A DNA stretch of 64,000 nt from positions 492,613-556,612 of the forward strand of contig NZ_NCJH01000001.1 in NCBI RefSeq assembly GCF_002278925.1. The letters run 5' to 3'. The translations under genes were made by a program, and so were the position numbers. The stretch comes from Polaromonas sp. 39-63-25 (GTDB lineage: Bacteria; Pseudomonadota; Gammaproteobacteria; Burkholderiales; Burkholderiaceae_C). Of the stretch, positions 1 through 64,000 are shown one piece after another (positions within the stretch are counted from its first letter, which is position 1; the number at the start of each line of letters is the position of its first letter). The notes under the pieces are model-generated. The model was not told the origin of the DNA, did no database searches, and saw nothing but the letters and a program-made list of their open reading frames with translations.

Positions 1-367
1 CGCCGGGCGACTGCGGCAGCATCGCCACCGGCACGAAGTTGTCGGGAAACAGCTGGCTGACGCGGTAGCAGAGTTCGTTGCAGATGGCCGCCCAGGTGGA
101 CGAGACATTGAAGTCACCGATGTGATGAGCCATGAAGCTGGCACGCGGCGAAAACAGCGTGATGTCGCTGCCGCGCTCTTTCATCAGGCGCAGCTGGTTG
201 GTCTCGATCGACTCGCGCAGCTCGTCGTCGCTGATCTTCAGCTCAGCCACCCTGGGCATCATGGCCGGGTCCTTGATGCCGGCGATCTGCCGGTTGCGCC
301 ACTCTTCCAGCGCCTTGGGGGCCGTGGTGTAGTGGCCGTGGCAGTCGATGATCAATGATTTTTTCAT
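1..367 (-). CDS. ligJ: 4-oxalomesaconate hydratase, LigJ/PmdE type (3' part outside window)
   Basis: Amidohydrolase-fold hydratase of the protocatechuate 4,5-cleavage pathway, adding water to 4-oxalomesaconate in the cytoplasm. Reading the minus strand from an ATG at 367 gives about 122 residues before the window ends. They begin with IIDCHGHYTT, whose HGH is the metal-binding motif at the end of the first strand. SPRASFMAHHIGD and MLPQSPG follow, both typical of LigJ. A good ribosome site (aggagacc) precedes the ATG. Only 32 bp separate it from the upstream ModA-like gene, so the two are probably cotranscribed. The family assignment comes from remembered LigJ sequences; PmdE is the Comamonas name. 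Confidence 0.82.
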   Translation of the reverse strand, partial: MKKSLIIDCHGHYTTAPKALEEWRNRQIAGIKDPAMMPRVAELKISDDELRESIETNQLRLMKERGSDITLFSPRASFMAHHIGDFNVSSTWAAICNELCYRVSQLFPDNFVPVAMLPQSPG

Positions 368-399
368 ACAGGTCTCCTGGAAATGCAAGGGGGTGTCGG

Positions 400-1092
400 T
401 CAGGCGGCGGGGTCCATGCCCTGGCGGCGCTTGGCCTCGGCGGCCTGCGGCGTGTTCATGGATGCGAGCATGGCGCGCACCGCTTCTGCGTTGCGGGTGC
501 CGGTGCACACGCCGGCAGAAAAAGTGGTGATGATCTGGATGGCCGGCGGCAAGGGGCCCAGCACGGTGATGCCCTGCAGGTGCATCAGTTCGCTCAGTTG
601 CTGAAAACCCAGCTCGACCTCGCCGCACGCCACCAGCGAACCGACCGGAATGCCCGGCGGCGGAGTCACGATGCGGTTCTGGATCTCGCCGGCGATGCCC
701 CAGCGCTCGAACAAGCCGGCCAGCGCCACGCCGCTGGGCCCGGTCGAGTAGCTGATGCTGCGCGCGGCGCGCACCGCCTCGCGCAATGCGTCTTCCGTCG
801 AGATGTCGGGCCTGGGCGCGCCGGCGCGCACGGCAACGGCCACACCCGAGCGGACCAGGTCCACCCTGCTGCCGGCCAGCACATGGCCGGAAGCGATCAG
901 CCTGTCGATCGCGTCGGATGCCAGGATCACGACATCAAAGGCCTCGCCGGCCTGCACGCGCCTGGCCGCATCGACGCCGCCGACCGATTCGATGGCCACG
1001 CGGCAGTCCGATTGCTGCTCGAAAGCCGTCACCAGGTCGGCCAGCACCAGGCGGGTGGCCATGGAGGAAATGCCCTTGAGGTCGGTCGTCAT
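400..1092 (-). CDS. ModA-like substrate-binding-fold protein without signal peptide
   Basis: A 230-residue protein of the periplasmic-binding-protein fold (SBP_bac_11 / ModA-like). It shows FDVVILAS, the STGPSG loop and the GEVELGFQQ segment usual in ModA relatives. It begins MTTDLKGISSMATRLVLADL with no hydrophobic signal peptide, so it is predicted to be cytoplasmic, unlike a true transporter receptor. No permease or ATPase is adjacent. It sits just upstream of the ligJ-type gene and is divergent from the LysR gene, which suggests a role in protocatechuate 4,5-cleavage, perhaps as an enzyme or sensor. The function is not known to me; a transport role is unlikely given the missing export signal. 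Confidence 0.7.
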   Translation of the reverse strand: MTTDLKGISSMATRLVLADLVTAFEQQSDCRVAIESVGGVDAARRVQAGEAFDVVILASDAIDRLIASGHVLAGSRVDLVRSGVAVAVRAGAPRPDISTEDALREAVRAARSISYSTGPSGVALAGLFERWGIAGEIQNRIVTPPPGIPVGSLVACGEVELGFQQLSELMHLQGITVLGPLPPAIQIITTFSAGVCTGTRNAEAVRAMLASMNTPQAAEAKRRQGMDPAA

Positions 1093-1173
1093 GGCAGTCG
1101 GTCAGCGTGGAGGGTCATGCGATTGATTGTGACGACGGCCCTGCCTCCCGCCAAGGCAGCGCGGTTTCTAGCT

Positions 1174-1211
1174 GATATAACATACCGGCATTGATCGACG
1201 CCTGTTATATC
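1174..1211. promoter_or_regulatory. 9-bp inverted repeat in divergent promoter (LysR-type operator candidate)
   Basis: GATATAACA at 1174-1182 and its exact reverse complement TGTTATATC at 1203-1211 flank a 20-bp spacer. The element lies between the minus-strand ModA-like/ligJ genes and the plus-strand LysR gene. That is where LysR regulators normally bind to control a divergent operon and themselves. The symmetry is seen in the sequence; binding is inferred. Confidence 0.6.
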
Positions 1212-1253
1212 CATTCAGGACAACTACAGGACAACCCGCCACCCTTCCCCGTC

Positions 1254-2186
1254 ATGGACCTCAAGCAGCTTGAATATTTCGTACGCGTGGCCGAACTCGG
1301 CAGCTTCACGCGCGCTTCCATTGCGCTGGACATTGCCCAGCCGGCGCTGAGCCGCCAGATCCGCCTGCTGGAGGTGGAGCTGCGGCAGAACCTGCTGACC
1401 CGCAACGGGCGCGGCGCCCTCCCGACGGAAGCGGGCAAGCTGCTGCTCAAGCACGGACGGGGCATCCTGCACCAGGTAGAGGTGGCCCGCGAAGAACTGG
1501 GTGCTGCGCGCGGCGCCCTGGCCGGGCGCGTGTCCATCGGCCTGCCGCCCAGCCTGTCCAAACTCATCACGGTGCCGCTCACCCGGGCTTTCCGCCAGCA
1601 GCTGCCGCACGCCCAGCTGACGCTGACCGAAGGCTTTTCCGTGCTGATGCACGAGGGCCTGCGTGTGGGCAACCTCGACATGGCCGTGCTCTACAACTCC
1701 GAGCGTTCACCCGAGCTGGAAATCACCACGCTGCACTCCGAAGAGCTGGTGCTGATTTCCCCCAAGACCAGCGTCAAGGCCGGTGCCGCGAAAAAAGGCC
1801 GGGCCGGCAAGCGGCAGCCCATCAGCCTCGCCGAGGTGGCCGAGCTGCCGCTGATCCTGCCCAGCCGCCCCAATGCCTTCCGCATCCTGATCGAGAGCGA
1901 AATGATCACGATAGGTCGCAAGCCGCAGATCACGCTGGAGGTGGACGGCCTGAACGCCATCCTGAGCCTGGTCAAGGAAGGCATGGGACATGCCGTGTTG
2001 CCAAGCTACACGCTGAGCAACGTCGATGATCCCGAACCCTTCCTGCTGCGCAGCATCCACTCGCCGCGCATCATGAGCGAGCTGATGCTCGCGCGCTCCT
2101 CACGCCGCGCCAGTACCGACACGCAGAAAATGGCGGTCGAGGTGGTCAAGTCGGTGGTGGTCGAGGCCATCAAGCCTTATGCCTGA
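1254..2186 (+). CDS. LysR-family transcriptional regulator (putative regulator of the 4,5-cleavage genes)
   Basis: A 310-residue LysR regulator. The N-terminal winged helix-turn-helix MDLKQLEYFVRVAELGSFTRA..QPALSRQI is complete, and an inducer-binding domain follows from about residue 90. The ATG at 1254 is chosen because family members start with M(D/E)L.QL.YF; upstream codons encode nothing LysR-like. It diverges from the ModA-like and ligJ genes with a 9-bp inverted repeat between them, so it is likely their regulator, analogous to PmdR of Comamonas. The effector cannot be told from sequence. It is convergent with the DUF1932 oxidoreductase, ending 5 bp before that gene's stop codon. Confidence 0.85.
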   Translation: MDLKQLEYFVRVAELGSFTRASIALDIAQPALSRQIRLLEVELRQNLLTRNGRGALPTEAGKLLLKHGRGILHQVEVAREELGAARGALAGRVSIGLPPSLSKLITVPLTRAFRQQLPHAQLTLTEGFSVLMHEGLRVGNLDMAVLYNSERSPELEITTLHSEELVLISPKTSVKAGAAKKGRAGKRQPISLAEVAELPLILPSRPNAFRILIESEMITIGRKPQITLEVDGLNAILSLVKEGMGHAVLPSYTLSNVDDPEPFLLRSIHSPRIMSELMLARSSRRASTDTQKMAVEVVKSVVVEAIKPYA

Positions 2187-2191
2187 CCCGG

Positions 2192-3079
2192 TTACTGCAA
2201 CAGCCGGTCCGCGTAGTCCTGCCAGCGGGCGTCCTTGCCCAGACCGGCAAACACACCGGCCCGGGCCTGGTCGGCCACCCACTGCTGCTTGTCGGCAATC
2301 GCCGACGCCATGAAAGGCTCGAAGCCGCCGCCGGCCTCGCGCACGGTGTTGGCCGCCTCGCGCATTTCCTCGGCACGGCGCTGGCCGTGCTGCACCACCC
2401 GGCTGAAAAAGTAGGCGCCCTGCTTCTCCCAGTCGATGCTGGGGAAGGTTTCGGCCAGCGTCGGCAACACGTGGTCCTCCACGCCGTAGGCACGGGCCGT
2501 GGTGTAACTCTCGATCACCAGCGCCTCCAGGCCCTTGATCATCACGCTGCGGCACATCTTGATGGCGCTGGCCACGCCCAGCTTTTCGCTGACCGCCTTC
2601 GCATCCATGCCCCAGGCCATGAACACGCCGGCCAGTTCAGCCGCACGCGTGCCGCCCAGCAGCATGGGCACCTGGATGCCATAAGGCGGCACCGAGGTCA
2701 TCACACCGGCTTCGACATAGTGCCCACCCGCCGCATCAATCAGGGCCGCGGCCTGCTGCTTGGTACCGGGTGAGGCGGAATTGAGGTCCAGAAAAACCGT
2801 GCCGCGCCGGACATGGGCGGCGGCGGCCTGCGCGACCGCCAGCGTGTTGGACGCCGTGACCGCAGAGATGATCAGGTCAGCCCGCCCGCACAGCGCCGCC
2901 ATGGACGCGCACGCCGCCACACCGGCCTGCGCCGCATGGGCACGCTGCGCCTCGCGCAGGGCCGGTGCCTCGAAGGTGAGGTCCCAGGCGCTGATGCCCG
3001 CCACCCTGTCCTTGAGGCCGGCGGTGAAAATTTTTCCGACCTCGCCGTAGCCGATCATGCCGATATGTTCAAACTTCAC
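2192..3079 (-). CDS. NAD(P)-dependent oxidoreductase of the 6-phosphogluconate dehydrogenase / DUF1932 family
   Basis: A 295-residue protein. The N-terminal Rossmann motif GMIGYGEVG (residues about 7-15) binds NAD(P), and FLDLNSASPGTK marks the beta-hydroxyacid dehydrogenase group. From about residue 190 a helical C-terminal domain of DUF1932 type follows (KMCRSVMIKGLEAL). Relatives reduce or oxidise small hydroxy or keto acids. Its position beside protocatechuate-pathway genes and a Bug receptor suggests an aromatic-derived keto acid, but no substrate can be assigned. It is transcribed with, and 60 bp downstream of, the Bug receptor gene. Confidence 0.75.
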   Translation of the reverse strand: MKFEHIGMIGYGEVGKIFTAGLKDRVAGISAWDLTFEAPALREAQRAHAAQAGVAACASMAALCGRADLIISAVTASNTLAVAQAAAAHVRRGTVFLDLNSASPGTKQQAAALIDAAGGHYVEAGVMTSVPPYGIQVPMLLGGTRAAELAGVFMAWGMDAKAVSEKLGVASAIKMCRSVMIKGLEALVIESYTTARAYGVEDHVLPTLAETFPSIDWEKQGAYFFSRVVQHGQRRAEEMREAANTVREAGGGFEPFMASAIADKQQWVADQARAGVFAGLGKDARWQDYADRLLQ

Positions 3080-3139
3080 GGATGTTTCTCCTGCTTTTTC
3101 TGCTTCACCTGCGGCCGACCGGTCGCTTCATGAACGTCA

Positions 3140-4105
3140 TTACTGAGTCGGAATCCTGGCGCGCCGGATCACCTCGCCCCAGCGCCTGGTTTCACCGGCC
3201 AGCAGTTCGGCGGCCTGTTCGGGCGAACTGCCGCGCGCTTCGACGTTGAGCTCGGCCAGCTTCCTGCGGACCTCCGGCGCGTTGACGGCGGCCACCACTT
3301 CGCGGTTCAGCCGGGCGATCACGGCGGGCGGCGTCCTGGCCGGCGCGGCCAGCGCGTTCCAGCTGGAGGCCACAAAGGTGGGCAGGCCGCTTTCCCTGGC
3401 CGTCGGCACCTCGGGCAGCACCGCGGCACGCCTGTCGCCGGTGACAGCCAGCGCACGCAGGGCACCGGCCCGGATCTGCGGCAGGATGGGGCCGAGGATT
3501 TCCACGGCAGCATCGATCTGGCCGCCAAGCAGGGCCGTGACCACCGCCGGCGTGCCGTTGAACGGAACAATCTGCACGTCGGCGCCGGAGCTGATCTTGA
3601 ACAATTCGGCCGCGAGGTTCTGCGTGCTGCCGATGTTGATGCTTCCAAGGTTGAGTTTGCCGGGGTTGGCCTTGGCAAAAGCCAGCAGCTCGCCCAGGGT
3701 CCTGAATTTCGAATCGGCGGGGGTGACCACGGCGATGTCAAAAAAGCCCAGCGTGGAGACCGGCGCGAAGTCGCGCACCGCATCAAACGGCAGCGACTTG
3801 AACAAACCCGCACTGACCGCCGTGCCATTGGACATCAGCAGCAGGGTGTGGCCGTCGGGCTGCGCCCTCGCCACCATCTCGCCGGCCACCACGCCGCCGG
3901 CACCGGGCTTGTTGTCAACCAGCACCGGCTGGCCCAGCGACTCGCTGAGTTTTTGCGCCACCGTGCGCGCGGTCAGGTCGGCCACGCCGCCGGCCCCGAA
4001 AGGCACCACGATCCGGACGGGTTTGCTCGGGAAGGTTTGTGCCGCGGCCAGCGAAGCCAGCAGCAGGGAGGCCAGAAGACCGGTGGCAAGGCGTTGAAAA
4101 GTCAT
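3140..4105 (-). CDS. Bug-family (TctC) periplasmic tripartite-tricarboxylate solute receptor
   Basis: A 321-residue periplasmic receptor. The start at 4105 gives a clean signal peptide (MTFQRLATGLLASLLLASLAAA) followed by the family signature FPSKPVRIVVPFGAGG, then LVDNKPGAGG and the late TARESGLP segment. The Bug family is greatly expanded in Comamonadaceae and usually binds small carboxylates or aromatic acids. No TctA/TctB membrane genes are adjacent, so it must either use a permease encoded elsewhere or act as a sensor. It probably shares an operon with the downstream oxidoreductase. Confidence 0.85.
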   Translation of the reverse strand: MTFQRLATGLLASLLLASLAAAQTFPSKPVRIVVPFGAGGVADLTARTVAQKLSESLGQPVLVDNKPGAGGVVAGEMVARAQPDGHTLLLMSNGTAVSAGLFKSLPFDAVRDFAPVSTLGFFDIAVVTPADSKFRTLGELLAFAKANPGKLNLGSINIGSTQNLAAELFKISSGADVQIVPFNGTPAVVTALLGGQIDAAVEILGPILPQIRAGALRALAVTGDRRAAVLPEVPTARESGLPTFVASSWNALAAPARTPPAVIARLNREVVAAVNAPEVRRKLAELNVEARGSSPEQAAELLAGETRRWGEVIRRARIPTQ

Positions 4106-4239
4106 GTGGGTGTCCCGTGTGTCGTATCGCTGGTAACGGGGCATTTTGGCGTATACCGCGCTGCACCGAAAGCGGCCCCGCCTTCTGGCAGCCATCACAA
4201 ACAGGCCTGAAGGGTGCAGCCGGCTTTGTAAAAATAATG

Positions 4240-4300
4240 AGCCCAAAGTGGCCCCGGCCCATCACAGCCGGGCGCAGGCAGCTATTGATTCAATAGCACC
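4240..4300 (+). repeat. Comamonadaceae-type intergenic repeat, copy 1
   Basis: A degenerate copy with cagccgggcgcaggcagct followed by attgattcaatagc. It occupies the otherwise empty stretch between the Bug receptor start and the TRAP large-permease stop (4106-4322). Confidence 0.55.
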
Positions 4301-4322
4301 GCGAGGGCCATGCGTGTCGCGC

Positions 4323-5639
4323 TTACAGCCTCAACGCAAACAGCGTGATGGACGGAAAGGCCGCCAGGATCACGATGCGCACCATGTCGCTGGCCACAAA
4401 CGGCATGGCCCCCTTGAAGGTCTGGCTCATGGGTATGTCCCGTGCGATCGAGTTGATCACAAACAGGTTCATGCCTACCGGCGGCGTGATCATGCCCACC
4501 TCCACCGCGATCAGCACCAGAATGCCGAACCAGATCGCAAACTCTTCAGGTTGCAGGCCGTAGTCGAGCGCCGTGACGATGGGAAAGAAGATCGGGATGG
4601 TCAGCAGGATCATGGACAGCGAGTCCATGAAGCAGCCCATCACGAGGTACAACAGAAGAATGGCCGCCATGACCATCCATGGGCTCATGCCCGAGGCAGC
4701 CACCATCGAGGCGGCCTCCTGCGGCAACTGCGAGAGTGCCAGGAAGGTGTTGTACACGCCGGCGCCCAGCACAATCATGAAGATCATGCCGGTGGCCATG
4801 GCGGTGCCCACCAGCGCTTCGCGCAATTGCTTGCGCCCCAGCGAGCCGTTGACCAATGCCATCAGGCCGGTGCTGGCGGCCCCTATGGCCGCGCCCTCGG
4901 TAGGTGTGAAAAGGCCGCCGTAAATTCCCCCAACCACCACGATGAAGATGGTCAGCACCGGCCAGACCTTGCGCGTGGCACGCCAGCGCTCGGGCATAGG
5001 CATGGGCGCCAGCTTGCCGGCGCTGCCGGGGCTGACGCGCACATAAAGGGCCACCACGATCATGTAGCTGATCATGGCCAGGATGCCCGGAACAAACGCG
5101 GCAAGGAACAGCTTGGCGATGTTTTGCTCCGTCAGGATGGCGTAGATCACCAGCACGATGGAAGGCGGAATCAGGATGCCCAGCGTACCGCCCGCAGCCA
5201 GGCAGCCGGTCGCCAGTGCGCCCGAGTAGCCGCTCTTGCGCAGTTCGGGCAAGGCCACCTGGCCCATGGTGGCAGCCGTGGCTACCGACGAACCGCAGAT
5301 GGCGCCAAAACCGGCGCAGGCGCCGATGGCGGCCAGCGCCACGCCGCCGCGGCGGTGGCCCAGCCAAGCCTCGGCCGCCTTGAACAGCGACGCCGACATG
5401 CCGCCAATCGAGGCGAACTGCCCCATCAGCAAAAACAGCGGAATGACCGACAGGGAGTAGCTTGAGAAGGTGACATAGGTCACCTGCTTGAGCTGGTTGA
5501 GAATCGGCGCGATGCTGCCATAAACCACCCATGCCCCGGCAAAACCACACAGCAGCATGGACAGCCCGATGGGCACGCGCAGGAAAATCAGCACCAGCAG
5601 GACAGGGAACGACCACAGCGCGAGTTCAATACCGCTCAT
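4323..5639 (-). CDS. dctM: TRAP transporter large permease (DctM)
   Basis: A 438-residue, multi-spanning inner-membrane protein. It shows the DctM signatures FLRVPIGLSMLL near the N terminus, IGACAGFGAICGSSVATAATMG, GILIPPSIVLVIYAI and GMITPPVGMNLFVIN. The start is placed at the ATG at 5639 because MSGIELALWSFPVLLV opens the first membrane helix; the longer reading adds a low-complexity extension. It couples Na+ flow to uptake with the small permease and receptor encoded just upstream. The GntR regulator and vanAB follow further upstream, so an aromatic acid such as vanillate is a reasonable but unproven substrate. Confidence 0.9.
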   Translation of the reverse strand: MSGIELALWSFPVLLVLIFLRVPIGLSMLLCGFAGAWVVYGSIAPILNQLKQVTYVTFSSYSLSVIPLFLLMGQFASIGGMSASLFKAAEAWLGHRRGGVALAAIGACAGFGAICGSSVATAATMGQVALPELRKSGYSGALATGCLAAGGTLGILIPPSIVLVIYAILTEQNIAKLFLAAFVPGILAMISYMIVVALYVRVSPGSAGKLAPMPMPERWRATRKVWPVLTIFIVVVGGIYGGLFTPTEGAAIGAASTGLMALVNGSLGRKQLREALVGTAMATGMIFMIVLGAGVYNTFLALSQLPQEAASMVAASGMSPWMVMAAILLLYLVMGCFMDSLSMILLTIPIFFPIVTALDYGLQPEEFAIWFGILVLIAVEVGMITPPVGMNLFVINSIARDIPMSQTFKGAMPFVASDMVRIVILAAFPSITLFALRL

Positions 5640-5682
5640 GCCCGGCCCCCTGCACCCGCCACATCGTGTACCACGGCGCTGC

Positions 5683-6207
5683 TCATACGTGTCCCCCTGC
5701 GGGTCCGGCCGACCAGCCCTCGGGCGGGCGGGCCACACCCATTTCCACCAGCGTCTTGGCCAGGTAGGTCAGGCAACCCATCACGGCGCCGAACATGCAC
5801 AGCACCAATGCCCACCACACCGGTATTTGCAGGATGAAGGTGGTCTCGCCTTCCCCATACTTGTCAAACAATGAGACGCCGAGGCGCCAGGTCAGTACGG
5901 TCCAGGTCAAGAGCATCAACAAGTCGCTTCCTATGGTGACGGCGCGCTGCGCCCAGCCAGGCAGGTGCATGTACACCAGGTCCACCATGGCGTGCCCGTT
6001 TTTCAGGTAACACCAGGGCAGGAAAAAGAAAACAACCACCGCGGTGGCCATTTCAACCATTTCAAAGTCGCCGGGAACAGGGCCCAGCCCGACATTGATG
6101 AGCGCGCGGCCCGTGACGCTGACAACCACCATCAGCGCCAGCGCCGACAGAAGCAGCCCGCCGATGTAGGCCAGCCACTCAGCCGCGCGGTAAACAAATT
6201 TGACCAT
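5683..6207 (-). CDS. dctQ: TRAP transporter small permease (DctQ)
   Basis: A 174-residue protein with four predicted membrane helices. It carries the family's early VSVTGRALINVGLGPVPGDFEMVE and VVFFFLPWCYLKNGHAMVD segments. Two starts are possible. GTG at 6228 lies inside a perfect 20-bp palindrome; ATG at 6207, preferred here, is seven codons further in. Neither has a strong ribosome site. It lies 43 bp upstream of dctM and downstream of the receptor gene, the normal P-Q-M order. Confidence 0.88.
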   Translation of the reverse strand: MVKFVYRAAEWLAYIGGLLLSALALMVVVSVTGRALINVGLGPVPGDFEMVEMATAVVVFFFLPWCYLKNGHAMVDLVYMHLPGWAQRAVTIGSDLLMLLTWTVLTWRLGVSLFDKYGEGETTFILQIPVWWALVLCMFGAVMGCLTYLAKTLVEMGVARPPEGWSAGPAGGHV

Positions 6208-6220
6208 GTTGTATGTGGCG

Positions 6221-6240
6221 CGGGGCACCTAGGTGCCCCG
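6221..6240. promoter_or_regulatory. Perfect 20-bp palindrome between receptor and permease genes
   Basis: CGGGGCACCT joined to AGGTGCCCCG forms a perfect, loopless inverted repeat. It lies between the dctP stop (6269) and the dctQ start. In RNA it would fold into a GC-rich hairpin without a U-tract. It is a good candidate for a 3' stabilising or attenuating structure that sets more receptor than permease. Confidence 0.6.
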
Positions 6241-6268
6241 CTGCATGAAGTTGAATGTCGGGAATCTC

Positions 6269-7297
6269 TTATTTGGAGTATTTGTCCACCAGCGCCCGGG
6301 CTTCGGCGGCCAGCTTGGTGCCGTCAATGCCCTTGCCTTTCATTTCGGCAATCCAGTCCGACTCGACCACACTCGCCGTGCGGCGCCAGCGCTGCGTCTC
6401 GACCACGTCCAGCGCGACGATCTTGTTGCCCGCCTTGACGGCAATCTCGCGGCCCGCCACGTCGCCGGCGTCCATGGCCCGGCCCAGCATGGCCGCAGCC
6501 TCGATGCCGGAGTTGGCGTCGATCACCTTCTTCAGGTCAGCCGGCAGTTTTTCGTAGGAACCCTTGTTCATGGCAAACACAAAGGTCTGCGTGTACAGGC
6601 CGTATTTGCCGGCGAAGGTGGTGTGGTTCTTCACGAGCTGGGACACCTTCAGTGCCGGCGTCACTTCCCAGGGAATGGTGGTGCCGTTGATCACGCCCTT
6701 GGACAGCGCTTCCGTCACGGCCGGCACAGGCATGCCCACCGGGATGGCGCCGAGCTTGGTCAACATGTTGTTGATGACGCGCGAACCGCCGCGAATCTTC
6801 ATGCCGCGCAGCGACTCCAGGCCGGTGACCGGCTCCTTGGTGTGGAACAGGCCGGGGCCGTGGGTATGCACGGCAATGACCTTGACGTCCTTGAACTCGT
6901 CCGCGGCGAATTTTTCCATGTACTCCTGGAACGCACGCGAACCGGCTTCTGCCGTGGTGGTCATGAACGGCAGTTCGAACACTTCAGACTTCGGGAAACG
7001 GCCAGGCGTGTAGCCCAGCACGGTCCAGGTCAGGTCCACGATACCGTCCCGGGCCTGGTCAAACAATTGAGGGGGCGCGCCGCCCAGCTGCATGGCGTGA
7101 AACAGCTGCACCTTGATCTTGCCGCCGGATTCCTTCTCCACCTTCTGCGCCCAGGGAATCAGCGCCTTGGCCGGAATGGTTGCCTGCGGCGGCAGCATCT
7201 GGTGCAGGCGAAGAGTGACCTGTTGTGCAAAACCGGCGCCGGCAGCGCACAGGGCAGCAACCGCCACGGCGGTTTTGAAAAGGGCTCTTTTGTTCAT
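6269..7297 (-). CDS. dctP: TRAP transporter periplasmic receptor (DctP family)
   Basis: A 342-residue secreted receptor. The start at 7297 has ggagactgaaATG and gives a signal peptide MNKRALFKTAVAVAALCAAGAGFAQ. Family segments include MQLGGAPPQLFDQARDGIVDL, TPGRFPKSEVFELPF, the arginine-bearing LRGMKIRGGSR, which in TRAP receptors contacts the substrate carboxylate, and GTTIPWEV. It delivers the solute to the DctQM permease encoded downstream. The upstream gap (7298-7532) has two adjacent palindromes likely to be regulatory. Vanillate or a related aromatic acid is the likely ligand by context only. Confidence 0.88.
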   Translation of the reverse strand: MNKRALFKTAVAVAALCAAGAGFAQQVTLRLHQMLPPQATIPAKALIPWAQKVEKESGGKIKVQLFHAMQLGGAPPQLFDQARDGIVDLTWTVLGYTPGRFPKSEVFELPFMTTTAEAGSRAFQEYMEKFAADEFKDVKVIAVHTHGPGLFHTKEPVTGLESLRGMKIRGGSRVINNMLTKLGAIPVGMPVPAVTEALSKGVINGTTIPWEVTPALKVSQLVKNHTTFAGKYGLYTQTFVFAMNKGSYEKLPADLKKVIDANSGIEAAAMLGRAMDAGDVAGREIAVKAGNKIVALDVVETQRWRRTASVVESDWIAEMKGKGIDGTKLAAEARALVDKYSK

Positions 7298-7430
7298 TTC
7301 AGTCTCCGGTAATAGTGTTGAAAACAGAGGGTACTGCTGCGTTGGCAGGTCTTCCATGGGGTCATTGCGGATTGTCGCCCCGCAAAACCGCCAATGGAAC
7401 GGCGGACAGGGCTCTATCAGTTATATGCTT

Positions 7431-7454
7431 TTGATATATCAAATATCCGGATAT
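7431..7454. promoter_or_regulatory. Two adjacent 12-bp palindromes upstream of dctP
   Basis: TTGATATATCAA (7431-7442) and ATATCCGGATAT (7443-7454) are each perfect palindromes and abut each other. They lie in the 235-bp gap between dctP and the GntR gene, in an AT-rich promoter-like stretch about 135 bp before the dctP start. They are probable operator and promoter elements; the binding protein is unknown, with the neighbouring GntR regulator the first candidate. Confidence 0.55.
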
Positions 7455-7532
7455 CTCAATACCCGTCCGCGCCATACCGTTCCTTCACCGACCGTCATGA
7501 AGGACCGCTCAGCTTGTTGACCAAGGTTGTGA

Positions 7533-8315
7533 TCAGTCGCGGCGGCGAATGAGTTTGATCGCCCGCATCGATTCAGGCATCTGCGAGCCGGTCTGGCCCG
7601 ACAGCGCGTGGAGCAGGTTGCGCTGGGCGATGCGCGAGTGCTCGCGCATGATGGCTTCGGCGCGCGCGCCTTCGCGCCGCTCGATGGCGTCCAGCACCTG
7701 GCGGTGCTGGTCCTGCGCCACGATCAGCATGTCACGCGCCTGCGGCGAGTTGGCCTGCGCCACGACAAACCCCGAGGGTGAGGCAAACGGCAGGTTCACG
7801 ACGCGTTCGAGTTCACGCGCAATCACCGTGCTGCCGGCCATCTCGCTGAGCAGGTTGTGAAAGCGCTGGTTCAGCGTGACGTAATGCAGGAAAGACTCGT
7901 CGTCGAGGGCCGGCTGGCTCAGCACGCCGTCGATCTGGCCGAGACAGGCGCGTGCCTCGGCCAGCAGCGCGCCAGACACCCCGCGTTCGGCCGCCAGCCG
8001 GGCTGACAGCCCTTCGAGCGTGCCGCGCAGTTCAATCGCCTCGGACACATCGCGCTCCGAAAACGTGCGCACCGCATAACCGCCATTGACCAGCCCCTCC
8101 AGCAGGCCCTCCTGCTCCAGCCTCATCAGCGCGGCGCGAATCGGCGTGCGCGACACCCCGAGCTTTTCAACAATGGCCAGCTCGGCAATACGCGCGCCGC
8201 CGGGCAGCTCGCCGGCCAGAATCATTTCGCGCAGGCGCAGCTGCGCCTTGACGGTCTGGGAAGCGCCCGGCTCCTGCACGTCGGCGGCGGCCAGGGAAGT
8301 GGTTTTGTCGTTCAT
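7533..8315 (-). CDS. GntR-family regulator with FCD effector domain (putative vanAB/TRAP regulator)
   Basis: A 260-residue FadR-subfamily GntR protein. The winged HTH spans about residues 24-85 (LREMILAGELPGGARIAELAIVE..GVSRTPIRAALMRLEQEGLL), and the all-helical FCD domain runs from about 95 to 235 with its histidine-containing ligand/metal site. It is divergent from vanA, and the gap contains two TGTATACA palindromes of the FCD-GntR type. This matches VanR-type control, where vanillate relieves repression of vanAB. It may also control the TRAP operon, which lies downstream on the same strand. Confidence 0.85.
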   Translation of the reverse strand: MNDKTTSLAAADVQEPGASQTVKAQLRLREMILAGELPGGARIAELAIVEKLGVSRTPIRAALMRLEQEGLLEGLVNGGYAVRTFSERDVSEAIELRGTLEGLSARLAAERGVSGALLAEARACLGQIDGVLSQPALDDESFLHYVTLNQRFHNLLSEMAGSTVIARELERVVNLPFASPSGFVVAQANSPQARDMLIVAQDQHRQVLDAIERREGARAEAIMREHSRIAQRNLLHALSGQTGSQMPESMRAIKLIRRRD

Positions 8316-8328
8316 CTGGATCTCTTAA

Positions 8329-8336
8329 TGTATACA
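8329..8336. promoter_or_regulatory. TGTATACA operator site 1 (GntR/VanR type)
   Basis: Perfect 8-bp palindrome 14 bp before the GntR start codon, identical to the site at 8403-8410. GTATAC cores are typical of FCD-type GntR operators. This copy is placed to control the regulator's own promoter. Confidence 0.6.
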
Positions 8337-8401
8337 GCAATGACCTGTTCAGATTGAATTTTGCCCTATTCAGCGTATATTTTGATAAATTAATGATATC
8401 A

Positions 8402-8411
8402 ATGTATACAT
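8402..8411. promoter_or_regulatory. ATGTATACAT operator site 2 (GntR/VanR type)
   Basis: Perfect 10-bp palindrome in an AT-rich stretch about 115 bp before vanA. It shares TGTATACA with site 1 and is 74 bp from it. The placement suits repression of the vanA promoter and looping between two sites. Confidence 0.62.
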
Positions 8412-8525
8412 CAATCTCGTTTTTTTGCATAATCGCCGCCTGAGCCATCAGCCGTCCAAATCGGCCTGGGCCACCCAAAAAACCTCCCCCACACCCACCC
8501 TCCCCCTCCTCTACGGACAAGCGTC

Positions 8526-9587
8526 ATGTTTCCCAAAAACACCTGGTATGTTGCCTGCACTCCCACCGAAATCGACGACAAGCCGCTGGGCCGGCAGATC
8601 TGCGGCGAAAAAATTGTTTTCTACCGCGGCCCCGAAGGCAAGGTCGTTGCGATGGACGACTTCTGCCCGCACCGCGGCGCGGCCCTGTCGCTGGGCACGG
8701 TCTGCGAAGGCAAGCTGGTCTGCGGCTACCACGGCCTGGTGATGGAATGCGACGGCAAGGTCGCCTCCATGCCCGGCCAGCGCGTGCAGGGTTTCCCGCG
8801 CAACCGCAGCTTCCCGGTGGTGGAGCGCCACGGCTTCATCTGGGTCTGGACCGGCGACGAAAAACTGGCCGACGACAGCAAGATTCCCCAGCTCGACTGG
8901 GCCGACAACCCCGAGTGGGCCTATGGCGGCGGCCTGTACCACATCAACTGCGACTACCGCCTGATGATCGACAACCTGATGGATCTGACGCACGAGACCT
9001 ACGTCCACACCACCAGCATCGGCCAGAAGGAAATCGACGAAACGCCCGTCAGCACCAAAACCGAGGGCGAGAGCGTGGTGACCAGCCGCTTCATGGAAAA
9101 CGTGATGGCACCGCCTTTCTGGCGCGCCAACCTGCGCGGCAACAACCTGGCCGACGACGTGCCGGTGGACCGCTGGCAGGTCTGCCGCTTCACGCCGCCC
9201 AGCCACGTCCTGATCGAGGTCGGCGTGGCCCACGCCGGCAAGGGCGGCTACAACGCTGACCCGAAAGACAAGGTCAGCAGCATCGTGGTGGACTTCATCA
9301 CGCCCGAAACCGAAACCTCGATGTGGTACTTCTGGGGCATGGCACGCAACTTCAACCCGAAAGACAAGGCCCTCACCGCGCAGATCCGCGAGGGCCAGGG
9401 CAAGGTGTTTGCCGAAGACACCGCCGTGCTGGAAGCGCAGCAGCGCAACCTTACGCTGTTCCCGCAGCGCAAGCTGCTGATGCTCAACATCGACGCCGGC
9501 GGCGTGCAGTCGCGCCGCATCATCGACCGCCTCATCGCGCAGGAGCAGGCACCCGCGCAAGCCCCAGCTCAACAGCAGGCCGCCTGA
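8526..9587 (+). CDS. vanA: Vanillate O-demethylase, oxygenase (Rieske) subunit
   Basis: A 353-residue Rieske non-haem iron oxygenase that converts vanillate to protocatechuate and formaldehyde using O2 and electrons from VanB. The [2Fe-2S] ligands are C47-P-H49 and C66-GY-H69. The mononuclear iron site is in NLMDLTHETYVHTT (D153, H156, H161). The N terminus FPKNTWYVACTP and the Q-rich tail agree with VanA. The vanB start follows 2 bp after its stop. The expected regulator (GntR) is divergent and a probable uptake system lies beyond it. Related O-demethylases for syringate or methoxybenzoates are possible but less likely. Confidence 0.93.
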   Translation: MFPKNTWYVACTPTEIDDKPLGRQICGEKIVFYRGPEGKVVAMDDFCPHRGAALSLGTVCEGKLVCGYHGLVMECDGKVASMPGQRVQGFPRNRSFPVVERHGFIWVWTGDEKLADDSKIPQLDWADNPEWAYGGGLYHINCDYRLMIDNLMDLTHETYVHTTSIGQKEIDETPVSTKTEGESVVTSRFMENVMAPPFWRANLRGNNLADDVPVDRWQVCRFTPPSHVLIEVGVAHAGKGGYNADPKDKVSSIVVDFITPETETSMWYFWGMARNFNPKDKALTAQIREGQGKVFAEDTAVLEAQQRNLTLFPQRKLLMLNIDAGGVQSRRIIDRLIAQEQAPAQAPAQQQAA

Positions 9588-9589
9588 CC

Positions 9590-10546
9590 ATGGACAGTCT
9601 TGACGTCAAGGTCATCCGAAAAACCATGGAAGCCGAAGGCATCACCAGCTTCGAGCTGGCCCGCGCCGACGGTGCGCCGCTGCCGGCCTTCAGCGCGGGC
9701 TCCCATGTCGATGTGCAGATTCCCGGCGGGCTGACGCGCCAGTACTCGCTGTGCAACGACGCCACCGAGCAGCACCGCTACCGCATCGCCGTGCTGCGCG
9801 ACCCGGCCTCGCGCGGCGGCTCCGTCGCCATGCACGAGGCGGTGAACGAAGGCGACGTGATCCGCATCAGCCCACCGAAAAACCACTTTCCGCTGCAGCA
9901 CGCGCCGCGCACACTGCTGCTGGCCGGTGGCATCGGCGTGACGCCGCTGCTGTGCATGGCGCAGCGGCTGGCGGCCATCCATGCGGACTTCACCCTGCAC
10001 TACTGCACCCGCTCGGCCGAACGCACCGCTTTCCGCCAGGAGATCGGCGACTCGGCCTTTGCCGGCAAGGTGTATTTCCACTACGACGCCGGCCCGGCCG
10101 AGCAGAAACTCGACCTGCCAGCCGTGCTGGCCGGTGCCACCCCCGAGCACCAGCTGTATGTCTGCGGCCCTGCCGGTTTCATCACCCACGTGGTGGACAG
10201 CGCCAAGGCCGGCGGCTGGCGCAGCGAGCAAATCCACCTCGAGTATTTCGGCGCCGCGCCGCAGGACACCGCTGGCGACACCGGCTTCGAGGTGAAGATC
10301 GCCAGCACCGGCAAAAGCTACACCGTGGGCGCGGAGCAGAACATCATCCAGGTGCTGAAGGACAACGGCATCGAGATCCTCACCTCCTGCGAGCAGGGCG
10401 TCTGCGGCACCTGCATCACGCGTGTGCTCGAAGGCGAGCCCGACCACCGCGACATGTACTTCACCGACGAGGAGAAGGCGAAGAACGACCAGTTCACGCC
10501 CTGCTGCTCGCGCGCCAAAAGCAGAACCCTGGTGCTGGACCTGTAG
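9590..10546 (+). CDS. vanB: Vanillate O-demethylase, reductase subunit
   Basis: A 318-residue class IA oxidoreductase that passes electrons from NAD(P)H to VanA. The FMN-binding fold is at the N terminus (RQYSLCND), the NAD-binding fold follows (LLLAGGIGVTPLL, LYVCGPAGFI), and a C-terminal plant-type [2Fe-2S] domain carries SCEQGVCGTC and a final PCCS cysteine. The ATG at 9590 is used; the longer upstream reading is an out-of-gene extension across vanA. It is translationally adjacent to vanA. Confidence 0.93.
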   Translation: MDSLDVKVIRKTMEAEGITSFELARADGAPLPAFSAGSHVDVQIPGGLTRQYSLCNDATEQHRYRIAVLRDPASRGGSVAMHEAVNEGDVIRISPPKNHFPLQHAPRTLLLAGGIGVTPLLCMAQRLAAIHADFTLHYCTRSAERTAFRQEIGDSAFAGKVYFHYDAGPAEQKLDLPAVLAGATPEHQLYVCGPAGFITHVVDSAKAGGWRSEQIHLEYFGAAPQDTAGDTGFEVKIASTGKSYTVGAEQNIIQVLKDNGIEILTSCEQGVCGTCITRVLEGEPDHRDMYFTDEEKAKNDQFTPCCSRAKSRTLVLDL

Positions 10547-10624
10547 ACCGGCCATCGACGGTTGTGCCCTAATATCATTCACCTTCCCCTGCCCGATTTC
10601 AACGACCTCAAAGGAAAAAGAGAC

Positions 10625-11737
10625 ATGACCCAGCTCCCCGCCCGTTACGACCACGTTGGCAGTTTTCTGCGCCCCAAATACCTGCTGGAAGCCCGCGAGC
10701 AGAAGGCCAAGGGCGAGATCACGCCCGAGCAGCTGCGCAAGGTGGAAGACAAGGCCATCACCGAGATCGTCAAGTTCCAGGAAGACGTGGGCCTGAAAAG
10801 CATCACCGACGGCGAGTTCCGCCGCACCTACTTCCACATTGACTTCCTCGAGCAGATCGGCGGCGTGAAAACCGACATTCCGGTCACCATCATCCGGCCC
10901 GACGGCACGCAGGAGCTGGCCCCACCGGTGATGCGCGTGATCGACAAAGTGCGCCACGTCAAGGACATCCAGCTCGCCGACTTCCAGTACCTCAAGAGCC
11001 AGGTGAGCGCGGGCAACACGCCCAAGGTGACCATCCCCTCGCCCACCATGCTGCACTTCCGCGGCGGCCGCGCCGGCATCAGCCGCGAAGCCTACCCCGA
11101 GCTCGACCCGCAGTTTTATGACGACGTGGCCAAGGCTTACGGCGACGAGCTGCGCAGCCTGGCTGCCGCCGGCTGCACCTACGTGCAGATGGACGACACC
11201 AACCTCGCCTACCTGTGCGACACCAAGATGCGCGAAGCCGCCCGCCAGCGCGGCGACGACCCCGACGAGCTGCCGCACCGCTATGCCGGCTTCATCAACA
11301 AGGTGGTGGCGCAAAAGCCCGAAGGCATGCTGCTGGCCATGCACCTGTGCCGCGGCAACTTCAAGAGCACCCACGCCGCCGCCGGCAACTACGAGCCCGT
11401 GGCCGAGGCGCTGCTCAAGGAAATGAACCTCGACGCCTACTTCATGGAGTACGACGACGACCGCTCCGGCGACTTCAAGCCCCTGCGTTTCCTGCCCAAG
11501 GGCAAAACCGTGGTGCTGGGCCTGGTCACCACCAAGTTCGGCACGCTGGAAAGCAAGGACGACCTGAAGCGCCGCATCGAGGAAGCCGCGAAATACGCGC
11601 CGCTGGAGCAGCTGGCCCTGTCACCGCAGTGCGGTTTCAGCAGCACCGTGCACGGCAACGACATCGCGGTGGAAGCCCAGCGCGCCAAGCTGCGCCTGGT
11701 GATCGAGACGGCGCAGGAGGTCTGGGGTTCGGTCTGA
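10625..11737 (+). CDS. MetE C-terminal-domain-like methyltransferase (cobalamin-independent methionine synthase II family)
   Basis: A 370-residue protein equivalent to the catalytic C-terminal barrel of MetE, without its N-terminal half. The zinc ligands are all present: H240 and C242 (HLC), E275 (MEYDD) and C336 (SPQCGF). SFLRP and TDGEFRR near the N terminus fit the substrate region. The start at 10625 follows aaggaaaaagagac. It lies 78 bp after vanB and is followed by a strong terminator, so it is probably the last gene of the van operon. Such short MetE relatives transfer methyl groups from donors other than polyglutamyl folate in some systems. The link to vanillate methyl metabolism is inferred from position only. 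Confidence 0.82.
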   Translation: MTQLPARYDHVGSFLRPKYLLEAREQKAKGEITPEQLRKVEDKAITEIVKFQEDVGLKSITDGEFRRTYFHIDFLEQIGGVKTDIPVTIIRPDGTQELAPPVMRVIDKVRHVKDIQLADFQYLKSQVSAGNTPKVTIPSPTMLHFRGGRAGISREAYPELDPQFYDDVAKAYGDELRSLAAAGCTYVQMDDTNLAYLCDTKMREAARQRGDDPDELPHRYAGFINKVVAQKPEGMLLAMHLCRGNFKSTHAAAGNYEPVAEALLKEMNLDAYFMEYDDDRSGDFKPLRFLPKGKTVVLGLVTTKFGTLESKDDLKRRIEEAAKYAPLEQLALSPQCGFSSTVHGNDIAVEAQRAKLRLVIETAQEVWGSV

Positions 11738-11763
11738 CCGGTTCGCCGACTGCTCCATAAAGA

Positions 11764-11794
11764 AAAGCCGCCGGCAACTGCCGGCGGCTTTTTT
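11764..11794 (+). terminator. Intrinsic terminator after the van operon
   Basis: A 10-bp perfect stem (AGCCGCCGGC / GCCGGCGGCT) with an AACT loop and a run of six T, 26 bp after the methyltransferase stop codon. Confidence 0.9.
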
Positions 11795-11798
11795 AATG

Positions 11799-11859
11799 TC
11801 AAATCGGCCCATAGTCCAATAAATACGCGCGCAAGTAGCTATCAAATAATGAGCAAATC
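11799..11859 (+). repeat. Comamonadaceae-type intergenic repeat, copy 2
   Basis: Well-preserved copy: aaatcgg, cca.agtccaataaatacg and gcaagtagctatcaaataa. It directly follows the terminator. Confidence 0.7.
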
Positions 11860-11903
11860 GCACCCTTTACCCCCTGGATTCGGGTCTGTGACCTCCATGT
11901 ATT

Positions 11904-12626
11904 TCATGCTGAAAGCGTTGCCAGTTCGCGCAATGTATTTGCGAGCGGTCTGGCGCGCTGCTGGCTGAAAGTGTCGCCCGGCAAATGGCCTGACAGGGCT
12001 TGTTCGAACTCGGGATTGGCAAACAGCGCTGTGAATCCTGCCGCCAGGTAGGCGCGCAGTTCAGGCGCTGCGGCACGGCACTCGCCCAGCAGTTCGGGCC
12101 GCCGGTCTGCCACGGTGATGATGTCTTCAAGATCATGGCTACCCAGAAAGTCTGGCCTGCCATCGGCGTCTTTGCCCCGGTCCTTGAACGCCTCCAACTT
12201 GGTGCCAATGAAAACCGGGGCGCTAATGAGCCGAATATTCATGCCGCTTGGCAATGTGACCAAGTCTGCAGTCTGCAGGGCCAATGGATACCAGCGGTTG
12301 GCAAAGCCCAAGATGTCCTTGACCGTGGGCATCAAGTCAAGCGTGACATTTTTATAAACCCACCGGCAAATGGGTGCATTGGGCCGCATGTCGTTGCTGA
12401 AGCCCTGAGCGCGGACTTGCTTCTCAATGGCGTGGTAGTCATGCACCGTCAACGCTTGCGCAACGATGTCAACGTCTTCGGTGATGCGGATACGGTCGGG
12501 CCGCTCCTGCGTCAGCAACAGGCCCGTAGCGCAACCACCCACAAAGATCACACGCTCCCGTACGGGGCCCAAGGCATGGGCCACCAGTTCCAGAATAGCC
12601 AGATTGGGGTTGTTGAATGCCGCCAT
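11904..12626 (-). CDS. AbiEii-like nucleotidyltransferase (toxin component candidate)
   Basis: A 240-residue protein with a nucleotidyltransferase-fold N terminus: FVGGCATGLLL (GG at 30-31) followed by ITEDVDIVA (D51, D53), the GG...DxD arrangement of MNT/AbiEii enzymes. A helical C-terminal half follows. Its start overlaps the stop of the upstream HTH gene (TGATG), as in AbiEi/AbiEii toxin-antitoxin pairs. In those systems the NTase blocks growth by modifying RNA or proteins, and abortive infection results. The assignment rests on fold motifs and arrangement; a non-toxic nucleotidyltransferase role is possible. Confidence 0.62.
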   Translation of the reverse strand: MAAFNNPNLAILELVAHALGPVRERVIFVGGCATGLLLTQERPDRIRITEDVDIVAQALTVHDYHAIEKQVRAQGFSNDMRPNAPICRWVYKNVTLDLMPTVKDILGFANRWYPLALQTADLVTLPSGMNIRLISAPVFIGTKLEAFKDRGKDADGRPDFLGSHDLEDIITVADRRPELLGECRAAAPELRAYLAAGFTALFANPEFEQALSGHLPGDTFSQQRARPLANTLRELATLSA

Positions 12627-13180
12627 CAGCTCAACCTTTCTTCCAGCAGCTTGCGGGCCATTTCACGTTCACGCGCCTGACCTATGCGCAGCGCGTCAAA
12701 CAAGGCCAGCAACTCGTACAAAGCCGGGTCCTGCGCGGCGGCCAAAGGCAACTTGGGGTACAGAGGCAGCAGCGCACTGCCGCGCACCGGGCCGTCTGCA
12801 TGGGGCCACACGGGCGGCGTCTCATCAGCAAACAGCACTTTGGATTTGAGCGGCTCCACACCATAGGCCGTAGGAAAACCCATGGTGATCTCGCCCCTTA
12901 CCGCCGGAAAAAAGTAAGGCGCCCCCTGCAACACCATGGGCCTGAAAGCCGCCAGCACCAGCGTGGGGATGTCATTTACCTCAGCCAACAGGCGCGCTCC
13001 ACTGAGCCGCGCCATGCAGGCATGGGCTTCAAACTGCGACATGTGCATGGCTTGCGCCAGTGCTGTGTAGGGCAGCTTTTGCCCCGCCAGACACACCAGC
13101 TTGAACGCCATGGCCAAGTCTTGCGGTTTCAGCGACCACTGCGCATGGCCAAGGCGGGATTTGATTCCGGATGAACTCAT
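12626..13180 (-). CDS. Winged-HTH protein, AbiEi-like antitoxin/repressor candidate
   Basis: A 184-residue protein. Residues about 20-70 form a predicted winged helix (LAMAFKLVCLAGQ..PYTALAQAMHMSQFEAHACMARLSGARLL), with a C-terminal extension rich in short helices. The ATG at 13180 is preferred over a TTG two codons upstream. Its stop codon overlaps the NTase start. Directly upstream lies a long inverted repeat (13190-13207 / 13264-13282), a good autoregulatory operator. It probably represses this pair and neutralises the NTase, as AbiEi does. Confidence 0.6.
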   Translation of the reverse strand: MSSSGIKSRLGHAQWSLKPQDLAMAFKLVCLAGQKLPYTALAQAMHMSQFEAHACMARLSGARLLAEVNDIPTLVLAAFRPMVLQGAPYFFPAVRGEITMGFPTAYGVEPLKSKVLFADETPPVWPHADGPVRGSALLPLYPKLPLAAAQDPALYELLALFDALRIGQAREREMARKLLEERLS

Positions 13181-13189
13181 CAACAAACC

Positions 13190-13282
13190 TTGTATTCAAT
13201 ATGCATACAGAATATGCCATGAATAATTTTAAAATTCAACAACAAAATCATGATTGTCTGCAATATGCATATTGAAATACAA
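13190..13282. promoter_or_regulatory. Long inverted repeat, operator of the NTase/HTH pair
   Basis: The 18-bp arm 13190-13207 (TTGTATTCAATATGCATA) recurs inverted at 13264-13282 with one extra base. The second arm overlaps a perfect 14-bp palindrome CAATATGCATATTG (13261-13274). The stretch is AT-rich and lies 10-100 bp before the HTH start codon, covering its likely promoter. This is the layout of antitoxin autorepression sites. Confidence 0.68.
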
Positions 13283-13334
13283 GTTCCCAGCAGCCCAAAA
13301 CCTGCAAAAACCACACGCAACACGAAATCAGAGA

Positions 13335-13397
13335 TTGAAATCGGGCTCCAGCCCAATAAATACGGGCGCGAGCAGCTATGCCTTTAATAGCAAATCA
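13335..13397 (+). repeat. Comamonadaceae-type intergenic repeat, copy 3
   Basis: gaaatcgggctccagcccaa, then taaatacgggcgcgagcagctatg. This is one of the copies closest to the apparent consensus. Confidence 0.7.
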
Positions 13398-13496
13398 CGC
13401 GCCGCCCGCAGCCCCGCCGGCGCACCACCTTGCCGCGGCCGGGGCTTCCCGCAGCGGCGGTACGGGCCGGCAGCGCCCGAACGATACTCAAGGCCC

Positions 13497-14051
13497 ATGC
13501 TCAAACCCTTGATCCCCCGCTTCGCCGCGCACCTGCGTAAAAACTGGAAAAGCCATCTGGTTCAACTGGCCCTGCTGGTGGCGATCGTGGTGGCGGTGCA
13601 GGCCTGGCAGACGCGGCATGTGCCGGCCGGGCCGGCGCCTGACTTGGCCATCAGCGTGCTGCAGCCCGATGGCACGACGCACAGCACCACGCTGGCCCAG
13701 TGGCGCCAGGCCCACCCCGGCCAGCCGGTCGCCCTGCACTTCTGGGCCGAGTGGTGCCCCATCTGTCGCGCCGAGGAAAGCAGCGTCACCCGGCTGGCGC
13801 AGGACTGGCCGGTGCTCACCGTGGCCATGCAGTCCGGCCCGGCCACCAAGGTCGGGCAGGTGCTGCAGCAGCGCCAGTTGCCCTGGCAAACCGCCATCGA
13901 TACGCGCGGTGAGCTGACGCGCGCCTTCGGCTTTCAGTCTGTGCCCTCTTTTGTGGTGATCGACGGGCAAGGCCAGCTGCGAAGCGCCAGCGCCGGCTAC
14001 ACCACCGAGCTGGGCATGCGCCTGCGCCTGTGGTGGGTCAGGCTGTTCTGA
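13497..14051 (+). CDS. Membrane-anchored thioredoxin-like disulfide oxidoreductase (ScsD/TlpA-like)
   Basis: A 184-residue protein. An N-terminal anchor (LVQLALLVAIVVAVQAW, residues about 22-38) is followed by a periplasmic thioredoxin fold with active site HFWAEWCPICRAEE and the cis-proline segment SVPSFVVIDG. WCPIC and size resemble ScsD, which reduces periplasmic cysteine proteins under copper stress. The ATG at 13497 places the anchor correctly; the longer frame upstream runs through a dispersed repeat and is rejected. It is convergent with the DUF296 gene, overlapping it by 14 bp. Confidence 0.82.
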   Translation: MLKPLIPRFAAHLRKNWKSHLVQLALLVAIVVAVQAWQTRHVPAGPAPDLAISVLQPDGTTHSTTLAQWRQAHPGQPVALHFWAEWCPICRAEESSVTRLAQDWPVLTVAMQSGPATKVGQVLQQRQLPWQTAIDTRGELTRAFGFQSVPSFVVIDGQGQLRSASAGYTTELGMRLRLWWVRLF

Positions 14052-14496
14052 GCCCGTCCCGGTCGCCGGCCTGGCGCCCAGCCTGTGTGATCTGAAGCTC
14101 AAGGTAGCCCGTCGCCGCATCCGGCTCGCGGGAGAACTCCCACTCCGGCAGCAGCGCCAGCAAGACCTCTGCCGTGGTGCGCACCGTGCAGCCCGGCGCC
14201 ACGTGGCCGCCCAGCACGTCGCCAGTGGCGGTGGACAGCGCCATGTGCAGGTGCGAGCTGCTGCGTGCGCCCTCCCCCGTGCCGTTGAAGGCCACCGTGC
14301 CCGACAGGCTCAGGATTTCCATGTCGCCCGTCAGGCGCCGCGGCTGCTCCGCGCCCGCAAAGCGCAGGCCCGCGCTCGACAGGCTGCCTATGCCAGACAA
14401 CACAAACGCCGCGCGGCAGTTGGCGCCGCGCACGGCCGCCTCGATGGCGCTGCGCAAGTCTTCGCCGGGGTTCAGGCGGATGGGGAGGGTTTGCAT
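14038..14496 (-). CDS. PPC-domain (DUF296) DNA-binding-like protein
   Basis: A 152-residue single-domain protein of the PPC/DUF296 family. It shows LRSAIEAAVR, FVLSGIGSLSSAGLRFA, EILSLSGTVA and the histidine-bearing HLHMALSTATGDVLGGHVAPG loop, the likely metal site. Plant relatives are AT-hook nuclear proteins; bacterial ones are poorly characterised trimers. The start at 14496 is preferred because the longer reading passes through dispersed repeat copy 4. Confidence 0.8.
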   Translation of the reverse strand: MQTLPIRLNPGEDLRSAIEAAVRGANCRAAFVLSGIGSLSSAGLRFAGAEQPRRLTGDMEILSLSGTVAFNGTGEGARSSSHLHMALSTATGDVLGGHVAPGCTVRTTAEVLLALLPEWEFSREPDAATGYLELQITQAGRQAGDRDGLRTA

Positions 14497-14507
14497 GGTT
14501 TTTATTG

Positions 14508-14570
14508 AATCAAATTGGCCAATAGCCCTTACTGGTATTGCGCAAGCAGCTATCAAATCAAGAGCGATTT
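14508..14570 (+). repeat. Comamonadaceae-type intergenic repeat, copy 4
   Basis: tcaaattggccaatagccc and gcgcaagcagctatcaaatc. It fills the gap between the DUF296 start and the MazG-like stop. Confidence 0.65.
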
Positions 14571-14577
14571 ACTGACC

Positions 14578-14949
14578 TCACCCGCCCTGCTCCGGGTCGG
14601 TGAGGTCCGTGTATTTCCGGCTGGAGCCGCGCGCCCGGTCCACCGGGTATTTTTCGGCATTGACAGCCAGCTTCAGCCGCGCCGCTTCCAGCAAATCGAT
14701 CTGCAGCTTGTCGCACAGCTGCAGCAGGTAGAGCAGCACATCGGCCGCCTCGGCGGCCACCTCGGCTTTTTTGGGTGCGGCCAGGTGGCGGCTTTGTTCT
14801 TCCGTCAGCCACTGGAAGTGCTCCAGCAACTCCGCCGCCTCCACCGACAGGGCCGACGCCAGGTTCTTGGGCGAATGAAACTGCGCCCAGTCGCGCGCCT
14901 GGGCAAAGTCGCGCAGGGACTGGGTCAGGGAAGGGAGGTCGTGGTTCAT
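14578..14949 (-). CDS. Small MazG-like nucleotide pyrophosphohydrolase (dCTPase-like), chromosomal copy
   Basis: A 123-residue all-alpha NTP pyrophosphatase. The Mg-binding motif EAAE (E37, E40) and EAAD (E67, D70) is intact. NLASALSVEAAELLEHFQW resembles RS21-C6/DCTPP1-type dCTP pyrophosphatases. The likely role is clearing non-canonical or excess nucleotides in the cytoplasm. The start is the ATG at 14949. A diverged paralogue lies at 21800-22150 in the island; both share nearly identical length and motif spacing. Confidence 0.85.
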   Translation of the reverse strand: MNHDLPSLTQSLRDFAQARDWAQFHSPKNLASALSVEAAELLEHFQWLTEEQSRHLAAPKKAEVAAEAADVLLYLLQLCDKLQIDLLEAARLKLAVNAEKYPVDRARGSSRKYTDLTDPEQGG

Positions 14950-15315
14950 GTCTTGGTATTTCCGGACCCATGGGCAGGGTCGAGTCTTGTCGGGAAGCTT
15001 GAAGCGCATGTTATGCGTTTCAGCCCCTGCAGGCCTGTTGCAGGCCTTCAAATAGCCGCGTCCATGCGAACCATTCATGCAAAAAACGGCTGTAGTCCAA
15101 TCAGGACGGGCGCCGGCAGCTATCAAAAAAAGAGCGACTGGCAGACTTCACCGGCAAACCGGCAGTCAAGCCCATCGCCCGGTTACCTCTCATCCGCCCG
15201 AAACAGCATCTCGCGCCGCGGCCCGGCCGTTCCGTCGCAATCCACCCCCGCGCCGGCCCTGGCACTCCTACCATCGCCTCCAGTTTCAACCCCCTCAACA
15301 CCCACGGAGCTCACC
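14950..15315. other. Intergenic stretch with repeat copy 5 and no gene seen
   Basis: 366 bp between divergent genes. It holds a short hairpin (AGGCCTG / CAGGCCT, about 15031-15047) and dispersed repeat copy 5. No credible coding region is seen; promoters for both flanking genes should lie here, but none is clear by eye. Confidence 0.5.
15081..15138 (+). repeat. Comamonadaceae-type intergenic repeat, copy 5
   Basis: cggctgtagtccaatcagga, then cgggcgccggcagctatcaa. Same order of blocks as the other copies. Confidence 0.65.
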
Positions 15316-16344
15316 ATGTCCCTTTCACCCCACCGACTCTCCCTCGTCTTCTGCGGCCTGCTGCTGACGGCGGCCCAGGCCATGGCGGCGCAAGCCGGCT
15401 GGCGCCAGATCACCATTCCAGCCACCGCGGCCGATGCCGCGCCCATCGTGGCGGCCCTGTATTACCCCACGCAGGCGGCTGCGCGCACGATCGCCATGGG
15501 GCCGTTCAACGTGAACGTGGCCATGCAGGCCGCGCCAGAGGCCAAGGTCAAGGGCCTTATCGTGCTGAGCCACGGCACCGGCGGCAGTGAACTTGCGCAC
15601 AGCAGCCTGGCCGAGGCGCTGGCGCAGCAGGGCTACCTGGTGGCCGCACTGCGCCACCCCGGCGACAACTGGCAGGACCGCTCCTTGCGCCAGGGCAGCC
15701 TGGAACGTTATGCCACCGAGCGGCCGCGGCAGGTTTCACGCGTGATCGACGCCCTGCTCAACGACCCGCAATGGAAGGACCGCATCGCCAGCGACGCCAG
15801 GGGGCCACGCGTGGGCGCCGTGGGGCATTCGGCCGGGGGCTACACCGTGCTGGCCCTGGCAGGTGCGCGGCTCGAGCCGGCACGCTTCGACGCGCATTGC
15901 AACACCGAGCGCGCCGAGGACCCGATTTTTTGCAACACCGGCAAAGAGCGCACATCGGCCACCCACCCTGGCGCCGCAGCGCCGGCCATTCCGACGTTGA
16001 CCGACACCCGCGTGCGGGCCGTGGTGGCCCTGGCGCCGATGGGGGCCTTGTTCAGCGCCGCTTCGCTGGCGCAAATCCGCGTCCCGGTGGCGCTGTATGA
16101 AGCGCAGCAAGACCGTTTTCTGGTGCCGCGCTTTCATGCCGAATGGGTGGCCGCGAATGTGCCCGGCGTAGAAATGCACCGCGTGCCCAATGCCTGGCAC
16201 TTCGCGTTTCAGGACATGCCCACCATGCCCATCCCCTCCGAAGACGGCGACATTGGCGCCAATCCGCCCGGTTTTGACCGCGCTGCGTTTCTGGGCCAGC
16301 TGCAGCGCGAGCTTCCAGCGTTTTTTGACAAGGCCTTGAACTGA
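15316..16344 (+). CDS. Secreted alpha/beta hydrolase (dienelactone hydrolase / PAF-acetylhydrolase-like)
   Basis: A 342-residue hydrolase. The signal peptide MSLSPHRLSLVFCGLLLTAAQAMA is clear from the ATG at 15316; the much longer reading frame upstream is not coding. The nucleophile elbow GHSAGG, the oxyanion segment SHGTGGS, and NAWHFAF near the end, supplying the histidine, make up the catalytic set. Relatives are annotated as predicted dienelactone hydrolases. Its natural substrate is unknown; periplasmic esterase activity is likely. Confidence 0.8.
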   Translation: MSLSPHRLSLVFCGLLLTAAQAMAAQAGWRQITIPATAADAAPIVAALYYPTQAAARTIAMGPFNVNVAMQAAPEAKVKGLIVLSHGTGGSELAHSSLAEALAQQGYLVAALRHPGDNWQDRSLRQGSLERYATERPRQVSRVIDALLNDPQWKDRIASDARGPRVGAVGHSAGGYTVLALAGARLEPARFDAHCNTERAEDPIFCNTGKERTSATHPGAAAPAIPTLTDTRVRAVVALAPMGALFSAASLAQIRVPVALYEAQQDRFLVPRFHAEWVAANVPGVEMHRVPNAWHFAFQDMPTMPIPSEDGDIGANPPGFDRAAFLGQLQRELPAFFDKALN

Positions 16345-16370
16345 CAGGCACCGTGCGGCGCCGGATTCGC

Positions 16371-16778
16371 CTAGCGCGCCGGCTTGGCGTTGTGCGCTGC
16401 AGCAGCGCGTATCAGCGCCTTGAAGGCCGCCTCGTCAAGGGCGTAGCCCTCCCCCAGATCAATGGCGCGGCGGGTGTTGCCTTCCAGGCTGGCGTTGAAC
16501 AGCTTTGAAGGGTCCTTGAGCGAAGCGCCTTTGGGGAAAGTCAGCTTCACCTTGACCTTGTAGGTCTCGCCGGTGCAGAGAATGCCGCCGTGCGACCAGA
16601 CCGGAATGCTCCACTTCCACTCCTCGACCACCGCCGGGTCGGCCTGCTGGATCAGCGCGCGGACATGGGCGAGCGTCTGGCCCCGCCAGTCGTCCAGGGA
16701 CTTGATCTTTGCGTCTATGAGTTGCGACGGGGACTCCGCCGCTGTGTCCTGCTTGGTCTTGCCTTGCTCTTTGCTCAT
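16371..16778 (-). CDS. DUF1801-domain protein
   Basis: A 135-residue cytoplasmic protein of the DUF1801 (YdhG-like) family. WRGQTLAHVRALIQQADPAVVEEWKWSIPVWSHGG and KVKLTFPKGASLKDPSKLFN are the family's two conserved blocks. The ATG at 16778 follows ggaggcaccctc, a good ribosome site. No enzymatic function is established for the family. A second DUF1801 gene, broken by a stop codon, lies just upstream. Confidence 0.82.
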   Translation of the reverse strand: MSKEQGKTKQDTAAESPSQLIDAKIKSLDDWRGQTLAHVRALIQQADPAVVEEWKWSIPVWSHGGILCTGETYKVKVKLTFPKGASLKDPSKLFNASLEGNTRRAIDLGEGYALDEAAFKALIRAAAAHNAKPAR

Positions 16779-16815
16779 GAGGGTGCCTCCTTCTTGATGC
16801 CAGACAACTGGCGTG

Positions 16816-17259
16816 TCACATTTTCTCGCCCGGCAACTGGCTGGCCTGCTTGATCCAGGCGACGAACTGGGCTTCGTCGATCTCCGCATCCTCGCGGATG
16901 TCAAGATAACGCGTGTCCTGGCTTTTCGATGCACCGGGTGGCATCGGCGACAGCGACTGCCCGCGGAAGAAGGTTACCTTGACCTACTTCGTGAAGCAAT
17001 GAAAGCTGAGGAACCAGCCCTCCTGCCCCGGCGTCCCATAAAACGGCGAGTTCCATTTGACGGCCTTGCGTACGCCGGGCACGGCAGCCACCACCAGCTT
17101 GTCGAGCCGGCGCCCGATATCCTGCTTCCAGCCCGGCATGGCCGCGAGATAGGCCAACACCGGTGCATCGCCTTCGCCCTTGGGGATCTGCGGGTTGCCG
17201 CCGGAAAGCAGCACCGGCTTGCTGGTTTTCGCTGTGGGTTGCGGTTTTGCTTTGGTCAC
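16816..17259 (-). pseudogene. Second DUF1801-domain gene interrupted by an in-frame amber codon
   Basis: Reading from a GTG at 17259, the frame encodes KPVLLSGGNPQIPKGEGDAP, AAMPGWKQDIGRRLD, VKWNSPFYGTPG and FLSFHCFTK, then TAG (16984-16986). The same frame then continues without break as VKVTFFRGQSLSP and YLDIREDAEIDEAQFVAWIK to a TGA at 16816-16818. Both halves are recognisable DUF1801 sequence. The amber codon sits where relatives usually have tyrosine (KYVKVTFF), so a single TAC-to-TAG change explains it. It may be a real pseudogene, or a sequencing error. Confidence 0.75.
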
Positions 17260-17528
17260 TGCATGCGCCCAATGGCCGCCGTGGCCCAGGCCATCTCGCT
17301 GCGTGGAATAGGCAGCGCAGCCCGCGCCACCCGGCGCCCGCGCGGCCCCGCCGGCGCCGGGCTGTCTGTGACGCGCTGGCTCTCCTGCTCGGGCGTCATG
17401 TGGTGCGGCACGCCGCCCTGTAGCCTGGCATAAGGGTCGGGGGAGGATGGGGCGACCAGCAGGGTGTGGTGGGCGCCGACGGCGCCTGCTGTAAAGGCGG
17501 CGGCCAGGACTAAGTTTCTGCATTGCAT
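17256..17528 (-). CDS. Small exported hypothetical protein
   Basis: A 90-residue open frame beginning MQCRNLVLAAAFTAGAVGAHH, which reads as a signal peptide. A proline-rich mature part with VPHHMTPEQESQRV and ALPIPRSEMAWATAA follows. Its stop overlaps the GTG start proposed for the broken DUF1801 gene (GTGA), suggesting translational coupling. I do not recognise a domain. Codon use resembles the high-GC backbone, so the gene lies outside the AT-richer island that starts about 100 bp away. Confidence 0.45.
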   Translation of the reverse strand: MQCRNLVLAAAFTAGAVGAHHTLLVAPSSPDPYARLQGGVPHHMTPEQESQRVTDSPAPAGPRGRRVARAALPIPRSEMAWATAAIGRMQ

Positions 17529-17711
17529 GCTGGTTTTCCCGTGAAATGAGATCCACTTGTGAGCGCGCCAGGGAAATGCACCATACCAGACGGTCGCGGC
17601 GCCGGATTTCGCGGCGCATCCTCCAATTAGATGAGGAAGATTTTTATCAAACCTCTTACTATGACCTTTACAAGTTCTGCCACATACACCTGAGCGAAAG
17701 AATCACCATTT

Positions 17712-18665
17712 ATGTTTGCCATAGCGCCATACCTTGTCGAAGTTAAGGACGAAAAAAAGCAGCCGCAGGATTTGTGGGATTTCTATAACAAACAAAACCT
17801 GCGAACAGTTCTTCTTGACTATTACAAGACCCAGCTAGGTAACTATCAGGTTGCGCCGAATAAGGGCAAAAAGATGTTCCTCGTCGCAAAACTCTTCAAA
17901 GGGACACCCACCTCAGTCACCGGCATATATCAAACCGGGGCTTTTGGATTCGAATCGGACATTTACAGCACCACAAAGAAAACAATTGCGCACAATCGCC
18001 AAAGTGACGAGGCTGACATGATGCCCTTCAATTTTTCTTTTTACATGCCCCAACAAACAACTTCAGGCCAGCGTAAGCGAGGTTTGCTTCTTTTGGGGAG
18101 ATTCAACACTCTCGGAGTTCGTCAGCTGACACTCCCACATCTACAGAAGCATTTCAAAAACCGATTTCCGGAATTTTCTCTGGAAATAAACAGAGTCGTT
18201 CCTAGCATCGTGTTAGAAACTCTTATGAGTCAAGGAACACTAAAAACAATCCGCTTGGTGAAGAAAATTCTACCCAGTGACCTCGCTGACGTCTTTTCCA
18301 GTGAAGACAAAGAGAAAGTCAGCGAGATCGAAATGGTTATACGAACGAAGCGGAAGTCCTCATTTAGCGATATCGATTGGTTGATAAGGGCTGTTGAGGC
18401 GAAGACGCACCCCCGAGATATTGTCACGATTCCCGGGTTCAATCATGACAATATCAAGCTCGAAATCCAATTAGACGGACACCCTCGCATAGTAGATCTC
18501 GGCAATACAGGAAAGCTTTCATCCAACATTGAAATTTCCAGTGTCAAAGTTCACACCAATGGACATCCAGATGCAAAAAGCTGGCTAGGAGAGGCAGACG
18601 ATCTCGCTTCAAGCATCGTGAAATCTTGGGGCGTTAAGGGAATGACGTGGCAATCAAGGCTTTAG
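17712..18665 (+). CDS. Uncharacterised soluble protein, partner of a four-TM protein
   Basis: A 317-residue protein I do not recognise. It has no signal peptide or membrane segment. A central part reads GLLLLGRFNTLGVRQLTLP, FPEFSLEINRVVP and LPSDLADVF, and a charged C-terminal part contains IEMVIRTKRKSSF. Codon use is AT-rich and unlike the backbone. A membrane protein with four helices starts 19 bp downstream on the same strand, so the two probably form one system. A cytosolic ~315-residue protein plus a small four-TM protein recalls the size pattern of Kiwa (KwaB/KwaA), but I see no motif that proves homology, and the gene order is reversed. Confidence 0.7.
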   Translation: MFAIAPYLVEVKDEKKQPQDLWDFYNKQNLRTVLLDYYKTQLGNYQVAPNKGKKMFLVAKLFKGTPTSVTGIYQTGAFGFESDIYSTTKKTIAHNRQSDEADMMPFNFSFYMPQQTTSGQRKRGLLLLGRFNTLGVRQLTLPHLQKHFKNRFPEFSLEINRVVPSIVLETLMSQGTLKTIRLVKKILPSDLADVFSSEDKEKVSEIEMVIRTKRKSSFSDIDWLIRAVEAKTHPRDIVTIPGFNHDNIKLEIQLDGHPRIVDLGNTGKLSSNIEISSVKVHTNGHPDAKSWLGEADDLASSIVKSWGVKGMTWQSRL

Positions 18666-18684
18666 AATTTTTCGCTAGTCAATC

Positions 18685-19194
18685 ATGCTTACCAAACTGA
18701 ACCCGTTCGGGATTGTTAAAGCGCATTTCTGCTCGCTGAAACGATACGATACAGAGCAGCTATCGATAGGGGAGATTCTGTTTCACTTGTTTTTTCCAGC
18801 AGCCCTCTCCGGACTGCACTATTTGCTAGTGAGGGACATTTCTGAGAATGTCGTGGGCATTATCGTATCTGCCGCATCCATTGTTGCTGGATTGATGCTC
18901 AATCTCATGGTGTTAATTTACACCTTAGTCTATAACGCAAAAAATGGTGCAAAGCCGATATCAAATTTTTCTGACTTTAAGAATATTTCTTCTGAAACTA
19001 TTGCGTCAATTTCCTACAGCGTTCTTCTGTGCATTACGTTAGTAATTTCTTCATTTTTGATTCTGTCCCAATGGGCGCCAATATCAGTACTAGGAAGACT
19101 ATCCACTGTATATATCGGAACTTCAACAATACTATGCTTGTTGATAGTTTTGAAGCGATGCTATGCGATTATCCAGTTTGATTTAAAGCAATAG
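18685..19194 (+). CDS. Four-helix inner-membrane protein, partner of the preceding gene
   Basis: A 169-residue protein with four predicted membrane helices: about 32-50 (FHLFFPAALSGLHYLLV), 56-80 (GIIVSAASIVAGLMLNLMVL), 110-130 (SVLLCITLVISSFLIL) and 138-160 (YIGTSTILCLLIVL). A polar N-terminal segment of about 28 residues likely faces the cytoplasm. No domain is recognised. It is close behind the soluble partner and has the same low GC. In two-gene defence systems such proteins are membrane effectors or anchors; that role here is inference. Confidence 0.68.
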   Translation: MLTKLNPFGIVKAHFCSLKRYDTEQLSIGEILFHLFFPAALSGLHYLLVRDISENVVGIIVSAASIVAGLMLNLMVLIYTLVYNAKNGAKPISNFSDFKNISSETIASISYSVLLCITLVISSFLILSQWAPISVLGRLSTVYIGTSTILCLLIVLKRCYAIIQFDLKQ

Positions 19195-19310
19195 CACGAC
19201 GTAGGAAGTTTCCAAGTACTCCTCGGCCACCTGCCGTTGATCCTACAAAGGTAAAAGCCCAGCTGCTACGCAGTCCTTCAAAAGATCCATTGACTATGTG
19301 TGACTAAGTT

Positions 19311-21743
19311 CTATAGATCTATGACGGTGATCATTTCAGCAATGATCTTCACATCGCCCGCCGACTCAGCATCAAAAACCATTGGCTTAAAACCCGGATC
19401 CGTGCTGTCAGGCGATAGCTTCACAACAGAGTGAAACCAACCTCCGTCCGCAGACTGAGTTTTCTCGCTTGAATATATCTTGACGGTGTACGAACCGCCC
19501 GACTCAGGATCTTCAATGGATCGGTGCTCCGCAACAACCACCTTCCCTGCTCGGGTCCCTTGGGGATTTGCTCTGAAGAGGCACCAACTGCCATTCGGTA
19601 TCCGGCGATTCATGGACTCGCCAACAACCTGCGCAATGAACATGCCTGGCCGAGGGCGGTAAATATCTGGCAGCGCTACCCATTCGACTGCATCGTTGTC
19701 GAAGGACTGCACTTCGCTGAACATGCCGGCAGCGAGCTTGAGGGCAACCACCGGAACCGCATTCTTGAATGGCTTGACGTGTTTTCGGTCCAATGGCTTG
19801 AACGGCAACACATTGGTCTGAGCCGGGGGCGGGCTAACAGACGCGGCTGCGACAACATCAGCAACGGGACCGGAAGTCTGGGCACCCATGCGGGAACGAA
19901 AGTAGTCCGCTGTTTCCGTGTCTGTGCAATAGATGTAGCAGCCCTTCATGCCGCGAGTCATCAAGGTCCGGTAGGTGTTCTTGATGATCAGATCGAGCCG
20001 TTTTTTACCCTCGACCGGCTCCTCCCTCAGAAGCTTCCTCCAGCCGAAGATTGACTTGTCGGAGGAAGCCCGTTTCTCAGGCCGGCACACCACTTCACCA
20101 TTCCGGACCACGAAGTCGTCGCCGACGATCACGCCAATGTAGTCGACTTCAAGGCCTTGGCAGGTGTGAATACAACCGATCTCTTCCACCGAGTCGGACG
20201 CAACAATCCATAAGCTGGCGTCCTCCACCAAATTCCAGCGCTTCTTGAATCCATGCTCAGGAATCACAACGTCAAACGCCTCGGGATTCGTTTTGCTGGG
20301 CCACTTCCAGCAATAGCCGGCCACAACACGCGACTTGTTGTTGCCCTTGTTCTTTTCCACAATGCGTTGGTGCAGTTCAGTGGGTGAGTCGAACACCTGA
20401 AAGTCGAAGGCCGCTCCCTCTAAGAGAGGATTTGCGGTGGGCCGGACACCGAGCGTGTTATCCAGCCAGGCCAGGTATCCGTCTGAGCCATTGCAGCGAA
20501 ATTGGGACGCCAACTCCATCACTGAGACTTTGGCCCCCGCCTTTTCCGCCCATGCAGCAATCGCGGCCTTGCCACCAATATCCTTCAGCGTGACGCGCTG
20601 GTCTTCGTCAATAAAGAAGAACGTGCAATTTGCAGCACTGATGAGTTCCTTGATCTGGTTCTCGCCAAGGTTGCCGTAAAGGCCGCCCTTCTCGTTGAGG
20701 CGGTGCGCCTCGTCCACGATCAGCGTGTCAAAAATACCTGGATCCTTATCGACGAAGGCGCCAGACCCGGAGAAGAAATTGGATATGACGGATTTCCTGA
20801 AGTGCTTCACCAACTTGCTCTCATACACAGCGCGCGGAGCGGCATTTTTCGAAACGTACTTGCAGTTCTGTCCCGTCTTGGTAAGGGCAACCAGCAAATT
20901 GATGGCGACCACTGACTTCCCAGTTCCCGGACCGCCTTCAACGATCATCACGTGCTTCTTCTGCGGCTCCGCGTGTCGTGCCACAGCCAGCGCGCTTTCA
21001 TAAACGACCTTCTGATCGTCGATCAGCACAAACTCTTCCTGCCCCTTGAGCATCTTGACCAGGCTATCGGCCAACATCTTGGATGGACGAATTCTTCCGT
21101 TCTCGATCTTGTAGAGCAGCTCAATGCTATCGCCGTGCTTCACGTGTTTCTTGATAAACGCTCGCAGCTTGTCCCGCTCATCGTCGCCCTTCAGAAAAAT
21201 CGGAGCGCGCTCGATATAGGCTGCATAAAAGTCATGCGCGATCACACCGTCAGGCAGGTAGTTGTGCAAATAGGCACAAGGCTGGAGCGTCACTCCACCC
21301 TCATGGATGGCCTCGTTGAATCCATCCAGCAGGGCTGCGTACGACCAAGCCTGATACGAGGGGTGACTGACCTCCCGATGTGCGCCACCGGTGTAAGTGG
21401 AAACGACGCCGTCCATTTTCGTCAGCTTGGCAGTCTCCCATTGTTTCAGCTCGACAATGATGACTTGGGGCGACCTGTCTTCAGCCAATCCCGTCAGGAT
21501 GAAGTCAACCCGTTTTCCGCTTTGCGGGATGTTGTACTCAATCGCTACCCCGGCATCGGCTGGAATACCGTCGTCGTTGAGGACGCGCGCCATGCAAACG
21601 AGAGAAGAGCGCCAGGAATTGATTTCTGAGGGCCCAACCCTGTGTCCAAGTTTCTGGAAAAAGGCGTTGCTGACAACCACCTCGATGGCGGTGCTGTGCA
21701 CTTGCTCAAGAAACTTTGATTTGGTTGCCTGATAGACGATCAC
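19311..21743 (-). CDS. PD-(D/E)XK nuclease - SF1 (DUF2075/Schlafen-type) helicase - S24 LexA-like protease fusion
   Basis: An 810-residue, three-part protein. Residues 1-130 are a PD-(D/E)XK-type nuclease region (D80, then E98-L-K100 in VIIVELKQW). Residues about 240-640 are a DUF2075 helicase with Walker A GGPGTGKS (270-277) and Walker B LIVDEAH (341-347). Residues about 665-810 match an S24 peptidase: possible self-cleavage bond A672-G673 (LAAGMFSE), nucleophile S710 in VGESM, and lysine K755 in TVKIY. Start is a GTG at 21743 with an AGGA about 14 nt upstream. The MazG-like gene lies 56 bp upstream on the same strand, forming a probable operon. This suggests a DNA-damage- or phage-triggered defence enzyme; self-cleavage is inferred, not shown. 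Confidence 0.82.
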   Translation of the reverse strand: MIVYQATKSKFLEQVHSTAIEVVVSNAFFQKLGHRVGPSEINSWRSSLVCMARVLNDDGIPADAGVAIEYNIPQSGKRVDFILTGLAEDRSPQVIIVELKQWETAKLTKMDGVVSTYTGGAHREVSHPSYQAWSYAALLDGFNEAIHEGGVTLQPCAYLHNYLPDGVIAHDFYAAYIERAPIFLKGDDERDKLRAFIKKHVKHGDSIELLYKIENGRIRPSKMLADSLVKMLKGQEEFVLIDDQKVVYESALAVARHAEPQKKHVMIVEGGPGTGKSVVAINLLVALTKTGQNCKYVSKNAAPRAVYESKLVKHFRKSVISNFFSGSGAFVDKDPGIFDTLIVDEAHRLNEKGGLYGNLGENQIKELISAANCTFFFIDEDQRVTLKDIGGKAAIAAWAEKAGAKVSVMELASQFRCNGSDGYLAWLDNTLGVRPTANPLLEGAAFDFQVFDSPTELHQRIVEKNKGNNKSRVVAGYCWKWPSKTNPEAFDVVIPEHGFKKRWNLVEDASLWIVASDSVEEIGCIHTCQGLEVDYIGVIVGDDFVVRNGEVVCRPEKRASSDKSIFGWRKLLREEPVEGKKRLDLIIKNTYRTLMTRGMKGCYIYCTDTETADYFRSRMGAQTSGPVADVVAAASVSPPPAQTNVLPFKPLDRKHVKPFKNAVPVVALKLAAGMFSEVQSFDNDAVEWVALPDIYRPRPGMFIAQVVGESMNRRIPNGSWCLFRANPQGTRAGKVVVAEHRSIEDPESGGSYTVKIYSSEKTQSADGGWFHSVVKLSPDSTDPGFKPMVFDAESAGDVKIIAEMITVIDL

Positions 21744-21799
21744 TTGGGTTGCACCATTCCTATTTTTGATAAGTGCCGGCAGGGTATCCGGTCAGCAAC

Positions 21800-22150
21800 T
21801 CATATCTCCGTATATTTTTTGCTGGAACCCAGTGGACGATCGACCGGATATTTTTCGGCGTTCACAGCTAGTTTGGTCCGAGCCGCGTCCACCAAGTCGA
21901 TCTGAAGCTTGTCGCAGAGCTGCAGTAGATACAGGAGCACGTCGGCGGCCTCTGCAGCGACTTTAGCTTTCGCCTCGGAGGGAAGATTGCGACTTTGGTC
22001 TTCCGTCAGCCACTGGAAATGCTCCAGCAGTTCCGATGCTTCCACCGTAAGCGCCGACGCGAGATTCTTGGGCGAATGGAACTGCTCCCATTCACGCTCC
22101 TTGGCAAAGGCGCGAAGGGCTTGTGTGATGGACTCAAGTTCGGTGTTCAT
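21800..22150 (-). CDS. Small MazG/dCTPase-like nucleotide pyrophosphohydrolase, island copy
   Basis: A 116-residue paralogue of the protein at 14578-14949. The metal motif is intact (E37-AS-E40, E67-AA-D70), as is the DCTPP1-like NLASALTVEASELLEHFQW. The DNA has diverged well beyond a recent duplication. It is first in a probable two-gene operon with the nuclease-helicase-S24 protein (56-bp gap). A nucleotide-degrading enzyme beside a nuclease suggests depletion of a nucleotide pool, for example dCTP, during phage attack; that role is inferred from context. Confidence 0.85.
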   Translation of the reverse strand: MNTELESITQALRAFAKEREWEQFHSPKNLASALTVEASELLEHFQWLTEDQSRNLPSEAKAKVAAEAADVLLYLLQLCDKLQIDLVDAARTKLAVNAEKYPVDRPLGSSKKYTEI

Positions 22151-22377
22151 GCGAGACCTGCGTCAGGAAATTTCGATCCTGATGAAGATGTCAAAGGCTG
22201 GAAGCTGGTAAAGAAGATAGTCACTGTGATTCACCGCGTGAAAGTTGACCCATGGCGCCATCGCCCTTGAATGCAGACCATTCTAGGTGACCACCTGCGA
22301 GTTGCCATCCCCTATTAAGAGGATCCTGTACACGCATAGCAAGCGGTATAACTGGGTTTTCTCAACAGTTGCAAGCC

Positions 22378-22869
22378 ATGCCTAAACTGACTCCCTATCA
22401 AGTCAACGTAGCCGCCGAGGCCTTTACCTGCGTAGTTATGTCACAGGCCGGATATGACGTAGCGATGCAATACGGAACAACTCAACCAGATTGGGACATC
22501 CTTGCAACAAAGGGATCACGGACTCTTAAACTTCAGGTAAAGGGAAGCCAGACCGGCGGATGGGGCCTCTTCCAGGGAAATCTGAAAGATGCGGATTACC
22601 ATGGCGCACTTGATGCATGGCTGGCCCGGGAATTGGAAGACGTGGTTTACGTATTTGTGCAGTTCAAAAACGTGCCGGTTGGTGCCGCACCTAGATGCTA
22701 TTTAGCTCGTCCCTTAGAAATTGTCCAGCACATGCGCACCACACGCGGCGGACACGCGCGGACAACACTCAAAGAGAAACACGCCTATAGTCGCGGCGTT
22801 GGTGCGGGTCACGAAGACGTTATCCCACCTAGCTGGTTGTTCTCTCACTCCCGAGTTGACACGCTGTAG
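22378..22869 (+). CDS. Small PD-(D/E)XK-like nuclease-fold protein (QxK variant)
   Basis: A 163-residue protein. PDWDILATKGSRTLKLQVKGSQ gives an Asp followed by Q-x-K, the variant of the PD-(D/E)XK core seen in some small endonuclease-like families. An N-terminal helix (YQVNVAAEAFTCVVMSQAGYDV) fits the fold's opening. The ATG at 22378 is used; a TTG three codons upstream is possible. It diverges from the MazG-helicase operon, with 227 bp between them. Function is unknown; nucleic-acid cleavage or binding is plausible. Confidence 0.62.
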   Translation: MPKLTPYQVNVAAEAFTCVVMSQAGYDVAMQYGTTQPDWDILATKGSRTLKLQVKGSQTGGWGLFQGNLKDADYHGALDAWLARELEDVVYVFVQFKNVPVGAAPRCYLARPLEIVQHMRTTRGGHARTTLKEKHAYSRGVGAGHEDVIPPSWLFSHSRVDTL

Positions 22870-22902
22870 AAGTCGAGGCAATCGACGACGGACGTTGGCC
22901 CA

Positions 22903-23098
22903 CTACTCCGTCATCTTCAACCCCACCCCAAACCCCCGCCCCACCCCATACCGTCCCATCATCCCCCGGTACCACCGCTGCACATGCGGAAAGTCCGCCA
23001 GATCAACCTTGTGCCGCTCATGCCGCCAGACCCAGCCGACGATGGCGAAGTCGGCTATTGAGATTTCATCGCCTGCCACAGGGACGTTGGTCCTGTCG
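22903..23098 (-). pseudogene. Truncated glutathione S-transferase (C-terminal 65 codons only)
   Basis: The minus strand reads AGDEISIADFAIVGWVWR, HERHKVDLADFPHVQRWYRG and GVGRGFGVGLKMTE before TAG at 22903-22905. This is nearly the same as the end of the intact gene at 23706-24335. Differences are scattered and mostly conservative, so it was once a functional paralogue. Homology stops at about 23,098, where the end of the unrelated 23104-23670 gene begins; the first two thirds of the gene are missing. It marks a recombination junction at the island's right edge. Confidence 0.8.
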
Positions 23099-23103
23099 CT
23101 ACC

Positions 23104-23670
23104 TTACGGCACCCGCGCTCCCGAGTTGCCAACTCTCTGTTGCCGCTCCCTTGCCACTCTCCTATCCCCGATTGCTGAAGCCAGAAGTAACAGGGCCATA
23201 CCGCCAAACATCACCCAACGACCAGCCGTTAAGCTGATCGCGCTTTGATAGTGAGAGACGATTCGGCTATACGGTAGCGTAATGCCTTTGTCGCATCTGA
23301 CGCTCCAAATACGGCGGTCGGAAGGAAGGACGAGGTAACGGATGCGTTCAACTTTCAGCTCAGCCAGGCATCCATGAAGTTGTTTGAGCTCGTAATCTGT
23401 AGCCTCTGTGAATAGCAGCCCTTTGCGCGTTGCAAGGTGCAGGAGGTCATCAGGAAAGTTGAAGCTCTCAGTTCGGCCGTCAAGGAGTTCGAGTCTTATA
23501 TGCGGCTGATCTCGGTGAACTCTAAGAATCTTCCCATGCACGACTTCTGTATTTGCCTCCGCCGGAGGCGGATTCAGATGCATAACAGCCATGGGGTACC
23601 CGACTAATACGCTTACTACGATTACCCACCACAGTTTGTAGTTGTGATTCAGCCAAAAACGGTGAAGCAT
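23104..23670 (-). CDS. Hypothetical membrane protein with two terminal helices
   Basis: A 188-residue protein, not recognised. An N-terminal helix (KLWWVIVVSVLVGYPMAVM), a roughly 110-residue extracytoplasmic part (GKILRVHRDQPHIRLELLDGRTESFNFP looks like a small beta domain) and a second helix near the C terminus (WVMFGGMALLLLASAIG) are visible. It is sandwiched between the truncated and intact gst copies, so it probably arrived with that rearrangement. No partner gene is evident. Confidence 0.6.
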   Translation of the reverse strand: MLHRFWLNHNYKLWWVIVVSVLVGYPMAVMHLNPPPAEANTEVVHGKILRVHRDQPHIRLELLDGRTESFNFPDDLLHLATRKGLLFTEATDYELKQLHGCLAELKVERIRYLVLPSDRRIWSVRCDKGITLPYSRIVSHYQSAISLTAGRWVMFGGMALLLLASAIGDRRVARERQQRVGNSGARVP

Positions 23671-23705
23671 CTTTTTGCCTCCTAAGCTTGCCGAGACCTA
23701 CAGAA

Positions 23706-24335
23706 TCACTTCAACGCCACCCCAAACCCCCGCCCCACCCCATCCCGCGCCATCATCCCCCGGTACCACCTCAACACATTCGGAAAATCCGCCAGATCGA
23801 TCTTGTGCCGCTCATGCCGCCAGACCCAGCCGACGATGGCGAAGTCGGCTATGGAGATTTCTTCGCCTGCGAAGAAGGCGTGGTCGGCCAGGCGGCGGTC
23901 CATCACGCCGTAGAGGCGCTTCGTTTCGGCCATGAAGCGCTCCAGGGCGTAGCGGCGGTCGGCTTCGTCTTTGAGTGCGATGAAGTGGTGCACCTGGCCG
24001 GGCATGGGGCCGAAGCCGCCCACCTGGAACATCAGCCACTCCAAAGCGGCGACGCGGGCGCGCGGGTTTTTGGGCAAAAACTGGCCGGTCTTTTCGGCCA
24101 GGTAGATCAGGATGGCGCCGGACTCGAAGATGCTGATGGGTTCACCGCCCGGGCCGTCGGGGTCGATGATGGCGGGGATCTTGTTGTTGGGGCTGATCTT
24201 CAGGAACTCGGGCGCGGTCTGCTCGCCCTGGGTGATGTCGACCACGTGCACCTCATAGGGCAGGCCCATTTCTTCGAGGGCAACGCTGATCTTGCGGCCG
24301 TTGGGGGTGTCGAAGGCGTAGAGCTGGATGGGCAT
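23706..24335 (-). CDS. Glutathione S-transferase, YfcG/YghU-like
   Basis: A 209-residue cytoplasmic GST. The start at 24335 gives MPIQLYAFDTPNGRKISVALEE; TPNG is the active-site loop of the Nu/YfcG group, which reduces disulfides with glutathione. ISPNNKIPAIIDPDG and IFESGAILIYLAEK form the glutathione site, and an all-helical C-terminal domain follows. A partial paralogue of its last ~65 codons lies at 22903-23098. Confidence 0.88.
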   Translation of the reverse strand: MPIQLYAFDTPNGRKISVALEEMGLPYEVHVVDITQGEQTAPEFLKISPNNKIPAIIDPDGPGGEPISIFESGAILIYLAEKTGQFLPKNPRARVAALEWLMFQVGGFGPMPGQVHHFIALKDEADRRYALERFMAETKRLYGVMDRRLADHAFFAGEEISIADFAIVGWVWRHERHKIDLADFPNVLRWYRGMMARDGVGRGFGVALK

Positions 24336-24431
24336 GGGGTTGGTCTTGTTGGGTGGTGGGTTCGGGATGCAGTCTGCCACAGGGTGGGCGGTGGTGCTGG
24401 GCGCGCGGATGCGGGGATGGGTGCGGGGTCG

Positions 24432-24510
24432 GGGGCATGGATCCCGGATCTAGTCCGGGATGACAACGACGAGGCGGGGACCCTTCGACAAGCTCAGGGC
24501 GAACGGTAGA
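24432..24510. repeat. Two dispersed REP-like elements
   Basis: ATCCCGGATCTAGTCCGGGAT (split: CCCGGA / TCCGGG stem) followed by a CCTTCGACAAGCTCAGGG element. Both are short intergenic repeat types found dispersed in many high-GC proteobacterial genomes. They occupy the gap between the gst start and the ABC gene. Confidence 0.7.
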
Positions 24511-24548
24511 AGTTGCCTGTCGTGCGCCATGGAAGACACAATAGGCCC

Positions 24549-26093
24549 ATGACGCGCCTCCCCGCCCTTGCCGCCTGCTGCACCGCTATGCTGCTGGCCC
24601 TTGTCAGCAGCTTCGCCCTCGCCGCGCCGCCGGCCAACGACACGCTGCGCATAGGCTCCAAACGCTTCACCGAGTCTTACATCCTGGCGCAGGTGCTGGC
24701 GCAGGCGGCGGCGCCGCACACGCCCACGCCGCCTTCGGTGCTGCAAGGCCTGGGCAACACGGCCATTGTTTATGAGGCGCTGCGTTCGGGCAGCATTGAC
24801 CTTTACCCCGAGTACGTGGGCACCATCAGCCAGGAGATCCTCAAGGGTGATGCGGGCATGACAACGGCGGCCATGAACGCCGCGCTGGCGCCGCTGGGCC
24901 TGGGTGTGGCGGTGCCGTTGGGCTTCAACGACGGCTACGCGCTGGCCATGCGTGAAGACACGGCCCAGCGCCTGGGCATCAACTCGCTCAGCGATCTGGT
25001 CAAGCACCCGGAGCTGAAGCTGGGCCTGTCGAACGAGTTCCTTGGCCGGGCCGACGGCTGGAAGGGGCTGGCGCAGCGTTATGGCGCGCCGCAGACGCCG
25101 GTGGCGCTGGACCACGGGCTGGCTTATGACGCGATCGCGCAAAAGCAGGTGGATGTGATCGACATCTATACCACCGACGCCAAGATTGGCCACCTGGGCC
25201 TGCGCGTGCTGAAGGACGACCAGGCCTACTTTCCGCGGTATGACGCGGTGCTGCTGCACCGGCTGGATGTGCCCCAGCGTTTTCCGCAGGCCTGGGCGGC
25301 GTTGCAGAAGCTGGGCGGCAGCATCGACGAGAACGCGATGATTGCGATGAACGCGCGGGCCGAGCTGCAGGGTGTGGCGTTTGATGTGATTGCCCGCGAC
25401 CATTTGGCTGCCAGGGCCGGCGGCGCGCCTGCTGCAACCAACACAACACAAGACCCCAGCCAGCGCGGCTTCTGGGCCAAGCTGTTCGGCCCGGATCTGG
25501 CGCGGCTGACGCGGCAGCACCTGGCGCTGACGCTGATCTCGGTCGGGCTGGCGGCGCTGATCGGCATTCCGCTGGCGGTGTGGGTGTTTCCGCACCCGCG
25601 CCTACGCGCGCTGGTGCTGGGCGCCACCGGGCTGATGCAGACCGTGCCTTCGCTGGCGCTGCTGGCGATGCTGATTTCATTGATGGGCGTGATCGGCACC
25701 GTACCGGCGCTGATTGCGCTGGCGCTCTACGCGCTGCTGCCCATCATGCGCAACACGGTGGCGGGCCTGGGCGAGGTGTCGCCCGGCCTGCGGCTGGCCG
25801 GGCAGGCGCTGGGCATGACGGCCGGCCAGCGCATGCGCCACATTGAGCTGCCGCTGGCGCTGCCGACCATTGTGGCCGGCGTGCGCACGGCCACCGCCAT
25901 TGCCATTGGCACGGCGACGATTGCGGCCTTCATCGGCGCGGGCGGGTATGGCGAACGCATCGTCACCGGCCTGGCGCTGAACGACGGCCAGTTGCTGCTG
26001 GCCGGCGCCCTGCCCGCCACCTTGCTGGCGCTGCTGAGCGAGGCGTTGTTTGAAGGCGTGGATTGGCTGATGCGGCGGCGCCGGGCCGGCTGA
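24549..26093 (+). CDS. Betaine/choline-type ABC importer, solute-binding domain fused to permease
   Basis: A 514-residue protein. A signal peptide (about 1-24) precedes an OpuC/ProX-type binding domain (TLRIGSKRFTESYILAQ, LYPEYVGTISQEIL). A membrane permease domain follows from about residue 325 (LTLISVGLAALIGIPLAVW, LPIMRNTVAGLGEVSPGLRLAGQALGMTAGQ with the EAA-loop). Known fusions (BusAB, OpuF, EgtU) usually carry the permease first; here the binding domain is first. No ABC ATPase is adjacent. The substrate could be glycine betaine, choline, or a thiol compound such as ergothioneine; the sequence does not decide. Confidence 0.82.
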   Translation: MTRLPALAACCTAMLLALVSSFALAAPPANDTLRIGSKRFTESYILAQVLAQAAAPHTPTPPSVLQGLGNTAIVYEALRSGSIDLYPEYVGTISQEILKGDAGMTTAAMNAALAPLGLGVAVPLGFNDGYALAMREDTAQRLGINSLSDLVKHPELKLGLSNEFLGRADGWKGLAQRYGAPQTPVALDHGLAYDAIAQKQVDVIDIYTTDAKIGHLGLRVLKDDQAYFPRYDAVLLHRLDVPQRFPQAWAALQKLGGSIDENAMIAMNARAELQGVAFDVIARDHLAARAGGAPAATNTTQDPSQRGFWAKLFGPDLARLTRQHLALTLISVGLAALIGIPLAVWVFPHPRLRALVLGATGLMQTVPSLALLAMLISLMGVIGTVPALIALALYALLPIMRNTVAGLGEVSPGLRLAGQALGMTAGQRMRHIELPLALPTIVAGVRTATAIAIGTATIAAFIGAGGYGERIVTGLALNDGQLLLAGALPATLLALLSEALFEGVDWLMRRRRAG

Positions 26094-26117
26094 GCGCCCC
26101 AGAGCCTGCGCTTTCCT

Positions 26118-26202
26118 GCCCCCTCGCCCTGCGGGAGAGGGTGGGGTGAGGGTCAGAGCCGGCTGCCCTCACCCCTGCCCTCTCCCGGGGGGAGAGGGAG
26201 TC
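26118..26202. repeat. Large REP-like inverted repeat (CCCTC/GAGGG type)
   Basis: CTGCGGGAGAGGGTGGGGTGAGGG and the inverted block CCCTCACCCCTGCCCTCTCCC face each other, forming a strong hairpin of a kind widely dispersed in proteobacteria. It follows the ABC gene stop by about 25 bp. Confidence 0.7.
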
Positions 26203-26240
26203 CAACCAGCCCGGACTGCCTGACCGCCTGCTTTTTACAA

Positions 26241-26299
26241 GCAAAATCGGCCTCCAGCCCAATACCTGCGTTCGCTAGCAGCTATCAAATCAGGAGCAA
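26241..26299 (+). repeat. Comamonadaceae-type intergenic repeat, copy 6
   Basis: gcaaaatcggcctccagccc, aatacctgcg and ctagcagctatcaaatcagg. Close to the apparent consensus. With the hairpin repeat before it, it fills most of the 374-bp gap 26094-26467; nothing else is seen there. Confidence 0.72.
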
Positions 26300-26467
26300 C
26301 ATAACACTCCCGTGCAGCTTGCGGCGGCAGCACCCCGGCTCTTCTTTCTGATGACCGGAGCGCAACAACTTGAGCCAGCAGGCATGGCGAAGAGGCCGGC
26401 AGGGCCACGCCGCGCAAGTCCTGCGGGTGCCGAACCGACCACGGCTCTTTCGGCTACGCTTGGGGCC

Positions 26468-27091
26468 ATGACCCCCTCGCCCACGCCCGCACCGCTGCAT
26501 TTCTACTTCGACTTCATCTCGCCCTTCGGCTACTTCGCGTCGCTGCGCATTGAGCCGCTGGCGGCGCGGCACGGCCGCACCGTCGAATGGCACGCGATGC
26601 TGCTGGGGGTGTCGGTGCTGAAGGTGATGGGGCTCAAGCCCCTGCTGGACACGCCGCTCAAGGGCGACTACATCCGCCGCGATGCCAGGCGCTACATGCG
26701 CCGCCACGGCCTGGAGGTGAAACGTGATCTGGATGATGCGGTGATGGACCCGCGCGCTGCGGGCCGTGCCTTCTACTGGGTCAAGCAGCACCACCCGGCC
26801 CTGGCCGCGCCGCTGGCGCACGCGATCTACCACGCCTACTGGGCGCAAGGCCGGGACCTGTCCACCGCGGAGGCGGTTGCGGCCATAGCCCTGCCTGAGG
26901 GCCTGGACGCACAGCGCCTGCGCGAAGGCATTGAAAGCGAGGAAGCCAGGCAGCTGCTGCGCAGCGCGGTCGAAGCCTCGCTGCAAGCCGGCATTTTCGG
27001 CTCACCCACCGTGGTGGTGGATGGCGAGCCGTTCTGGGGTGTGGAAAACCTGGGGCTGGTGGAACAGTGGCTGGACAGCGGCGGCTGGTAA
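26468..27091 (+). CDS. 2-hydroxychromene-2-carboxylate isomerase / GST-kappa-like DsbA-family protein
   Basis: A 207-residue cytoplasmic DsbA-fold protein. FYFDFISPFGYFAS replaces the CxxC of true DsbA, which is typical of HCCA isomerases (NahD) and GST kappa. GIFGSPTVVVDGEPFWG is the conserved cis-proline block. The start at 26468 is preferred over the longer reading, which passes through non-coding repeats. HCCA isomerases act in naphthalene-type degradation, but many relatives have no known substrate; no naphthalene genes are seen here. Confidence 0.82.
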   Translation: MTPSPTPAPLHFYFDFISPFGYFASLRIEPLAARHGRTVEWHAMLLGVSVLKVMGLKPLLDTPLKGDYIRRDARRYMRRHGLEVKRDLDDAVMDPRAAGRAFYWVKQHHPALAAPLAHAIYHAYWAQGRDLSTAEAVAAIALPEGLDAQRLREGIESEEARQLLRSAVEASLQAGIFGSPTVVVDGEPFWGVENLGLVEQWLDSGGW

Positions 27092-27095
27092 GCGC

Positions 27096-28937
27096 TCAGG
27101 CTGCAGAGAAAACGAATTCCACCGGAACCGCGATCGCGGCCAGACGCTCGCGCAGTTGGCGCTCCAGCGCATCATCACGCGTGGACGCAATCGCCACCAC
27201 GGCAGACAGGCTGCCGCCGCGCTCCTCGCCCCGCACGGTGGCGCCGGCTATGTCGGCCAGCATCTCGGCCAGCTTGACCTCGATGGCACGCAGGCGCAGC
27301 GCCGGCTTGTAGATCTTGCCGATGGCCGTGACCGGCATCACCTCGATGATGGTCACACGTTTGGGCGCCGCGGGCCGCTCGTACACATGGGGCACCACGT
27401 CGGCCAGCAGCGTGGCCGGGTCGCAAGACATCCCAGGCCTGAGCGTGACAAAGGCCACGGGCAACTCGCCGGCATAGGCGTCGGGCTCGCTGACCACGGC
27501 GCACAGGGCCACCGCCGGGTGCGCCAGGAAAGCGTCTTCGACGAGGCCGGGGTCGATGTTGTGCGAGCCGCGAATGATCACGTCCTTGGCGCGGCCGGTC
27601 AGGTGGATATAGCCCTGTGCATCGATGTGGCCAAGATCACCGGAGACCAGCCACGGACCCTCGAACATGCCGGCGTTGCGCGCAGCCTCGGTGTAGCCCG
27701 GGCTCACATGCGGGCCGCGCAGCACGATGACGCCGGTGTCGCCGGTCGCGCAGGTCTGGCCCAGTTGCGCCACGCCGCCCTGCCAGGGCACGGCACGCAC
27801 CTCGGTGTAAGGCAGGCGCAGGCCGGTGGAGCCGGGCACACGCGGCGCCGCCAGCGGCTCGATGGACACCAGGCCCGCGCACTCGGTCATGCCCAGGATG
27901 TTGCGCACCGCAATCCCGGGCTTGCGCTCGAACTGCGCCGCCAGTTCCGCGGGCAGCGGCGAGCCGCCGGTATAGGCCACCTTGATTGACGAGATGTCTG
28001 CATCCACCGGCAGGTTGGCCAGCGTCGCGAGAATGGTCGGCACGCAGGCCAGCGCGGTCACGCGTTCACGTTCGCAGAACTTCCAGTAGTTTTTGGTAAA
28101 GGCGGGGTTGCGCATGCCACTGAGCGTGGGCAGGACCTGAGCCGCGCCGATGGCCAGCATGGACAGCCCGTAGACAAAAGCCCCGGCGACATGAAACAGC
28201 GGAAAACCGTTGAGCTCCACCGTGTGTTCGTCGAAGCCGTAAAACCGATGGGCAAACCATCCGGTGTGCGCCTCGTTGCCGTGGGTGTGCTGCGCAAGTT
28301 TGGGGGAGCCGGTCGTGCCGCCGGTGTGGAAGCAGGCGGCAATGCGGTCGGGCGTGAGTTGTGGGTCAAACGCCAGCACGTCGCCGGCCTGCGCCAGCAG
28401 ATCCTGGAACACCGGCACGCCCGGCGCCGCGTTGCTACCTACGCGGATCTGCAGCACCGGCAGGCGCCGGATCGCCAGCACTTTCTCGACCATGGGCCAG
28501 AGCGGGAGCTCGTCGTTGGGACCGAGCGCAACCATCACCTTGGCGCCCGACGCTTCGAGCAGGGCCGCAATGTGTTCGGGCTGCAGCAGGTAGTTGATCG
28601 GACAGGCCTTGCCCGCCAGTTGAGCGCCCCACAGTGCAAATTGCGTCTCGGGAATGTTCGGCGCCAGAATGACCACGGCATCGTCAGGCCCGACGCCCAT
28701 GGCGCGGAACAGGTTGGCCGCCCGGTGGATCTGCGCCAGCAGCTCGGCGTAACGCACGGCCACGGCCGGCTGCTGCAGGTCGCCGCTGGGCAGGTAGCGA
28801 AACGCATCACGGCCGGCAAAACGCCGCGCCGCCTGGGCGATCAGGCCGTAGGTGGTGCGCGCCGGGATCGCCTGGTCATAAGGCGTGCGCTCCAGCGCCT
28901 CGATGTCGGCCAGCCCCCGGATGGCGGTCGTGGTCAT
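27096..28937 (-). CDS. Acyl-CoA / aryl-CoA synthetase (AMP-forming)
   Basis: A 613-residue ANL-superfamily ligase. Motifs are the P-loop HTGGTTGSPK, the middle block NILGMTECAG, SGDLGHID, RAKDVIIRGSHNI and the catalytic lysine in AIGKIYKPALR near residue 540. About 70 residues follow that lysine, a longer tail than most relatives have. It activates a carboxylic acid with ATP and CoA. Its start overlaps the stop of the amidohydrolase (ATGA), so the two are coupled, and both diverge from the phenylpropanoid operon. An aromatic or side-chain acid is the likely substrate; not provable here. Confidence 0.85.
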   Translation of the reverse strand: MTTTAIRGLADIEALERTPYDQAIPARTTYGLIAQAARRFAGRDAFRYLPSGDLQQPAVAVRYAELLAQIHRAANLFRAMGVGPDDAVVILAPNIPETQFALWGAQLAGKACPINYLLQPEHIAALLEASGAKVMVALGPNDELPLWPMVEKVLAIRRLPVLQIRVGSNAAPGVPVFQDLLAQAGDVLAFDPQLTPDRIAACFHTGGTTGSPKLAQHTHGNEAHTGWFAHRFYGFDEHTVELNGFPLFHVAGAFVYGLSMLAIGAAQVLPTLSGMRNPAFTKNYWKFCERERVTALACVPTILATLANLPVDADISSIKVAYTGGSPLPAELAAQFERKPGIAVRNILGMTECAGLVSIEPLAAPRVPGSTGLRLPYTEVRAVPWQGGVAQLGQTCATGDTGVIVLRGPHVSPGYTEAARNAGMFEGPWLVSGDLGHIDAQGYIHLTGRAKDVIIRGSHNIDPGLVEDAFLAHPAVALCAVVSEPDAYAGELPVAFVTLRPGMSCDPATLLADVVPHVYERPAAPKRVTIIEVMPVTAIGKIYKPALRLRAIEVKLAEMLADIAGATVRGEERGGSLSAVVAIASTRDDALERQLRERLAAIAVPVEFVFSAA

Positions 28938-29812
28938 GCGGCGGCAGCTTGCCCCAAGCCCAGCAGCCGCATGGCGTTGCCTTTCAGGATGCCGGGCATC
29001 ACTTCCGGCTTGAAACCGGCGTCTTCAAAATCCTTCATCCAGCGGTCCGGCGTGATCAACGGGTAGTCGCTGCCGAACAGGATGCGATCCTTGAGCAGCG
29101 TGTTGGCGTATTGCACCAGCTGCTTGGGGAAATACTTGGGGCTCCAGCCCGACAGGTCGATCCAGACGTTGGGCTTGTGGGTCGCCACGCTGAGCGCCTC
29201 GTCCTGCCAGGGGAAGCTGGGGTGCGCCATGACGATCTGCATGTCCGGGAAATCGATCGCCACGTCGTCGAGGTGCATGGGGTTGGAGTATTCGAGCCGC
29301 AGCCCGCCGCCGCAACGCATGCCGCTGCCGATGCCGCTGTGGCCGGTATGGAAGATGGCCGGCATCTTGTATTCGGCAATCACCTCGTAAATCGGCCAGG
29401 CCATCTTGTCCTGGGGGTAGCAGCCCTGCACTGTGGGATGGAACTTGAAACCCTTGATGCCGTGTTCCTCGATCAGCCGGCGTGCCTCGCGGGCGCCCAT
29501 TTTTCCCTTGTGCGGGTCAATGCTGGCAAAGGCCATCATCATGTCACTGTTTTTCTTGGCGGCTTCGGCGATTTCCTCGTTGGGAATGCGGCGCCGGCCC
29601 ATCTGCGTCTCGGCATCCACCGTGAACATGATCAGCCCGATCTTGCGCTCGCGGTAATAGGCCACGGTTTCTTCTATCGTCGGCCGGCGGCTGTTCTTGA
29701 AGTACTTGTCGGCGGCGCGGTCGTATTCCTCGCCGTAGTTGTCGAACGGGTTCCAGCAGCTGACCTCCGCGTGGGTGTGAATGTCAATCGCAATGAGGTT
29801 CTCGTAGTCCAT
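28934..29812 (-). CDS. Amidohydrolase-family (ACMSD-like) hydrolase or decarboxylase
   Basis: A 292-residue metal-dependent TIM-barrel protein. Ligands are visible in IAIDIHTHAEV (HTH), FKFHPTVQGC, IFHTGHSG, AHPSFPW and FGSDYPLI. Such proteins hydrolyse or decarboxylate aromatic and keto acids. The start is the ATG at 29812 with ggagacagc before it; the longer reading adds nothing conserved. It is the first gene of the two-gene minus-strand operon with the CoA ligase. It shares its promoter region and a perfect palindrome with the divergent phenylpropanoid operon. Confidence 0.82.
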   Translation of the reverse strand: MDYENLIAIDIHTHAEVSCWNPFDNYGEEYDRAADKYFKNSRRPTIEETVAYYRERKIGLIMFTVDAETQMGRRRIPNEEIAEAAKKNSDMMMAFASIDPHKGKMGAREARRLIEEHGIKGFKFHPTVQGCYPQDKMAWPIYEVIAEYKMPAIFHTGHSGIGSGMRCGGGLRLEYSNPMHLDDVAIDFPDMQIVMAHPSFPWQDEALSVATHKPNVWIDLSGWSPKYFPKQLVQYANTLLKDRILFGSDYPLITPDRWMKDFEDAGFKPEVMPGILKGNAMRLLGLGQAAAA

Positions 29813-29894
29813 GCTGTCTCCTGGTGGTTCGACTTGTTGCACACCTCATTCGGGTTAACACTGAGAAATGAGGCGGCAAAGTCAATTGAATTGG

Positions 29895-29913
29895 TTATTG
29901 TTTATAACAATAA
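29895..29913. promoter_or_regulatory. Perfect palindrome, MarR-type operator candidate
   Basis: TTATTGTT and AACAATAA flank a 3-bp centre in the 124-bp gap between the divergent amidohydrolase and crotonase genes. Its symmetry, size and AT-richness suit a MarR dimer. The MarR gene at the far end of the operon (39959-40471) is the obvious candidate; hydroxycinnamoyl-CoA-responsive MarR proteins control similar clusters elsewhere. Confidence 0.65.
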
Positions 29914-29936
29914 TCGATGCAACTTGCAAACCTCCC

Positions 29937-30731
29937 ATGAGCACCAAAAAAACCCCCACCGACCTCCAGCTTGAACTTCGCGGCGACCACCAGGAGATCG
30001 CCGTGATCCGCCTGAGCCGCCCCGCCAAACGCAACGCCCTCAACGACGGGCTGATTCTGGCGCTGCGCGACATGTTTGACAACCTGCCGGCCACGGTGCG
30101 CGCGGCCGTGATCCACGGTGAGGGCGCCCATTTCTGCGCCGGCCTGGACCTCGGCGAGCTGCAGGAACGCGACGCCGGCCAGGGCATGCACCACTCCCGC
30201 ATGTGGCACGCGGCGCTGGAACGGGTCCAGTACGGCCCGGTGCCGGTGATTGCCGCGCTGCACGGCGCCGTGGTCGGCGGCGGACTGGAACTGGCCAGCG
30301 CCTGCCACATCCGCGTGGCCGATGCGTCCGCGTTTTATGCGCTGCCAGAAGGCTCGCGCGGCATTTTTGTCGGCGGCGGCGGATCTGTGCGTATCCCCAA
30401 GCTGGTAGGTGTCGCCCGCATGACCGACATGATGCTGACCGGCCGGGTCTACAACGCCGAGGATGGTGAACGCGCGGGTTTTGCGCAGTACCTGGTGCCC
30501 GAGGGCGAGGCCTTCGACAAGGCGCTGGAGCTGGCGCAGCGGGTCGCCGCCAATGCCCCACTGACCAACTACGCGCTGATGCACGCCCTGCCCCGCATCG
30601 CCGAACAACCGGCCGACCAGGGCTTTTTCACCGAGTCCCTGATGGCCGCCATCGCGCAGAGCGCGCCCGAGGCGAAAGCCCGGGTCAAGGCCTTCCTCGA
30701 TGGCAAGGCCAACAAGGTCAGCAAGGACTGA
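29937..30731 (+). CDS. Enoyl-CoA hydratase/isomerase (crotonase family) of the phenylpropanoid operon
   Basis: A 264-residue crotonase-fold enzyme. HFCAGLDLGEL is the oxyanion-hole block and GAVVGGGLELASACHIRVAD the second; ALPEGSRGIFVGGGGSVRIP carries the acid/base position. The start at 29937 follows the operator by 23 bp. As the first gene of the operon with a feruloyl-CoA synthetase and an SDR, it probably hydrates a hydroxycinnamoyl-CoA. Whether it also cleaves it to an aldehyde (Ech/FCHL activity) cannot be read from the sequence. Confidence 0.83.
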   Translation: MSTKKTPTDLQLELRGDHQEIAVIRLSRPAKRNALNDGLILALRDMFDNLPATVRAAVIHGEGAHFCAGLDLGELQERDAGQGMHHSRMWHAALERVQYGPVPVIAALHGAVVGGGLELASACHIRVADASAFYALPEGSRGIFVGGGGSVRIPKLVGVARMTDMMLTGRVYNAEDGERAGFAQYLVPEGEAFDKALELAQRVAANAPLTNYALMHALPRIAEQPADQGFFTESLMAAIAQSAPEAKARVKAFLDGKANKVSKD

Positions 30732-30760
30732 TCCCCTCCCCAGCCCCGACAAGAAAAGAC

Positions 30761-32644
30761 ATGAGCGAGACAAAACCCACTTCCGCCCCCCGCTACCGGC
30801 CCCTGACCTTCGGCGTGACACGTATCGCCGCTCGCGAGGGCGATGGCGGAACCCGTTACATCAAGGCCGACCAGCCCCTGGGCGACTACGCGGCGCGCAT
30901 CACGGACCGCTTCCTGCATTGGGCACAAACCGTGCCGGAGCGCAGTTTTCTGGCGCGCCGGGTCCGCCAGGCCGACGGCAGCACGGGCGACTGGCAGCAC
31001 CTGAGCTATGGCCAGGCGCTGGCCAGCGCACGCGCTCTCGGGCAGGCGCTGCTGGACCGCGGCCTGAGTGTCGACCGCCCCGTGGTGATCCTCAGCGAAA
31101 ACGGGCTGGAGCATGCGCAGCTGGCGCTGGGCTGCCTGTACGCCGGCATTCCCTACTGCCCGGCCTCGCCGGCCTATTGCCTGGTCAGCCAGGACTATGA
31201 CAAGCTGCGCCACATTCTTGACACGCTGACCCCGGGACTGGTGTTTGCCACGGATGCGGCGCGTTACGGCAAGGCGATCCAGGCGGCCGTCGGTGCCGAC
31301 GTGGAAGTGGTGCTGCACGAAGGTTCGCTCGAGGGCCGGCCGACAACGTCGCTGGCCTCGCTGCTGGCCACCACACCCACCGCGCAGGTGGACGCCGCGA
31401 TGCAGGCGACCGGGCCGGACACGATCAGCAAGTTCCTGTTCACCTCGGGCTCGACCAAGATGCCCAAGGCGGTGGTGAACACGCACCGCATGTGGTGCGC
31501 CAACCAGCAGCAGATGCGCCAGTCGATGCCGGTGCTGGCCGACGAGCCGCCCGTGCTGGTGGACTGGCTGCCCTGGAACCACACTTTCGGCGGCAACCAC
31601 AACGTCGGGCTGACCCTGTACAACGGCGGCACGCTGTACATCGACGACGGCAAACCCACGCCGGCACTGATGGGCGAAACCCTGCGCAACCTGCGCGAGG
31701 TGGCGCCCACGCTGTACTTCAATGTGCCGACCGGCTTTGAGGCGATTGCCAACGCCATGAAGACCGACGACGTTCTGCGCAAAAACCTGCTGTCGCGCGT
31801 GAAGATGTTCTTCTACTCCGGTGCGGCACTGGCCCAGCCCGTGTGGGATGCGCTGCACGAGACCCAGGAACGCGAGATCGGTGAACGCATCGTGATGGGC
31901 ACCGGCCTGGGCATGACCGAGTCCTCGCCTTTTGCGGTGTTCGTCACCAACCCCAACGTCAAGGCCGGCCACCTCGGCGTTCCCACACCCGGGCTGGAGC
32001 TCAAGCTGGTGCCTGTCGACGGCAAGACCGAGGTGCGCTACAAAGGCCCGAACATCACGCCGGGCTACTGGCGCAATGACGAAGCCACCCGCGAGAGCTT
32101 CGACGAGGAAGGCTTTTTCTCGACGGGGGATGCCGTGTTGTGGATCGACGAAAACGACCCGCACCTGGGCCTGCGTTTTGATGGCCGCATTGCCGAAGAT
32201 TTCAAGCTCGCGACGGGCACCTTTGTCAGCGTGGGGCCGCTGCGGGCGAAGATCATTGCCGCCGGCGCACCTTATGTGCAGGACGCCGTGATCACCGGGA
32301 TCAACCTCAATGAAGTCGGTGCGCTGATTTTTCCGACCCCGGCGGTGCGCAAGCTGGCCGGCCTGCCGGACGATGCGCCTCTGCAGCAGGTGCTGGAAAG
32401 CGAACCAGTGCAGTCACATTTCCAGAAAGTGGCCAACACGCTGGCCGCCGGTGCCACCGGCAGCTCCAGCCGCGTGGCCCGGCTGCACCTGATGGCCGCG
32501 CCGCCGTCCATCGACAAGGGCGAGGTCACCGACAAGGGCTCCATCAACCAGCGCGCCGTGCTCAAACACCGCGCAGCGCTCGCCGATGCGATGCACGGCG
32601 GCACGCTGCCTTTCACGATCCAGCCGCAACAGGACAAGCCATGA
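30761..32644 (+). CDS. fcs: Feruloyl-CoA synthetase
   Basis: A 627-residue AMP-forming ligase of the feruloyl-CoA synthase type. The P-loop FTSGSTKMPKAVV, DWLPWNHTFGGNHN, GTGLGMTESSPF and C-terminal IDKGEVTDKGSINQ, holding the catalytic lysine, are characteristic. The length matches the family. It activates ferulate or related hydroxycinnamates (coumarate, caffeate) to CoA esters. It lies 29 bp after the crotonase gene, and its TGA overlaps the ATG of the SDR gene. Vanillate made from ferulate would feed vanAB elsewhere in this window. Confidence 0.88.
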   Translation: MSETKPTSAPRYRPLTFGVTRIAAREGDGGTRYIKADQPLGDYAARITDRFLHWAQTVPERSFLARRVRQADGSTGDWQHLSYGQALASARALGQALLDRGLSVDRPVVILSENGLEHAQLALGCLYAGIPYCPASPAYCLVSQDYDKLRHILDTLTPGLVFATDAARYGKAIQAAVGADVEVVLHEGSLEGRPTTSLASLLATTPTAQVDAAMQATGPDTISKFLFTSGSTKMPKAVVNTHRMWCANQQQMRQSMPVLADEPPVLVDWLPWNHTFGGNHNVGLTLYNGGTLYIDDGKPTPALMGETLRNLREVAPTLYFNVPTGFEAIANAMKTDDVLRKNLLSRVKMFFYSGAALAQPVWDALHETQEREIGERIVMGTGLGMTESSPFAVFVTNPNVKAGHLGVPTPGLELKLVPVDGKTEVRYKGPNITPGYWRNDEATRESFDEEGFFSTGDAVLWIDENDPHLGLRFDGRIAEDFKLATGTFVSVGPLRAKIIAAGAPYVQDAVITGINLNEVGALIFPTPAVRKLAGLPDDAPLQQVLESEPVQSHFQKVANTLAAGATGSSSRVARLHLMAAPPSIDKGEVTDKGSINQRAVLKHRAALADAMHGGTLPFTIQPQQDKP

Positions 32645-33405
32645 ATATCGACGGACAAGCTGCACTCGTCACCGGTGGAGCTTCGGGTCTGGGCGAAGCC
32701 ACTGCGCGAGAACTCGCGCGGCTGGGCGCCAAGGTCGCGGTGCTCGACGTCAACCTCGCGCTGGCCGAAAAGGTGGCGGCCGACATCGGCGGCGTGGCCT
32801 GCCAGTGCGACATCACCAGCAGCGACAGCGTGGCTGCAGCGCTGGAAAAGGCCACAGCCGTCCATGGCCCGGCGCGCATCCTGATGAACATCGCCGGCAT
32901 CGGCTCGGCCAAACGTGTGGTCGGCAAGGACGGCCAGGCCGCGCCGCTGGAAGACTTTGCGAAGGTCATCACCGTCAACCTGATCGGCAGCTACAACATG
33001 AGCCGGCTGTTTGCGGCCGACTGCGTGAAGCTGGACCCGCTGGAAGATGGCGAGCGCGGCGTCATGATGTTCACCGCTTCGGTCGCCGCTTTCGACGGCC
33101 AGGTGGGCCAGCAAGCCTACAGCGCCTCCAAAGGCGGCCTGGTCGGCATGACCCTGCCGATGGCGCGCGACCTGGCGCAGCACGGCATCCGCGTCTGCAC
33201 CATTGCGCCCGGCCTGTTTGCCACGCCGCTGATGAAGCAGTTGCCCGAACCGGTGCAACAATCGCTCGCCGCATCGATCCCGTTTCCGCCGCGCCTGGGA
33301 AAACCCGAAGAGTTCGCGCAGCTCGCATGCCATATCGTCACCAATACCCACCTCAATGGCGAAGTGATACGGCTCGACGGCGCCCTGCGCATGGCGCCGC
33401 GCTGA
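32641..33405 (+). CDS. SDR dehydrogenase, 3-hydroxyacyl-CoA dehydrogenase type-2 (HSD10)-like
   Basis: A 254-residue short-chain dehydrogenase. TGGASGLGEA is the cofactor motif; MNIAGIGS corresponds to NNAG; S and YSASKGG supply the Ser-Tyr-Lys set. APGLFATPL and the tail match HSD10-like 3-hydroxyacyl-CoA dehydrogenases. In this operon it could oxidise the 3-hydroxy-3-arylpropionyl-CoA made by the crotonase, giving a beta-oxidative route. No thiolase gene is seen in the window to complete that route. Confidence 0.83.
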   Translation: MNIDGQAALVTGGASGLGEATARELARLGAKVAVLDVNLALAEKVAADIGGVACQCDITSSDSVAAALEKATAVHGPARILMNIAGIGSAKRVVGKDGQAAPLEDFAKVITVNLIGSYNMSRLFAADCVKLDPLEDGERGVMMFTASVAAFDGQVGQQAYSASKGGLVGMTLPMARDLAQHGIRVCTIAPGLFATPLMKQLPEPVQQSLAASIPFPPRLGKPEEFAQLACHIVTNTHLNGEVIRLDGALRMAPR

Positions 33406-33487
33406 AACAGGCGCCATACGTTCCCCCTTGCAACAACTCGTGATCACGTGATTTTTGACAGCCCATTTTTACAACCGGAGACCTAGC

Positions 33488-34627
33488 ATGACCTTTACCA
33501 AATCCATCCTCGCCATTGCCCTGGCTGGTTCGGCGGCTGGCGCCGCCCTGGCCGACATCAACATTGGCGTCAGCCTGCCGCTGACCGGGCCGACCTCGGC
33601 ACTGGGTATCCCGATCAAGAACTCCATTGCCCTGTGGCCCACCAGCATTGGCGGGGAAAAAATCAATGTCATCATTCTTGACGACGCCACCGACCCCACC
33701 AATGCCACGAAGAACGCACGCCGCTTCGTCACCGACGACAAGGTCGACATCCTGATGGGCTCTGCCGCCACGCCGCCGGCCAATGCGGTCGCCGCCGTCG
33801 CCGCGGAAACCGGCACCATGCACATGACCTTTGCGCCCATCGACGTATCCATCGGCAAGGCCCCCTGGTCCTACAACACCCCGCAGTCCACGCTGGTGAT
33901 GTCGCACGCCATCGCGGCCCACATGAAAAAAACCGGCGTCAAGACGGTCGGTTTCCTCGGCTACGCCGACGCCTTTGGTGAGCTGTTTCTGCGCGACATG
34001 AAGATCAAGATGGCCGGAACCGACATGAAGTTTGTGTCCGAAGAGCGTTTTGCCCGCACCGACACCAGCGTCACCGGCCAGGCCCTGAAGGTCACCGCCG
34101 GCAATCCTGACGCCATCCTGATCGTCGCCTCGGGCAGCGGTGCCGCCATGCCGCACAAGGCGTTGATCGAGCGCGGCTACAAGGGCAAGATCTACCAGAC
34201 CCACGGCGCGGCCTCGCGCGACCTGATGCGTGTCGGTGGCAAGGACGTGGAAGGTGCGTTTGTCGTGGCCGGTCCGGGCGTCGTGGCCGAGCAGCTGCCC
34301 GCCAACCATCCCAGCAAGCAGGTGGCCATGACCCACGTGACGGCCTGGGAAAAGATTTACGGCCCGAACAGCCGCAACCCGTTTGCGGGCCACGCCTATG
34401 ACGCGTCCGTGATCCTGCAGAAGATCATTCCCATCGCCCTCAAGACCGCCAAGCCCGGCACCAAGGAGTTCCGCGGTGCGCTCAAGGCCGCCCTTGAAAA
34501 CGCCGGCCCGATCGCGCTGTTTCACGGCACCGTGAACTACACCGCGACCAACCACGCAGGCTACACCGACGACACCGGCATCATCATGCAGATCGTCAAT
34601 GGCGACTGGAAGCTGCAGGCCAAATAA
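33488..34627 (+). CDS. Periplasmic binding protein of a Liv-type ABC importer (aromatic acid type)
   Basis: A 379-residue receptor. A strong ribosome site (ggagacc) precedes the ATG at 33488, and a signal peptide MTFTKSILAIALAGSAAGAALA follows. INIGVSLPLTGPTSALG, DDATDPTNATKNARRFV and GHAYDASVILQKI are Liv-type (Peripla_BP_6) hallmarks. Given fcs and the SDR immediately upstream, hydroxycinnamates or related aromatics are the likely ligand, as for CouP of Rhodopseudomonas. A GC-rich hairpin separates it from the permease genes. Confidence 0.87.
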   Translation: MTFTKSILAIALAGSAAGAALADINIGVSLPLTGPTSALGIPIKNSIALWPTSIGGEKINVIILDDATDPTNATKNARRFVTDDKVDILMGSAATPPANAVAAVAAETGTMHMTFAPIDVSIGKAPWSYNTPQSTLVMSHAIAAHMKKTGVKTVGFLGYADAFGELFLRDMKIKMAGTDMKFVSEERFARTDTSVTGQALKVTAGNPDAILIVASGSGAAMPHKALIERGYKGKIYQTHGAASRDLMRVGGKDVEGAFVVAGPGVVAEQLPANHPSKQVAMTHVTAWEKIYGPNSRNPFAGHAYDASVILQKIIPIALKTAKPGTKEFRGALKAALENAGPIALFHGTVNYTATNHAGYTDDTGIIMQIVNGDWKLQAK

Positions 34628-34646
34628 GCCGGCATTCCGGGCACTC

Positions 34647-34680
34647 CCGGTCGGGGCGGCCTCTGGCTGCCCCCGACCGG
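34647..34680 (+). promoter_or_regulatory. Hairpin between binding-protein and permease genes
   Basis: CCGGTCGGGG and CCCCGACCGG form a perfect 10-bp stem with a 14-nt loop, 20 bp after the binding-protein stop. No T-tract follows. It likely stabilises the upstream mRNA or partly attenuates transcription into the permease genes. Confidence 0.65.
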
Positions 34681-34714
34681 CGCCTACCGTTTCACGGGCT
34701 CCCTGAAGGTATTT

Positions 34715-35755
34715 ATGGATTTTTCAATTGCCAGCATCCTGCTGGTCGATGGCCTGACCAATGGCGCGATTTATGCGCTGCTGGGGCTGGCCACCGTGCT
34801 GGTGTTTGCCGTGACCCGCGTCATCTTCATTCCGCAGGGCGAGTTCGTCACCTATGGTGCGCTGACGCTGGCCATTTTGCAGACCGGCAAGGTACCGGGC
34901 ACGATCTGGCTGCTGATGCTGCTGGCCGGCCTGGCCGCGCTGGCCGAGGCCTGGCAAACCTGGAAGCGTTACCGGCTTGCCGGCACCGCGCTGCTGGCCG
35001 GCCTCAAGGTGCTGGTCGCCCCTGTCGTGGTGTCGCTGGTCACGCTGTGGGCCGCGCCGCAGCAGTTTTCGCTGCTGGTGCAGGCGCTGCTCTCGGTCTG
35101 CATCGTCACCTGTTTCGGGCCGCTGGTGTACCGGCTGGCCTATCAGTCGCTGGCTGATGCCAGCTCGCTGGTGCTGCTGATTGTGTCGGTGGGCGTGCAT
35201 TTTGCGCTGACCGGCCTGGGCCTGCTGTTTTTTGGCGCCGAGGGTTTTCGCAACCCGCCGTTCTGGGACGCACGCTTCAGCCTGGGGGCGGTCAACCTGT
35301 CCGGCCAGGCGATCATCATTGCGCTGGCATCCATGGCGTTGATCGTGATGTTGTGGCTGTTTTTTGAGCGCACGCTGTACGGCAAGGCCCTGCGTGCAAC
35401 CGCGGTGAACCGCCTGGGCGCGCGCCTGATGGGCATCTCCTCGCAAACCGCGGGCCAGCTGACCCTGGCCATGGCGGCGCTGATAGGCGCGCTGTCGGGC
35501 CTGCTGATCGGCCCCACCACCACCGTGTTTTACGACTCGGGTTTTCTCATCGGCCTCAAGGGTTTTGTGGCGGCCGTCATCGGCGGCCTGGCCAGCTACC
35601 CGGGCGCGGCCATAGGCGCGCTTGCCGTCGGCATCATCGAAGCCTTCGGCTCCTTCTGGGCCAGCGCCTTCAAGGAAGTGATCGTCTTCACGCTGATCCT
35701 GCCGGTGCTGCTCTGGCGCTCGCTCAAGGGCGGGCACTCGGACGAGGAGCACTGA
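34715..35755 (+). CDS. livH: Branched-chain-type ABC importer permease (LivH)
   Basis: A 346-residue inner-membrane permease with about eight to nine helices. [22 protein letters not shown] at the N terminus and [32 protein letters not shown] are LivH signatures. It pairs with the LivM part of the downstream fusion. The next start codon lies 1 bp after its stop. The ribosome site aaggtattt is moderate. Confidence 0.9.
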
Positions 35756-35756
35756 C

Positions 35757-37523
35757 ATGACCCTCCGTAAATGGGGCCCGTGGGTCCTGGTCGCTGCACT
35801 GCTGCTGGTCTGTGTCCTGCCCGTGCCGGAGTTCTGGATCACCCAGCTCAACTACATCGGCATTTCCAGCCTGACCGTGCTGGGCCTGATCCTGCTGACC
35901 GGCGTCGGCGGCCTGACCTCCTTCGGGCAGGCGGCCTTTGTCGGTATCGGTGCCTACACCAGCGCCTATCTGACGGTGAACGCAGGGCTCTCGCCCTGGG
36001 TCACGCTGCTGGTCGGCCTGGGCCTGACCGCGGCCTGCGCCGTGGTGCTGGGCTGGATCACGCTGCGCATGTCCGGTCACTACCTGCCGCTGGCCACACT
36101 GGCCTGGGGCCTGTCGCTGTACTACACCATGGGCAACCTGGACGCGCTGGGCAAATACGACGGCATTCTCGGTGTCACCGGCCTGTCGCTGTTCGGCTGG
36201 GAGCTGGGCCAGGGGCGGGTCTACCTGCTGCTGACCTGGTCGCTGGTGCTGCTGGGCACGCTGGCGCTGATTCACCTGCTCGATTCGCGCGTGGGCCGCG
36301 CCATCCGCTCGCTCAAGAGCGGCTCGCAGATGGCCGAATCCATGGGCATCGACACCCTGCGCTTCAAGATCGGCATCTTCCTGATTGCCGCGCTGTTTGC
36401 CTCGGTGTCCGGCTGGCTGTTTGCGCACTTCCAGCGTTCGGTCAACCCCTCGCCGTTCGGCGTGCATGTGGGCATCGAGTACCTGTTCATGGCCGTGCTC
36501 GGCGGCGCCGGCCATGTCTGGGGCGCCATCACCGGCGTGGCGATCACCAAACTCATGGCCGACCAGCTGCAGGTACTGCTGCCCATGCTCATAGGCACCA
36601 GCGGCAGCTACGAGACCATTGTGTTCGGCGTGCTGCTGGTGCTCACGCTCAAGTACGCGCCTGACGGCATCTGGGCCTTTGTGGACCGCAAGCTGCCCAA
36701 GGCCGCGCGCAAGGTGGACTGGCAGGATGCCGCCCCGCTGCCGCACCGCGCCAAGCCGGCCGCCGGCGAGATCGTCCTCCAGGCCAGCAACATCCGCAAG
36801 GAGTTTGGCGGCCTGGTGGCAGTCAACGACATCAACTTCTCGGTGGCCTCGGGCCAGATCGTCGGCCTGATCGGCCCGAACGGCGCAGGCAAGTCCACCA
36901 CCTTCAACCTGATCACCGGTGTGCTGAGCCTGACACGCGGCAGCGTGACCTTCCGCGGTGAAACCATCAGCAGCCTGCCCTCGCGCGAAATCGCCAAACG
37001 CGGCATTTCGCGCACCTTCCAGCACGTCAAGATGATTGCCGACATGACGGTGCTCGAAAACGTGGCGCTGGGCGCGCACCTGCGCGGCAGCAAGGGCGCG
37101 CCGTCGGCCATGCTGCGGCTGGACCGGGCGGAAGAACAGCGCCTGCTGCGCGAGGCCGAGCAGCAGCTGCGCCGCGTCGGCATGGGCGACCACCTGCATG
37201 AACTGGCCGGCAACCTGGCCATGGGCCAGCAGCGGCTGCTGGAGATTGCGCGCGCGCTGTGCAATGACCCGGCCCTGCTGCTGCTCGACGAGCCCGCCGC
37301 CGGCCTGCGTTACCTCGAAAAGCAGGCGCTGATCGAGGTGCTGCGCCAGCTCAAGGCCGAGGGCATGAGCATCCTGCTGGTCGAGCACGACATGGACCTG
37401 GTGATGCAGGTCACCGACCGCATCGTGGTGATGGAGTTCGGCACGCGCCTGATCGAAGGCACGCCCGAAGAAATCCAGGCCAGCCCGGCGGTACGCGCCG
37501 CCTACCTCGGCACGGAACATTGA
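35757..37523 (+). CDS. LivM permease - LivG ATPase fusion
   Basis: A 588-residue protein. Residues 1-305 are a LivM-type permease ([40 protein letters not shown]). Residues about 340-588 are the LivG ATPase with Walker A GPNGAGKS, signature [16 protein letters not shown] (a degenerate LSGGQ), Walker [11 protein letters not shown] and switch histidine VEHDMD. Both parts are complete, so this is a natural gene fusion, not a frameshift. It provides one membrane subunit and one motor of the importer. Confidence 0.92.
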
Positions 37524-37528
37524 CCAGC

Positions 37529-38272
37529 ATGACCACCCCTCTTCTCACCGTCAACAACCTCCACGCCGGCTATGGCAAGGCCGAAGTCCTGCGCGGCATC
37601 GCCCTGCAGGCCGAAGCCGGCAGCATCATCACCGTCATCGGCCCCAATGGCGCCGGCAAGTCCACCCTGCTCAATGCGCTCATGGGGGTCTTGCCTGCCA
37701 CCGGCAGCATCGAATACGCCGGCCGCTCCATCATCGGCCTGCCGCTGGAAGAACGCGTCATGCTCGGCATCGCCCTGGTGCCCGAAAAACGCGAGCTGTT
37801 CGGCAGCATGTCGGTGGAAGACAACCTCGTGCTTGGCGCCTTTCGCCAGGTGCGTCTGCGCAACAAGGCCTGGCGCGACCAGATGGAGGTGGTGTTCGAG
37901 TTGTTTCCGCGCCTGAAGGAACGCCGCGCGCAGGAGGCCGGCACACTCTCCGGCGGCGAGCGGCAGATGCTGGCGCTGGGCCGCGCCCTGATGTCGCGTC
38001 CCACCCTGCTGATGCTCGACGAACCCAGCCTGGGCCTGGCGCCGCTGATCGTGCGGGAAATCTTCCACACCATCGAGGCGCTGCGCCAGACCGGCGTAAC
38101 CACCCTGCTGGTGGAGCAGAACGCGCGCGCCGCCCTCGACGCGGCCGATCATGGCTACGTGCTGGAGATGGGCGAGATCGGCCTGAGCGGCCCGGCCGCC
38201 GACCTCGCGAAGGACCCGCGCGTGGTGGACACCTACCTGGGCGCGTCGCGCAAACCGGCTGCCACCGCCTGA
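37529..38272 (+). CDS. livF: Branched-chain-type ABC importer ATPase (LivF)
   Basis: A 247-residue ABC ATPase. Walker [28 protein letters not shown] (LivF-specific), signature LSGGERQMLALGRALM and Walker B LLMLDEPSLGLAP are intact. The ATG at 37529 is used, three codons inside a possible TTG. The five-bp gap before it and the four-bp gap after it (to the acyl-CoA dehydrogenase) show a tight operon. Confidence 0.92.
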   Translation: MTTPLLTVNNLHAGYGKAEVLRGIALQAEAGSIITVIGPNGAGKSTLLNALMGVLPATGSIEYAGRSIIGLPLEERVMLGIALVPEKRELFGSMSVEDNLVLGAFRQVRLRNKAWRDQMEVVFELFPRLKERRAQEAGTLSGGERQMLALGRALMSRPTLLMLDEPSLGLAPLIVREIFHTIEALRQTGVTTLLVEQNARAALDAADHGYVLEMGEIGLSGPAADLAKDPRVVDTYLGASRKPAATA

Positions 38273-38276
38273 GGCC

Positions 38277-39986
38277 ATGGACTACCAGCCCCGCCTCGAC
38301 GACATCCGGTTCATCCTGAACGAGGTGCTGGACGCCCCGGCGCAATTGCAGGCGCTCGCGCCTTTTGCCGGCACCGATGCCGACCTCATGGAACAGGTCA
38401 TCAGCGAAGCCGGCAAATTCGTGGCCGGACAGATCGCACCGCTGCAACGCACCGGCGACGAGATCGGCTGCACGTGGGACCAGGGGCTGGTCACCACCCC
38501 GCCCGGTTTCAAGGCCGCCTATGCCGCCTTCTGGCAAGGCGGCTGGCCGGCGCTGGCCTGCGCGCCGGAGGACGGCGGCCAGGGCCTGCCCGCGGTGCTG
38601 GAGGCGATTCTGTACGAGATGCTCAGCGCCGCCAACCACGGCTGGACCATGGCGCCCGGCCTGTTGCACGGCGCCTACGAATGCATACGCCACCATGCCA
38701 GCGACGCCCTGAAGGCGAGCTACCTTGAAAAAGTGGCGACCGGCGAGTGGCTGGCCACCATGTGCCTGACCGAACCGCACGCGGGCAGCGACCTCGGCCT
38801 GGCGCGCACCCGGGCCGTGGGCCAGGCCGACGGCAGCTACCGCCTCAGCGGCACCAAGATTTTCATCTCGGGCGGCGAACACGACCTGACGGACAACATT
38901 GTTCACCTCGTGCTCGCGCGGCTGCCCGATGCGCCGCCCGGCCCCAAGGGCCTGTCGCTGTTCCTGGCACCCAAGGTCCTGCCGGATGGCCAGCGCAACA
39001 CCGTTCATTGCGATCGCATCGAGGAAAAAATGGGCCTGCACGGCAGCCCGACCTGCGTGATGCGTTTTGACGAAGCCACTTGCTGGATCGTCGGCGAGCC
39101 GGGCCGCGGCCTGGCAGCGATGTTCGTGATGATGAACGCGGCGCGCCTGCATGTGGCCCTGCAGGGGATTGGCCTGCTCGAGGCCGCGTGGCAGAAGGCC
39201 GATGCTTATGCCGCCGAACGCCGGCAGATGCGCGTGCCCGGCCCGCGCGACAACAAGGAGCCGGCCGATGCCATCAGCGGCCACCCCGCCATGCGCCGCC
39301 TGCTGGACACGCAGCGCGCGTGGATAGACGGCGGCCGTGTGCTCGCCTACCGCACGGCGATGGAGCTGGACATCGCAAAACACCATCCCGACGCCACCCG
39401 GCAGGCCAGCGCGCAACGCTGGTGCAGCCTGGTCACCCCCGTGCTCAAGGCGGCCTTCACCCACCAGGCTTTTTACGGCGCCAGCGACTGCCTGCAGGTT
39501 TTCGGCGGCCACGGCTATGTGCGCGAATGGGGCATCGAGCAAATCGTGCGCGACGCGCGTGTGCCCATGATTTACGAAGGCACCAACGAGATCCAGGCCA
39601 TTGACCTGCTGGTGCGCAAGGTGCTGGCCGACGGTGGCGCCGGCATGACCGCGCTGCTGCAGGACCTGCAGACCGGCCTGGATGCCGGCCACCCGGGCGA
39701 CGCCGACGTGTTGCGCCGCTTTGCCGACCTGTGCAACCTCACAGCCCTGCTGGCCAAGGCCAGCCAGACCGACCCGGTGCTGGCCTACGAAGCCGCCGAC
39801 GACTACCTGCGCGCGGTCGCCCTCGCCCTGCTGGCCTGGGCCTGGAGCCGCATCGACAGGGTCGCGGACGACGCCCCGCGCTGGCGCCAGGCCAGCGCCG
39901 CGCTGCACCTGCGCGTGTTGCCCGAATTCGACATGCGTGTCAAAACAATTGAAGGACAATGCAAACCTGTCCCCGTGCTGAACTGA
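38277..39986 (+). CDS. Acyl-CoA dehydrogenase (long form, DmdC-like), phenylpropanoid operon
   Basis: A 569-residue flavoprotein. FAD/substrate blocks CLTEPHAGSDLG and GTKIFISGGEHDL, and the catalytic glutamate in IYEGTNEIQAIDLLVRK, are present. A C-terminal extension is typical of the long acyl-CoA dehydrogenases. It would oxidise an arylpropionyl-CoA to the cinnamoyl-CoA level and pass electrons to ETF (etfBA at 53.6-55.4 kb). It lies 4 bp after livF; the MarR gene overlaps its end. Confidence 0.87.
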   Translation: MDYQPRLDDIRFILNEVLDAPAQLQALAPFAGTDADLMEQVISEAGKFVAGQIAPLQRTGDEIGCTWDQGLVTTPPGFKAAYAAFWQGGWPALACAPEDGGQGLPAVLEAILYEMLSAANHGWTMAPGLLHGAYECIRHHASDALKASYLEKVATGEWLATMCLTEPHAGSDLGLARTRAVGQADGSYRLSGTKIFISGGEHDLTDNIVHLVLARLPDAPPGPKGLSLFLAPKVLPDGQRNTVHCDRIEEKMGLHGSPTCVMRFDEATCWIVGEPGRGLAAMFVMMNAARLHVALQGIGLLEAAWQKADAYAAERRQMRVPGPRDNKEPADAISGHPAMRRLLDTQRAWIDGGRVLAYRTAMELDIAKHHPDATRQASAQRWCSLVTPVLKAAFTHQAFYGASDCLQVFGGHGYVREWGIEQIVRDARVPMIYEGTNEIQAIDLLVRKVLADGGAGMTALLQDLQTGLDAGHPGDADVLRRFADLCNLTALLAKASQTDPVLAYEAADDYLRAVALALLAWAWSRIDRVADDAPRWRQASAALHLRVLPEFDMRVKTIEGQCKPVPVLN

Positions 39987-40471
39987 ACCCCATGAGCGCT
40001 CGCGATCTTCCCAAACCTCCCGACCCGGCCGCCACGGCCACGGTGGACCAGGTCGATACCAGCTACCTGCAAAGCCTGATCGGCTACAACGCCAGGCGCG
40101 CGGCGCTGTCGGTCATCGAGGTGTTCATGGAACGCATGGCGCCTTATGACCTGCGGGTCGTGGATTTTTCGGTGCTGTCGCTGGTCACGCACAACCCCGG
40201 CATCACCTCGCGCCAACTCTGCACCGCGCTGGGCATCCTGCCGCCCAACCTGGTGGCCATGGTCAACAGCCTGGAAAAACGCGAGCTGATCGCACGCAAG
40301 CCGCACCCGCGCGACGGCCGGGCCATGGGCCTGCACCTCACCGCCAGCGGCAGCAAGCTGATGCGCGACGCCGAACACACCGCGGCAACGCTGGAAGCCG
40401 ACGTCGCCGCCCGGCTCACGGCCAGTGAGACGAAAACCCTGCTGCGGCTGCTGCAAAAGATCTACCTGTGA
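39959..40471 (+). CDS. MarR-family regulator (CouR/FerR-like candidate)
   Basis: A 170-residue winged-helix regulator. LVTHNPGITSRQLCTALGILPPNLVAMVNSLEKRELIARKPHPRDGRA is the MarR DNA-binding region with the conserved wing (DGRA). The start at 39959 is chosen because gaaggac lies directly before it; an internal ATG at 39992 has no ribosome site. It overlaps the acyl-CoA dehydrogenase end by 28 bp, so it is part of the operon. It likely represses the operon at the 29895-29913 palindrome until a CoA thioester accumulates. Confidence 0.82.
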   Translation: MQTCPRAELNPMSARDLPKPPDPAATATVDQVDTSYLQSLIGYNARRAALSVIEVFMERMAPYDLRVVDFSVLSLVTHNPGITSRQLCTALGILPPNLVAMVNSLEKRELIARKPHPRDGRAMGLHLTASGSKLMRDAEHTAATLEADVAARLTASETKTLLRLLQKIYL

Positions 40472-40511
40472 CGCCCGGTTGCCCCCACCCCTAACGCATT
40501 CGTTCCAACTT

Positions 40512-40576
40512 TTCAAGCCCTTTTGGCTGTGAAGCTACACCCTGCGGGCGCAGGCAGCTATAAAACTAGTAGCAGT
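40512..40576 (+). repeat. Comamonadaceae-type intergenic repeat, copy 7
   Basis: ttttggctgtgaagctacac followed by gcgggcgcaggcagctataa. More degenerate than copies 3 and 6. Confidence 0.55.
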
Positions 40577-40658
40577 CGGGAATTTGCGCTATATTCGCCT
40601 TCCAAGCCCATGCTTGCCGATCAACTCTGACAAAAATCGTGACCAGGAGATGCCCCCC

Positions 40659-40982
40659 ATGAGTGCCAAAGAAAATGCCGCCGTCGGACAGCTGTTTGAA
40701 CTGCTTGAATCGCGTTATGCCTTGCGTGTGTTGTGGGCGCTCAAAGACGGTCATCCGCAGACTTTCCGGTTGCTGCAGGACAGCGTGGGCAGCATCACCC
40801 CGAACACCCTGAACACCCGTATCAAGGAACTGCGCGCCGCCGGCCTGATGGGTCACGGCAACGACGGCTACATCGTCACCGCCCTTGGTGCCGACCTGCT
40901 CAAACGCCTGAACGACGTGCAGGCCTTCGCCGCCAAATGGTCGGCCAGCCAGACCAAGGTCACGGCCGTCAAGAAAAAATAA
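40659..40982 (+). CDS. HxlR-family transcriptional regulator
   Basis: A 107-residue winged-helix protein. AVGQLFELLESRYALRVLWAL, FRLLQDSVGSITPNTLNTRIKELRAAGLM and GYIVTALGADL are the HxlR blocks. The start at 40659 has AGGAG nine bases upstream; the ATG at 40650 sits right against it and is too close. Unlike most HxlR proteins it lacks an N-terminal cysteine. It stands alone between a repeat and a terminator. Its target is unknown. Confidence 0.8.
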   Translation: MSAKENAAVGQLFELLESRYALRVLWALKDGHPQTFRLLQDSVGSITPNTLNTRIKELRAAGLMGHGNDGYIVTALGADLLKRLNDVQAFAAKWSASQTKVTAVKKK

Positions 40983-41000
40983 GGCGCTGCCGCCCCCACC

Positions 41001-41027
41001 AAGACAGGCCCTGCGCCTGTCTTTTTA
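41001..41027 (+). terminator. Intrinsic terminator after the HxlR gene
   Basis: A perfect 9-bp stem AAGACAGGC / GCCTGTCTT with a CCTGC loop and a T-tract, 19 bp after the stop codon. Confidence 0.88.
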
Positions 41028-41062
41028 TTTGGGGCGGGCCCTTTCAAGGCCGGATTTAAGGC

Positions 41063-41121
41063 ATAAAATCGGGCTTCAGCCCTTTTACAGCTTGCGCGAA
41101 CAGCTATTTATTTGATAGCAC
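41063..41121 (+). repeat. Comamonadaceae-type intergenic repeat, copy 8
   Basis: ataaaatcgggcttcagccc, then cttgcgcgaacagctattta. It lies just upstream of the grpE promoter. Confidence 0.7.
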
Positions 41122-41175
41122 CGGCCAGCCAGCAGACGGCGCCCACCCGCGCAGCACCAGGCTGCAATTCCTTGT

Positions 41176-41200
41176 CTTGAAAAGGGCTTTGCTGCCCCAA
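41176..41200 (+). promoter_or_regulatory. Sigma-32-like heat-shock promoter of grpE
   Basis: CTTGAAA (41176-41182), 12 bp, then CCCCAA (41195-41200), close to the sigma-32 consensus (CTTGAAA ... CCCCAT), 38 bp before the grpE start. The spacer is one base shorter than the usual 13 or more. Confidence 0.68.
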
Positions 41201-41237
41201 GCTGCCCTCTTGTCCTTCAGAACAACCGCCTTCGACC

Positions 41238-41798
41238 ATGTCCGACCACAAACAACCCGAACAAAATCAAGACCTGAGCGGTGCCCCCAGCCCGGAAGAG
41301 CTGGAGGCCGCCCAGGCCGCCAACGAGGCCGATGCACTGAGCGCGGCCCAGACCGAACTGGCCTTGCTGCAGGCCAAAAACACCGAACTGGCCGACAACT
41401 TCCTGCGCGCCAAGGCCGAGGCTGAAAATGCCCGCCGCCGTGCCGACGATGAAATCGCCAAGGCGCGCAAGTTCGCCGTCGAGAGTTTTGCCGAAAGCCT
41501 GCTGCCGGTCACCGACAGCCTGGAAGCCGGCCTGCAGCAGCCGGACGCCACGGCCGCCCAGATCCGCGAAGGTACCGAAGCCACGCTCAAGCAGCTCAAA
41601 AGCGCGCTCGAGCGCAACAAGGTGATCGAGATCAACCCCGCTGCCGGGACCCGCTTCGATCCGCACCAACACCAGGCCATCAGCATGGTGCCGGCCGAGC
41701 AGGAAGCCAACACCGTGGTCGGCGTGCTGCAAAAAGGCTACCTGATCGCCGACCGCGTGTTGCGGCCCGCGCTGGTCACCGTGGCGGCAGCCAAATAA
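41238..41798 (+). CDS. grpE: Nucleotide exchange factor GrpE
   Basis: A 186-residue cochaperone that releases ADP from DnaK. A long N-terminal coiled coil (about residues 30-80, with [22 protein letters not shown]) precedes the beta-domain ([36 protein letters not shown]). A sigma-32-like promoter precedes it. It is followed by dnaK after 136 bp, in the order grpE-dnaK-dnaJ. Confidence 0.96.
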
Positions 41799-41934
41799 AT
41801 GAGCTGATTTGCGATGTTGCACTTGAAACGTCGAAAGTTATCCACAAGTCATCAACATGGTCCTGTGACCAGCGGCTGAAATCTTCGGCCTCCCCGTCTT
41901 CACCAACTTAACCAAGAAAATCTAGGAGTAAATC

Positions 41935-43872
<1,938 letters not shown>

Positions 43873-43889
43873 TCCCCTTTTTGATGCAA

Positions 43890-43955
43890 CGCCTCCGGGC
43901 AGCGAAGCGGAATCGGGGGCTTTCCCCGCATTCCGCTTTGCCGCATCCGGGGCAC
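43890..43955 (+). promoter_or_regulatory. Strong hairpin between dnaK and dnaJ
   Basis: AAGCGGAATCGGGG (43905-43918) pairs with CCCCGCATTCCGCTT (43924-43938) with one bulged base, and the flanks pair further (CCTCCGG with CCGGGG). There is no T-tract. It could tune the DnaK to DnaJ ratio by partial termination or mRNA processing. Confidence 0.62.
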
Positions 43956-43986
43956 AGGAATCCTTTCCACTGAACACGCAATTCCC

Positions 43987-45132
43987 ATGGCCATCAAAAA
44001 AGACTACTACGACACGCTGGGTGTTCCGAAAAACGCCAGCGACGAAGACATCAAGAAAGCCTATCGCAAGCTGGCGATGAAGCACCACCCTGACCGCAAC
44101 CAGGGCAGCGCCAGCAAGGCCTCCGAGGAGAAATTCAAGGAAGCCAAGGAAGCCTACGAGATGCTTTCCGATGCCCAGAAACGCGCCGCCTACGACCAGT
44201 ACGGCCACGCCGGTGTTGATCCGAACCGCGGCGGCGGTCCCGGTGCGGAAGGTTTTGGCGGTTTTGCCGAAGCCTTCGGCGATATTTTTGGCGATGTCTT
44301 CGGCGGCCAGCAGGCCCGCGGCGGACAGCGCGGCGGCCGCCAGGTCTACCGCGGCGGCGACCTCAGCTACGCGATGGAAGTCACGCTGGAAGAAGCCGCC
44401 ACCGGCAAGGACGCGCAGATCCGCATCCCGAGCTGGGACGACTGCAACACCTGCCACGGCACCGGCGCCAAACCCGGCACCAAGGTGGTCACCTGCACCA
44501 CCTGCCACGGCCACGGCGTGGTGCAGATGCGCCAGGGCTTTTTCAGCGTGCAGCAGACCTGCCCGCAGTGCAAGGGCACCGGCAAGCTGATTCCCGAGCC
44601 CTGCGTCGCCTGCCACGGCGTCGGCAAGACCAAAACCACCAAAACCCTGGAAGTCAAGATTCCGGCCGGCATCGACGACGGCATGCGCATCCGCTCCACC
44701 GGCAACGGCGAGCCGGGCACCAATGGCGGCCCGCCGGGTGACCTCTACATCGAGATCCGCCTGAAGAAACACGACATCTTCGAGCGCGACGGCGACGACC
44801 TGCACTGCGTGGTGCCCATCGGCATGCCGACGGCTGCGCTGGGCGGCGAGATCGAGGTGCCTACGCTGGCCGGCAAGGCCGCCATCGACATCCCCGAAGG
44901 CACGCAGACCGGCAAGCAGTTCCGCCTGCGCGGCAAGGGCATCAAGGGCGTGCGCTCCAGCTACCCCGGCGACCTGTACTGCCACATCACGGTGGAAACG
45001 CCGGTCAAGCTGACCGAGCACCAGCGCAAGCTGTTCAAGGAACTCGACGAGTCCCTGAAAAAAGGCGGTGCCAAACACTCGCCGACCGAAGAAAGCTGGA
45101 CCGACAAGCTCAAGGGCTTTTTCAGCGCCTGA
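43987..45132 (+). CDS. dnaJ: Chaperone DnaJ (Hsp40)
   Basis: A 381-residue co-chaperone. The J domain has HPD ([10 protein letters not shown], near residue 34). A glycine-rich linker follows (about 80-120), then four zinc-finger repeats [32 protein letters not shown], and a C-terminal substrate-binding part. It delivers substrates to DnaK and stimulates its ATPase. Confidence 0.97.
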
Positions 45133-45148
45133 TGCCACGCCGCGGGCC

Positions 45149-45215
45149 GCTATCAAACCGATAGCTGCCTGCGGCCGACCGGAAAGGGCTGGAGGCAGTT
45201 TTTGCCATAAAAGTG
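45149..45215 (-). repeat. Comamonadaceae-type intergenic repeat, copy 9 (inverted)
   Basis: ctatcaaaccgatagctgcc, then ggctggaggcagtttttgcc: the same blocks in the opposite orientation, right after dnaJ. Confidence 0.65.
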
Positions 45216-45370
45216 GCGAAAACAGGTTTGTACACGGCCTCTGCCTCCGGCCTCGCAATCATTCTCAAAATGAAACGCCCAAGCGGCGGGTCATGCGCCG
45301 CCTGGGCTGCGGTCGTGCGGGAGCTGGCATATAGTGCCTTCTCCTCCTCATCCCCTACAGACAAGCCCCC

Positions 45371-46477
<1,107 letters not shown>

Positions 46478-46493
46478 AAAGGACGCCACGCCC

Positions 46494-47408
46494 ATGAACA
46501 CGCTCCAGCCGCTTCGCCACATCACCGCCGGCGTGCTGGACGTGGCGCTGTACGAAACCGGCCCGGCGGACGGCCCGCCGGTGTTCCTGATGCACGGTTT
46601 TCCCTACGACATGCATGCCTACGCCGAGGTGGCGCCCCTGCTGGCGGCGCAAGGCTGCCGGGTCTATGTGCCGAGTTTGCGCAGCTACGGTGCCACGCGT
46701 TTCCTGAGCGACGCCACACCGCGTTCGGGCCAGCAGGCCGCGTTGGGCGCCGACCTGCTGGCGCTTCTGGATGCGCTGGCCGTGCCACGCGCGGTGCTCG
46801 CGGGTTACGACTGGGGCGGCCGCGCCGCCTGCGTGGTGGCAGCCCTCTGGCCCGAACGCTGCGCCGGCCTGGTCTCGCTCAACAGCTACAACATCCAGAA
46901 CATCGCCAAAGCCATGGTGCCGGACACGCCGGACAACGAGCACAGTCTCTGGTACCAGTATTACTTCCACAGCGAGCGCGGCCGCGCGGGTCTGGCGGCC
47001 AACCGGCGCGCCTTCTGCCGCCTGCTCTGGAAACTGTGGTCGCCGACCTGGACCTTTGATGACGCCACCTTCGAGCGCAGCGCCGCAGCTTTCGACAACC
47101 CGGACTTTGTGGAGGTTGTCATCCACTCCTACCGCCATCGCTTCGGCCTGGTCGCCGGTGATCCGGCGCTGGCCGACATCGAGAGCCGCCTGGCGGCGCA
47201 GCCGCCCATCACCGTGCCCAGCATCACCTTCGACGGCACCGACGACGGGGTGCGCCCACCCGCTACCGCCGCACAACACGCACGCCTCTTCACCGGGCCG
47301 CGTTCACACCGCATCGTGCCCGGCGCCGGCCACAACCTGCCGCAGGAAAAGCCGCAGCTGTTTGCCAACGCCGTGCTTGAACTCGTGCAGCAGGGACTCC
47401 AGACATGA
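46494..47408 (+). CDS. Alpha/beta hydrolase, epoxide-hydrolase-like
   Basis: A 304-residue alpha/beta-hydrolase. The oxyanion block FLMHGFPYDMHAYAEVAP, the nucleophile elbow AGYDWGGRAA (Asp nucleophile, as in epoxide hydrolases and dehalogenases) and GAGHNLPQEKP for the histidine are seen. It sits between frmA (16-bp gap) and fghA (ATGA overlap), so it is coexpressed with formaldehyde oxidation genes. Its role in that pathway is unknown. Confidence 0.8.
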   Translation: MNTLQPLRHITAGVLDVALYETGPADGPPVFLMHGFPYDMHAYAEVAPLLAAQGCRVYVPSLRSYGATRFLSDATPRSGQQAALGADLLALLDALAVPRAVLAGYDWGGRAACVVAALWPERCAGLVSLNSYNIQNIAKAMVPDTPDNEHSLWYQYYFHSERGRAGLAANRRAFCRLLWKLWSPTWTFDDATFERSAAAFDNPDFVEVVIHSYRHRFGLVAGDPALADIESRLAAQPPITVPSITFDGTDDGVRPPATAAQHARLFTGPRSHRIVPGAGHNLPQEKPQLFANAVLELVQQGLQT

Positions 47409-48274
47409 ACACAAACCCCGAACTCCTCAGTGAGCACGCCTGCTTCGGCGGTGTGCAGCGCTTTTACCAGCATGCCTCCAACACCATCGGCCTGCCGATG
47501 AAGTTTTCGGTGTTCCTGCCGCCGCAGGCCGCGATAGACGCCGCCGGCGGCACCGTGCCCGCGCTGGTCTATCTGGCGGGACTGACCTGCAACGAGGAAA
47601 CCTTCATGGTCAAGGCCGGCGCGCAACGCCTGGCCGCCAGCCTCGGCCTGGCGCTGATCGCACCCGACACCAGCCCGCGCGGCGCGAACCTTCCCGGCGA
47701 CGCCGAGAGCTGGGACTTCGGCGTCGGCGCCGGCTTTTACCTTGATGCCACGCAGGCACCGTGGTCGCAGCACTACCGCATGGAAAGCTATATCACCACC
47801 GAGCTGCTGCCACTGCTGACCGACACCTTACCCCTCAATGCCAGCCGCATCGGCATCTTCGGCCATTCGATGGGCGGGCACGGTGCGCTGACGCTGGCGC
47901 TGCGCCACCCCGGCCTGTTCAAGTCAGTGTCGGCGTTTGCGCCGATCTGCGCACCCAGCCAGTGCCCCTGGGGCCACAAGGCCTTCACCGGCTACCTGGG
48001 TGCCGACAGCGCCACCTGGTCGGCGCACGACGCCACGGCGCTGATGGCCGCGCTGCACACCGCGCCCTACCCGGGCGGCATCCTGATCGACCAGGGCCTG
48101 GCCGACAAGTTTTTGTCGGAGCAGTTGCACCCGCAGCTGTTCGAAGCCGCTTGCGCCCAGGCCGGCCAGGCCTTGCAACTGCGCCGGCATGCGGGTTATG
48201 ACCACGGTTATTACTTCATCAGCACCTTCATGGCCGACCACCTGAACCACCACGCGCGGCAGCTGTCGGAGTAA
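47405..48274 (+). CDS. fghA: S-formylglutathione hydrolase
   Basis: A 289-residue serine esterase that splits S-formylglutathione to formate and glutathione. CFGGVQRFYQHASNTIGLPMKFSVFLP at the start, YLAGLTCNEETFMVKAGAQR and the nucleophile GHSMGGHGALTLAL are diagnostic. It overlaps the preceding hydrolase by 4 bp. It is convergent with the radical SAM gene, with only 4 bp between stops. Confidence 0.94.
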   Translation: MNTNPELLSEHACFGGVQRFYQHASNTIGLPMKFSVFLPPQAAIDAAGGTVPALVYLAGLTCNEETFMVKAGAQRLAASLGLALIAPDTSPRGANLPGDAESWDFGVGAGFYLDATQAPWSQHYRMESYITTELLPLLTDTLPLNASRIGIFGHSMGGHGALTLALRHPGLFKSVSAFAPICAPSQCPWGHKAFTGYLGADSATWSAHDATALMAALHTAPYPGGILIDQGLADKFLSEQLHPQLFEAACAQAGQALQLRRHAGYDHGYYFISTFMADHLNHHARQLSE

Positions 48275-48278
48275 ATGC

Positions 48279-49367
48279 CTAAAAAAGACTGCCCTGCGCA
48301 GAGGGCCGCACCGACGGCCTGAACTGGCTGAAGTCCAGCTCGGTGCGCTGCCGGTTCAGACCCAGCCGGTGGCAGGTTTTTTCAAAACGCTGCTTGATCA
48401 GGTCGGCCCACAGGCCGCTGCCTTTCATGCGCGAGGCAAAGTCACTGTCATAGTCCTTGTCGCCGCGCATCTCCTGAATACGCGCCATGATGCGCGACGC
48501 ACGTTGCGGGTAGTGCAGTTCCAGCCACTGTTTGAACAGCGGCGCCACTTCCCAGGGCAGGCGGACCACGGTGTAAAACGCCGTGCGCGCGCCGGCCTCA
48601 AAGGCGGCCTGCAGCACCTGCTCCATGTCGTCGTTCACGAACGGAATCTGCGGGGCCACACTCACACCCACGGGAACACCCGCGTCCGCCAGCGCCCGGA
48701 TGGTGCGCAGGCGCCGGTGCGGCGCGGCCGCGCGCGGCTCCAGCTTGCGCGCGAGTTCGCCGTCCAGCGTGGTGATGGTCACATAGACCGCGGCCAGACG
48801 GTCGGCCGCCATGGGCGCCAGCAGGTCCAGGTCGCGCTCGACGCCGCTGGACTTGGTGACCAGTGCCAGCGGATGCCGCACTTCCTGCATCAGTTCGATC
48901 AGGCCGCGCGTCAGGCGCAGCTCACGTTCGACCGGCTGGTAACAATCGGTGGCCGAACCGATGTTGATCAGCTTGGGCACGTAGCTGCGTTTGCCGAGGT
49001 CGGCGCGCAGCATGGCGGCGATGTTGCGCTTGGCGATGATTTTTGTTTCAAAGTCCAGGCCCGGCGAGAGGTTGAGGTAGCTGTGCGTCGGCCGCGCGTA
49101 ACAGTAGACGCAGCCGTGTTCGCAGCCGCGGTAGGGGTTGACCGAATAGTCGAAGTAGATGTCGGGCGAATCATTGCGGCAGATGGCACTGCGTGCGTCC
49201 TCGAACACCACCTCGGTCGCTATCGGCGCCTGGTTCGCGGCTGACTCTTCGAGCGTGCCCCAGCCGTCGTCATAAGCGGCCCGCGTGTCTTTCTCGAACC
49301 GGTGGGCCAGACGCGTGGCCGTACCGCGGCCCTTGATGGCGTGCAGGGGAATGGTGACTTCGGTCAT
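48279..49367 (-). CDS. Radical SAM protein, PA0069/SplB-like family
   Basis: A 362-residue protein. GCEHGCVYCYARP is the CxxxCxxC [4Fe-4S]/SAM motif; FDYSVNPYRG and KLINIGSATDCYQPVER are typical of the PA0069 group, distantly related to spore photoproduct lyase. The start at 49367 leaves the longer reading, which runs over a LexA-box-like site. The PA0069 homologue of Pseudomonas aeruginosa belongs to the LexA regulon, as I recall. The reaction of this family is not established; DNA repair is a reasonable guess. Confidence 0.85.
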   Translation of the reverse strand: MTEVTIPLHAIKGRGTATRLAHRFEKDTRAAYDDGWGTLEESAANQAPIATEVVFEDARSAICRNDSPDIYFDYSVNPYRGCEHGCVYCYARPTHSYLNLSPGLDFETKIIAKRNIAAMLRADLGKRSYVPKLINIGSATDCYQPVERELRLTRGLIELMQEVRHPLALVTKSSGVERDLDLLAPMAADRLAAVYVTITTLDGELARKLEPRAAAPHRRLRTIRALADAGVPVGVSVAPQIPFVNDDMEQVLQAAFEAGARTAFYTVVRLPWEVAPLFKQWLELHYPQRASRIMARIQEMRGDKDYDSDFASRMKGSGLWADLIKQRFEKTCHRLGLNRQRTELDFSQFRPSVRPSAQGSLF

Positions 49368-49385
49368 GAGTACGCACAGAAAATA

Positions 49386-49401
49386 CTGTACAAACAAACA
49401 G
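49386..49401. promoter_or_regulatory. LexA (SOS) box upstream of the radical SAM gene
   Basis: CTGT, eight bases, ACAG (16 bp, extending to TACTGT...ACAGTA), 19 bp upstream of the radical SAM start codon. It matches the proteobacterial LexA box CTGT-N8-ACAG exactly in its conserved arms. Confidence 0.78.
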
Positions 49402-49451
49402 TATAGTCACTCCGCCGCCGTCCTGCCGCCCGTCACCAATTGCAGGCTGAA

Positions 49452-49520
49452 GCGCTACTTATTCAATAGCGGCTTGCGCCCATCCTTCAAGGGCTGGAAG
49501 CACTTTTCATTAAAAATCAG
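49452..49520 (-). repeat. Comamonadaceae-type intergenic repeat, copy 10 (inverted)
   Basis: gctacttattcaatagcggc and caagggctggaagcactttt, reversed relative to most copies; between the LexA box and the acyltransferase stop. Confidence 0.6.
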
Positions 49521-49525
49521 GGGAT

Positions 49526-50623
49526 TCAGGAGACGCTGACGCCCACCCGGGGCGGCACACGCGCCGGCCGGCGCCGCGACTCCACGCCCAGGTACAGCGC
49601 CTTGCCTGCCAGCAGCGACAGGCCGAAGGCCGCCAGCATGCCCAGCGCATTGGCCACGAGCTGCGTGGGCCAGAGCTGACTGACCACGGCATTGACCCCC
49701 AACAGCACGGCAAAGTGAATCAGGAACACCGAGTAGGACATCTGCCCGAGTTGCAGCAGCCACGGCGCCTCCAGCCAGCGCGCCAGCGGTCGGCGGCGCT
49801 GCAGCACCACCAGCCCCAAAGCCACCACCAGCGCCACCAGCAGCCGGCCCCGGAAGTCGAGCACCAGCGCCAGCACGCCCAGCACCACAATGACCAGCAG
49901 CCAGCGCGCCGGCCGGGGGCTGCGCGATGCCCACCAGGCCAGCATGCCCAGGGCGTAAGCGCCAAAGAAATACAGCCCCGTCATGTCCAGCGCCGTGTGC
50001 CGGTTGAACACCGCCAGCGACGCGGCTGCGAGCAGCGCCACCCCCATGACCCCGGCCTGCGCCGGCAGGCCGGGCCAGCGCCTGTGGGTGTGGCTGGCCA
50101 GCGTGAACAGCAGCACCGTCATCACAAACAGCTGAAAATCAATCGCCACGTACCAGATGCCGGCCGACAGGGCCTCCTGCCCCACGATGTCCTGGAGCAA
50201 AAACACATGGGCCAGCACCTGCCAGAGGCTGGGAATGTCGGGCACCGAAGGATGCGGCAGCCATGGCCGCACCAGCGCCGCAACCAGCGTGGTGACCAAC
50301 AGGGCCACGAAGAGAGGCGGCGCCAGCCGCTGGTAGCGACGCAGGATCAGGCGGCCGGGTTGCCGGAACACCGCAACGCCCTGGGGCGCCAGCACGCTGG
50401 CGGCCAGAAAACCGCCCACCACCAGAAACACCTGCACCGCCATGCGGGCGTAGTCGTAAAGCCAGTTCATCAGCCCCGGCGCCGCGGTGTGGACCACGTC
50501 GCTCATGGGGCCGTAAAACGCCAGGTGGTGCCAGACGATCAGCACGCAGCCCAGCGCCTTCAGGGCATCAATGCCGGGCAGGCGCTGCGTGGACGGTGTC
50601 AGGGCAGCAACCGGCGGCTTCAT
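49526..50623 (-). CDS. Acyltransferase 3 family membrane protein (OafA/YrhL-like)
   Basis: A 365-residue multi-spanning protein. The family start LPGIDALKALGCVLIVWHHLAF with its catalytic-site histidine, LRRYQRLAPPLFVALL, and the late GQMSYSVFLIHFAVL are characteristic; about ten membrane helices are predicted. It transfers acyl groups to surface sugars or lipids. Neighbours give no hint of the acceptor. It starts 12 bp after the nitronate monooxygenase stop, so a shared transcript is possible. Confidence 0.85.
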   Translation of the reverse strand: MKPPVAALTPSTQRLPGIDALKALGCVLIVWHHLAFYGPMSDVVHTAAPGLMNWLYDYARMAVQVFLVVGGFLAASVLAPQGVAVFRQPGRLILRRYQRLAPPLFVALLVTTLVAALVRPWLPHPSVPDIPSLWQVLAHVFLLQDIVGQEALSAGIWYVAIDFQLFVMTVLLFTLASHTHRRWPGLPAQAGVMGVALLAAASLAVFNRHTALDMTGLYFFGAYALGMLAWWASRSPRPARWLLVIVVLGVLALVLDFRGRLLVALVVALGLVVLQRRRPLARWLEAPWLLQLGQMSYSVFLIHFAVLLGVNAVVSQLWPTQLVANALGMLAAFGLSLLAGKALYLGVESRRRPARVPPRVGVSVS

Positions 50624-50635
50624 GCGGCAGAAAGC

Positions 50636-51589
50636 TTAAGCGCAGACCCTCTGGCGCGCTTCCTGGTACTCGCGCTTGAGTTGCGCGACAAAGTCGGCCG
50701 TGCTCTGCACCTTGCTGATCGCGCCAATGCCCTGGCCGCAGCCCCAGATGTCTTTCCAGGCCTTGGACTTGTCGCCGCCGAAGTTCATCTTGCTCGGGTC
50801 GCTCTCGGGCAGGTTGTCGGGGTCCATGCCGGCTGCGCGTATCGACGGGGCCAGGTAGTTGCCGTGCACGCCCGTGAACAGGTTGCTGTAGACGATGTCG
50901 TCGGAATTGCTGTCGACGATGGCCTGCTTGTAAGCGTCCGAGGCACGCGCTTCTTCAGTCGCAATGAAGGCCGAGCCGATGTAGGCGAAGTCGGCACCCA
51001 TGGCCTGGGCAGCCAGCACGGCGCCGCCGGTGGAGATGGCACCCGACAGCGCGACCGGGCCGTCGAACCACTGGCGGATTTCCTGGATCAGTGCAAACGG
51101 GCTTTTGACGCCCGCATGGCCGCCGGCGCCGGCCGCCACCGCCACCAGGCCGTCGGCGCCCTTTTCAATCGCCTTGTGGGCAAATTTGTTGTTGATGATG
51201 TCGTGCAACACGACGCCGCCGTAGCTGTGTGCCGCCGCGTTGATGTCCTCGCGCGCGCCCAGCGAGGTGATGTAGATGGGCACCTTGTACTTCACGCACA
51301 TTTCCATGTCGTGCTCGAGCCGCTCGTTGGACTTGTGCACGATCTGGTTGATCGCAAACGGCGCGGCCGGCTTGTCGGGATGGGCCTTGTTGTAGGCCGC
51401 CAGCGTTTCGGTGATCTCGGCCAGCCACTCGTCGAGCTGCGACGCCGGACGCGCATTGAGCGAGGGCATGGCGCCGACCACACCGGCGATGCACTGGGCA
51501 ATCACCAGCTTGGGGTTGCTGATGATGAACAGCGGCGAGCCGATGATGGGCAGCGGCAACGCGTTCAGCGGGGCGGGAAGTCTGGACAT
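50636..51589 (-). CDS. Nitronate monooxygenase (2-nitropropane dioxygenase family)
   Basis: A 317-residue FMN-dependent TIM-barrel enzyme. LPIIGSPLFIISNPKLVIAQC at the N terminus, GADGLVAVAAGAGGHAG (phosphate-binding glycine loop), PVALSGAISTGGAV and GADFAYIGSAFIATEEA identify the family. Such enzymes oxidise alkyl nitronates or detoxify 3-nitropropionate. The ATG at 51589 follows ggagacacc. Confidence 0.88.
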   Translation of the reverse strand: MSRLPAPLNALPLPIIGSPLFIISNPKLVIAQCIAGVVGAMPSLNARPASQLDEWLAEITETLAAYNKAHPDKPAAPFAINQIVHKSNERLEHDMEMCVKYKVPIYITSLGAREDINAAAHSYGGVVLHDIINNKFAHKAIEKGADGLVAVAAGAGGHAGVKSPFALIQEIRQWFDGPVALSGAISTGGAVLAAQAMGADFAYIGSAFIATEEARASDAYKQAIVDSNSDDIVYSNLFTGVHGNYLAPSIRAAGMDPDNLPESDPSKMNFGGDKSKAWKDIWGCGQGIGAISKVQSTADFVAQLKREYQEARQRVCA

Positions 51590-51623
51590 GGTGTCTCCGA
51601 TGATGGTTTTTGTGAAATTCTGA

Positions 51624-51684
51624 GCGAAAAGTGGGCCTGGCCCTTGTCAATCGGGCGACAGTCGCTATCGAATTTATAGCGATA
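51624..51684 (+). repeat. Comamonadaceae-type intergenic repeat, copy 11
   Basis: aaagtgggcctggcccttgt, then cgggcgacagtcgctatcga. It lies between the nitronate monooxygenase start and the acyl-CoA dehydrogenase stop. Confidence 0.6.
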
Positions 51685-51692
51685 CAAATGAA

Positions 51693-53483
51693 TCAGAAGG
51701 CCTCGAGCGCCAGCGCGGTCACGCTGTCGGCCCCTTCGACAATGCTGTCACGGATGCCGGGCGCCTTGCTCAGCAGATGGTCGGCGTAGAACACCGCGGT
51801 GGTGATCTTGGCCTGCATGAAGGCGGTGTCTTCACCACGGGCCAGATGTTCTTCGGCCACCAGCAGCGAACGCGCCATCTGCCAGCCGGCGACCACGTTG
51901 CCGGCCAGCATCAGGTAAGGAACGCTGCCTGCAAACACGGCATTGGGTGACGCCTTGGTATTGCCGGCGACAAAGTTCACCACATCCACAAAAGCTTCGC
52001 GCGCGGCCTTGAGGCGCCTGGCCACGGTCTTCGCTGCGGCGCCGCCCTGCTTGAGCAATTGCGCCTCGGTGGTTTCGATCTGCGCAGCAATGCCCTTGGC
52101 CGTCTGGCCGCCGTCACGCGCGGTCTTGCGGCCCACCAGGTCGTTGGCCTGGATGGCGGTCGTGCCTTCGTAAATCGTCAAAATCTTGGCGTCGCGGTAA
52201 TACTGCGCTGCGCCGGTTTCCTCGATGAAGCCCATGCCGCCGTGCACCTGCACGCCCAGCGAGGTCACCTCCAGGCTCATCTCGGTGCTGTAGCCCTTGA
52301 CGAGAGGCACCATGTATTCGTAGAAGGCCTGGTTCTGCTTGCGCACGTCGGCGTCCGGGTGGTGATGCGAGGCGTCATAAGCCGCAGCGGCCACCGAGGC
52401 CATGGCGCGGCAGCCTTCGGTGTAGGCGCGCATGGTCATCAGCATGCGCTTGACGTCGGGGTGGTGGATGATGGGCGCGCTCGCAGCGATCGAGCCATCG
52501 ACCGGACGGCTCTGCACGCGGTCTTTCGCAAAGGTCACGGCCTTTTGGTAAGCGCGCTCGGCAATCGCAATGCCCTGCATGCCGACGGCGTAACGCGCCG
52601 AGTTCATCATGATGAACATGTACTCGAGGCCGCGGTTTTCCTGGCCGACGATGTAACCGACCGCGCCGCCGTGGTCGCCGTACTGCAGCACGGCGGTCGG
52701 GCTGGCCTTGATGCCGAGTTTGTGTTCGATGCTCACGCAGTGCACGTCGTTGCGCGCACCGAGAGCGCCGTCCTTGCCGACCATGAACTTGGGCACGACA
52801 AACAGGCTGATGCCCTTGACGCCTTCGGGCGCGCCGGTCACACGTGCCAGCACCAGGTGCACGATGTTCTCGGCCATGTCGTGTTCACCGTAGGTGATGA
52901 AAATCTTGGTGCCGAACACCTTGTAGGTGCCGTCGGGCTGCGGCTCGGCACGGCTGCGCACCATGGCCAGGTCGGAGCCGGCCTGCGGCTCGGTCAGGTT
53001 CATGGTGCCGGTCCACTTCCCGCTCACCAGTTTTTCCAGGTAGACCGCCTTGAGCTCGTCCGATCCGGCCGTCAGCAAGGCCTCGATCGCGCCGTCGCTG
53101 AGCAGCGGGCACAGCGCAAAACTCATGTTGGCCGAGTTGAGCATCTCGCCGCAGGCGGCGCCAATCGTTTTGGGCAGGCCCTGGCCGCCAAAGTCCAGCG
53201 GGTGCTGCAGGCCCTGCCAGCCACCTTCGGCATATTGTTTGTAGGCTTCCTTGAAGCCGGGCGTTGTGGTGACCACGCCGTCTTTCCAGCTCGACGGGTT
53301 CTTGTCGCCCTCCCAGTTCAGCGGAGACAACACGCCCTCATTGAACTTGGCGCATTCTTCGAGTACCGCCTGCGCGGTGTCAAAGCCGGCTTCCTCAAAG
53401 CCCGGGATCTGCGCCACCGCATCGATGTTGGCCAGGTGTTTGATGTCAAACAGCATGTCCTTGAGGGGGGCTTTGTAGCTCAT
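51693..53483 (-). CDS. Acyl-CoA dehydrogenase (long form, DmdC/FadE-like)
   Basis: A 596-residue flavoprotein. MNLTEPQAGSDLAMVR, FGTKIFITYGEHDMAENIVH, and the glutamate in TIYEGTTAIQANDLVGRK are the cofactor and catalytic blocks; a C-terminal extension is present. The ATG at 53483 follows ggagacacgac. It belongs to the same long subfamily as the enzyme at 38277-39986. etfBA lies directly upstream, behind a terminator, so the electron acceptor is encoded next door. Confidence 0.9.
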   Translation of the reverse strand: MSYKAPLKDMLFDIKHLANIDAVAQIPGFEEAGFDTAQAVLEECAKFNEGVLSPLNWEGDKNPSSWKDGVVTTTPGFKEAYKQYAEGGWQGLQHPLDFGGQGLPKTIGAACGEMLNSANMSFALCPLLSDGAIEALLTAGSDELKAVYLEKLVSGKWTGTMNLTEPQAGSDLAMVRSRAEPQPDGTYKVFGTKIFITYGEHDMAENIVHLVLARVTGAPEGVKGISLFVVPKFMVGKDGALGARNDVHCVSIEHKLGIKASPTAVLQYGDHGGAVGYIVGQENRGLEYMFIMMNSARYAVGMQGIAIAERAYQKAVTFAKDRVQSRPVDGSIAASAPIIHHPDVKRMLMTMRAYTEGCRAMASVAAAAYDASHHHPDADVRKQNQAFYEYMVPLVKGYSTEMSLEVTSLGVQVHGGMGFIEETGAAQYYRDAKILTIYEGTTAIQANDLVGRKTARDGGQTAKGIAAQIETTEAQLLKQGGAAAKTVARRLKAAREAFVDVVNFVAGNTKASPNAVFAGSVPYLMLAGNVVAGWQMARSLLVAEEHLARGEDTAFMQAKITTAVFYADHLLSKAPGIRDSIVEGADSVTALALEAF

Positions 53484-53533
53484 GTCGTGTCTCCAGTGTC
53501 CAGGTGTCAATCCATTGGCCGGTCATCCGGCGC

Positions 53534-53561
53534 AAAAAAAGGGCACCGCCAGCGATGCCCT
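53534..53561 (-). terminator. Intrinsic terminator after etfA
   Basis: On the minus strand AGGGCA...TGCCCT closes a hairpin followed by seven T, 16 bp after the etfA stop. It separates etfBA from the acyl-CoA dehydrogenase gene. Confidence 0.82.
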
Positions 53562-53576
53562 GTTCGTTCCGCCCGA

Positions 53577-54509
53577 TTACAGGGCGGCGACCAGTTCGGG
53601 CACCGCCACAAACAGGTCAGCCTCCAGGCCGTAGTCGGCCACGCTGAAAATCGGCGCCTCGGCATCCTTGTTGATCGCCACAATGACCTTGCTGTCCTTC
53701 ATGCCGGCCAGATGCTGGATCGCGCCGCTGATGCCGGCCGCGATATAGAGCTGGGGCGCGACGATCTTGCCGGTCTGGCCGACCTGCCAGTCGTTCGGCG
53801 CATAACCGGCATCGACCGCAGCACGCGAAGCGCCGAGTGCGGCACCGAGCTTGTCGGCCAGCGGCGTCATGACCTCGCTGAATTTTTCGGCACTGCCCAG
53901 GGCGCGGCCGCCGCTGACGATGATCTTGGCGGCGGTCAGTTCGGGTCGGTCGCTCTTGGCGATTTCGCTGCCGACAAACACCGACTTGCCGCTGTCGGCC
54001 ACACCACTCACGGTTTCCACAGCGGCCGAGCCGCCGCTGGCGGCGGCTGCGTCAAAACCGGTGGTGCGCACGGTGATGACCTTGGTCGCGTCCGAACTCT
54101 GCACGATGGCAATTGCATTGCCGGCGTAAATCGGGCGCTCGAAGGTATCGACCGCATCGACCTTGGTGATGTCGGAGATCTGGCCGACGTCCAGCAAGGC
54201 CGCCACACGCGGCGCAATGTTCTTGCCCGAGGCTGTGGCGGGGAACAGGATGTGCGAGTAGCTGCCGGCCAGCGCGATGACCTGGGCGGCCATGTTTTCG
54301 GCCAGGCCGTGTTCGAAGTGGGCGCCGTCCACGTGGATGACCTTGGCCACGCCAGCGATCTGGCTGGCGGCCTGGGCGGCGGCACCGGCGTTCAGGCCGG
54401 CCACCAGCACATGCACCTCGCCGCCGCACTGGGCGGCCGCGGTGACGGTGTTGAGGGTGGCGGGACGGATGCTGGCGTTGTCGTGTTCTGCGATGACGAG
54501 TGCGGTCAT
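53577..54509 (-). CDS. etfA: Electron transfer flavoprotein, alpha subunit
   Basis: A 310-residue ETF alpha subunit. [15 protein letters not shown] opens the N-terminal half; the FAD-binding block lies near the C terminus ([44 protein letters not shown]). It carries electrons from acyl-CoA dehydrogenases to ETF-quinone oxidoreductase. The start at 54509 has ggagtcacacc upstream. It is the second gene after etfB. Confidence 0.95.
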
Positions 54510-54559
54510 GGTGTGACTCCTGGAAAACTGTTTATGTCTACGTTGTGCCGACGCTTCAA

Positions 54560-54621
54560 ATTTGATTCGCCGACCGTTCGATCCCCGCTGCGCGGGGCCC
54601 CTCGTCCGGGGCGAATCAAAT
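54560..54621. promoter_or_regulatory. Structured element between etfB and etfA
   Basis: A 12-bp perfect inverted repeat, ATTTGATTCGCC (54560-54571) and its complement (54610-54621), encloses a second hairpin CCCCGC-TGC-GCGGGG (54583-54597). The outer arm overlaps the etfB stop codon. In the mRNA it forms a long branched structure between the two cistrons. Confidence 0.65.
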
Positions 54622-55365
54622 GACTTTGGCTTCGTTGCGGAGCTTGTCCACCAGCGTGGCGACGTCGGGCACCTTGATGCCGGCGCTGCGCTTGGGCGGC
54701 TCGCTGACCTTGAGCGTCTTGATGCGCGGCTTGACGTCGACACCGAGGTCTTCCGGCTTGACGTTGTCGAGCTGCTTTTTCTTGGCCTTCATGATGTTGG
54801 GCAAGGTCACGTAGCGCGGCTCGTTCAGGCGCAGGTCGGTCGTGATGATGGCCGGCAGGCTCAGGCTCAGGGTTTCCATGCCGCCGTCGACCTCGCGCAT
54901 GACCACGGCCTTGCCGTCGGCCACATCGACCTTGGAGGCAAACGTGGCCTGGGGCCAGCCCAGCAGGGCCGCCAGCATCTGGCCGGTCTGGTTGCAGTCG
55001 TCGTCGATCGCCTGCTTGCCCAGGATCACCAGCTGTGGCTGCTCCTTGTCCACCAGGGCCTTGAGCAGCTTGGCCACCGCCAGCGGCTGCAATTCTTCGG
55101 CGGTTTCCACCAGGATGGCACGGTCGGCGCCAATGGCCATGGCCGTGCGCAGGGTTTCCTGGCACTGCGCCACGCCACAGCTCACTGCAATCACCTCGGT
55201 CACGACGCCCTTTTCCTTCAGCCGGGTGGCCTCTTCGACGGCGATCTCGTCAAACGGGTTCATGCTCATCTTGACGTTGGCGATATCGACACCGGTGCCA
55301 TCGGATTTGACGCGGACTTTGACGTTGTAATCCACAACGCGTTTGACGGGTACCAAGACCTTCAT
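54616..55365 (-). CDS. etfB: Electron transfer flavoprotein, beta subunit
   Basis: A 249-residue ETF beta subunit. [38 protein letters not shown] and [19 protein letters not shown] (AMP-binding) are typical. With EtfA it forms the soluble electron carrier for the acyl-CoA dehydrogenases in this window. Two TetR-type operator candidates lie in its upstream region. Confidence 0.96.
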
Positions 55366-55489
55366 GCAGGACTCCAGAGTTGATTGAATTGACGTGTACG
55401 TAAAGCACTTGATTCTATGCTGCGGCTACCGGCCTTCCTGAAGCACAGGCTTTGGGGAGTGAGGCGCACCGACAGGACAGATTAAAAAA

Positions 55490-55503
55490 AGAACGATCGT
55501 TCT
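55490..55503. promoter_or_regulatory. 14-bp perfect palindrome upstream of etfB (TetR/PsrA-type operator candidate)
   Basis: AGAACGATCGTTCT in an A/T-rich setting, about 125 bp before etfB. Such GAAC(N4)GTTC palindromes are typical TetR-family sites, including fatty-acid-responsive ones. No TetR gene lies in the window. Confidence 0.6.
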
Positions 55504-55585
55504 ATTTCATTATAAAGACCCCTTGCCCCTGAATTAGAGCTGCCGACCCAAAGCACTGTTGCCCGGGCGACAATTGCGCGCGAAA

Positions 55586-55609
55586 TTAACAGACCGTTTG
55601 GTCGGTTAA
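55586..55609. promoter_or_regulatory. Second TetR-type inverted repeat in the etfB-dctP gap
   Basis: TTAACAGACC and GGTCGGTTAA flank GTTT; arms match at nine of ten positions. It is unlike the palindrome at 55490 and so probably binds another protein. It lies about 135 bp before the second dctP. Confidence 0.58.
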
Positions 55610-55743
55610 TTGGGGTAAGCATGGACAGACTGGCGCCCATCACTGACTTAAAGTGGGTGTTCCGAATGAATCAGGGCAACCCCGCCACTGAGTCAGCCCT
55701 CAACAACGTCATCCGGTCAGCCCTCTGACCGTCCGGAGTGTTT

Positions 55744-56754
55744 ATGAAAATCAAACCGATTGCCGCCGCCCTGCTCACCGTCTGCAGCGGCCTTGCTTCT
55801 GCCCAGACCGTGCTGACCGTTTCCAGCTGGCTGCCACCGACCCACACTCTGAGCATGGCCCAGAAGGAATGGTGCGACCTGCTGGAGAAAAACACCGCCG
55901 GCAAGATGAAGTGCAACATCCTGCCGCGCGGCGTCACCGCAGCGCCCGGCACCATGGACGCCGTCAAGAACGGCCTGGCCGACGTGTCCTACACCGTGCA
56001 CGGCTACACCCCGGGGCGCTTCCTCTACACCCAGATGGCCGAGTTCCCCTTCCTGGGCAACACTTCCGAGCCGATTTCCGTGGCCTTCAACAAGGTGGCC
56101 ATGAAAAACCCGCAGTTCCAGGCGGAACACCAGGGCGTGAAGGTCCTGTCCTTCTTCACCCACGGCCCCGGGATTGTTTTCAACACCAAACGGCCCGTGA
56201 CCAACGTGGCCGAGCTGGGCGGCCTGAAGTGGCGCGTCGGCGGCGGCATGGTCAACGAGATCGCGAAAACGCTGGGCATGAACGTGACGCTCAAGCCGGC
56301 ACCCGACTCGTACGAGCTGCTGTCCGGCGGCGTCATGGACGGCACGCTGTTCCCGGCCGAGTCCACCGAGTCGTTCAAGATCGACAAACTGATCAAACAC
56401 GCCACCACCTTCCCCGGTGGCCTGTACAACACCAGCTTTGTCTTCATGATGAACCAGGCCAAATACGACAAGCTCCCGGCCGACGAGAAGAAAGCCGTTG
56501 ACGCCATCTCCGGCGAAGTGGCTGCGCGTATTTACGGTCGCGGCTGGGACCGCGTGGATCGTCGCGCCATGGGCCTGATGCAGGCCAACAACGTACAGGT
56601 CGTCAAGGCCGATGCGAAGTTTGTCGCCGACGTCAAGGCCAAGACCGCCCCGCTGGAGCAGAAGTGGATCAAGGACGCCGAAGCCAAGGGCCTGAAGGAC
56701 GCCGCCAAGGTGCTGGCCGAGTTCCGCGCGGAAATAGCCCGCCAGGAAAAATAA
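55744..56754 (+). CDS. TRAP transporter periplasmic receptor (DctP family), second system
   Basis: A 336-residue secreted receptor. MKIKPIAAALLTVCSGLASA is the signal peptide; the ATG at 55744 follows ccggag by 5 bp. TVHGYTPGRFLYTQMAEFPF, GPGIVFNTKRPV, LGGLKWRVGGG (substrate-carboxylate arginine) and YNTSFVFMMNQAKYDKLP are DctP blocks. It shares TPGRF and other segments with the first system's receptor, but its ligand is unknown. A terminator-like hairpin follows before dctQ. Confidence 0.88.
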   Translation: MKIKPIAAALLTVCSGLASAQTVLTVSSWLPPTHTLSMAQKEWCDLLEKNTAGKMKCNILPRGVTAAPGTMDAVKNGLADVSYTVHGYTPGRFLYTQMAEFPFLGNTSEPISVAFNKVAMKNPQFQAEHQGVKVLSFFTHGPGIVFNTKRPVTNVAELGGLKWRVGGGMVNEIAKTLGMNVTLKPAPDSYELLSGGVMDGTLFPAESTESFKIDKLIKHATTFPGGLYNTSFVFMMNQAKYDKLPADEKKAVDAISGEVAARIYGRGWDRVDRRAMGLMQANNVQVVKADAKFVADVKAKTAPLEQKWIKDAEAKGLKDAAKVLAEFRAEIARQEK

Positions 56755-56779
56755 CCGGCTGACGTCCGAACGCCAGCCC

Positions 56780-56818
56780 CGGCGCGGCCTCATGGACAAT
56801 GAGGGCCGCGCTTTTTTT
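56780..56818 (+). terminator. Terminator-like hairpin between receptor and small permease genes
   Basis: GCGCGGCCTCAT pairs with ATGAGGGCCGCGC (one bulge) and is followed by seven T. It is inside the dctPQM operon, so it should act as a partial terminator that lowers permease expression relative to receptor. Confidence 0.78.
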
Positions 56819-56838
56819 CATGGATTGAGGCACATAGA

Positions 56839-57324
56839 TTGAACAAGCTCATCGAGAGGGTCTGCGGCCTGCTGGCCGCCCTTGCCCTGTTCGCCATCAT
56901 GGCGCTGACTTTTTTTGACGTCGGGGGCCGCAAGCTGCTCTCCAACTCCATCACCGGCTCCCTGGAGCTCACCGAGCTGCTGATGGTGGTGGTGATTTTT
57001 GCGGCCCTGCCGCTGGTCTCGCTGCGCGGCGAGCATGTGGTGTTCGACTCGCTGGACCATTACCTGCCCGAGACCGTCCGCAAGGTCCAGCGCGCCCTGA
57101 TGCAGCTGATCTGCGGGGCTGTCCTGCTGGCCCTGGGCTGGCTGATGTGGCAAACCGGCGGCCAGTACCTGGAAACCGGCGAAACCACCGCCCAGCTGAA
57201 AATCCTCAAGGCACCGTTCATCTACGGCATGGCCTTGCTGTGCGCCGTGGCCGGCGTGATCCACCTGGGCATGGCGTTTCGCCCGGCCTCCGATGCCGAC
57301 ATGGGTGAAGGAGCCACGCTGTGA
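56839..57324 (+). CDS. TRAP transporter small permease (DctQ), second system
   Basis: A 161-residue membrane protein with four predicted helices. ALTFFDVGGRKLLSNSITGSLELTELLMVVVIFAALPLVSLRGEHVVFD is the DctQ core. The start is a TTG at 56839 with GAGG nine bases upstream; no suitable ATG or GTG exists nearby. Its stop overlaps the GTG of dctM. Confidence 0.85.
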   Translation: MNKLIERVCGLLAALALFAIMALTFFDVGGRKLLSNSITGSLELTELLMVVVIFAALPLVSLRGEHVVFDSLDHYLPETVRKVQRALMQLICGAVLLALGWLMWQTGGQYLETGETTAQLKILKAPFIYGMALLCAVAGVIHLGMAFRPASDADMGEGATL

Positions 57325-58613
57325 CCGAAGCCCTGCTTGGTTTTGCCGCCATTTTTGTGCTGGCGTTGCTGCGCCTGCCGCTGGCTTTTGCGATGGGGCT
57401 GGTCGGCATTGCCGGCATGGGCCTGACGCGCGGCTGGTACCCGGCTCTCGCCAGCACGGCCCAGGTCGTCCATGAAACCGGTTTTGCCTACACGCTGTCG
57501 GTGATCCCGCTGTTCATCCTGATGGGCAATTTTGTCGCGCGCGCCGGGTTGGCCCATGAGCTGTTTCATGCCGCGTACGCCTTCATCGGCCACCTGCGCG
57601 GCGGGCTGGCACACGCCACCATCGCGGCCTGCGCCGGTTTTGGTGCGATCTGCGGCTCGTCGATTGCAACCGCCGCCACCATGAGCAAGGTCGCCTACCC
57701 GTCAATGAAACGGCTGGGCTACAGCGACTCGCTCTCGACCGGCGTGATTGCCGCCGGCGGCACGCTGGGCATCATGATTCCGCCTTCGACCATCCTGGTG
57801 ATCTATGGCATCGTGACCGAAACCAACATCGGAAAGCTGTTTGCGGCCGGCGTGATTCCGGGCATCCTGATCGCCCTGCTGCTGATGGTGGCCGTGGTTT
57901 TCATGACCTTCATGGACCCGGAGCATGCACCGGCCGCCGAAAAGTCGAGCTGGTCCGAGCGCTGGAAGGCCTTGCGCGGCATCTGGGGGGTGCTGGTGCT
58001 GGTGGTGCTGGTGCTGGGCGGCATTTATGGCGGTGTGTTCACCGCCACCGAGGGCGCGGGCATCGGTGCGGCGGGCGCCTTCCTGTTTGCACTGGCGCGG
58101 CGCCGGTTGACGGTCAAAGCCACGTTCGAAGTGCTGGTGGAATCGGCGCGCACCACGGCCATGTTGTTCACATTGCTGATCGCTGCGACCATTTTTGCCA
58201 ACTTCATGAACTTCACCTCCATGCCCAATGACCTCAAGGAGTGGATCACCCACCTGGGCCTGTCGCCGGTGATGATCGTCGCCGCGATGATGATGATTTA
58301 CGTGCTGCTGGGCACCGTGATGGAAGAACTCACCATGGTGCTGCTGACCATTCCGCTGTTTTTCCCGATTGTGGTGTCGCTGGGGTTCGATCCGGTCTGG
58401 TTCGGCGTGCTGATCGTGATGGTGATCCAGATCGGCCTGATCTCGCCGCCCGTGGGCATGAACCTGTTTGTGCTCAACACCCTGCTGCCCAAGGTCGGAC
58501 TGAGCCACATCTTCCGCGGCGTCTGGCCCTTTGTGGTCATGCAGGTGGTGGCGCTGGGCATCCTGCTGGCCTTCCCCGGGCTCAGCCTCTGGCTGCCCTC
58601 TTTCATGAAATAA
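57321..58613 (+). CDS. TRAP transporter large permease (DctM), second system
   Basis: A 430-residue membrane protein. LALLRLPLAFAMGLVGIAGMG, IAACAGFGAICGSSIATAATMSKVAYPSMKR, GIMIPPSTILVIYGIVTE and LISPPVGMNLFVLN are DctM signatures. The start is a GTG at 57321 with GAAGGAG at 57306-57312, overlapping the dctQ stop (GTGA). It completes a P-Q-M TRAP operon. Confidence 0.92.
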   Translation: MTEALLGFAAIFVLALLRLPLAFAMGLVGIAGMGLTRGWYPALASTAQVVHETGFAYTLSVIPLFILMGNFVARAGLAHELFHAAYAFIGHLRGGLAHATIAACAGFGAICGSSIATAATMSKVAYPSMKRLGYSDSLSTGVIAAGGTLGIMIPPSTILVIYGIVTETNIGKLFAAGVIPGILIALLLMVAVVFMTFMDPEHAPAAEKSSWSERWKALRGIWGVLVLVVLVLGGIYGGVFTATEGAGIGAAGAFLFALARRRLTVKATFEVLVESARTTAMLFTLLIAATIFANFMNFTSMPNDLKEWITHLGLSPVMIVAAMMMIYVLLGTVMEELTMVLLTIPLFFPIVVSLGFDPVWFGVLIVMVIQIGLISPPVGMNLFVLNTLLPKVGLSHIFRGVWPFVVMQVVALGILLAFPGLSLWLPSFMK

Positions 58614-58621
58614 AGGCAAGC

Positions 58622-58643
58622 GCCGCGCCGGGACCGGCGCGGC
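58622..58643. terminator. Hairpin between convergent TRAP and mscS genes
   Basis: GCCGCGCCGG and CCGGCGCGGC form a perfect 10-bp stem around GA. There is no T-tract on either strand, so it is a candidate bidirectional, possibly Rho-assisted, terminator. Confidence 0.55.
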
Positions 58644-58653
58644 ACGGGAGACC

Positions 58654-59985
58654 TCAGGGAGTCTTGACGTCTTGCACCGGCAGGGCCCGCGTGTGAATCA
58701 CCCGCTGCGGGTAAGGGATCTCGATGCCGTTGTCGCGCAGGGACTGCAGGATGGCGAGATTGATGCGGGAACGCAGGTTCTGCTGGCCGTTCTCGGGATC
58801 CGTCATCCAGTAGTTCAGCGTGAACTCCAGGCCGTCGGCACCGAAGTTGGTCAGGTTGACACCCGGGCCCGGGTCGCGCAGCACCCGGTCCTGGGCGAGC
58901 GCCGCCTCGGTCAGCAAACGCATCACCAGTTCGACGTCGCTGTCGTAGCCCACCGACACCACGGTGGACTGCAGCACGCGCGGATCGGCCAGGGAGAGGT
59001 TTTCAATCCGGTTGCTGATGAACATCTCGTTGGGCACGATGGACTCGCGGCCGCCCAGCGACCGCACCACTGTGTAACGCGCGTTGATGTCCGTGACGCG
59101 GCCCTCGAAGTTGTCGACCCGCACGTTGTCGCCGATGCGCACGCTGCGTTCGGCCAGCATCACAAAACCGCTGACGTAATTGGCGGCCAGTTTCTGCAGG
59201 CCGAAGCCTATACCCACGCCGATCGCTCCGCCCAGCACCGACAGGGCCGTCAGGTCGATGCCCACCGCCGACAGCGCCATCAGCAGACCGACAAACATCA
59301 GCATCGCGCGGGTGGCGTTGCTGATGGCCTTGCGCAGCGACAGCTCGTTGCCGGTAGCCGAGCGCAACAGGCGCGTTTCAATCGCCGCGGAAATCCACAG
59401 CGTGATCAGGAGCACCACCCCGGCCGTCACCGCGCCCTCGAGCATGGTGCGCACCGACAGCGTCGAGTTGCCGACCTTCCACTTGATGTCGTCCAGCTCT
59501 TCGAGAATCACCGGCAGCAGGCCGCTGACCCAGAGCACCATCGCCAGCCAGGCCAGCCACGAGATGGTGCGCTCCAGGGCCCGCACAAACGGGGCCTCCT
59601 TGAAGGCCACCTGCAGCACCTTGACGCCCAGGCGAATCACCGCCAGCGCCAGCAGTACCGGAACCGCCACCTTGAACACCGCCACCTTGAACACCGCCAC
59701 GGGGAACAGCCGCGCCAGCAGGGTCTGGGCGGCGTAGGCAAAAGTCAGCAGCAGCAGCGGAAACAGCACACCGTCGACCACGCGCCGGCCAAACAGGATG
59801 GAGTTGCCGTCGGCCACGAGGTGGGCGCGGCTGGCCATCCGCACCAGCAGCCAGGCCAGCAGTACGCAGGCGATCAGCGCTGCCAGCTCGGTCAGCGCCG
59901 TGGGCTGGGCCAGTGCGGCAAACCATTCGTCGATCGTATCGATCCGGACTGACGCCGCCGCCCGGGAGCTCACAGGGCCGGCCAT
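58654..59985 (-). CDS. Mechanosensitive channel, MscS family
   Basis: A 443-residue membrane protein. Several N-terminal helices precede the pore helix (LSVLGGAIGVGIGFGLQKLAANYVSGFVML), the beta domain (VDNFEGRVTDINARYTVVR, IVPNEMFISNRIENLSL) and the C-terminal domain. It opens under membrane tension to release solutes. A 15-bp tandem repeat at 59663-59692 duplicates FKVAV in a membrane helix. Its start overlaps the end of the upstream crotonase gene by 16 bp. Confidence 0.88.
   Translation of the reverse strand: MAGPVSSRAAASVRIDTIDEWFAALAQPTALTELAALIACVLLAWLLVRMASRAHLVADGNSILFGRRVVDGVLFPLLLLTFAYAAQTLLARLFPVAVFKVAVFKVAVPVLLALAVIRLGVKVLQVAFKEAPFVRALERTISWLAWLAMVLWVSGLLPVILEELDDIKWKVGNSTLSVRTMLEGAVTAGVVLLITLWISAAIETRLLRSATGNELSLRKAISNATRAMLMFVGLLMALSAVGIDLTALSVLGGAIGVGIGFGLQKLAANYVSGFVMLAERSVRIGDNVRVDNFEGRVTDINARYTVVRSLGGRESIVPNEMFISNRIENLSLADPRVLQSTVVSVGYDSDVELVMRLLTEAALAQDRVLRDPGPGVNLTNFGADGLEFTLNYWMTDPENGQQNLRSRINLAILQSLRDNGIEIPYPQRVIHTRALPVQDVKTP
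59663..59700. repeat. 15-bp tandem repeat inside mscS
   Basis: accgccaccttgaac occurs twice in a row and is followed by a third partial copy (accgccac). It is in frame and duplicates FKVAV within a predicted membrane helix. Confidence 0.85.
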
Positions 59986-60758
59986 TGGGGCTTCCTTTTG
60001 TCGATGAAGGCCTGCACGCCCTCCTGCGCCACCGGGTGGACCATGTTGCAGGCCATGGTCTGGCCGGCGAGCTGGTAGGCGGCCGCGATGCCGGTTTCGC
60101 GTTGCTGGTAGAACAGGGCCTTGCCCATGGCAATGGCCTCGCGCGGTTTCGCCAGAATGGCCTGCAACATCTGCTCGATTTCTGCGTCCAGCGCCTCGGG
60201 CGCCACCACACGGTTGACCAGGCCGCGCACGCGCGCTTCCTCGGCACTGATGAAGCCGCCGGTCAGCAGCATCTCCATCGCCTGCTTGGCGGGAATGTTG
60301 CGCACCAGCGGCACGCTGGGTGTGGCGCAGAACAGGCCCACGTCAATGCCGTTGACACCAAAACTGGCATGGCTGGCGGCCACGGCCAGGTCGCACTGCG
60401 CCACCAGCTGGCAACCGGCGGCCGTGGCCACCCCCTGCACACGGGCCAGCACCGGCACCGGCAGGGCCTGGATGCTCAGCATCATGCGGGTGCATTGCGC
60501 AAACAGCTTCTGGTAATAGGCCAGTTCGGGTTGCGCGCGCATTTCCTTGAGGTTGTGCCCCGCGCAGAAAGCCTTGCCCTCGGCGGCCAGCACCACGATG
60601 CGCGCAGCCGGGTCGGCAGCCACGGCATCGAGCGCGGCCTGCAGGGCGGCCAGCATCTCTTCGCTCAGGGTGTTGAAGGCGGCGGGACGGTTCAGCGTCA
60701 GCCAGTTCACGCCGCGGTCATCGCGGGTATGCAGCACGGGGGCCGGAGAATCATTCAT
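59970..60758 (-). CDS. Enoyl-CoA hydratase/isomerase family protein
   Basis: A 262-residue crotonase. GKAFCAGHNLKEMRA and GVATAAGCQLVAQCDLAVAASHASFGVNGIDVGLF are the two oxyanion-hole blocks. FGVNGIDVG lacks the glutamate usual in the second catalytic position of true hydratases, so isomerase or another crotonase activity is possible. It lies upstream of and overlaps mscS. Confidence 0.82.
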   Translation of the reverse strand: MNDSPAPVLHTRDDRGVNWLTLNRPAAFNTLSEEMLAALQAALDAVAADPAARIVVLAAEGKAFCAGHNLKEMRAQPELAYYQKLFAQCTRMMLSIQALPVPVLARVQGVATAAGCQLVAQCDLAVAASHASFGVNGIDVGLFCATPSVPLVRNIPAKQAMEMLLTGGFISAEEARVRGLVNRVVAPEALDAEIEQMLQAILAKPREAIAMGKALFYQQRETGIAAAYQLAGQTMACNMVHPVAQEGVQAFIDKRKPQWPAL

Positions 60759-60812
60759 GGCAGGACTCTACAGGGTAGGAAAAGCAACAGGCAAGAGCGA
60801 CAGGCTGCAGGT

Positions 60813-61766
60813 CTATAAATCGGCAAGCACGCGGATGTGCGCCTCCACGCTGCGTGCCAGCGCGCCCAGGTTGTAGCCGCCTTCGAGCGAGGAGACGATG
60901 CGGCCTTTGGCGTAACGACTGGCCACGTCCTTGATACGCATGGTGATCCAGGCGTAGTCCTGCTCGGTCAGGCCCATCTGGCCCAGGTCGTCTTCGCGGT
61001 GGGCGTCAAAACCGGCGCTGATGAAAATCATCTCCGGCTTGAACGCCTCCAGGCGCGGCATCCACATCATCTCGATCAGCTCGCGGATGTCCATGCCCTT
61101 GGTGTAGGCCGGCACCGGCAGGTTCACCATGTTGGGGGCCTGCGTCTCGGCGCCGGTATAGGGGTAATACGGGTGCTGGAAAAAACTCACCATCAGGATG
61201 CGGTCGTCGCCGCGGATGATGTCTTCCGTGCCGTTGCCGTGGTGCACGTCGAAATCGACAATTGCCACGCGGTGCAGGCCGTGCCGCTCCAGTGCGTATT
61301 TGGCCGCCACTGCAATGTTGTTGAAATAACAGAAGCCCATGGCCTTGTCGCGGCAGGCGTGGTGGCCGGGCGGACGCACCGCGCAAAAAGCGTTTTCAAC
61401 CTCGCCCGCCAGCACCGCATCGGTGGCGGCCAGGGTGGCGCCGGCCGCGCGCAGGGCCGCTGTCCAGGTGTGCACGTTCATCGAGGTATCGGGGTCAATC
61501 TGCGCGTGGGTCGGGCCGCCCGCCAGGATCTCTTCGGCGAGCTGGTCGCTCAGGCCGCGCAGCGAGGCGATCAACATGCGGCCATGCGCCAGTTCCAGGT
61601 CGCTGGTGGACGCCAGCGGCGCTTCACGCCGGTCCAGCGCATCGCCGACGCCGGTGATCAGGAGGCGGTCTTCAATCGCGTCGAGCCGCTCCGGACACTC
61701 CGGGTGGCCGGCACCCATCTCGTGTTTCCAGCAGTCTTTATGGGTGAAGTACGCGGTGCCGTTCAT
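60813..61766 (-). CDS. Histone-deacetylase-fold amidohydrolase (acetylpolyamine/acetoin-type)
   Basis: A 317-residue zinc enzyme. CAVRPPGHHACRDKAMGFCYFNN holds the active-site histidines; IVDFDVHHGNGTEDI and ISAGFDAHREDDLG hold the zinc ligands (Asp-His, Asp); SLEGGYNLGALA is the last block. Bacterial members deacetylate polyamines, acetoin-related or other small amides, or proteins. The ATG at 61766 is divergent from the moxR gene with only 29 bp between them. Confidence 0.87.
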   Translation of the reverse strand: MNGTAYFTHKDCWKHEMGAGHPECPERLDAIEDRLLITGVGDALDRREAPLASTSDLELAHGRMLIASLRGLSDQLAEEILAGGPTHAQIDPDTSMNVHTWTAALRAAGATLAATDAVLAGEVENAFCAVRPPGHHACRDKAMGFCYFNNIAVAAKYALERHGLHRVAIVDFDVHHGNGTEDIIRGDDRILMVSFFQHPYYPYTGAETQAPNMVNLPVPAYTKGMDIRELIEMMWMPRLEAFKPEMIFISAGFDAHREDDLGQMGLTEQDYAWITMRIKDVASRYAKGRIVSSLEGGYNLGALARSVEAHIRVLADL

Positions 61767-61795
61767 AGGAGAAATTTTGCGGTAAGGTTGATGGC

Positions 61796-62716
<921 letters not shown>

Positions 62717-62798
62717 GGCGGCCCTCTCCTTGCGTGCCCGACCCGCAATCCACGGCGGCAAGGGCCTGCGACGTGCTGCATGGCAGGGCCACCCGTCC

Positions 62799-63800
62799 AT
62801 GAACGCGGCCGTCCTCAACCCCCTGACCTTTGTGCGCGGCCGCTTTCAGCAATGGTGGCAAAGCCGCCTGCCGCTGACCGACAGCGTGCTGCTGACCCAG
62901 CGCAATGTCTACATCCTGCCGACGCGCCCCGGGCTGATGCTGGCGCTCACGCTGATGGTGCTGCTGGTTGCCTCCATCAACTACCAGCTCAACCTGGGCT
63001 ACCTGCTGACCTTTCTGCTGGCCGGCAGCGCCCTCACCGGCATGCATGTGTGCCATGGCACCCTGCGCGGGCTTGCCATGAATTTGATAGCACCTCCCGC
63101 CCATTTCGCGGGCACTGCAGCCATTTTTGACGTCAAACTCACGAACAGCCGGCGCTCGGTGCGGCACGGCATCGGCATCAGCGTGCTGGCCGCACCCGGC
63201 GGGACTGGCCAGCCGCACTGGGCCTGGACCGATGTGCCGGCACAGAACAGCGCCACGGTGCAGGTCGCCTTCACGCCCCAGCACCGCGGCCTGCACCGCC
63301 TGCCCACGCTGACCGCCGAAACCCGCTTCCCACTCGGCACCTTTCGCGTCTGGACCATCTGGCGCCCCGCCGCGCAGATACTGGTCTACCCGGCGCCGGA
63401 GTTGCGCCCGCCGCCCCTGCCCCCCGGCGAGCCGCGCTCGGGCGGCGCCGACGCCTCGGCCCGCTGGCAAAGCGCCGGTGAGTTCGACGGCGTACGCGGC
63501 TACCGCCGCGGCGACCCGCTCAAACTCGTCATGTGGAAAAAAGCCGCCAAGGCCGACGACCAGGGCAATGGCCTGGTGGTGCGCGACACCCAGCAGGCCC
63601 AGCGCCACGAACTCTGGCTCGATTTCGCTCAGGCCGGCTCGCTGGGCACCGAAGCGCGGCTGTCGCGGCTGTGCGCCTGGGTGCTGCAGGCCGACAGGCT
63701 GGGTCTGCGGTACGGCCTGCGCCTGCCGGGGCTGGAGATCAAGCCGTCCGGTGGCGAGGCGCACAAACGGCAGTGTCTGGAGGCGTTGGCTTTATGTTGA
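62799..63800 (+). CDS. DUF58-domain protein (partner of MoxR)
   Basis: A 333-residue protein. Two N-terminal membrane helices (PGLMLALTLMVLLVASINYQ and LGYLLTFLLAGSALTGMHV) precede a cytoplasmic or periplasmic beta domain and the DUF58 motif (SAGEFDGVRGYRRGDPLKLVMWKKAAK). The ATG at 62799 is preferred over the longer upstream frame. The MoxR gene ends 82 bp before it. The third usual gene (DUF3488/transglutaminase) is not recognisable downstream. Confidence 0.85.
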   Translation: MNAAVLNPLTFVRGRFQQWWQSRLPLTDSVLLTQRNVYILPTRPGLMLALTLMVLLVASINYQLNLGYLLTFLLAGSALTGMHVCHGTLRGLAMNLIAPPAHFAGTAAIFDVKLTNSRRSVRHGIGISVLAAPGGTGQPHWAWTDVPAQNSATVQVAFTPQHRGLHRLPTLTAETRFPLGTFRVWTIWRPAAQILVYPAPELRPPPLPPGEPRSGGADASARWQSAGEFDGVRGYRRGDPLKLVMWKKAAKADDQGNGLVVRDTQQAQRHELWLDFAQAGSLGTEARLSRLCAWVLQADRLGLRYGLRLPGLEIKPSGGEAHKRQCLEALALC

Positions 63801-63839
63801 GCGCCGCTGGCCTGTCAGCGAACCCGGCCTGGGTGCTGT

Positions 63840-64000
63840 CTCCACTTGTCTGGGCTGGGCTGGTTGAAGCCGTCTTTGCCTCCGCTGCTCGTGGTTTGCC
63901 AGCAAGCCGGGTCTCGCCCCGGCGGGCGACTCACTTTCTCTTGCTTCGCCAAGAGAAAGTAAGCAAAGAGAAGGCGACCCGATGGTCTGGGTCCCTCCGC
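63840..64000. repeat. Dispersed repeat at window end
   Basis: GCCGGGTCTCGCCCCGGCGGG and a 10-bp hairpin ACTTTCTCTT / AAGAGAAAGT (63933-63960) resemble a repeat of the 'ctttcttttgcttcgccaa' type dispersed in many related genomes. A reading frame from an ATG at 63794 stays open to the window end, but its translation does not resemble a transglutaminase. Confidence 0.5.

Follow-up and report, generated by a model that had tools for sequence, protein, structure and literature searches.

We propose that two adjacent genes in the window (the whole 64,000-nucleotide stretch of Polaromonas sp. 39-63-25 DNA analysed here) form a restriction-type defence system with a LexA-type OFF switch, operated through self-cleavage and a ClpXP-type degron; in our judgement the chances for and against this reading are evenly balanced. 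Somewhat less assured is the broader proposal that the switch is a portable, cargo-independent self-destruct tag, passed among unrelated DNA-cutting defence enzymes and erasing restriction in damaged cells. We infer each element of this scheme: the defence role, the active intact form, the RecA trigger, the cleavage and the degradation. Our results favor an OFF switch because the module appears indifferent to its cargo and because the tail left by the predicted cut is LexA-like (-AA). The parts of the system are the following.

19311..21743, minus strand: nuclease-helicase-S24 protein, 810 aa
21114..21743, minus strand: N-terminal PD-(D/E)XK-type candidate nuclease region, about aa 1-210 (D80, E98, K100)
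19920..20957, minus strand: SLFN-g3/DUF2075 SF1 helicase, aa 263-608
19794..19883, minus strand: flexible linker, aa 621-650
19314..19796, minus strand: C-terminal S24 (LexA/CI/UmuD-like) module, aa 650-810
19725..19733, minus strand: predicted self-cleavage site Ala671-Ala672/Gly673
19614..19616, minus strand: predicted catalytic Ser710
19479..19481, minus strand: predicted catalytic Lys755
21800..22150, minus strand: MazG-like nucleotide pyrophosphohydrolase, 116 aa, first gene of the pair

Architecture of the nuclease-helicase

The reading frame of the larger gene starts with GTG, and its uniqueness was rejected, as 57 other full-length copies exist. The initial annotation had divided the product into a nuclease-type core, a helicase of the DUF2075 kind and an S24 domain at the C-terminus, and this description stands: Pfam matched SLFN-g3_helicase (PF09848) at 7.6e-99 and Peptidase_S24 at 7.6e-6 (aa 664-741; 26.1 bits, above the cut-off of 23.3), and the full-length model reached a pLDDT of 85. 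The residues it had numbered, from D80 to K755, were correctly placed; D80, E98 and K100 show no variation across 58 aligned rows (the window protein and its 57 full-length relatives). Invariant in the same rows are G270, G273, G275, K276, D344, E345, A346 and H347 of the helicase, whose Walker A and DEAH motifs are unchanged in this alignment and in the 73-row one described below, and A671, A672, G673, S710 and K755 of the S24 module.

No Pfam family covers aa ~1-210, and the nuclease family was assigned by eye. The region is a candidate nuclease on the basis of the D...E-x-K motif (D80, E98, K100), invariant in 73/73 rows with and without S24, and of the confident full-length model, in which strands are present there. 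Cores that naturally lack S24 keep the same catalytic residues in 11/11 rows, with 17 motif positions checked and position 277 being S or T. Foldseek with the whole model matched SLFN11, RecD2 and Dna2, at TM-scores of only ~0.25. A helicase domain is shared with the PADLOC systems PDC-S41 (2.7e-17), AbiO (5.1e-10) and Nhi (1.8e-9), as partial matches over the helicase only; PADLOC gave no full-length match to a described system and none extending into the S24 region. Pfam names the helicase 'Schlafen group 3', and it shares the Schlafen name with bacterial Schlafen RNases. PMC12839542, citing a 2025 preprint, describes those anti-phage proteins as Schlafen-family RNases, whereas the N-terminus here is a candidate PD-(D/E)XK-type region.

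The S24 module and its predicted cut site

Modelled alone with AlphaFold, the C-terminal part gave a pLDDT of 82, and its Foldseek matches in the PDB at ranks 1-17 were all LexA, lambda CI or UmuD (best E 6e-6, TM-score to query 0.56), RecA-bound LexA and UmuD included. The S24 fold assigned earlier is thus borne out, as are the Ser710/Lys755 pair and the Ala672-Gly673 bond, and a chance S24 match was rejected, since fold, site and dyad are conserved. Resemblance to LexA, UmuD and CI covers the fold, the Ser-Lys dyad, the Ala-Gly site and, for LexA, the -AA tail. Unlike LexA and CI, the window protein has no LexA/CI-type N-terminal DNA-binding repressor domain among its Pfam matches; here and in related proteins S24 is fused behind a nuclease-helicase or restriction subunits.

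The module was also followed in an 81-row alignment and in a count of 95 modules, from which 12 duplicate loci and L012, a broken copy with the site missing, were excluded. Ser and Lys are both present in 95/95, counts that are partly built in because the search patterns for loci contained Ser or Lys. The Ala-Ala-Gly site was absent from those patterns, and it is kept as P2 Ala in 94/95, P1 Ala in 95/95 and P1' Gly in 93/95. With dyad, P1 Ala and P1' Gly near-invariant, self-cleavage appears to be under selection. Locally at the cut the two models disagree: with the full-length protein a strand stops at the site, whereas with the module modelled by itself the site is helical. The S24 assignment of L038, L040, L059 and L098, which score below the Pfam cut-off, and of L062, with no match at E 0.001, rests on the module's own profile.

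A scan of the window for E. coli-type SOS boxes (at most one mismatch) returned 18 matches against 18.9 expected, with none at 18.2-32.8 kb. Such a box is thus absent near the operon, but the OFF model needs none. The same absence would suit a dyad that works constitutively, or that answers a signal other than DNA damage in maturation or quality control. We regard this as quite improbable, given that the structural matches include RecA-bound proteins and that the other Pfam domains of the scanned S24-tagged proteins are helicase, nuclease or restriction-enzyme domains.

Related S24 modules form the C-terminus of type I HsdR subunits and type III-like Res subunits, and also end an HNH protein and a GIY-YIG/SLFN-g3 helicase, the GIY-YIG domain of the latter scoring 22.2 bits, slightly below the cut-off of 22.6. 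This spread suggests that the module is portable across several unrelated restriction-type enzymes. In one pair of loci (L074 and L079) the S24 sequences are 94% identical and the MazG proteins near-identical, whereas the helicase cores share only 33% identity, which suggests that effectors may be exchangeable under fixed control modules. The module tree requires 6 changes of architecture versus a minimum of 4, with L078 and L081 called HsdR from neighbours and size rather than from their own domain scan. Its starred branches force no more than one HsdR origin, and the case for exchange therefore rests mainly on L074/L079. A single S24 origin on helicases was not borne out, as the helicase tree needs 7 changes, 3 of them forced by starred branches, a result weakened by long branches (L079, L174, L175 and others).

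Destruction or activation after the predicted cut

According to our hypothesis the uncut nuclease-helicase would be active and would cut or process invading DNA. Upon host DNA damage, RecA-ssDNA (or the enzyme's engagement of host DNA) would stimulate the cut between Ala672 and Gly673, and the freed core would keep a loose tail of up to ~50 residues. The nuclease would then be destroyed because ClpXP-type proteases, we propose, recognise such a tail; this would amount to an intrinsic, single-protein form of restriction alleviation. A generic degron of this kind fits any cargo.

The predicted cut would leave a new C-terminus of the form -[hydrophobic]-Ala-Ala, which in the window protein would read -Leu-Lys-Leu-Ala-Ala. 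With control cut sites located by letter pattern, P2 Ala occurs in 30/30 LexA-type controls (the 30 best PF00717 matches from the window genome and 29 others in a 40-genome search, the LexA label being our own) versus 1 of 14 readable UmuD/CI-type controls, or 2 if the ambiguous L153, with one Ala-Ala among two candidate sites, is counted. These 14 remained from 22 loci after removal of one duplicate (L156) and 7 without a readable Ala-Gly site. Exceptions occur in both directions: the phage-type repressor control L161 also bears an -AA tail, and L119, a type III-like Res module in a viral contig, lacks it (V-A-T). The window genome encodes ClpX and a LexA-type protein with -VAA/G. PMC5742171, with reference to Neher 2003, places buried C-degrons for ClpXP beside the cut in E. 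coli LexA and in proteins like it. Alternatively, the -AA tail may be a mere cleavage requirement of this S24 subfamily.

The initial annotation had cleavage release an active nuclease-helicase: S24 would restrain the enzyme until phage-made damage and the RecA filament provoke the cut. UmuD is activated by S24 cleavage and offers a precedent, and S24-less cores occur naturally with intact motif residues, so that the product of the cut would look like an enzyme already present in nature. We nevertheless find this unlikely and not the better reading. The module sits on several unrelated enzymes, and its sequence is kept where the core differs (L074/L079); such indifference to cargo makes a fitted autoinhibition improbable. 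The linker is modelled as disordered (pLDDT 33 and 30 over aa 621-640, rising to 56 over aa 641-650), which speaks against a fitted inhibitory interface. Restriction-modification (R-M) enzymes act at DNA entry, ahead of damage, and P2 Ala is a mark of the LexA type, which is destroyed, rather than of the UmuD/CI type. The modelled linker and the 17 motif positions kept in S24-less cores would also favor the OFF model.

Rather improbable, too, is a switch in which S24 dimerises the enzymes and cleavage dismantles the assembly, altering activity without proteolysis. The LexA/CI/UmuD fold does dimerise, and the idea is independent of cargo; however, it leaves the near-invariant P2 Ala unexplained, and S24-less relatives are common.

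Returning to the OFF switch, a close known counterpart is the alleviation of type I restriction. Type I R-M is suppressed following DNA damage (PMC3874165), in EcoKI through destruction of HsdR by ClpXP (PMC4231737, PMC11109961), and the proposed loss of a helicase-nuclease here would be similar. Protection of the host from its own restriction enzymes during damage has mainly been studied in EcoKI; the available text of PMC4231737 reports no degron found and mentions no S24 domain, whereas the switch proposed for the window protein would be built in. Two points in PMC4231737 count against the OFF model: EcoKI alleviation targets the engaged complex, with an argument made against its being a general SOS response, and type IC alleviation is independent of ClpXP. 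If our hypothesis is true, a LexA-type switch that SLFN-g3 nucleases share with type I and type III-like enzymes would be one direct answer to the question of host self-protection. It would also carry S24 self-cleavage beyond repressors and UmuD into immune effectors, and join the SOS trigger to immunity through protein chemistry alone.

Genomic setting and the MazG partner

17500..23700, no strand: low-GC island at a cargo hotspot
22915..23076, no strand: 162-nt direct repeat whose second copy (23709-23870, 92%) is the end of the gene at 23706-24380

The island has a GC of 0.43-0.58 versus 0.60-0.71 at 13.5-17.5 and 24-28 kb, and lies beside the 3' terminus of a minus-strand gene (23706-24380) judged by eye to be glutathione S-transferase-like. 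Between the same flanks, the content of all four relatives compared differs from that of the window; one of the four holds a type I R-M system and another PADLOC defence candidates, which supports a defence-like setting for the locus. A proposed likeness of the ORF at 17712-18665 to a DUF4747 gene beside a Hymenobacter plasmid homologue was rejected, no similarity being found.

In the initial annotation the domains, the S24 dyad and site, the MazG pairing and the defence-like setting were thus supported, while cleavage as activation is the less favored reading. The MazG-like gene indeed lies 56 nt upstream of the 810-aa gene on the same strand, but the combination, for which the initial annotation knew of no described system, is widespread: MazG is present in the locus of 51/57 full-length relatives. 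The protein resembles MazG/DCTPP1-type pyrophosphatases in its Pfam match (PF12643, 3.4e-12) and its ExxE...ExxD metal site (E37 and E40 in 62/63 with one gap, E67 and D70 in 63/63), and differs from them in being paired with a nuclease-helicase. MazG also occurs in 6/12 S24-less helicase loci (L009, L015 and L016, truncated or divergent, and L176 excluded) and in 0/13 non-SLFN S24-tagged loci, of which 8 had upstream sequence and 5 start at a contig end or at most 150 nt from it, where MazG could not show. Because MazG tracks the SLFN-g3 helicase whether or not S24 is present, it apparently lies outside the S24 switch, and its role as a component of that switch was rejected.

A Dna2/RecD2-like DNA-repair enzyme whose turnover responds to damage, with MazG in a house-cleaning role and outside defence altogether, would agree with the RecD2 and Dna2 matches (low TM-scores), with the frequent housekeeping role of MazG-like enzymes and with a 77% paralogue in the window. 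We give this only a slim chance: the helicase is patchy (4/87 genomes of the genus), the low-GC island lies at a hotspot with type I R-M or PADLOC candidates in relatives, plasmids and a phage record contain relatives, and the same S24 module is found at the end of R-M enzymes of both the type I and the type III-like kind. A scan of viral contigs with the core returned 0 relatives. The second MazG-like gene within the window is 77% identical to the first.

The operon and its partners

The initial annotation described a nuclease-helicase with a C-terminal S24 domain next to a MazG-like gene, and the domain searches recovered the helicase, the S24 part and the adjoining MazG in two ORFs identified by ORF calling and Pfam:

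19311-21743, minus strand: nuclease-helicase-S24 ORF, 810 aa
21800-22150, minus strand: MazG-like ORF, 116 aa

The two ORFs lie on one strand, separated by 56 nt. Pfam matched the longer protein to SLFN-g3_helicase (7.6e-99) and Peptidase_S24 (7.6e-6, exceeding its cut-off), and the shorter to MazG-like PF12643 (3.4e-12). PADLOC returned only partial matches, the top one being PDC-S41 (2.7e-17). The residues proposed for catalysis and cleavage were invariant when the window protein was aligned with 57 full-length relatives (58 rows), namely D80, E98, K100, the Walker A lysine K276 and D344, E345 and H347 of the DEAH motif, and likewise A671, A672, G673, S710 and K755. The whole protein was modelled with a pLDDT of 85, residues 621-644 forming a low-confidence stretch, and Foldseek placed SLFN11, RecD2 and Dna2 among its top PDB matches, with TM-scores of only about 0.25. 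Modelled by itself, the module reached a pLDDT of 82 and its top 17 PDB matches were all LexA, CI or UmuD entries (9 at E <= 0.001), including RecA-bound LexA and UmuD, in agreement with the predicted S24 fold.

A search for the module in a collection of 84,980 species genomes yielded at least 589 pattern matches, at least 541 of them encoding a relative, and the distribution counts rest on the best 80 of these. Among these 80, sequence similar to the window nuclease-helicase was present in 67 loci, in 57 as a single full-length ORF, and missing in 13. The suggested pairing of MazG with the helicase-S24 protein was borne out by this neighbourhood survey: within the same 80, a MazG-like ORF occurs in 51 of the 57 full-length loci and is absent in 6, lying upstream on the same strand in 48 and downstream in 3, one of these on the opposite strand. 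The 13 loci of the 80 that lack a similar nuclease-helicase, 8 of which include upstream sequence, showed no MazG. S24-less helicases are found on bacterial and archaeal plasmids and in one phage record, and 6 of the 12 such loci inspected (flanks 1.5-4 kb) contain MazG. In these loci MazG associates with the helicase and not with the S24 module. Under even sampling (E 1e-20) the module was present in 9/369 class genomes and 5/398 phylum genomes, the window genome being counted in both.

Broken copies were also seen: one locus (L096) has lost all of the helicase but its two ends, a Halomonas plasmid (L017) carries helicase and S24 as separate ORFs, and a Marivirga copy (L019) is in pieces. A Hymenobacter plasmid (L169:2501-6487) carries two DUF2075 genes in tandem, with genes for a DNA methyltransferase and a DUF4747 protein nearby.

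The window contains a further gene of the MazG type:

14578-15126, minus strand: MazG-like gene sharing 77% identity with the operon MazG

Matching DNA is present in the same neighbourhood of four genus relatives (L190-L193) and was not seen in that of another, G059, and from the gene and its four counterparts we take a housekeeping origin for this kind of enzyme to be probable. As a guess, MazG could clear unusual or phage-modified dNTPs and so let the nuclease act.

Portability of the S24 module

The S24 module is portable among enzyme kinds. It ends HsdR-type proteins in L010, L011, L040, L059, L062, L076, L098 and L118, and the neighbours of HsdR-type S24 loci include HsdM and HsdS (L062, L081) or HsdS (L076, L078). 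It also ends type III-like Res proteins with an adjoining DNA methylase (L039, L064 and L119, the last methylase being of the type III family), an HNH protein (L013), a GIY-YIG/SLFN-g3 helicase adjoining MazG (L008; GIY-YIG score slightly under its cut-off) and three more SLFN-g3 proteins in other genomes (L102-L104). The protein at L038:6296-7471 also carries the module but has no further Pfam domain; its neighbours are an AAA_23/SMC-like ATPase and a ResIII helicase, and the locus may be another restriction system bearing the tag. Four loci (L045, L071, L086, L014) were too short or truncated and stand outside the architecture assignment.

The clearest case of modularity is the pair L074 and L079, which share 93.7% identity over 3012 bp of MazG and upstream DNA and 90.7% over 1102 bp of S24 and downstream DNA, whereas the cores between show 33% protein identity; to judge from these sequences, the core has apparently been swapped. 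On the helicase tree S24 presence takes 7 changes, 3 of them forced by well-supported branches, and the checked motif residues are retained whether S24 is present or absent.

Among the papers listed from the open-access literature on DUF2075/Schlafen, MazG, S24/LexA and restriction or anti-phage defence, none describes S24-tagged restriction enzymes in its title or abstract opening, which is no proof of novelty. By term look-up in the text available, PMC12839542 mentions neither S24 nor MazG, PMC12255303 neither S24, LexA nor SOS, and PMC3874165 no S24, while in PMC8569181 "S24" is solely a figure number.

Predicted cleavage site and proposed consequences of cleavage

In the 95 modules with a readable site, the catalytic Ser and Lys and the P1 Ala are present in all 95, the P2 Ala in 94 and the P1' Gly in 93. 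LexA-type controls from the host family read V-A-A|G in 30/30, and UmuD/CI-type controls have P2 Ala in 1 of 14 readable cases, with one further that could be read so. The ssrA C-terminus is -LAA, and the released window core is predicted to end -LKLAA after a linker that the model shows as disordered. For LexA of E. coli and proteins like it, the part consulted of PMC5742171 (citing Neher 2003) describes ClpXP C-degrons concealed next to the cut.

Since the module serves several unrelated enzyme kinds and is constant where the core differs, it should act generically. Unmasking of a degron is generic, whereas a fitted inhibitory contact is not, and for this reason we consider it less likely that cleavage activates the nuclease-helicase, as the initial annotation suggested. 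Type I restriction-modification is suppressed after DNA damage, presumably protecting the cell during repair (PMC3874165, in part), and for EcoKI this is removal of HsdR by ClpXP, through a degron that was not found (PMC4231737, PMC11109961, portions consulted). From generic action and this precedent we therefore propose an OFF switch, in which DNA damage would trigger S24 self-cleavage and the cleaved core would then be degraded. The proposed loss would differ from that of EcoKI HsdR in proceeding via self-cleavage by a built-in S24. We give this reading about even credence, and hold a dimer switch to be somewhat less likely still than activation. Against the OFF switch counts L119:5310-8468, a type III-like Res-S24 protein on a viral contig, where P2 Ala and Gly are lost with Ser and Lys intact. 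The consulted part of PMC4231737 also counts against it, arguing that EcoKI alleviation is not a general SOS response and finding ClpXP dispensable for type IC alleviation.

A cargo hotspot in the genus

GC content is 0.43-0.58 over 17.5-24.0 kb compared with 0.60-0.71 at 13.5-17.5 and 24-28 kb, and is also low in two 500-base steps at 12-13.5 kb. The interval 16760-23705 is a cargo hotspot, with genus relatives holding differing contents between the same flanks. In G059 a protein 94% identical occupies the same site adjoining the 23706-24380 gene, and both flanks are common to L190-L193 (left edge 15.2-17.3 kb, right edge 23.7 kb), with differing content between. The insert is a type I R-M system in L192 and comprises the PADLOC candidates PDC-M05 and PDC-S14 in L193; PADLOC gave no matches in the 3 ORFs scanned from the remaining two. 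The helicase occurs in 4/87 genus genomes, with S24 in the window genome and G059 and without it in two.

Two low-GC ORFs lie at 17712-19194 on the plus strand, one of 317 aa and one of 169 aa that by eye resembles a membrane protein; neither had a Pfam or PHROGs match, and neither was found in the compared loci of other genomes. The right edge carries a repeat that is perhaps an integration mark:

22915-23076 and 23709-23870: 162-nt direct repeat copying the end of the 23706-24380 gene and enclosing a 188-aa ORF
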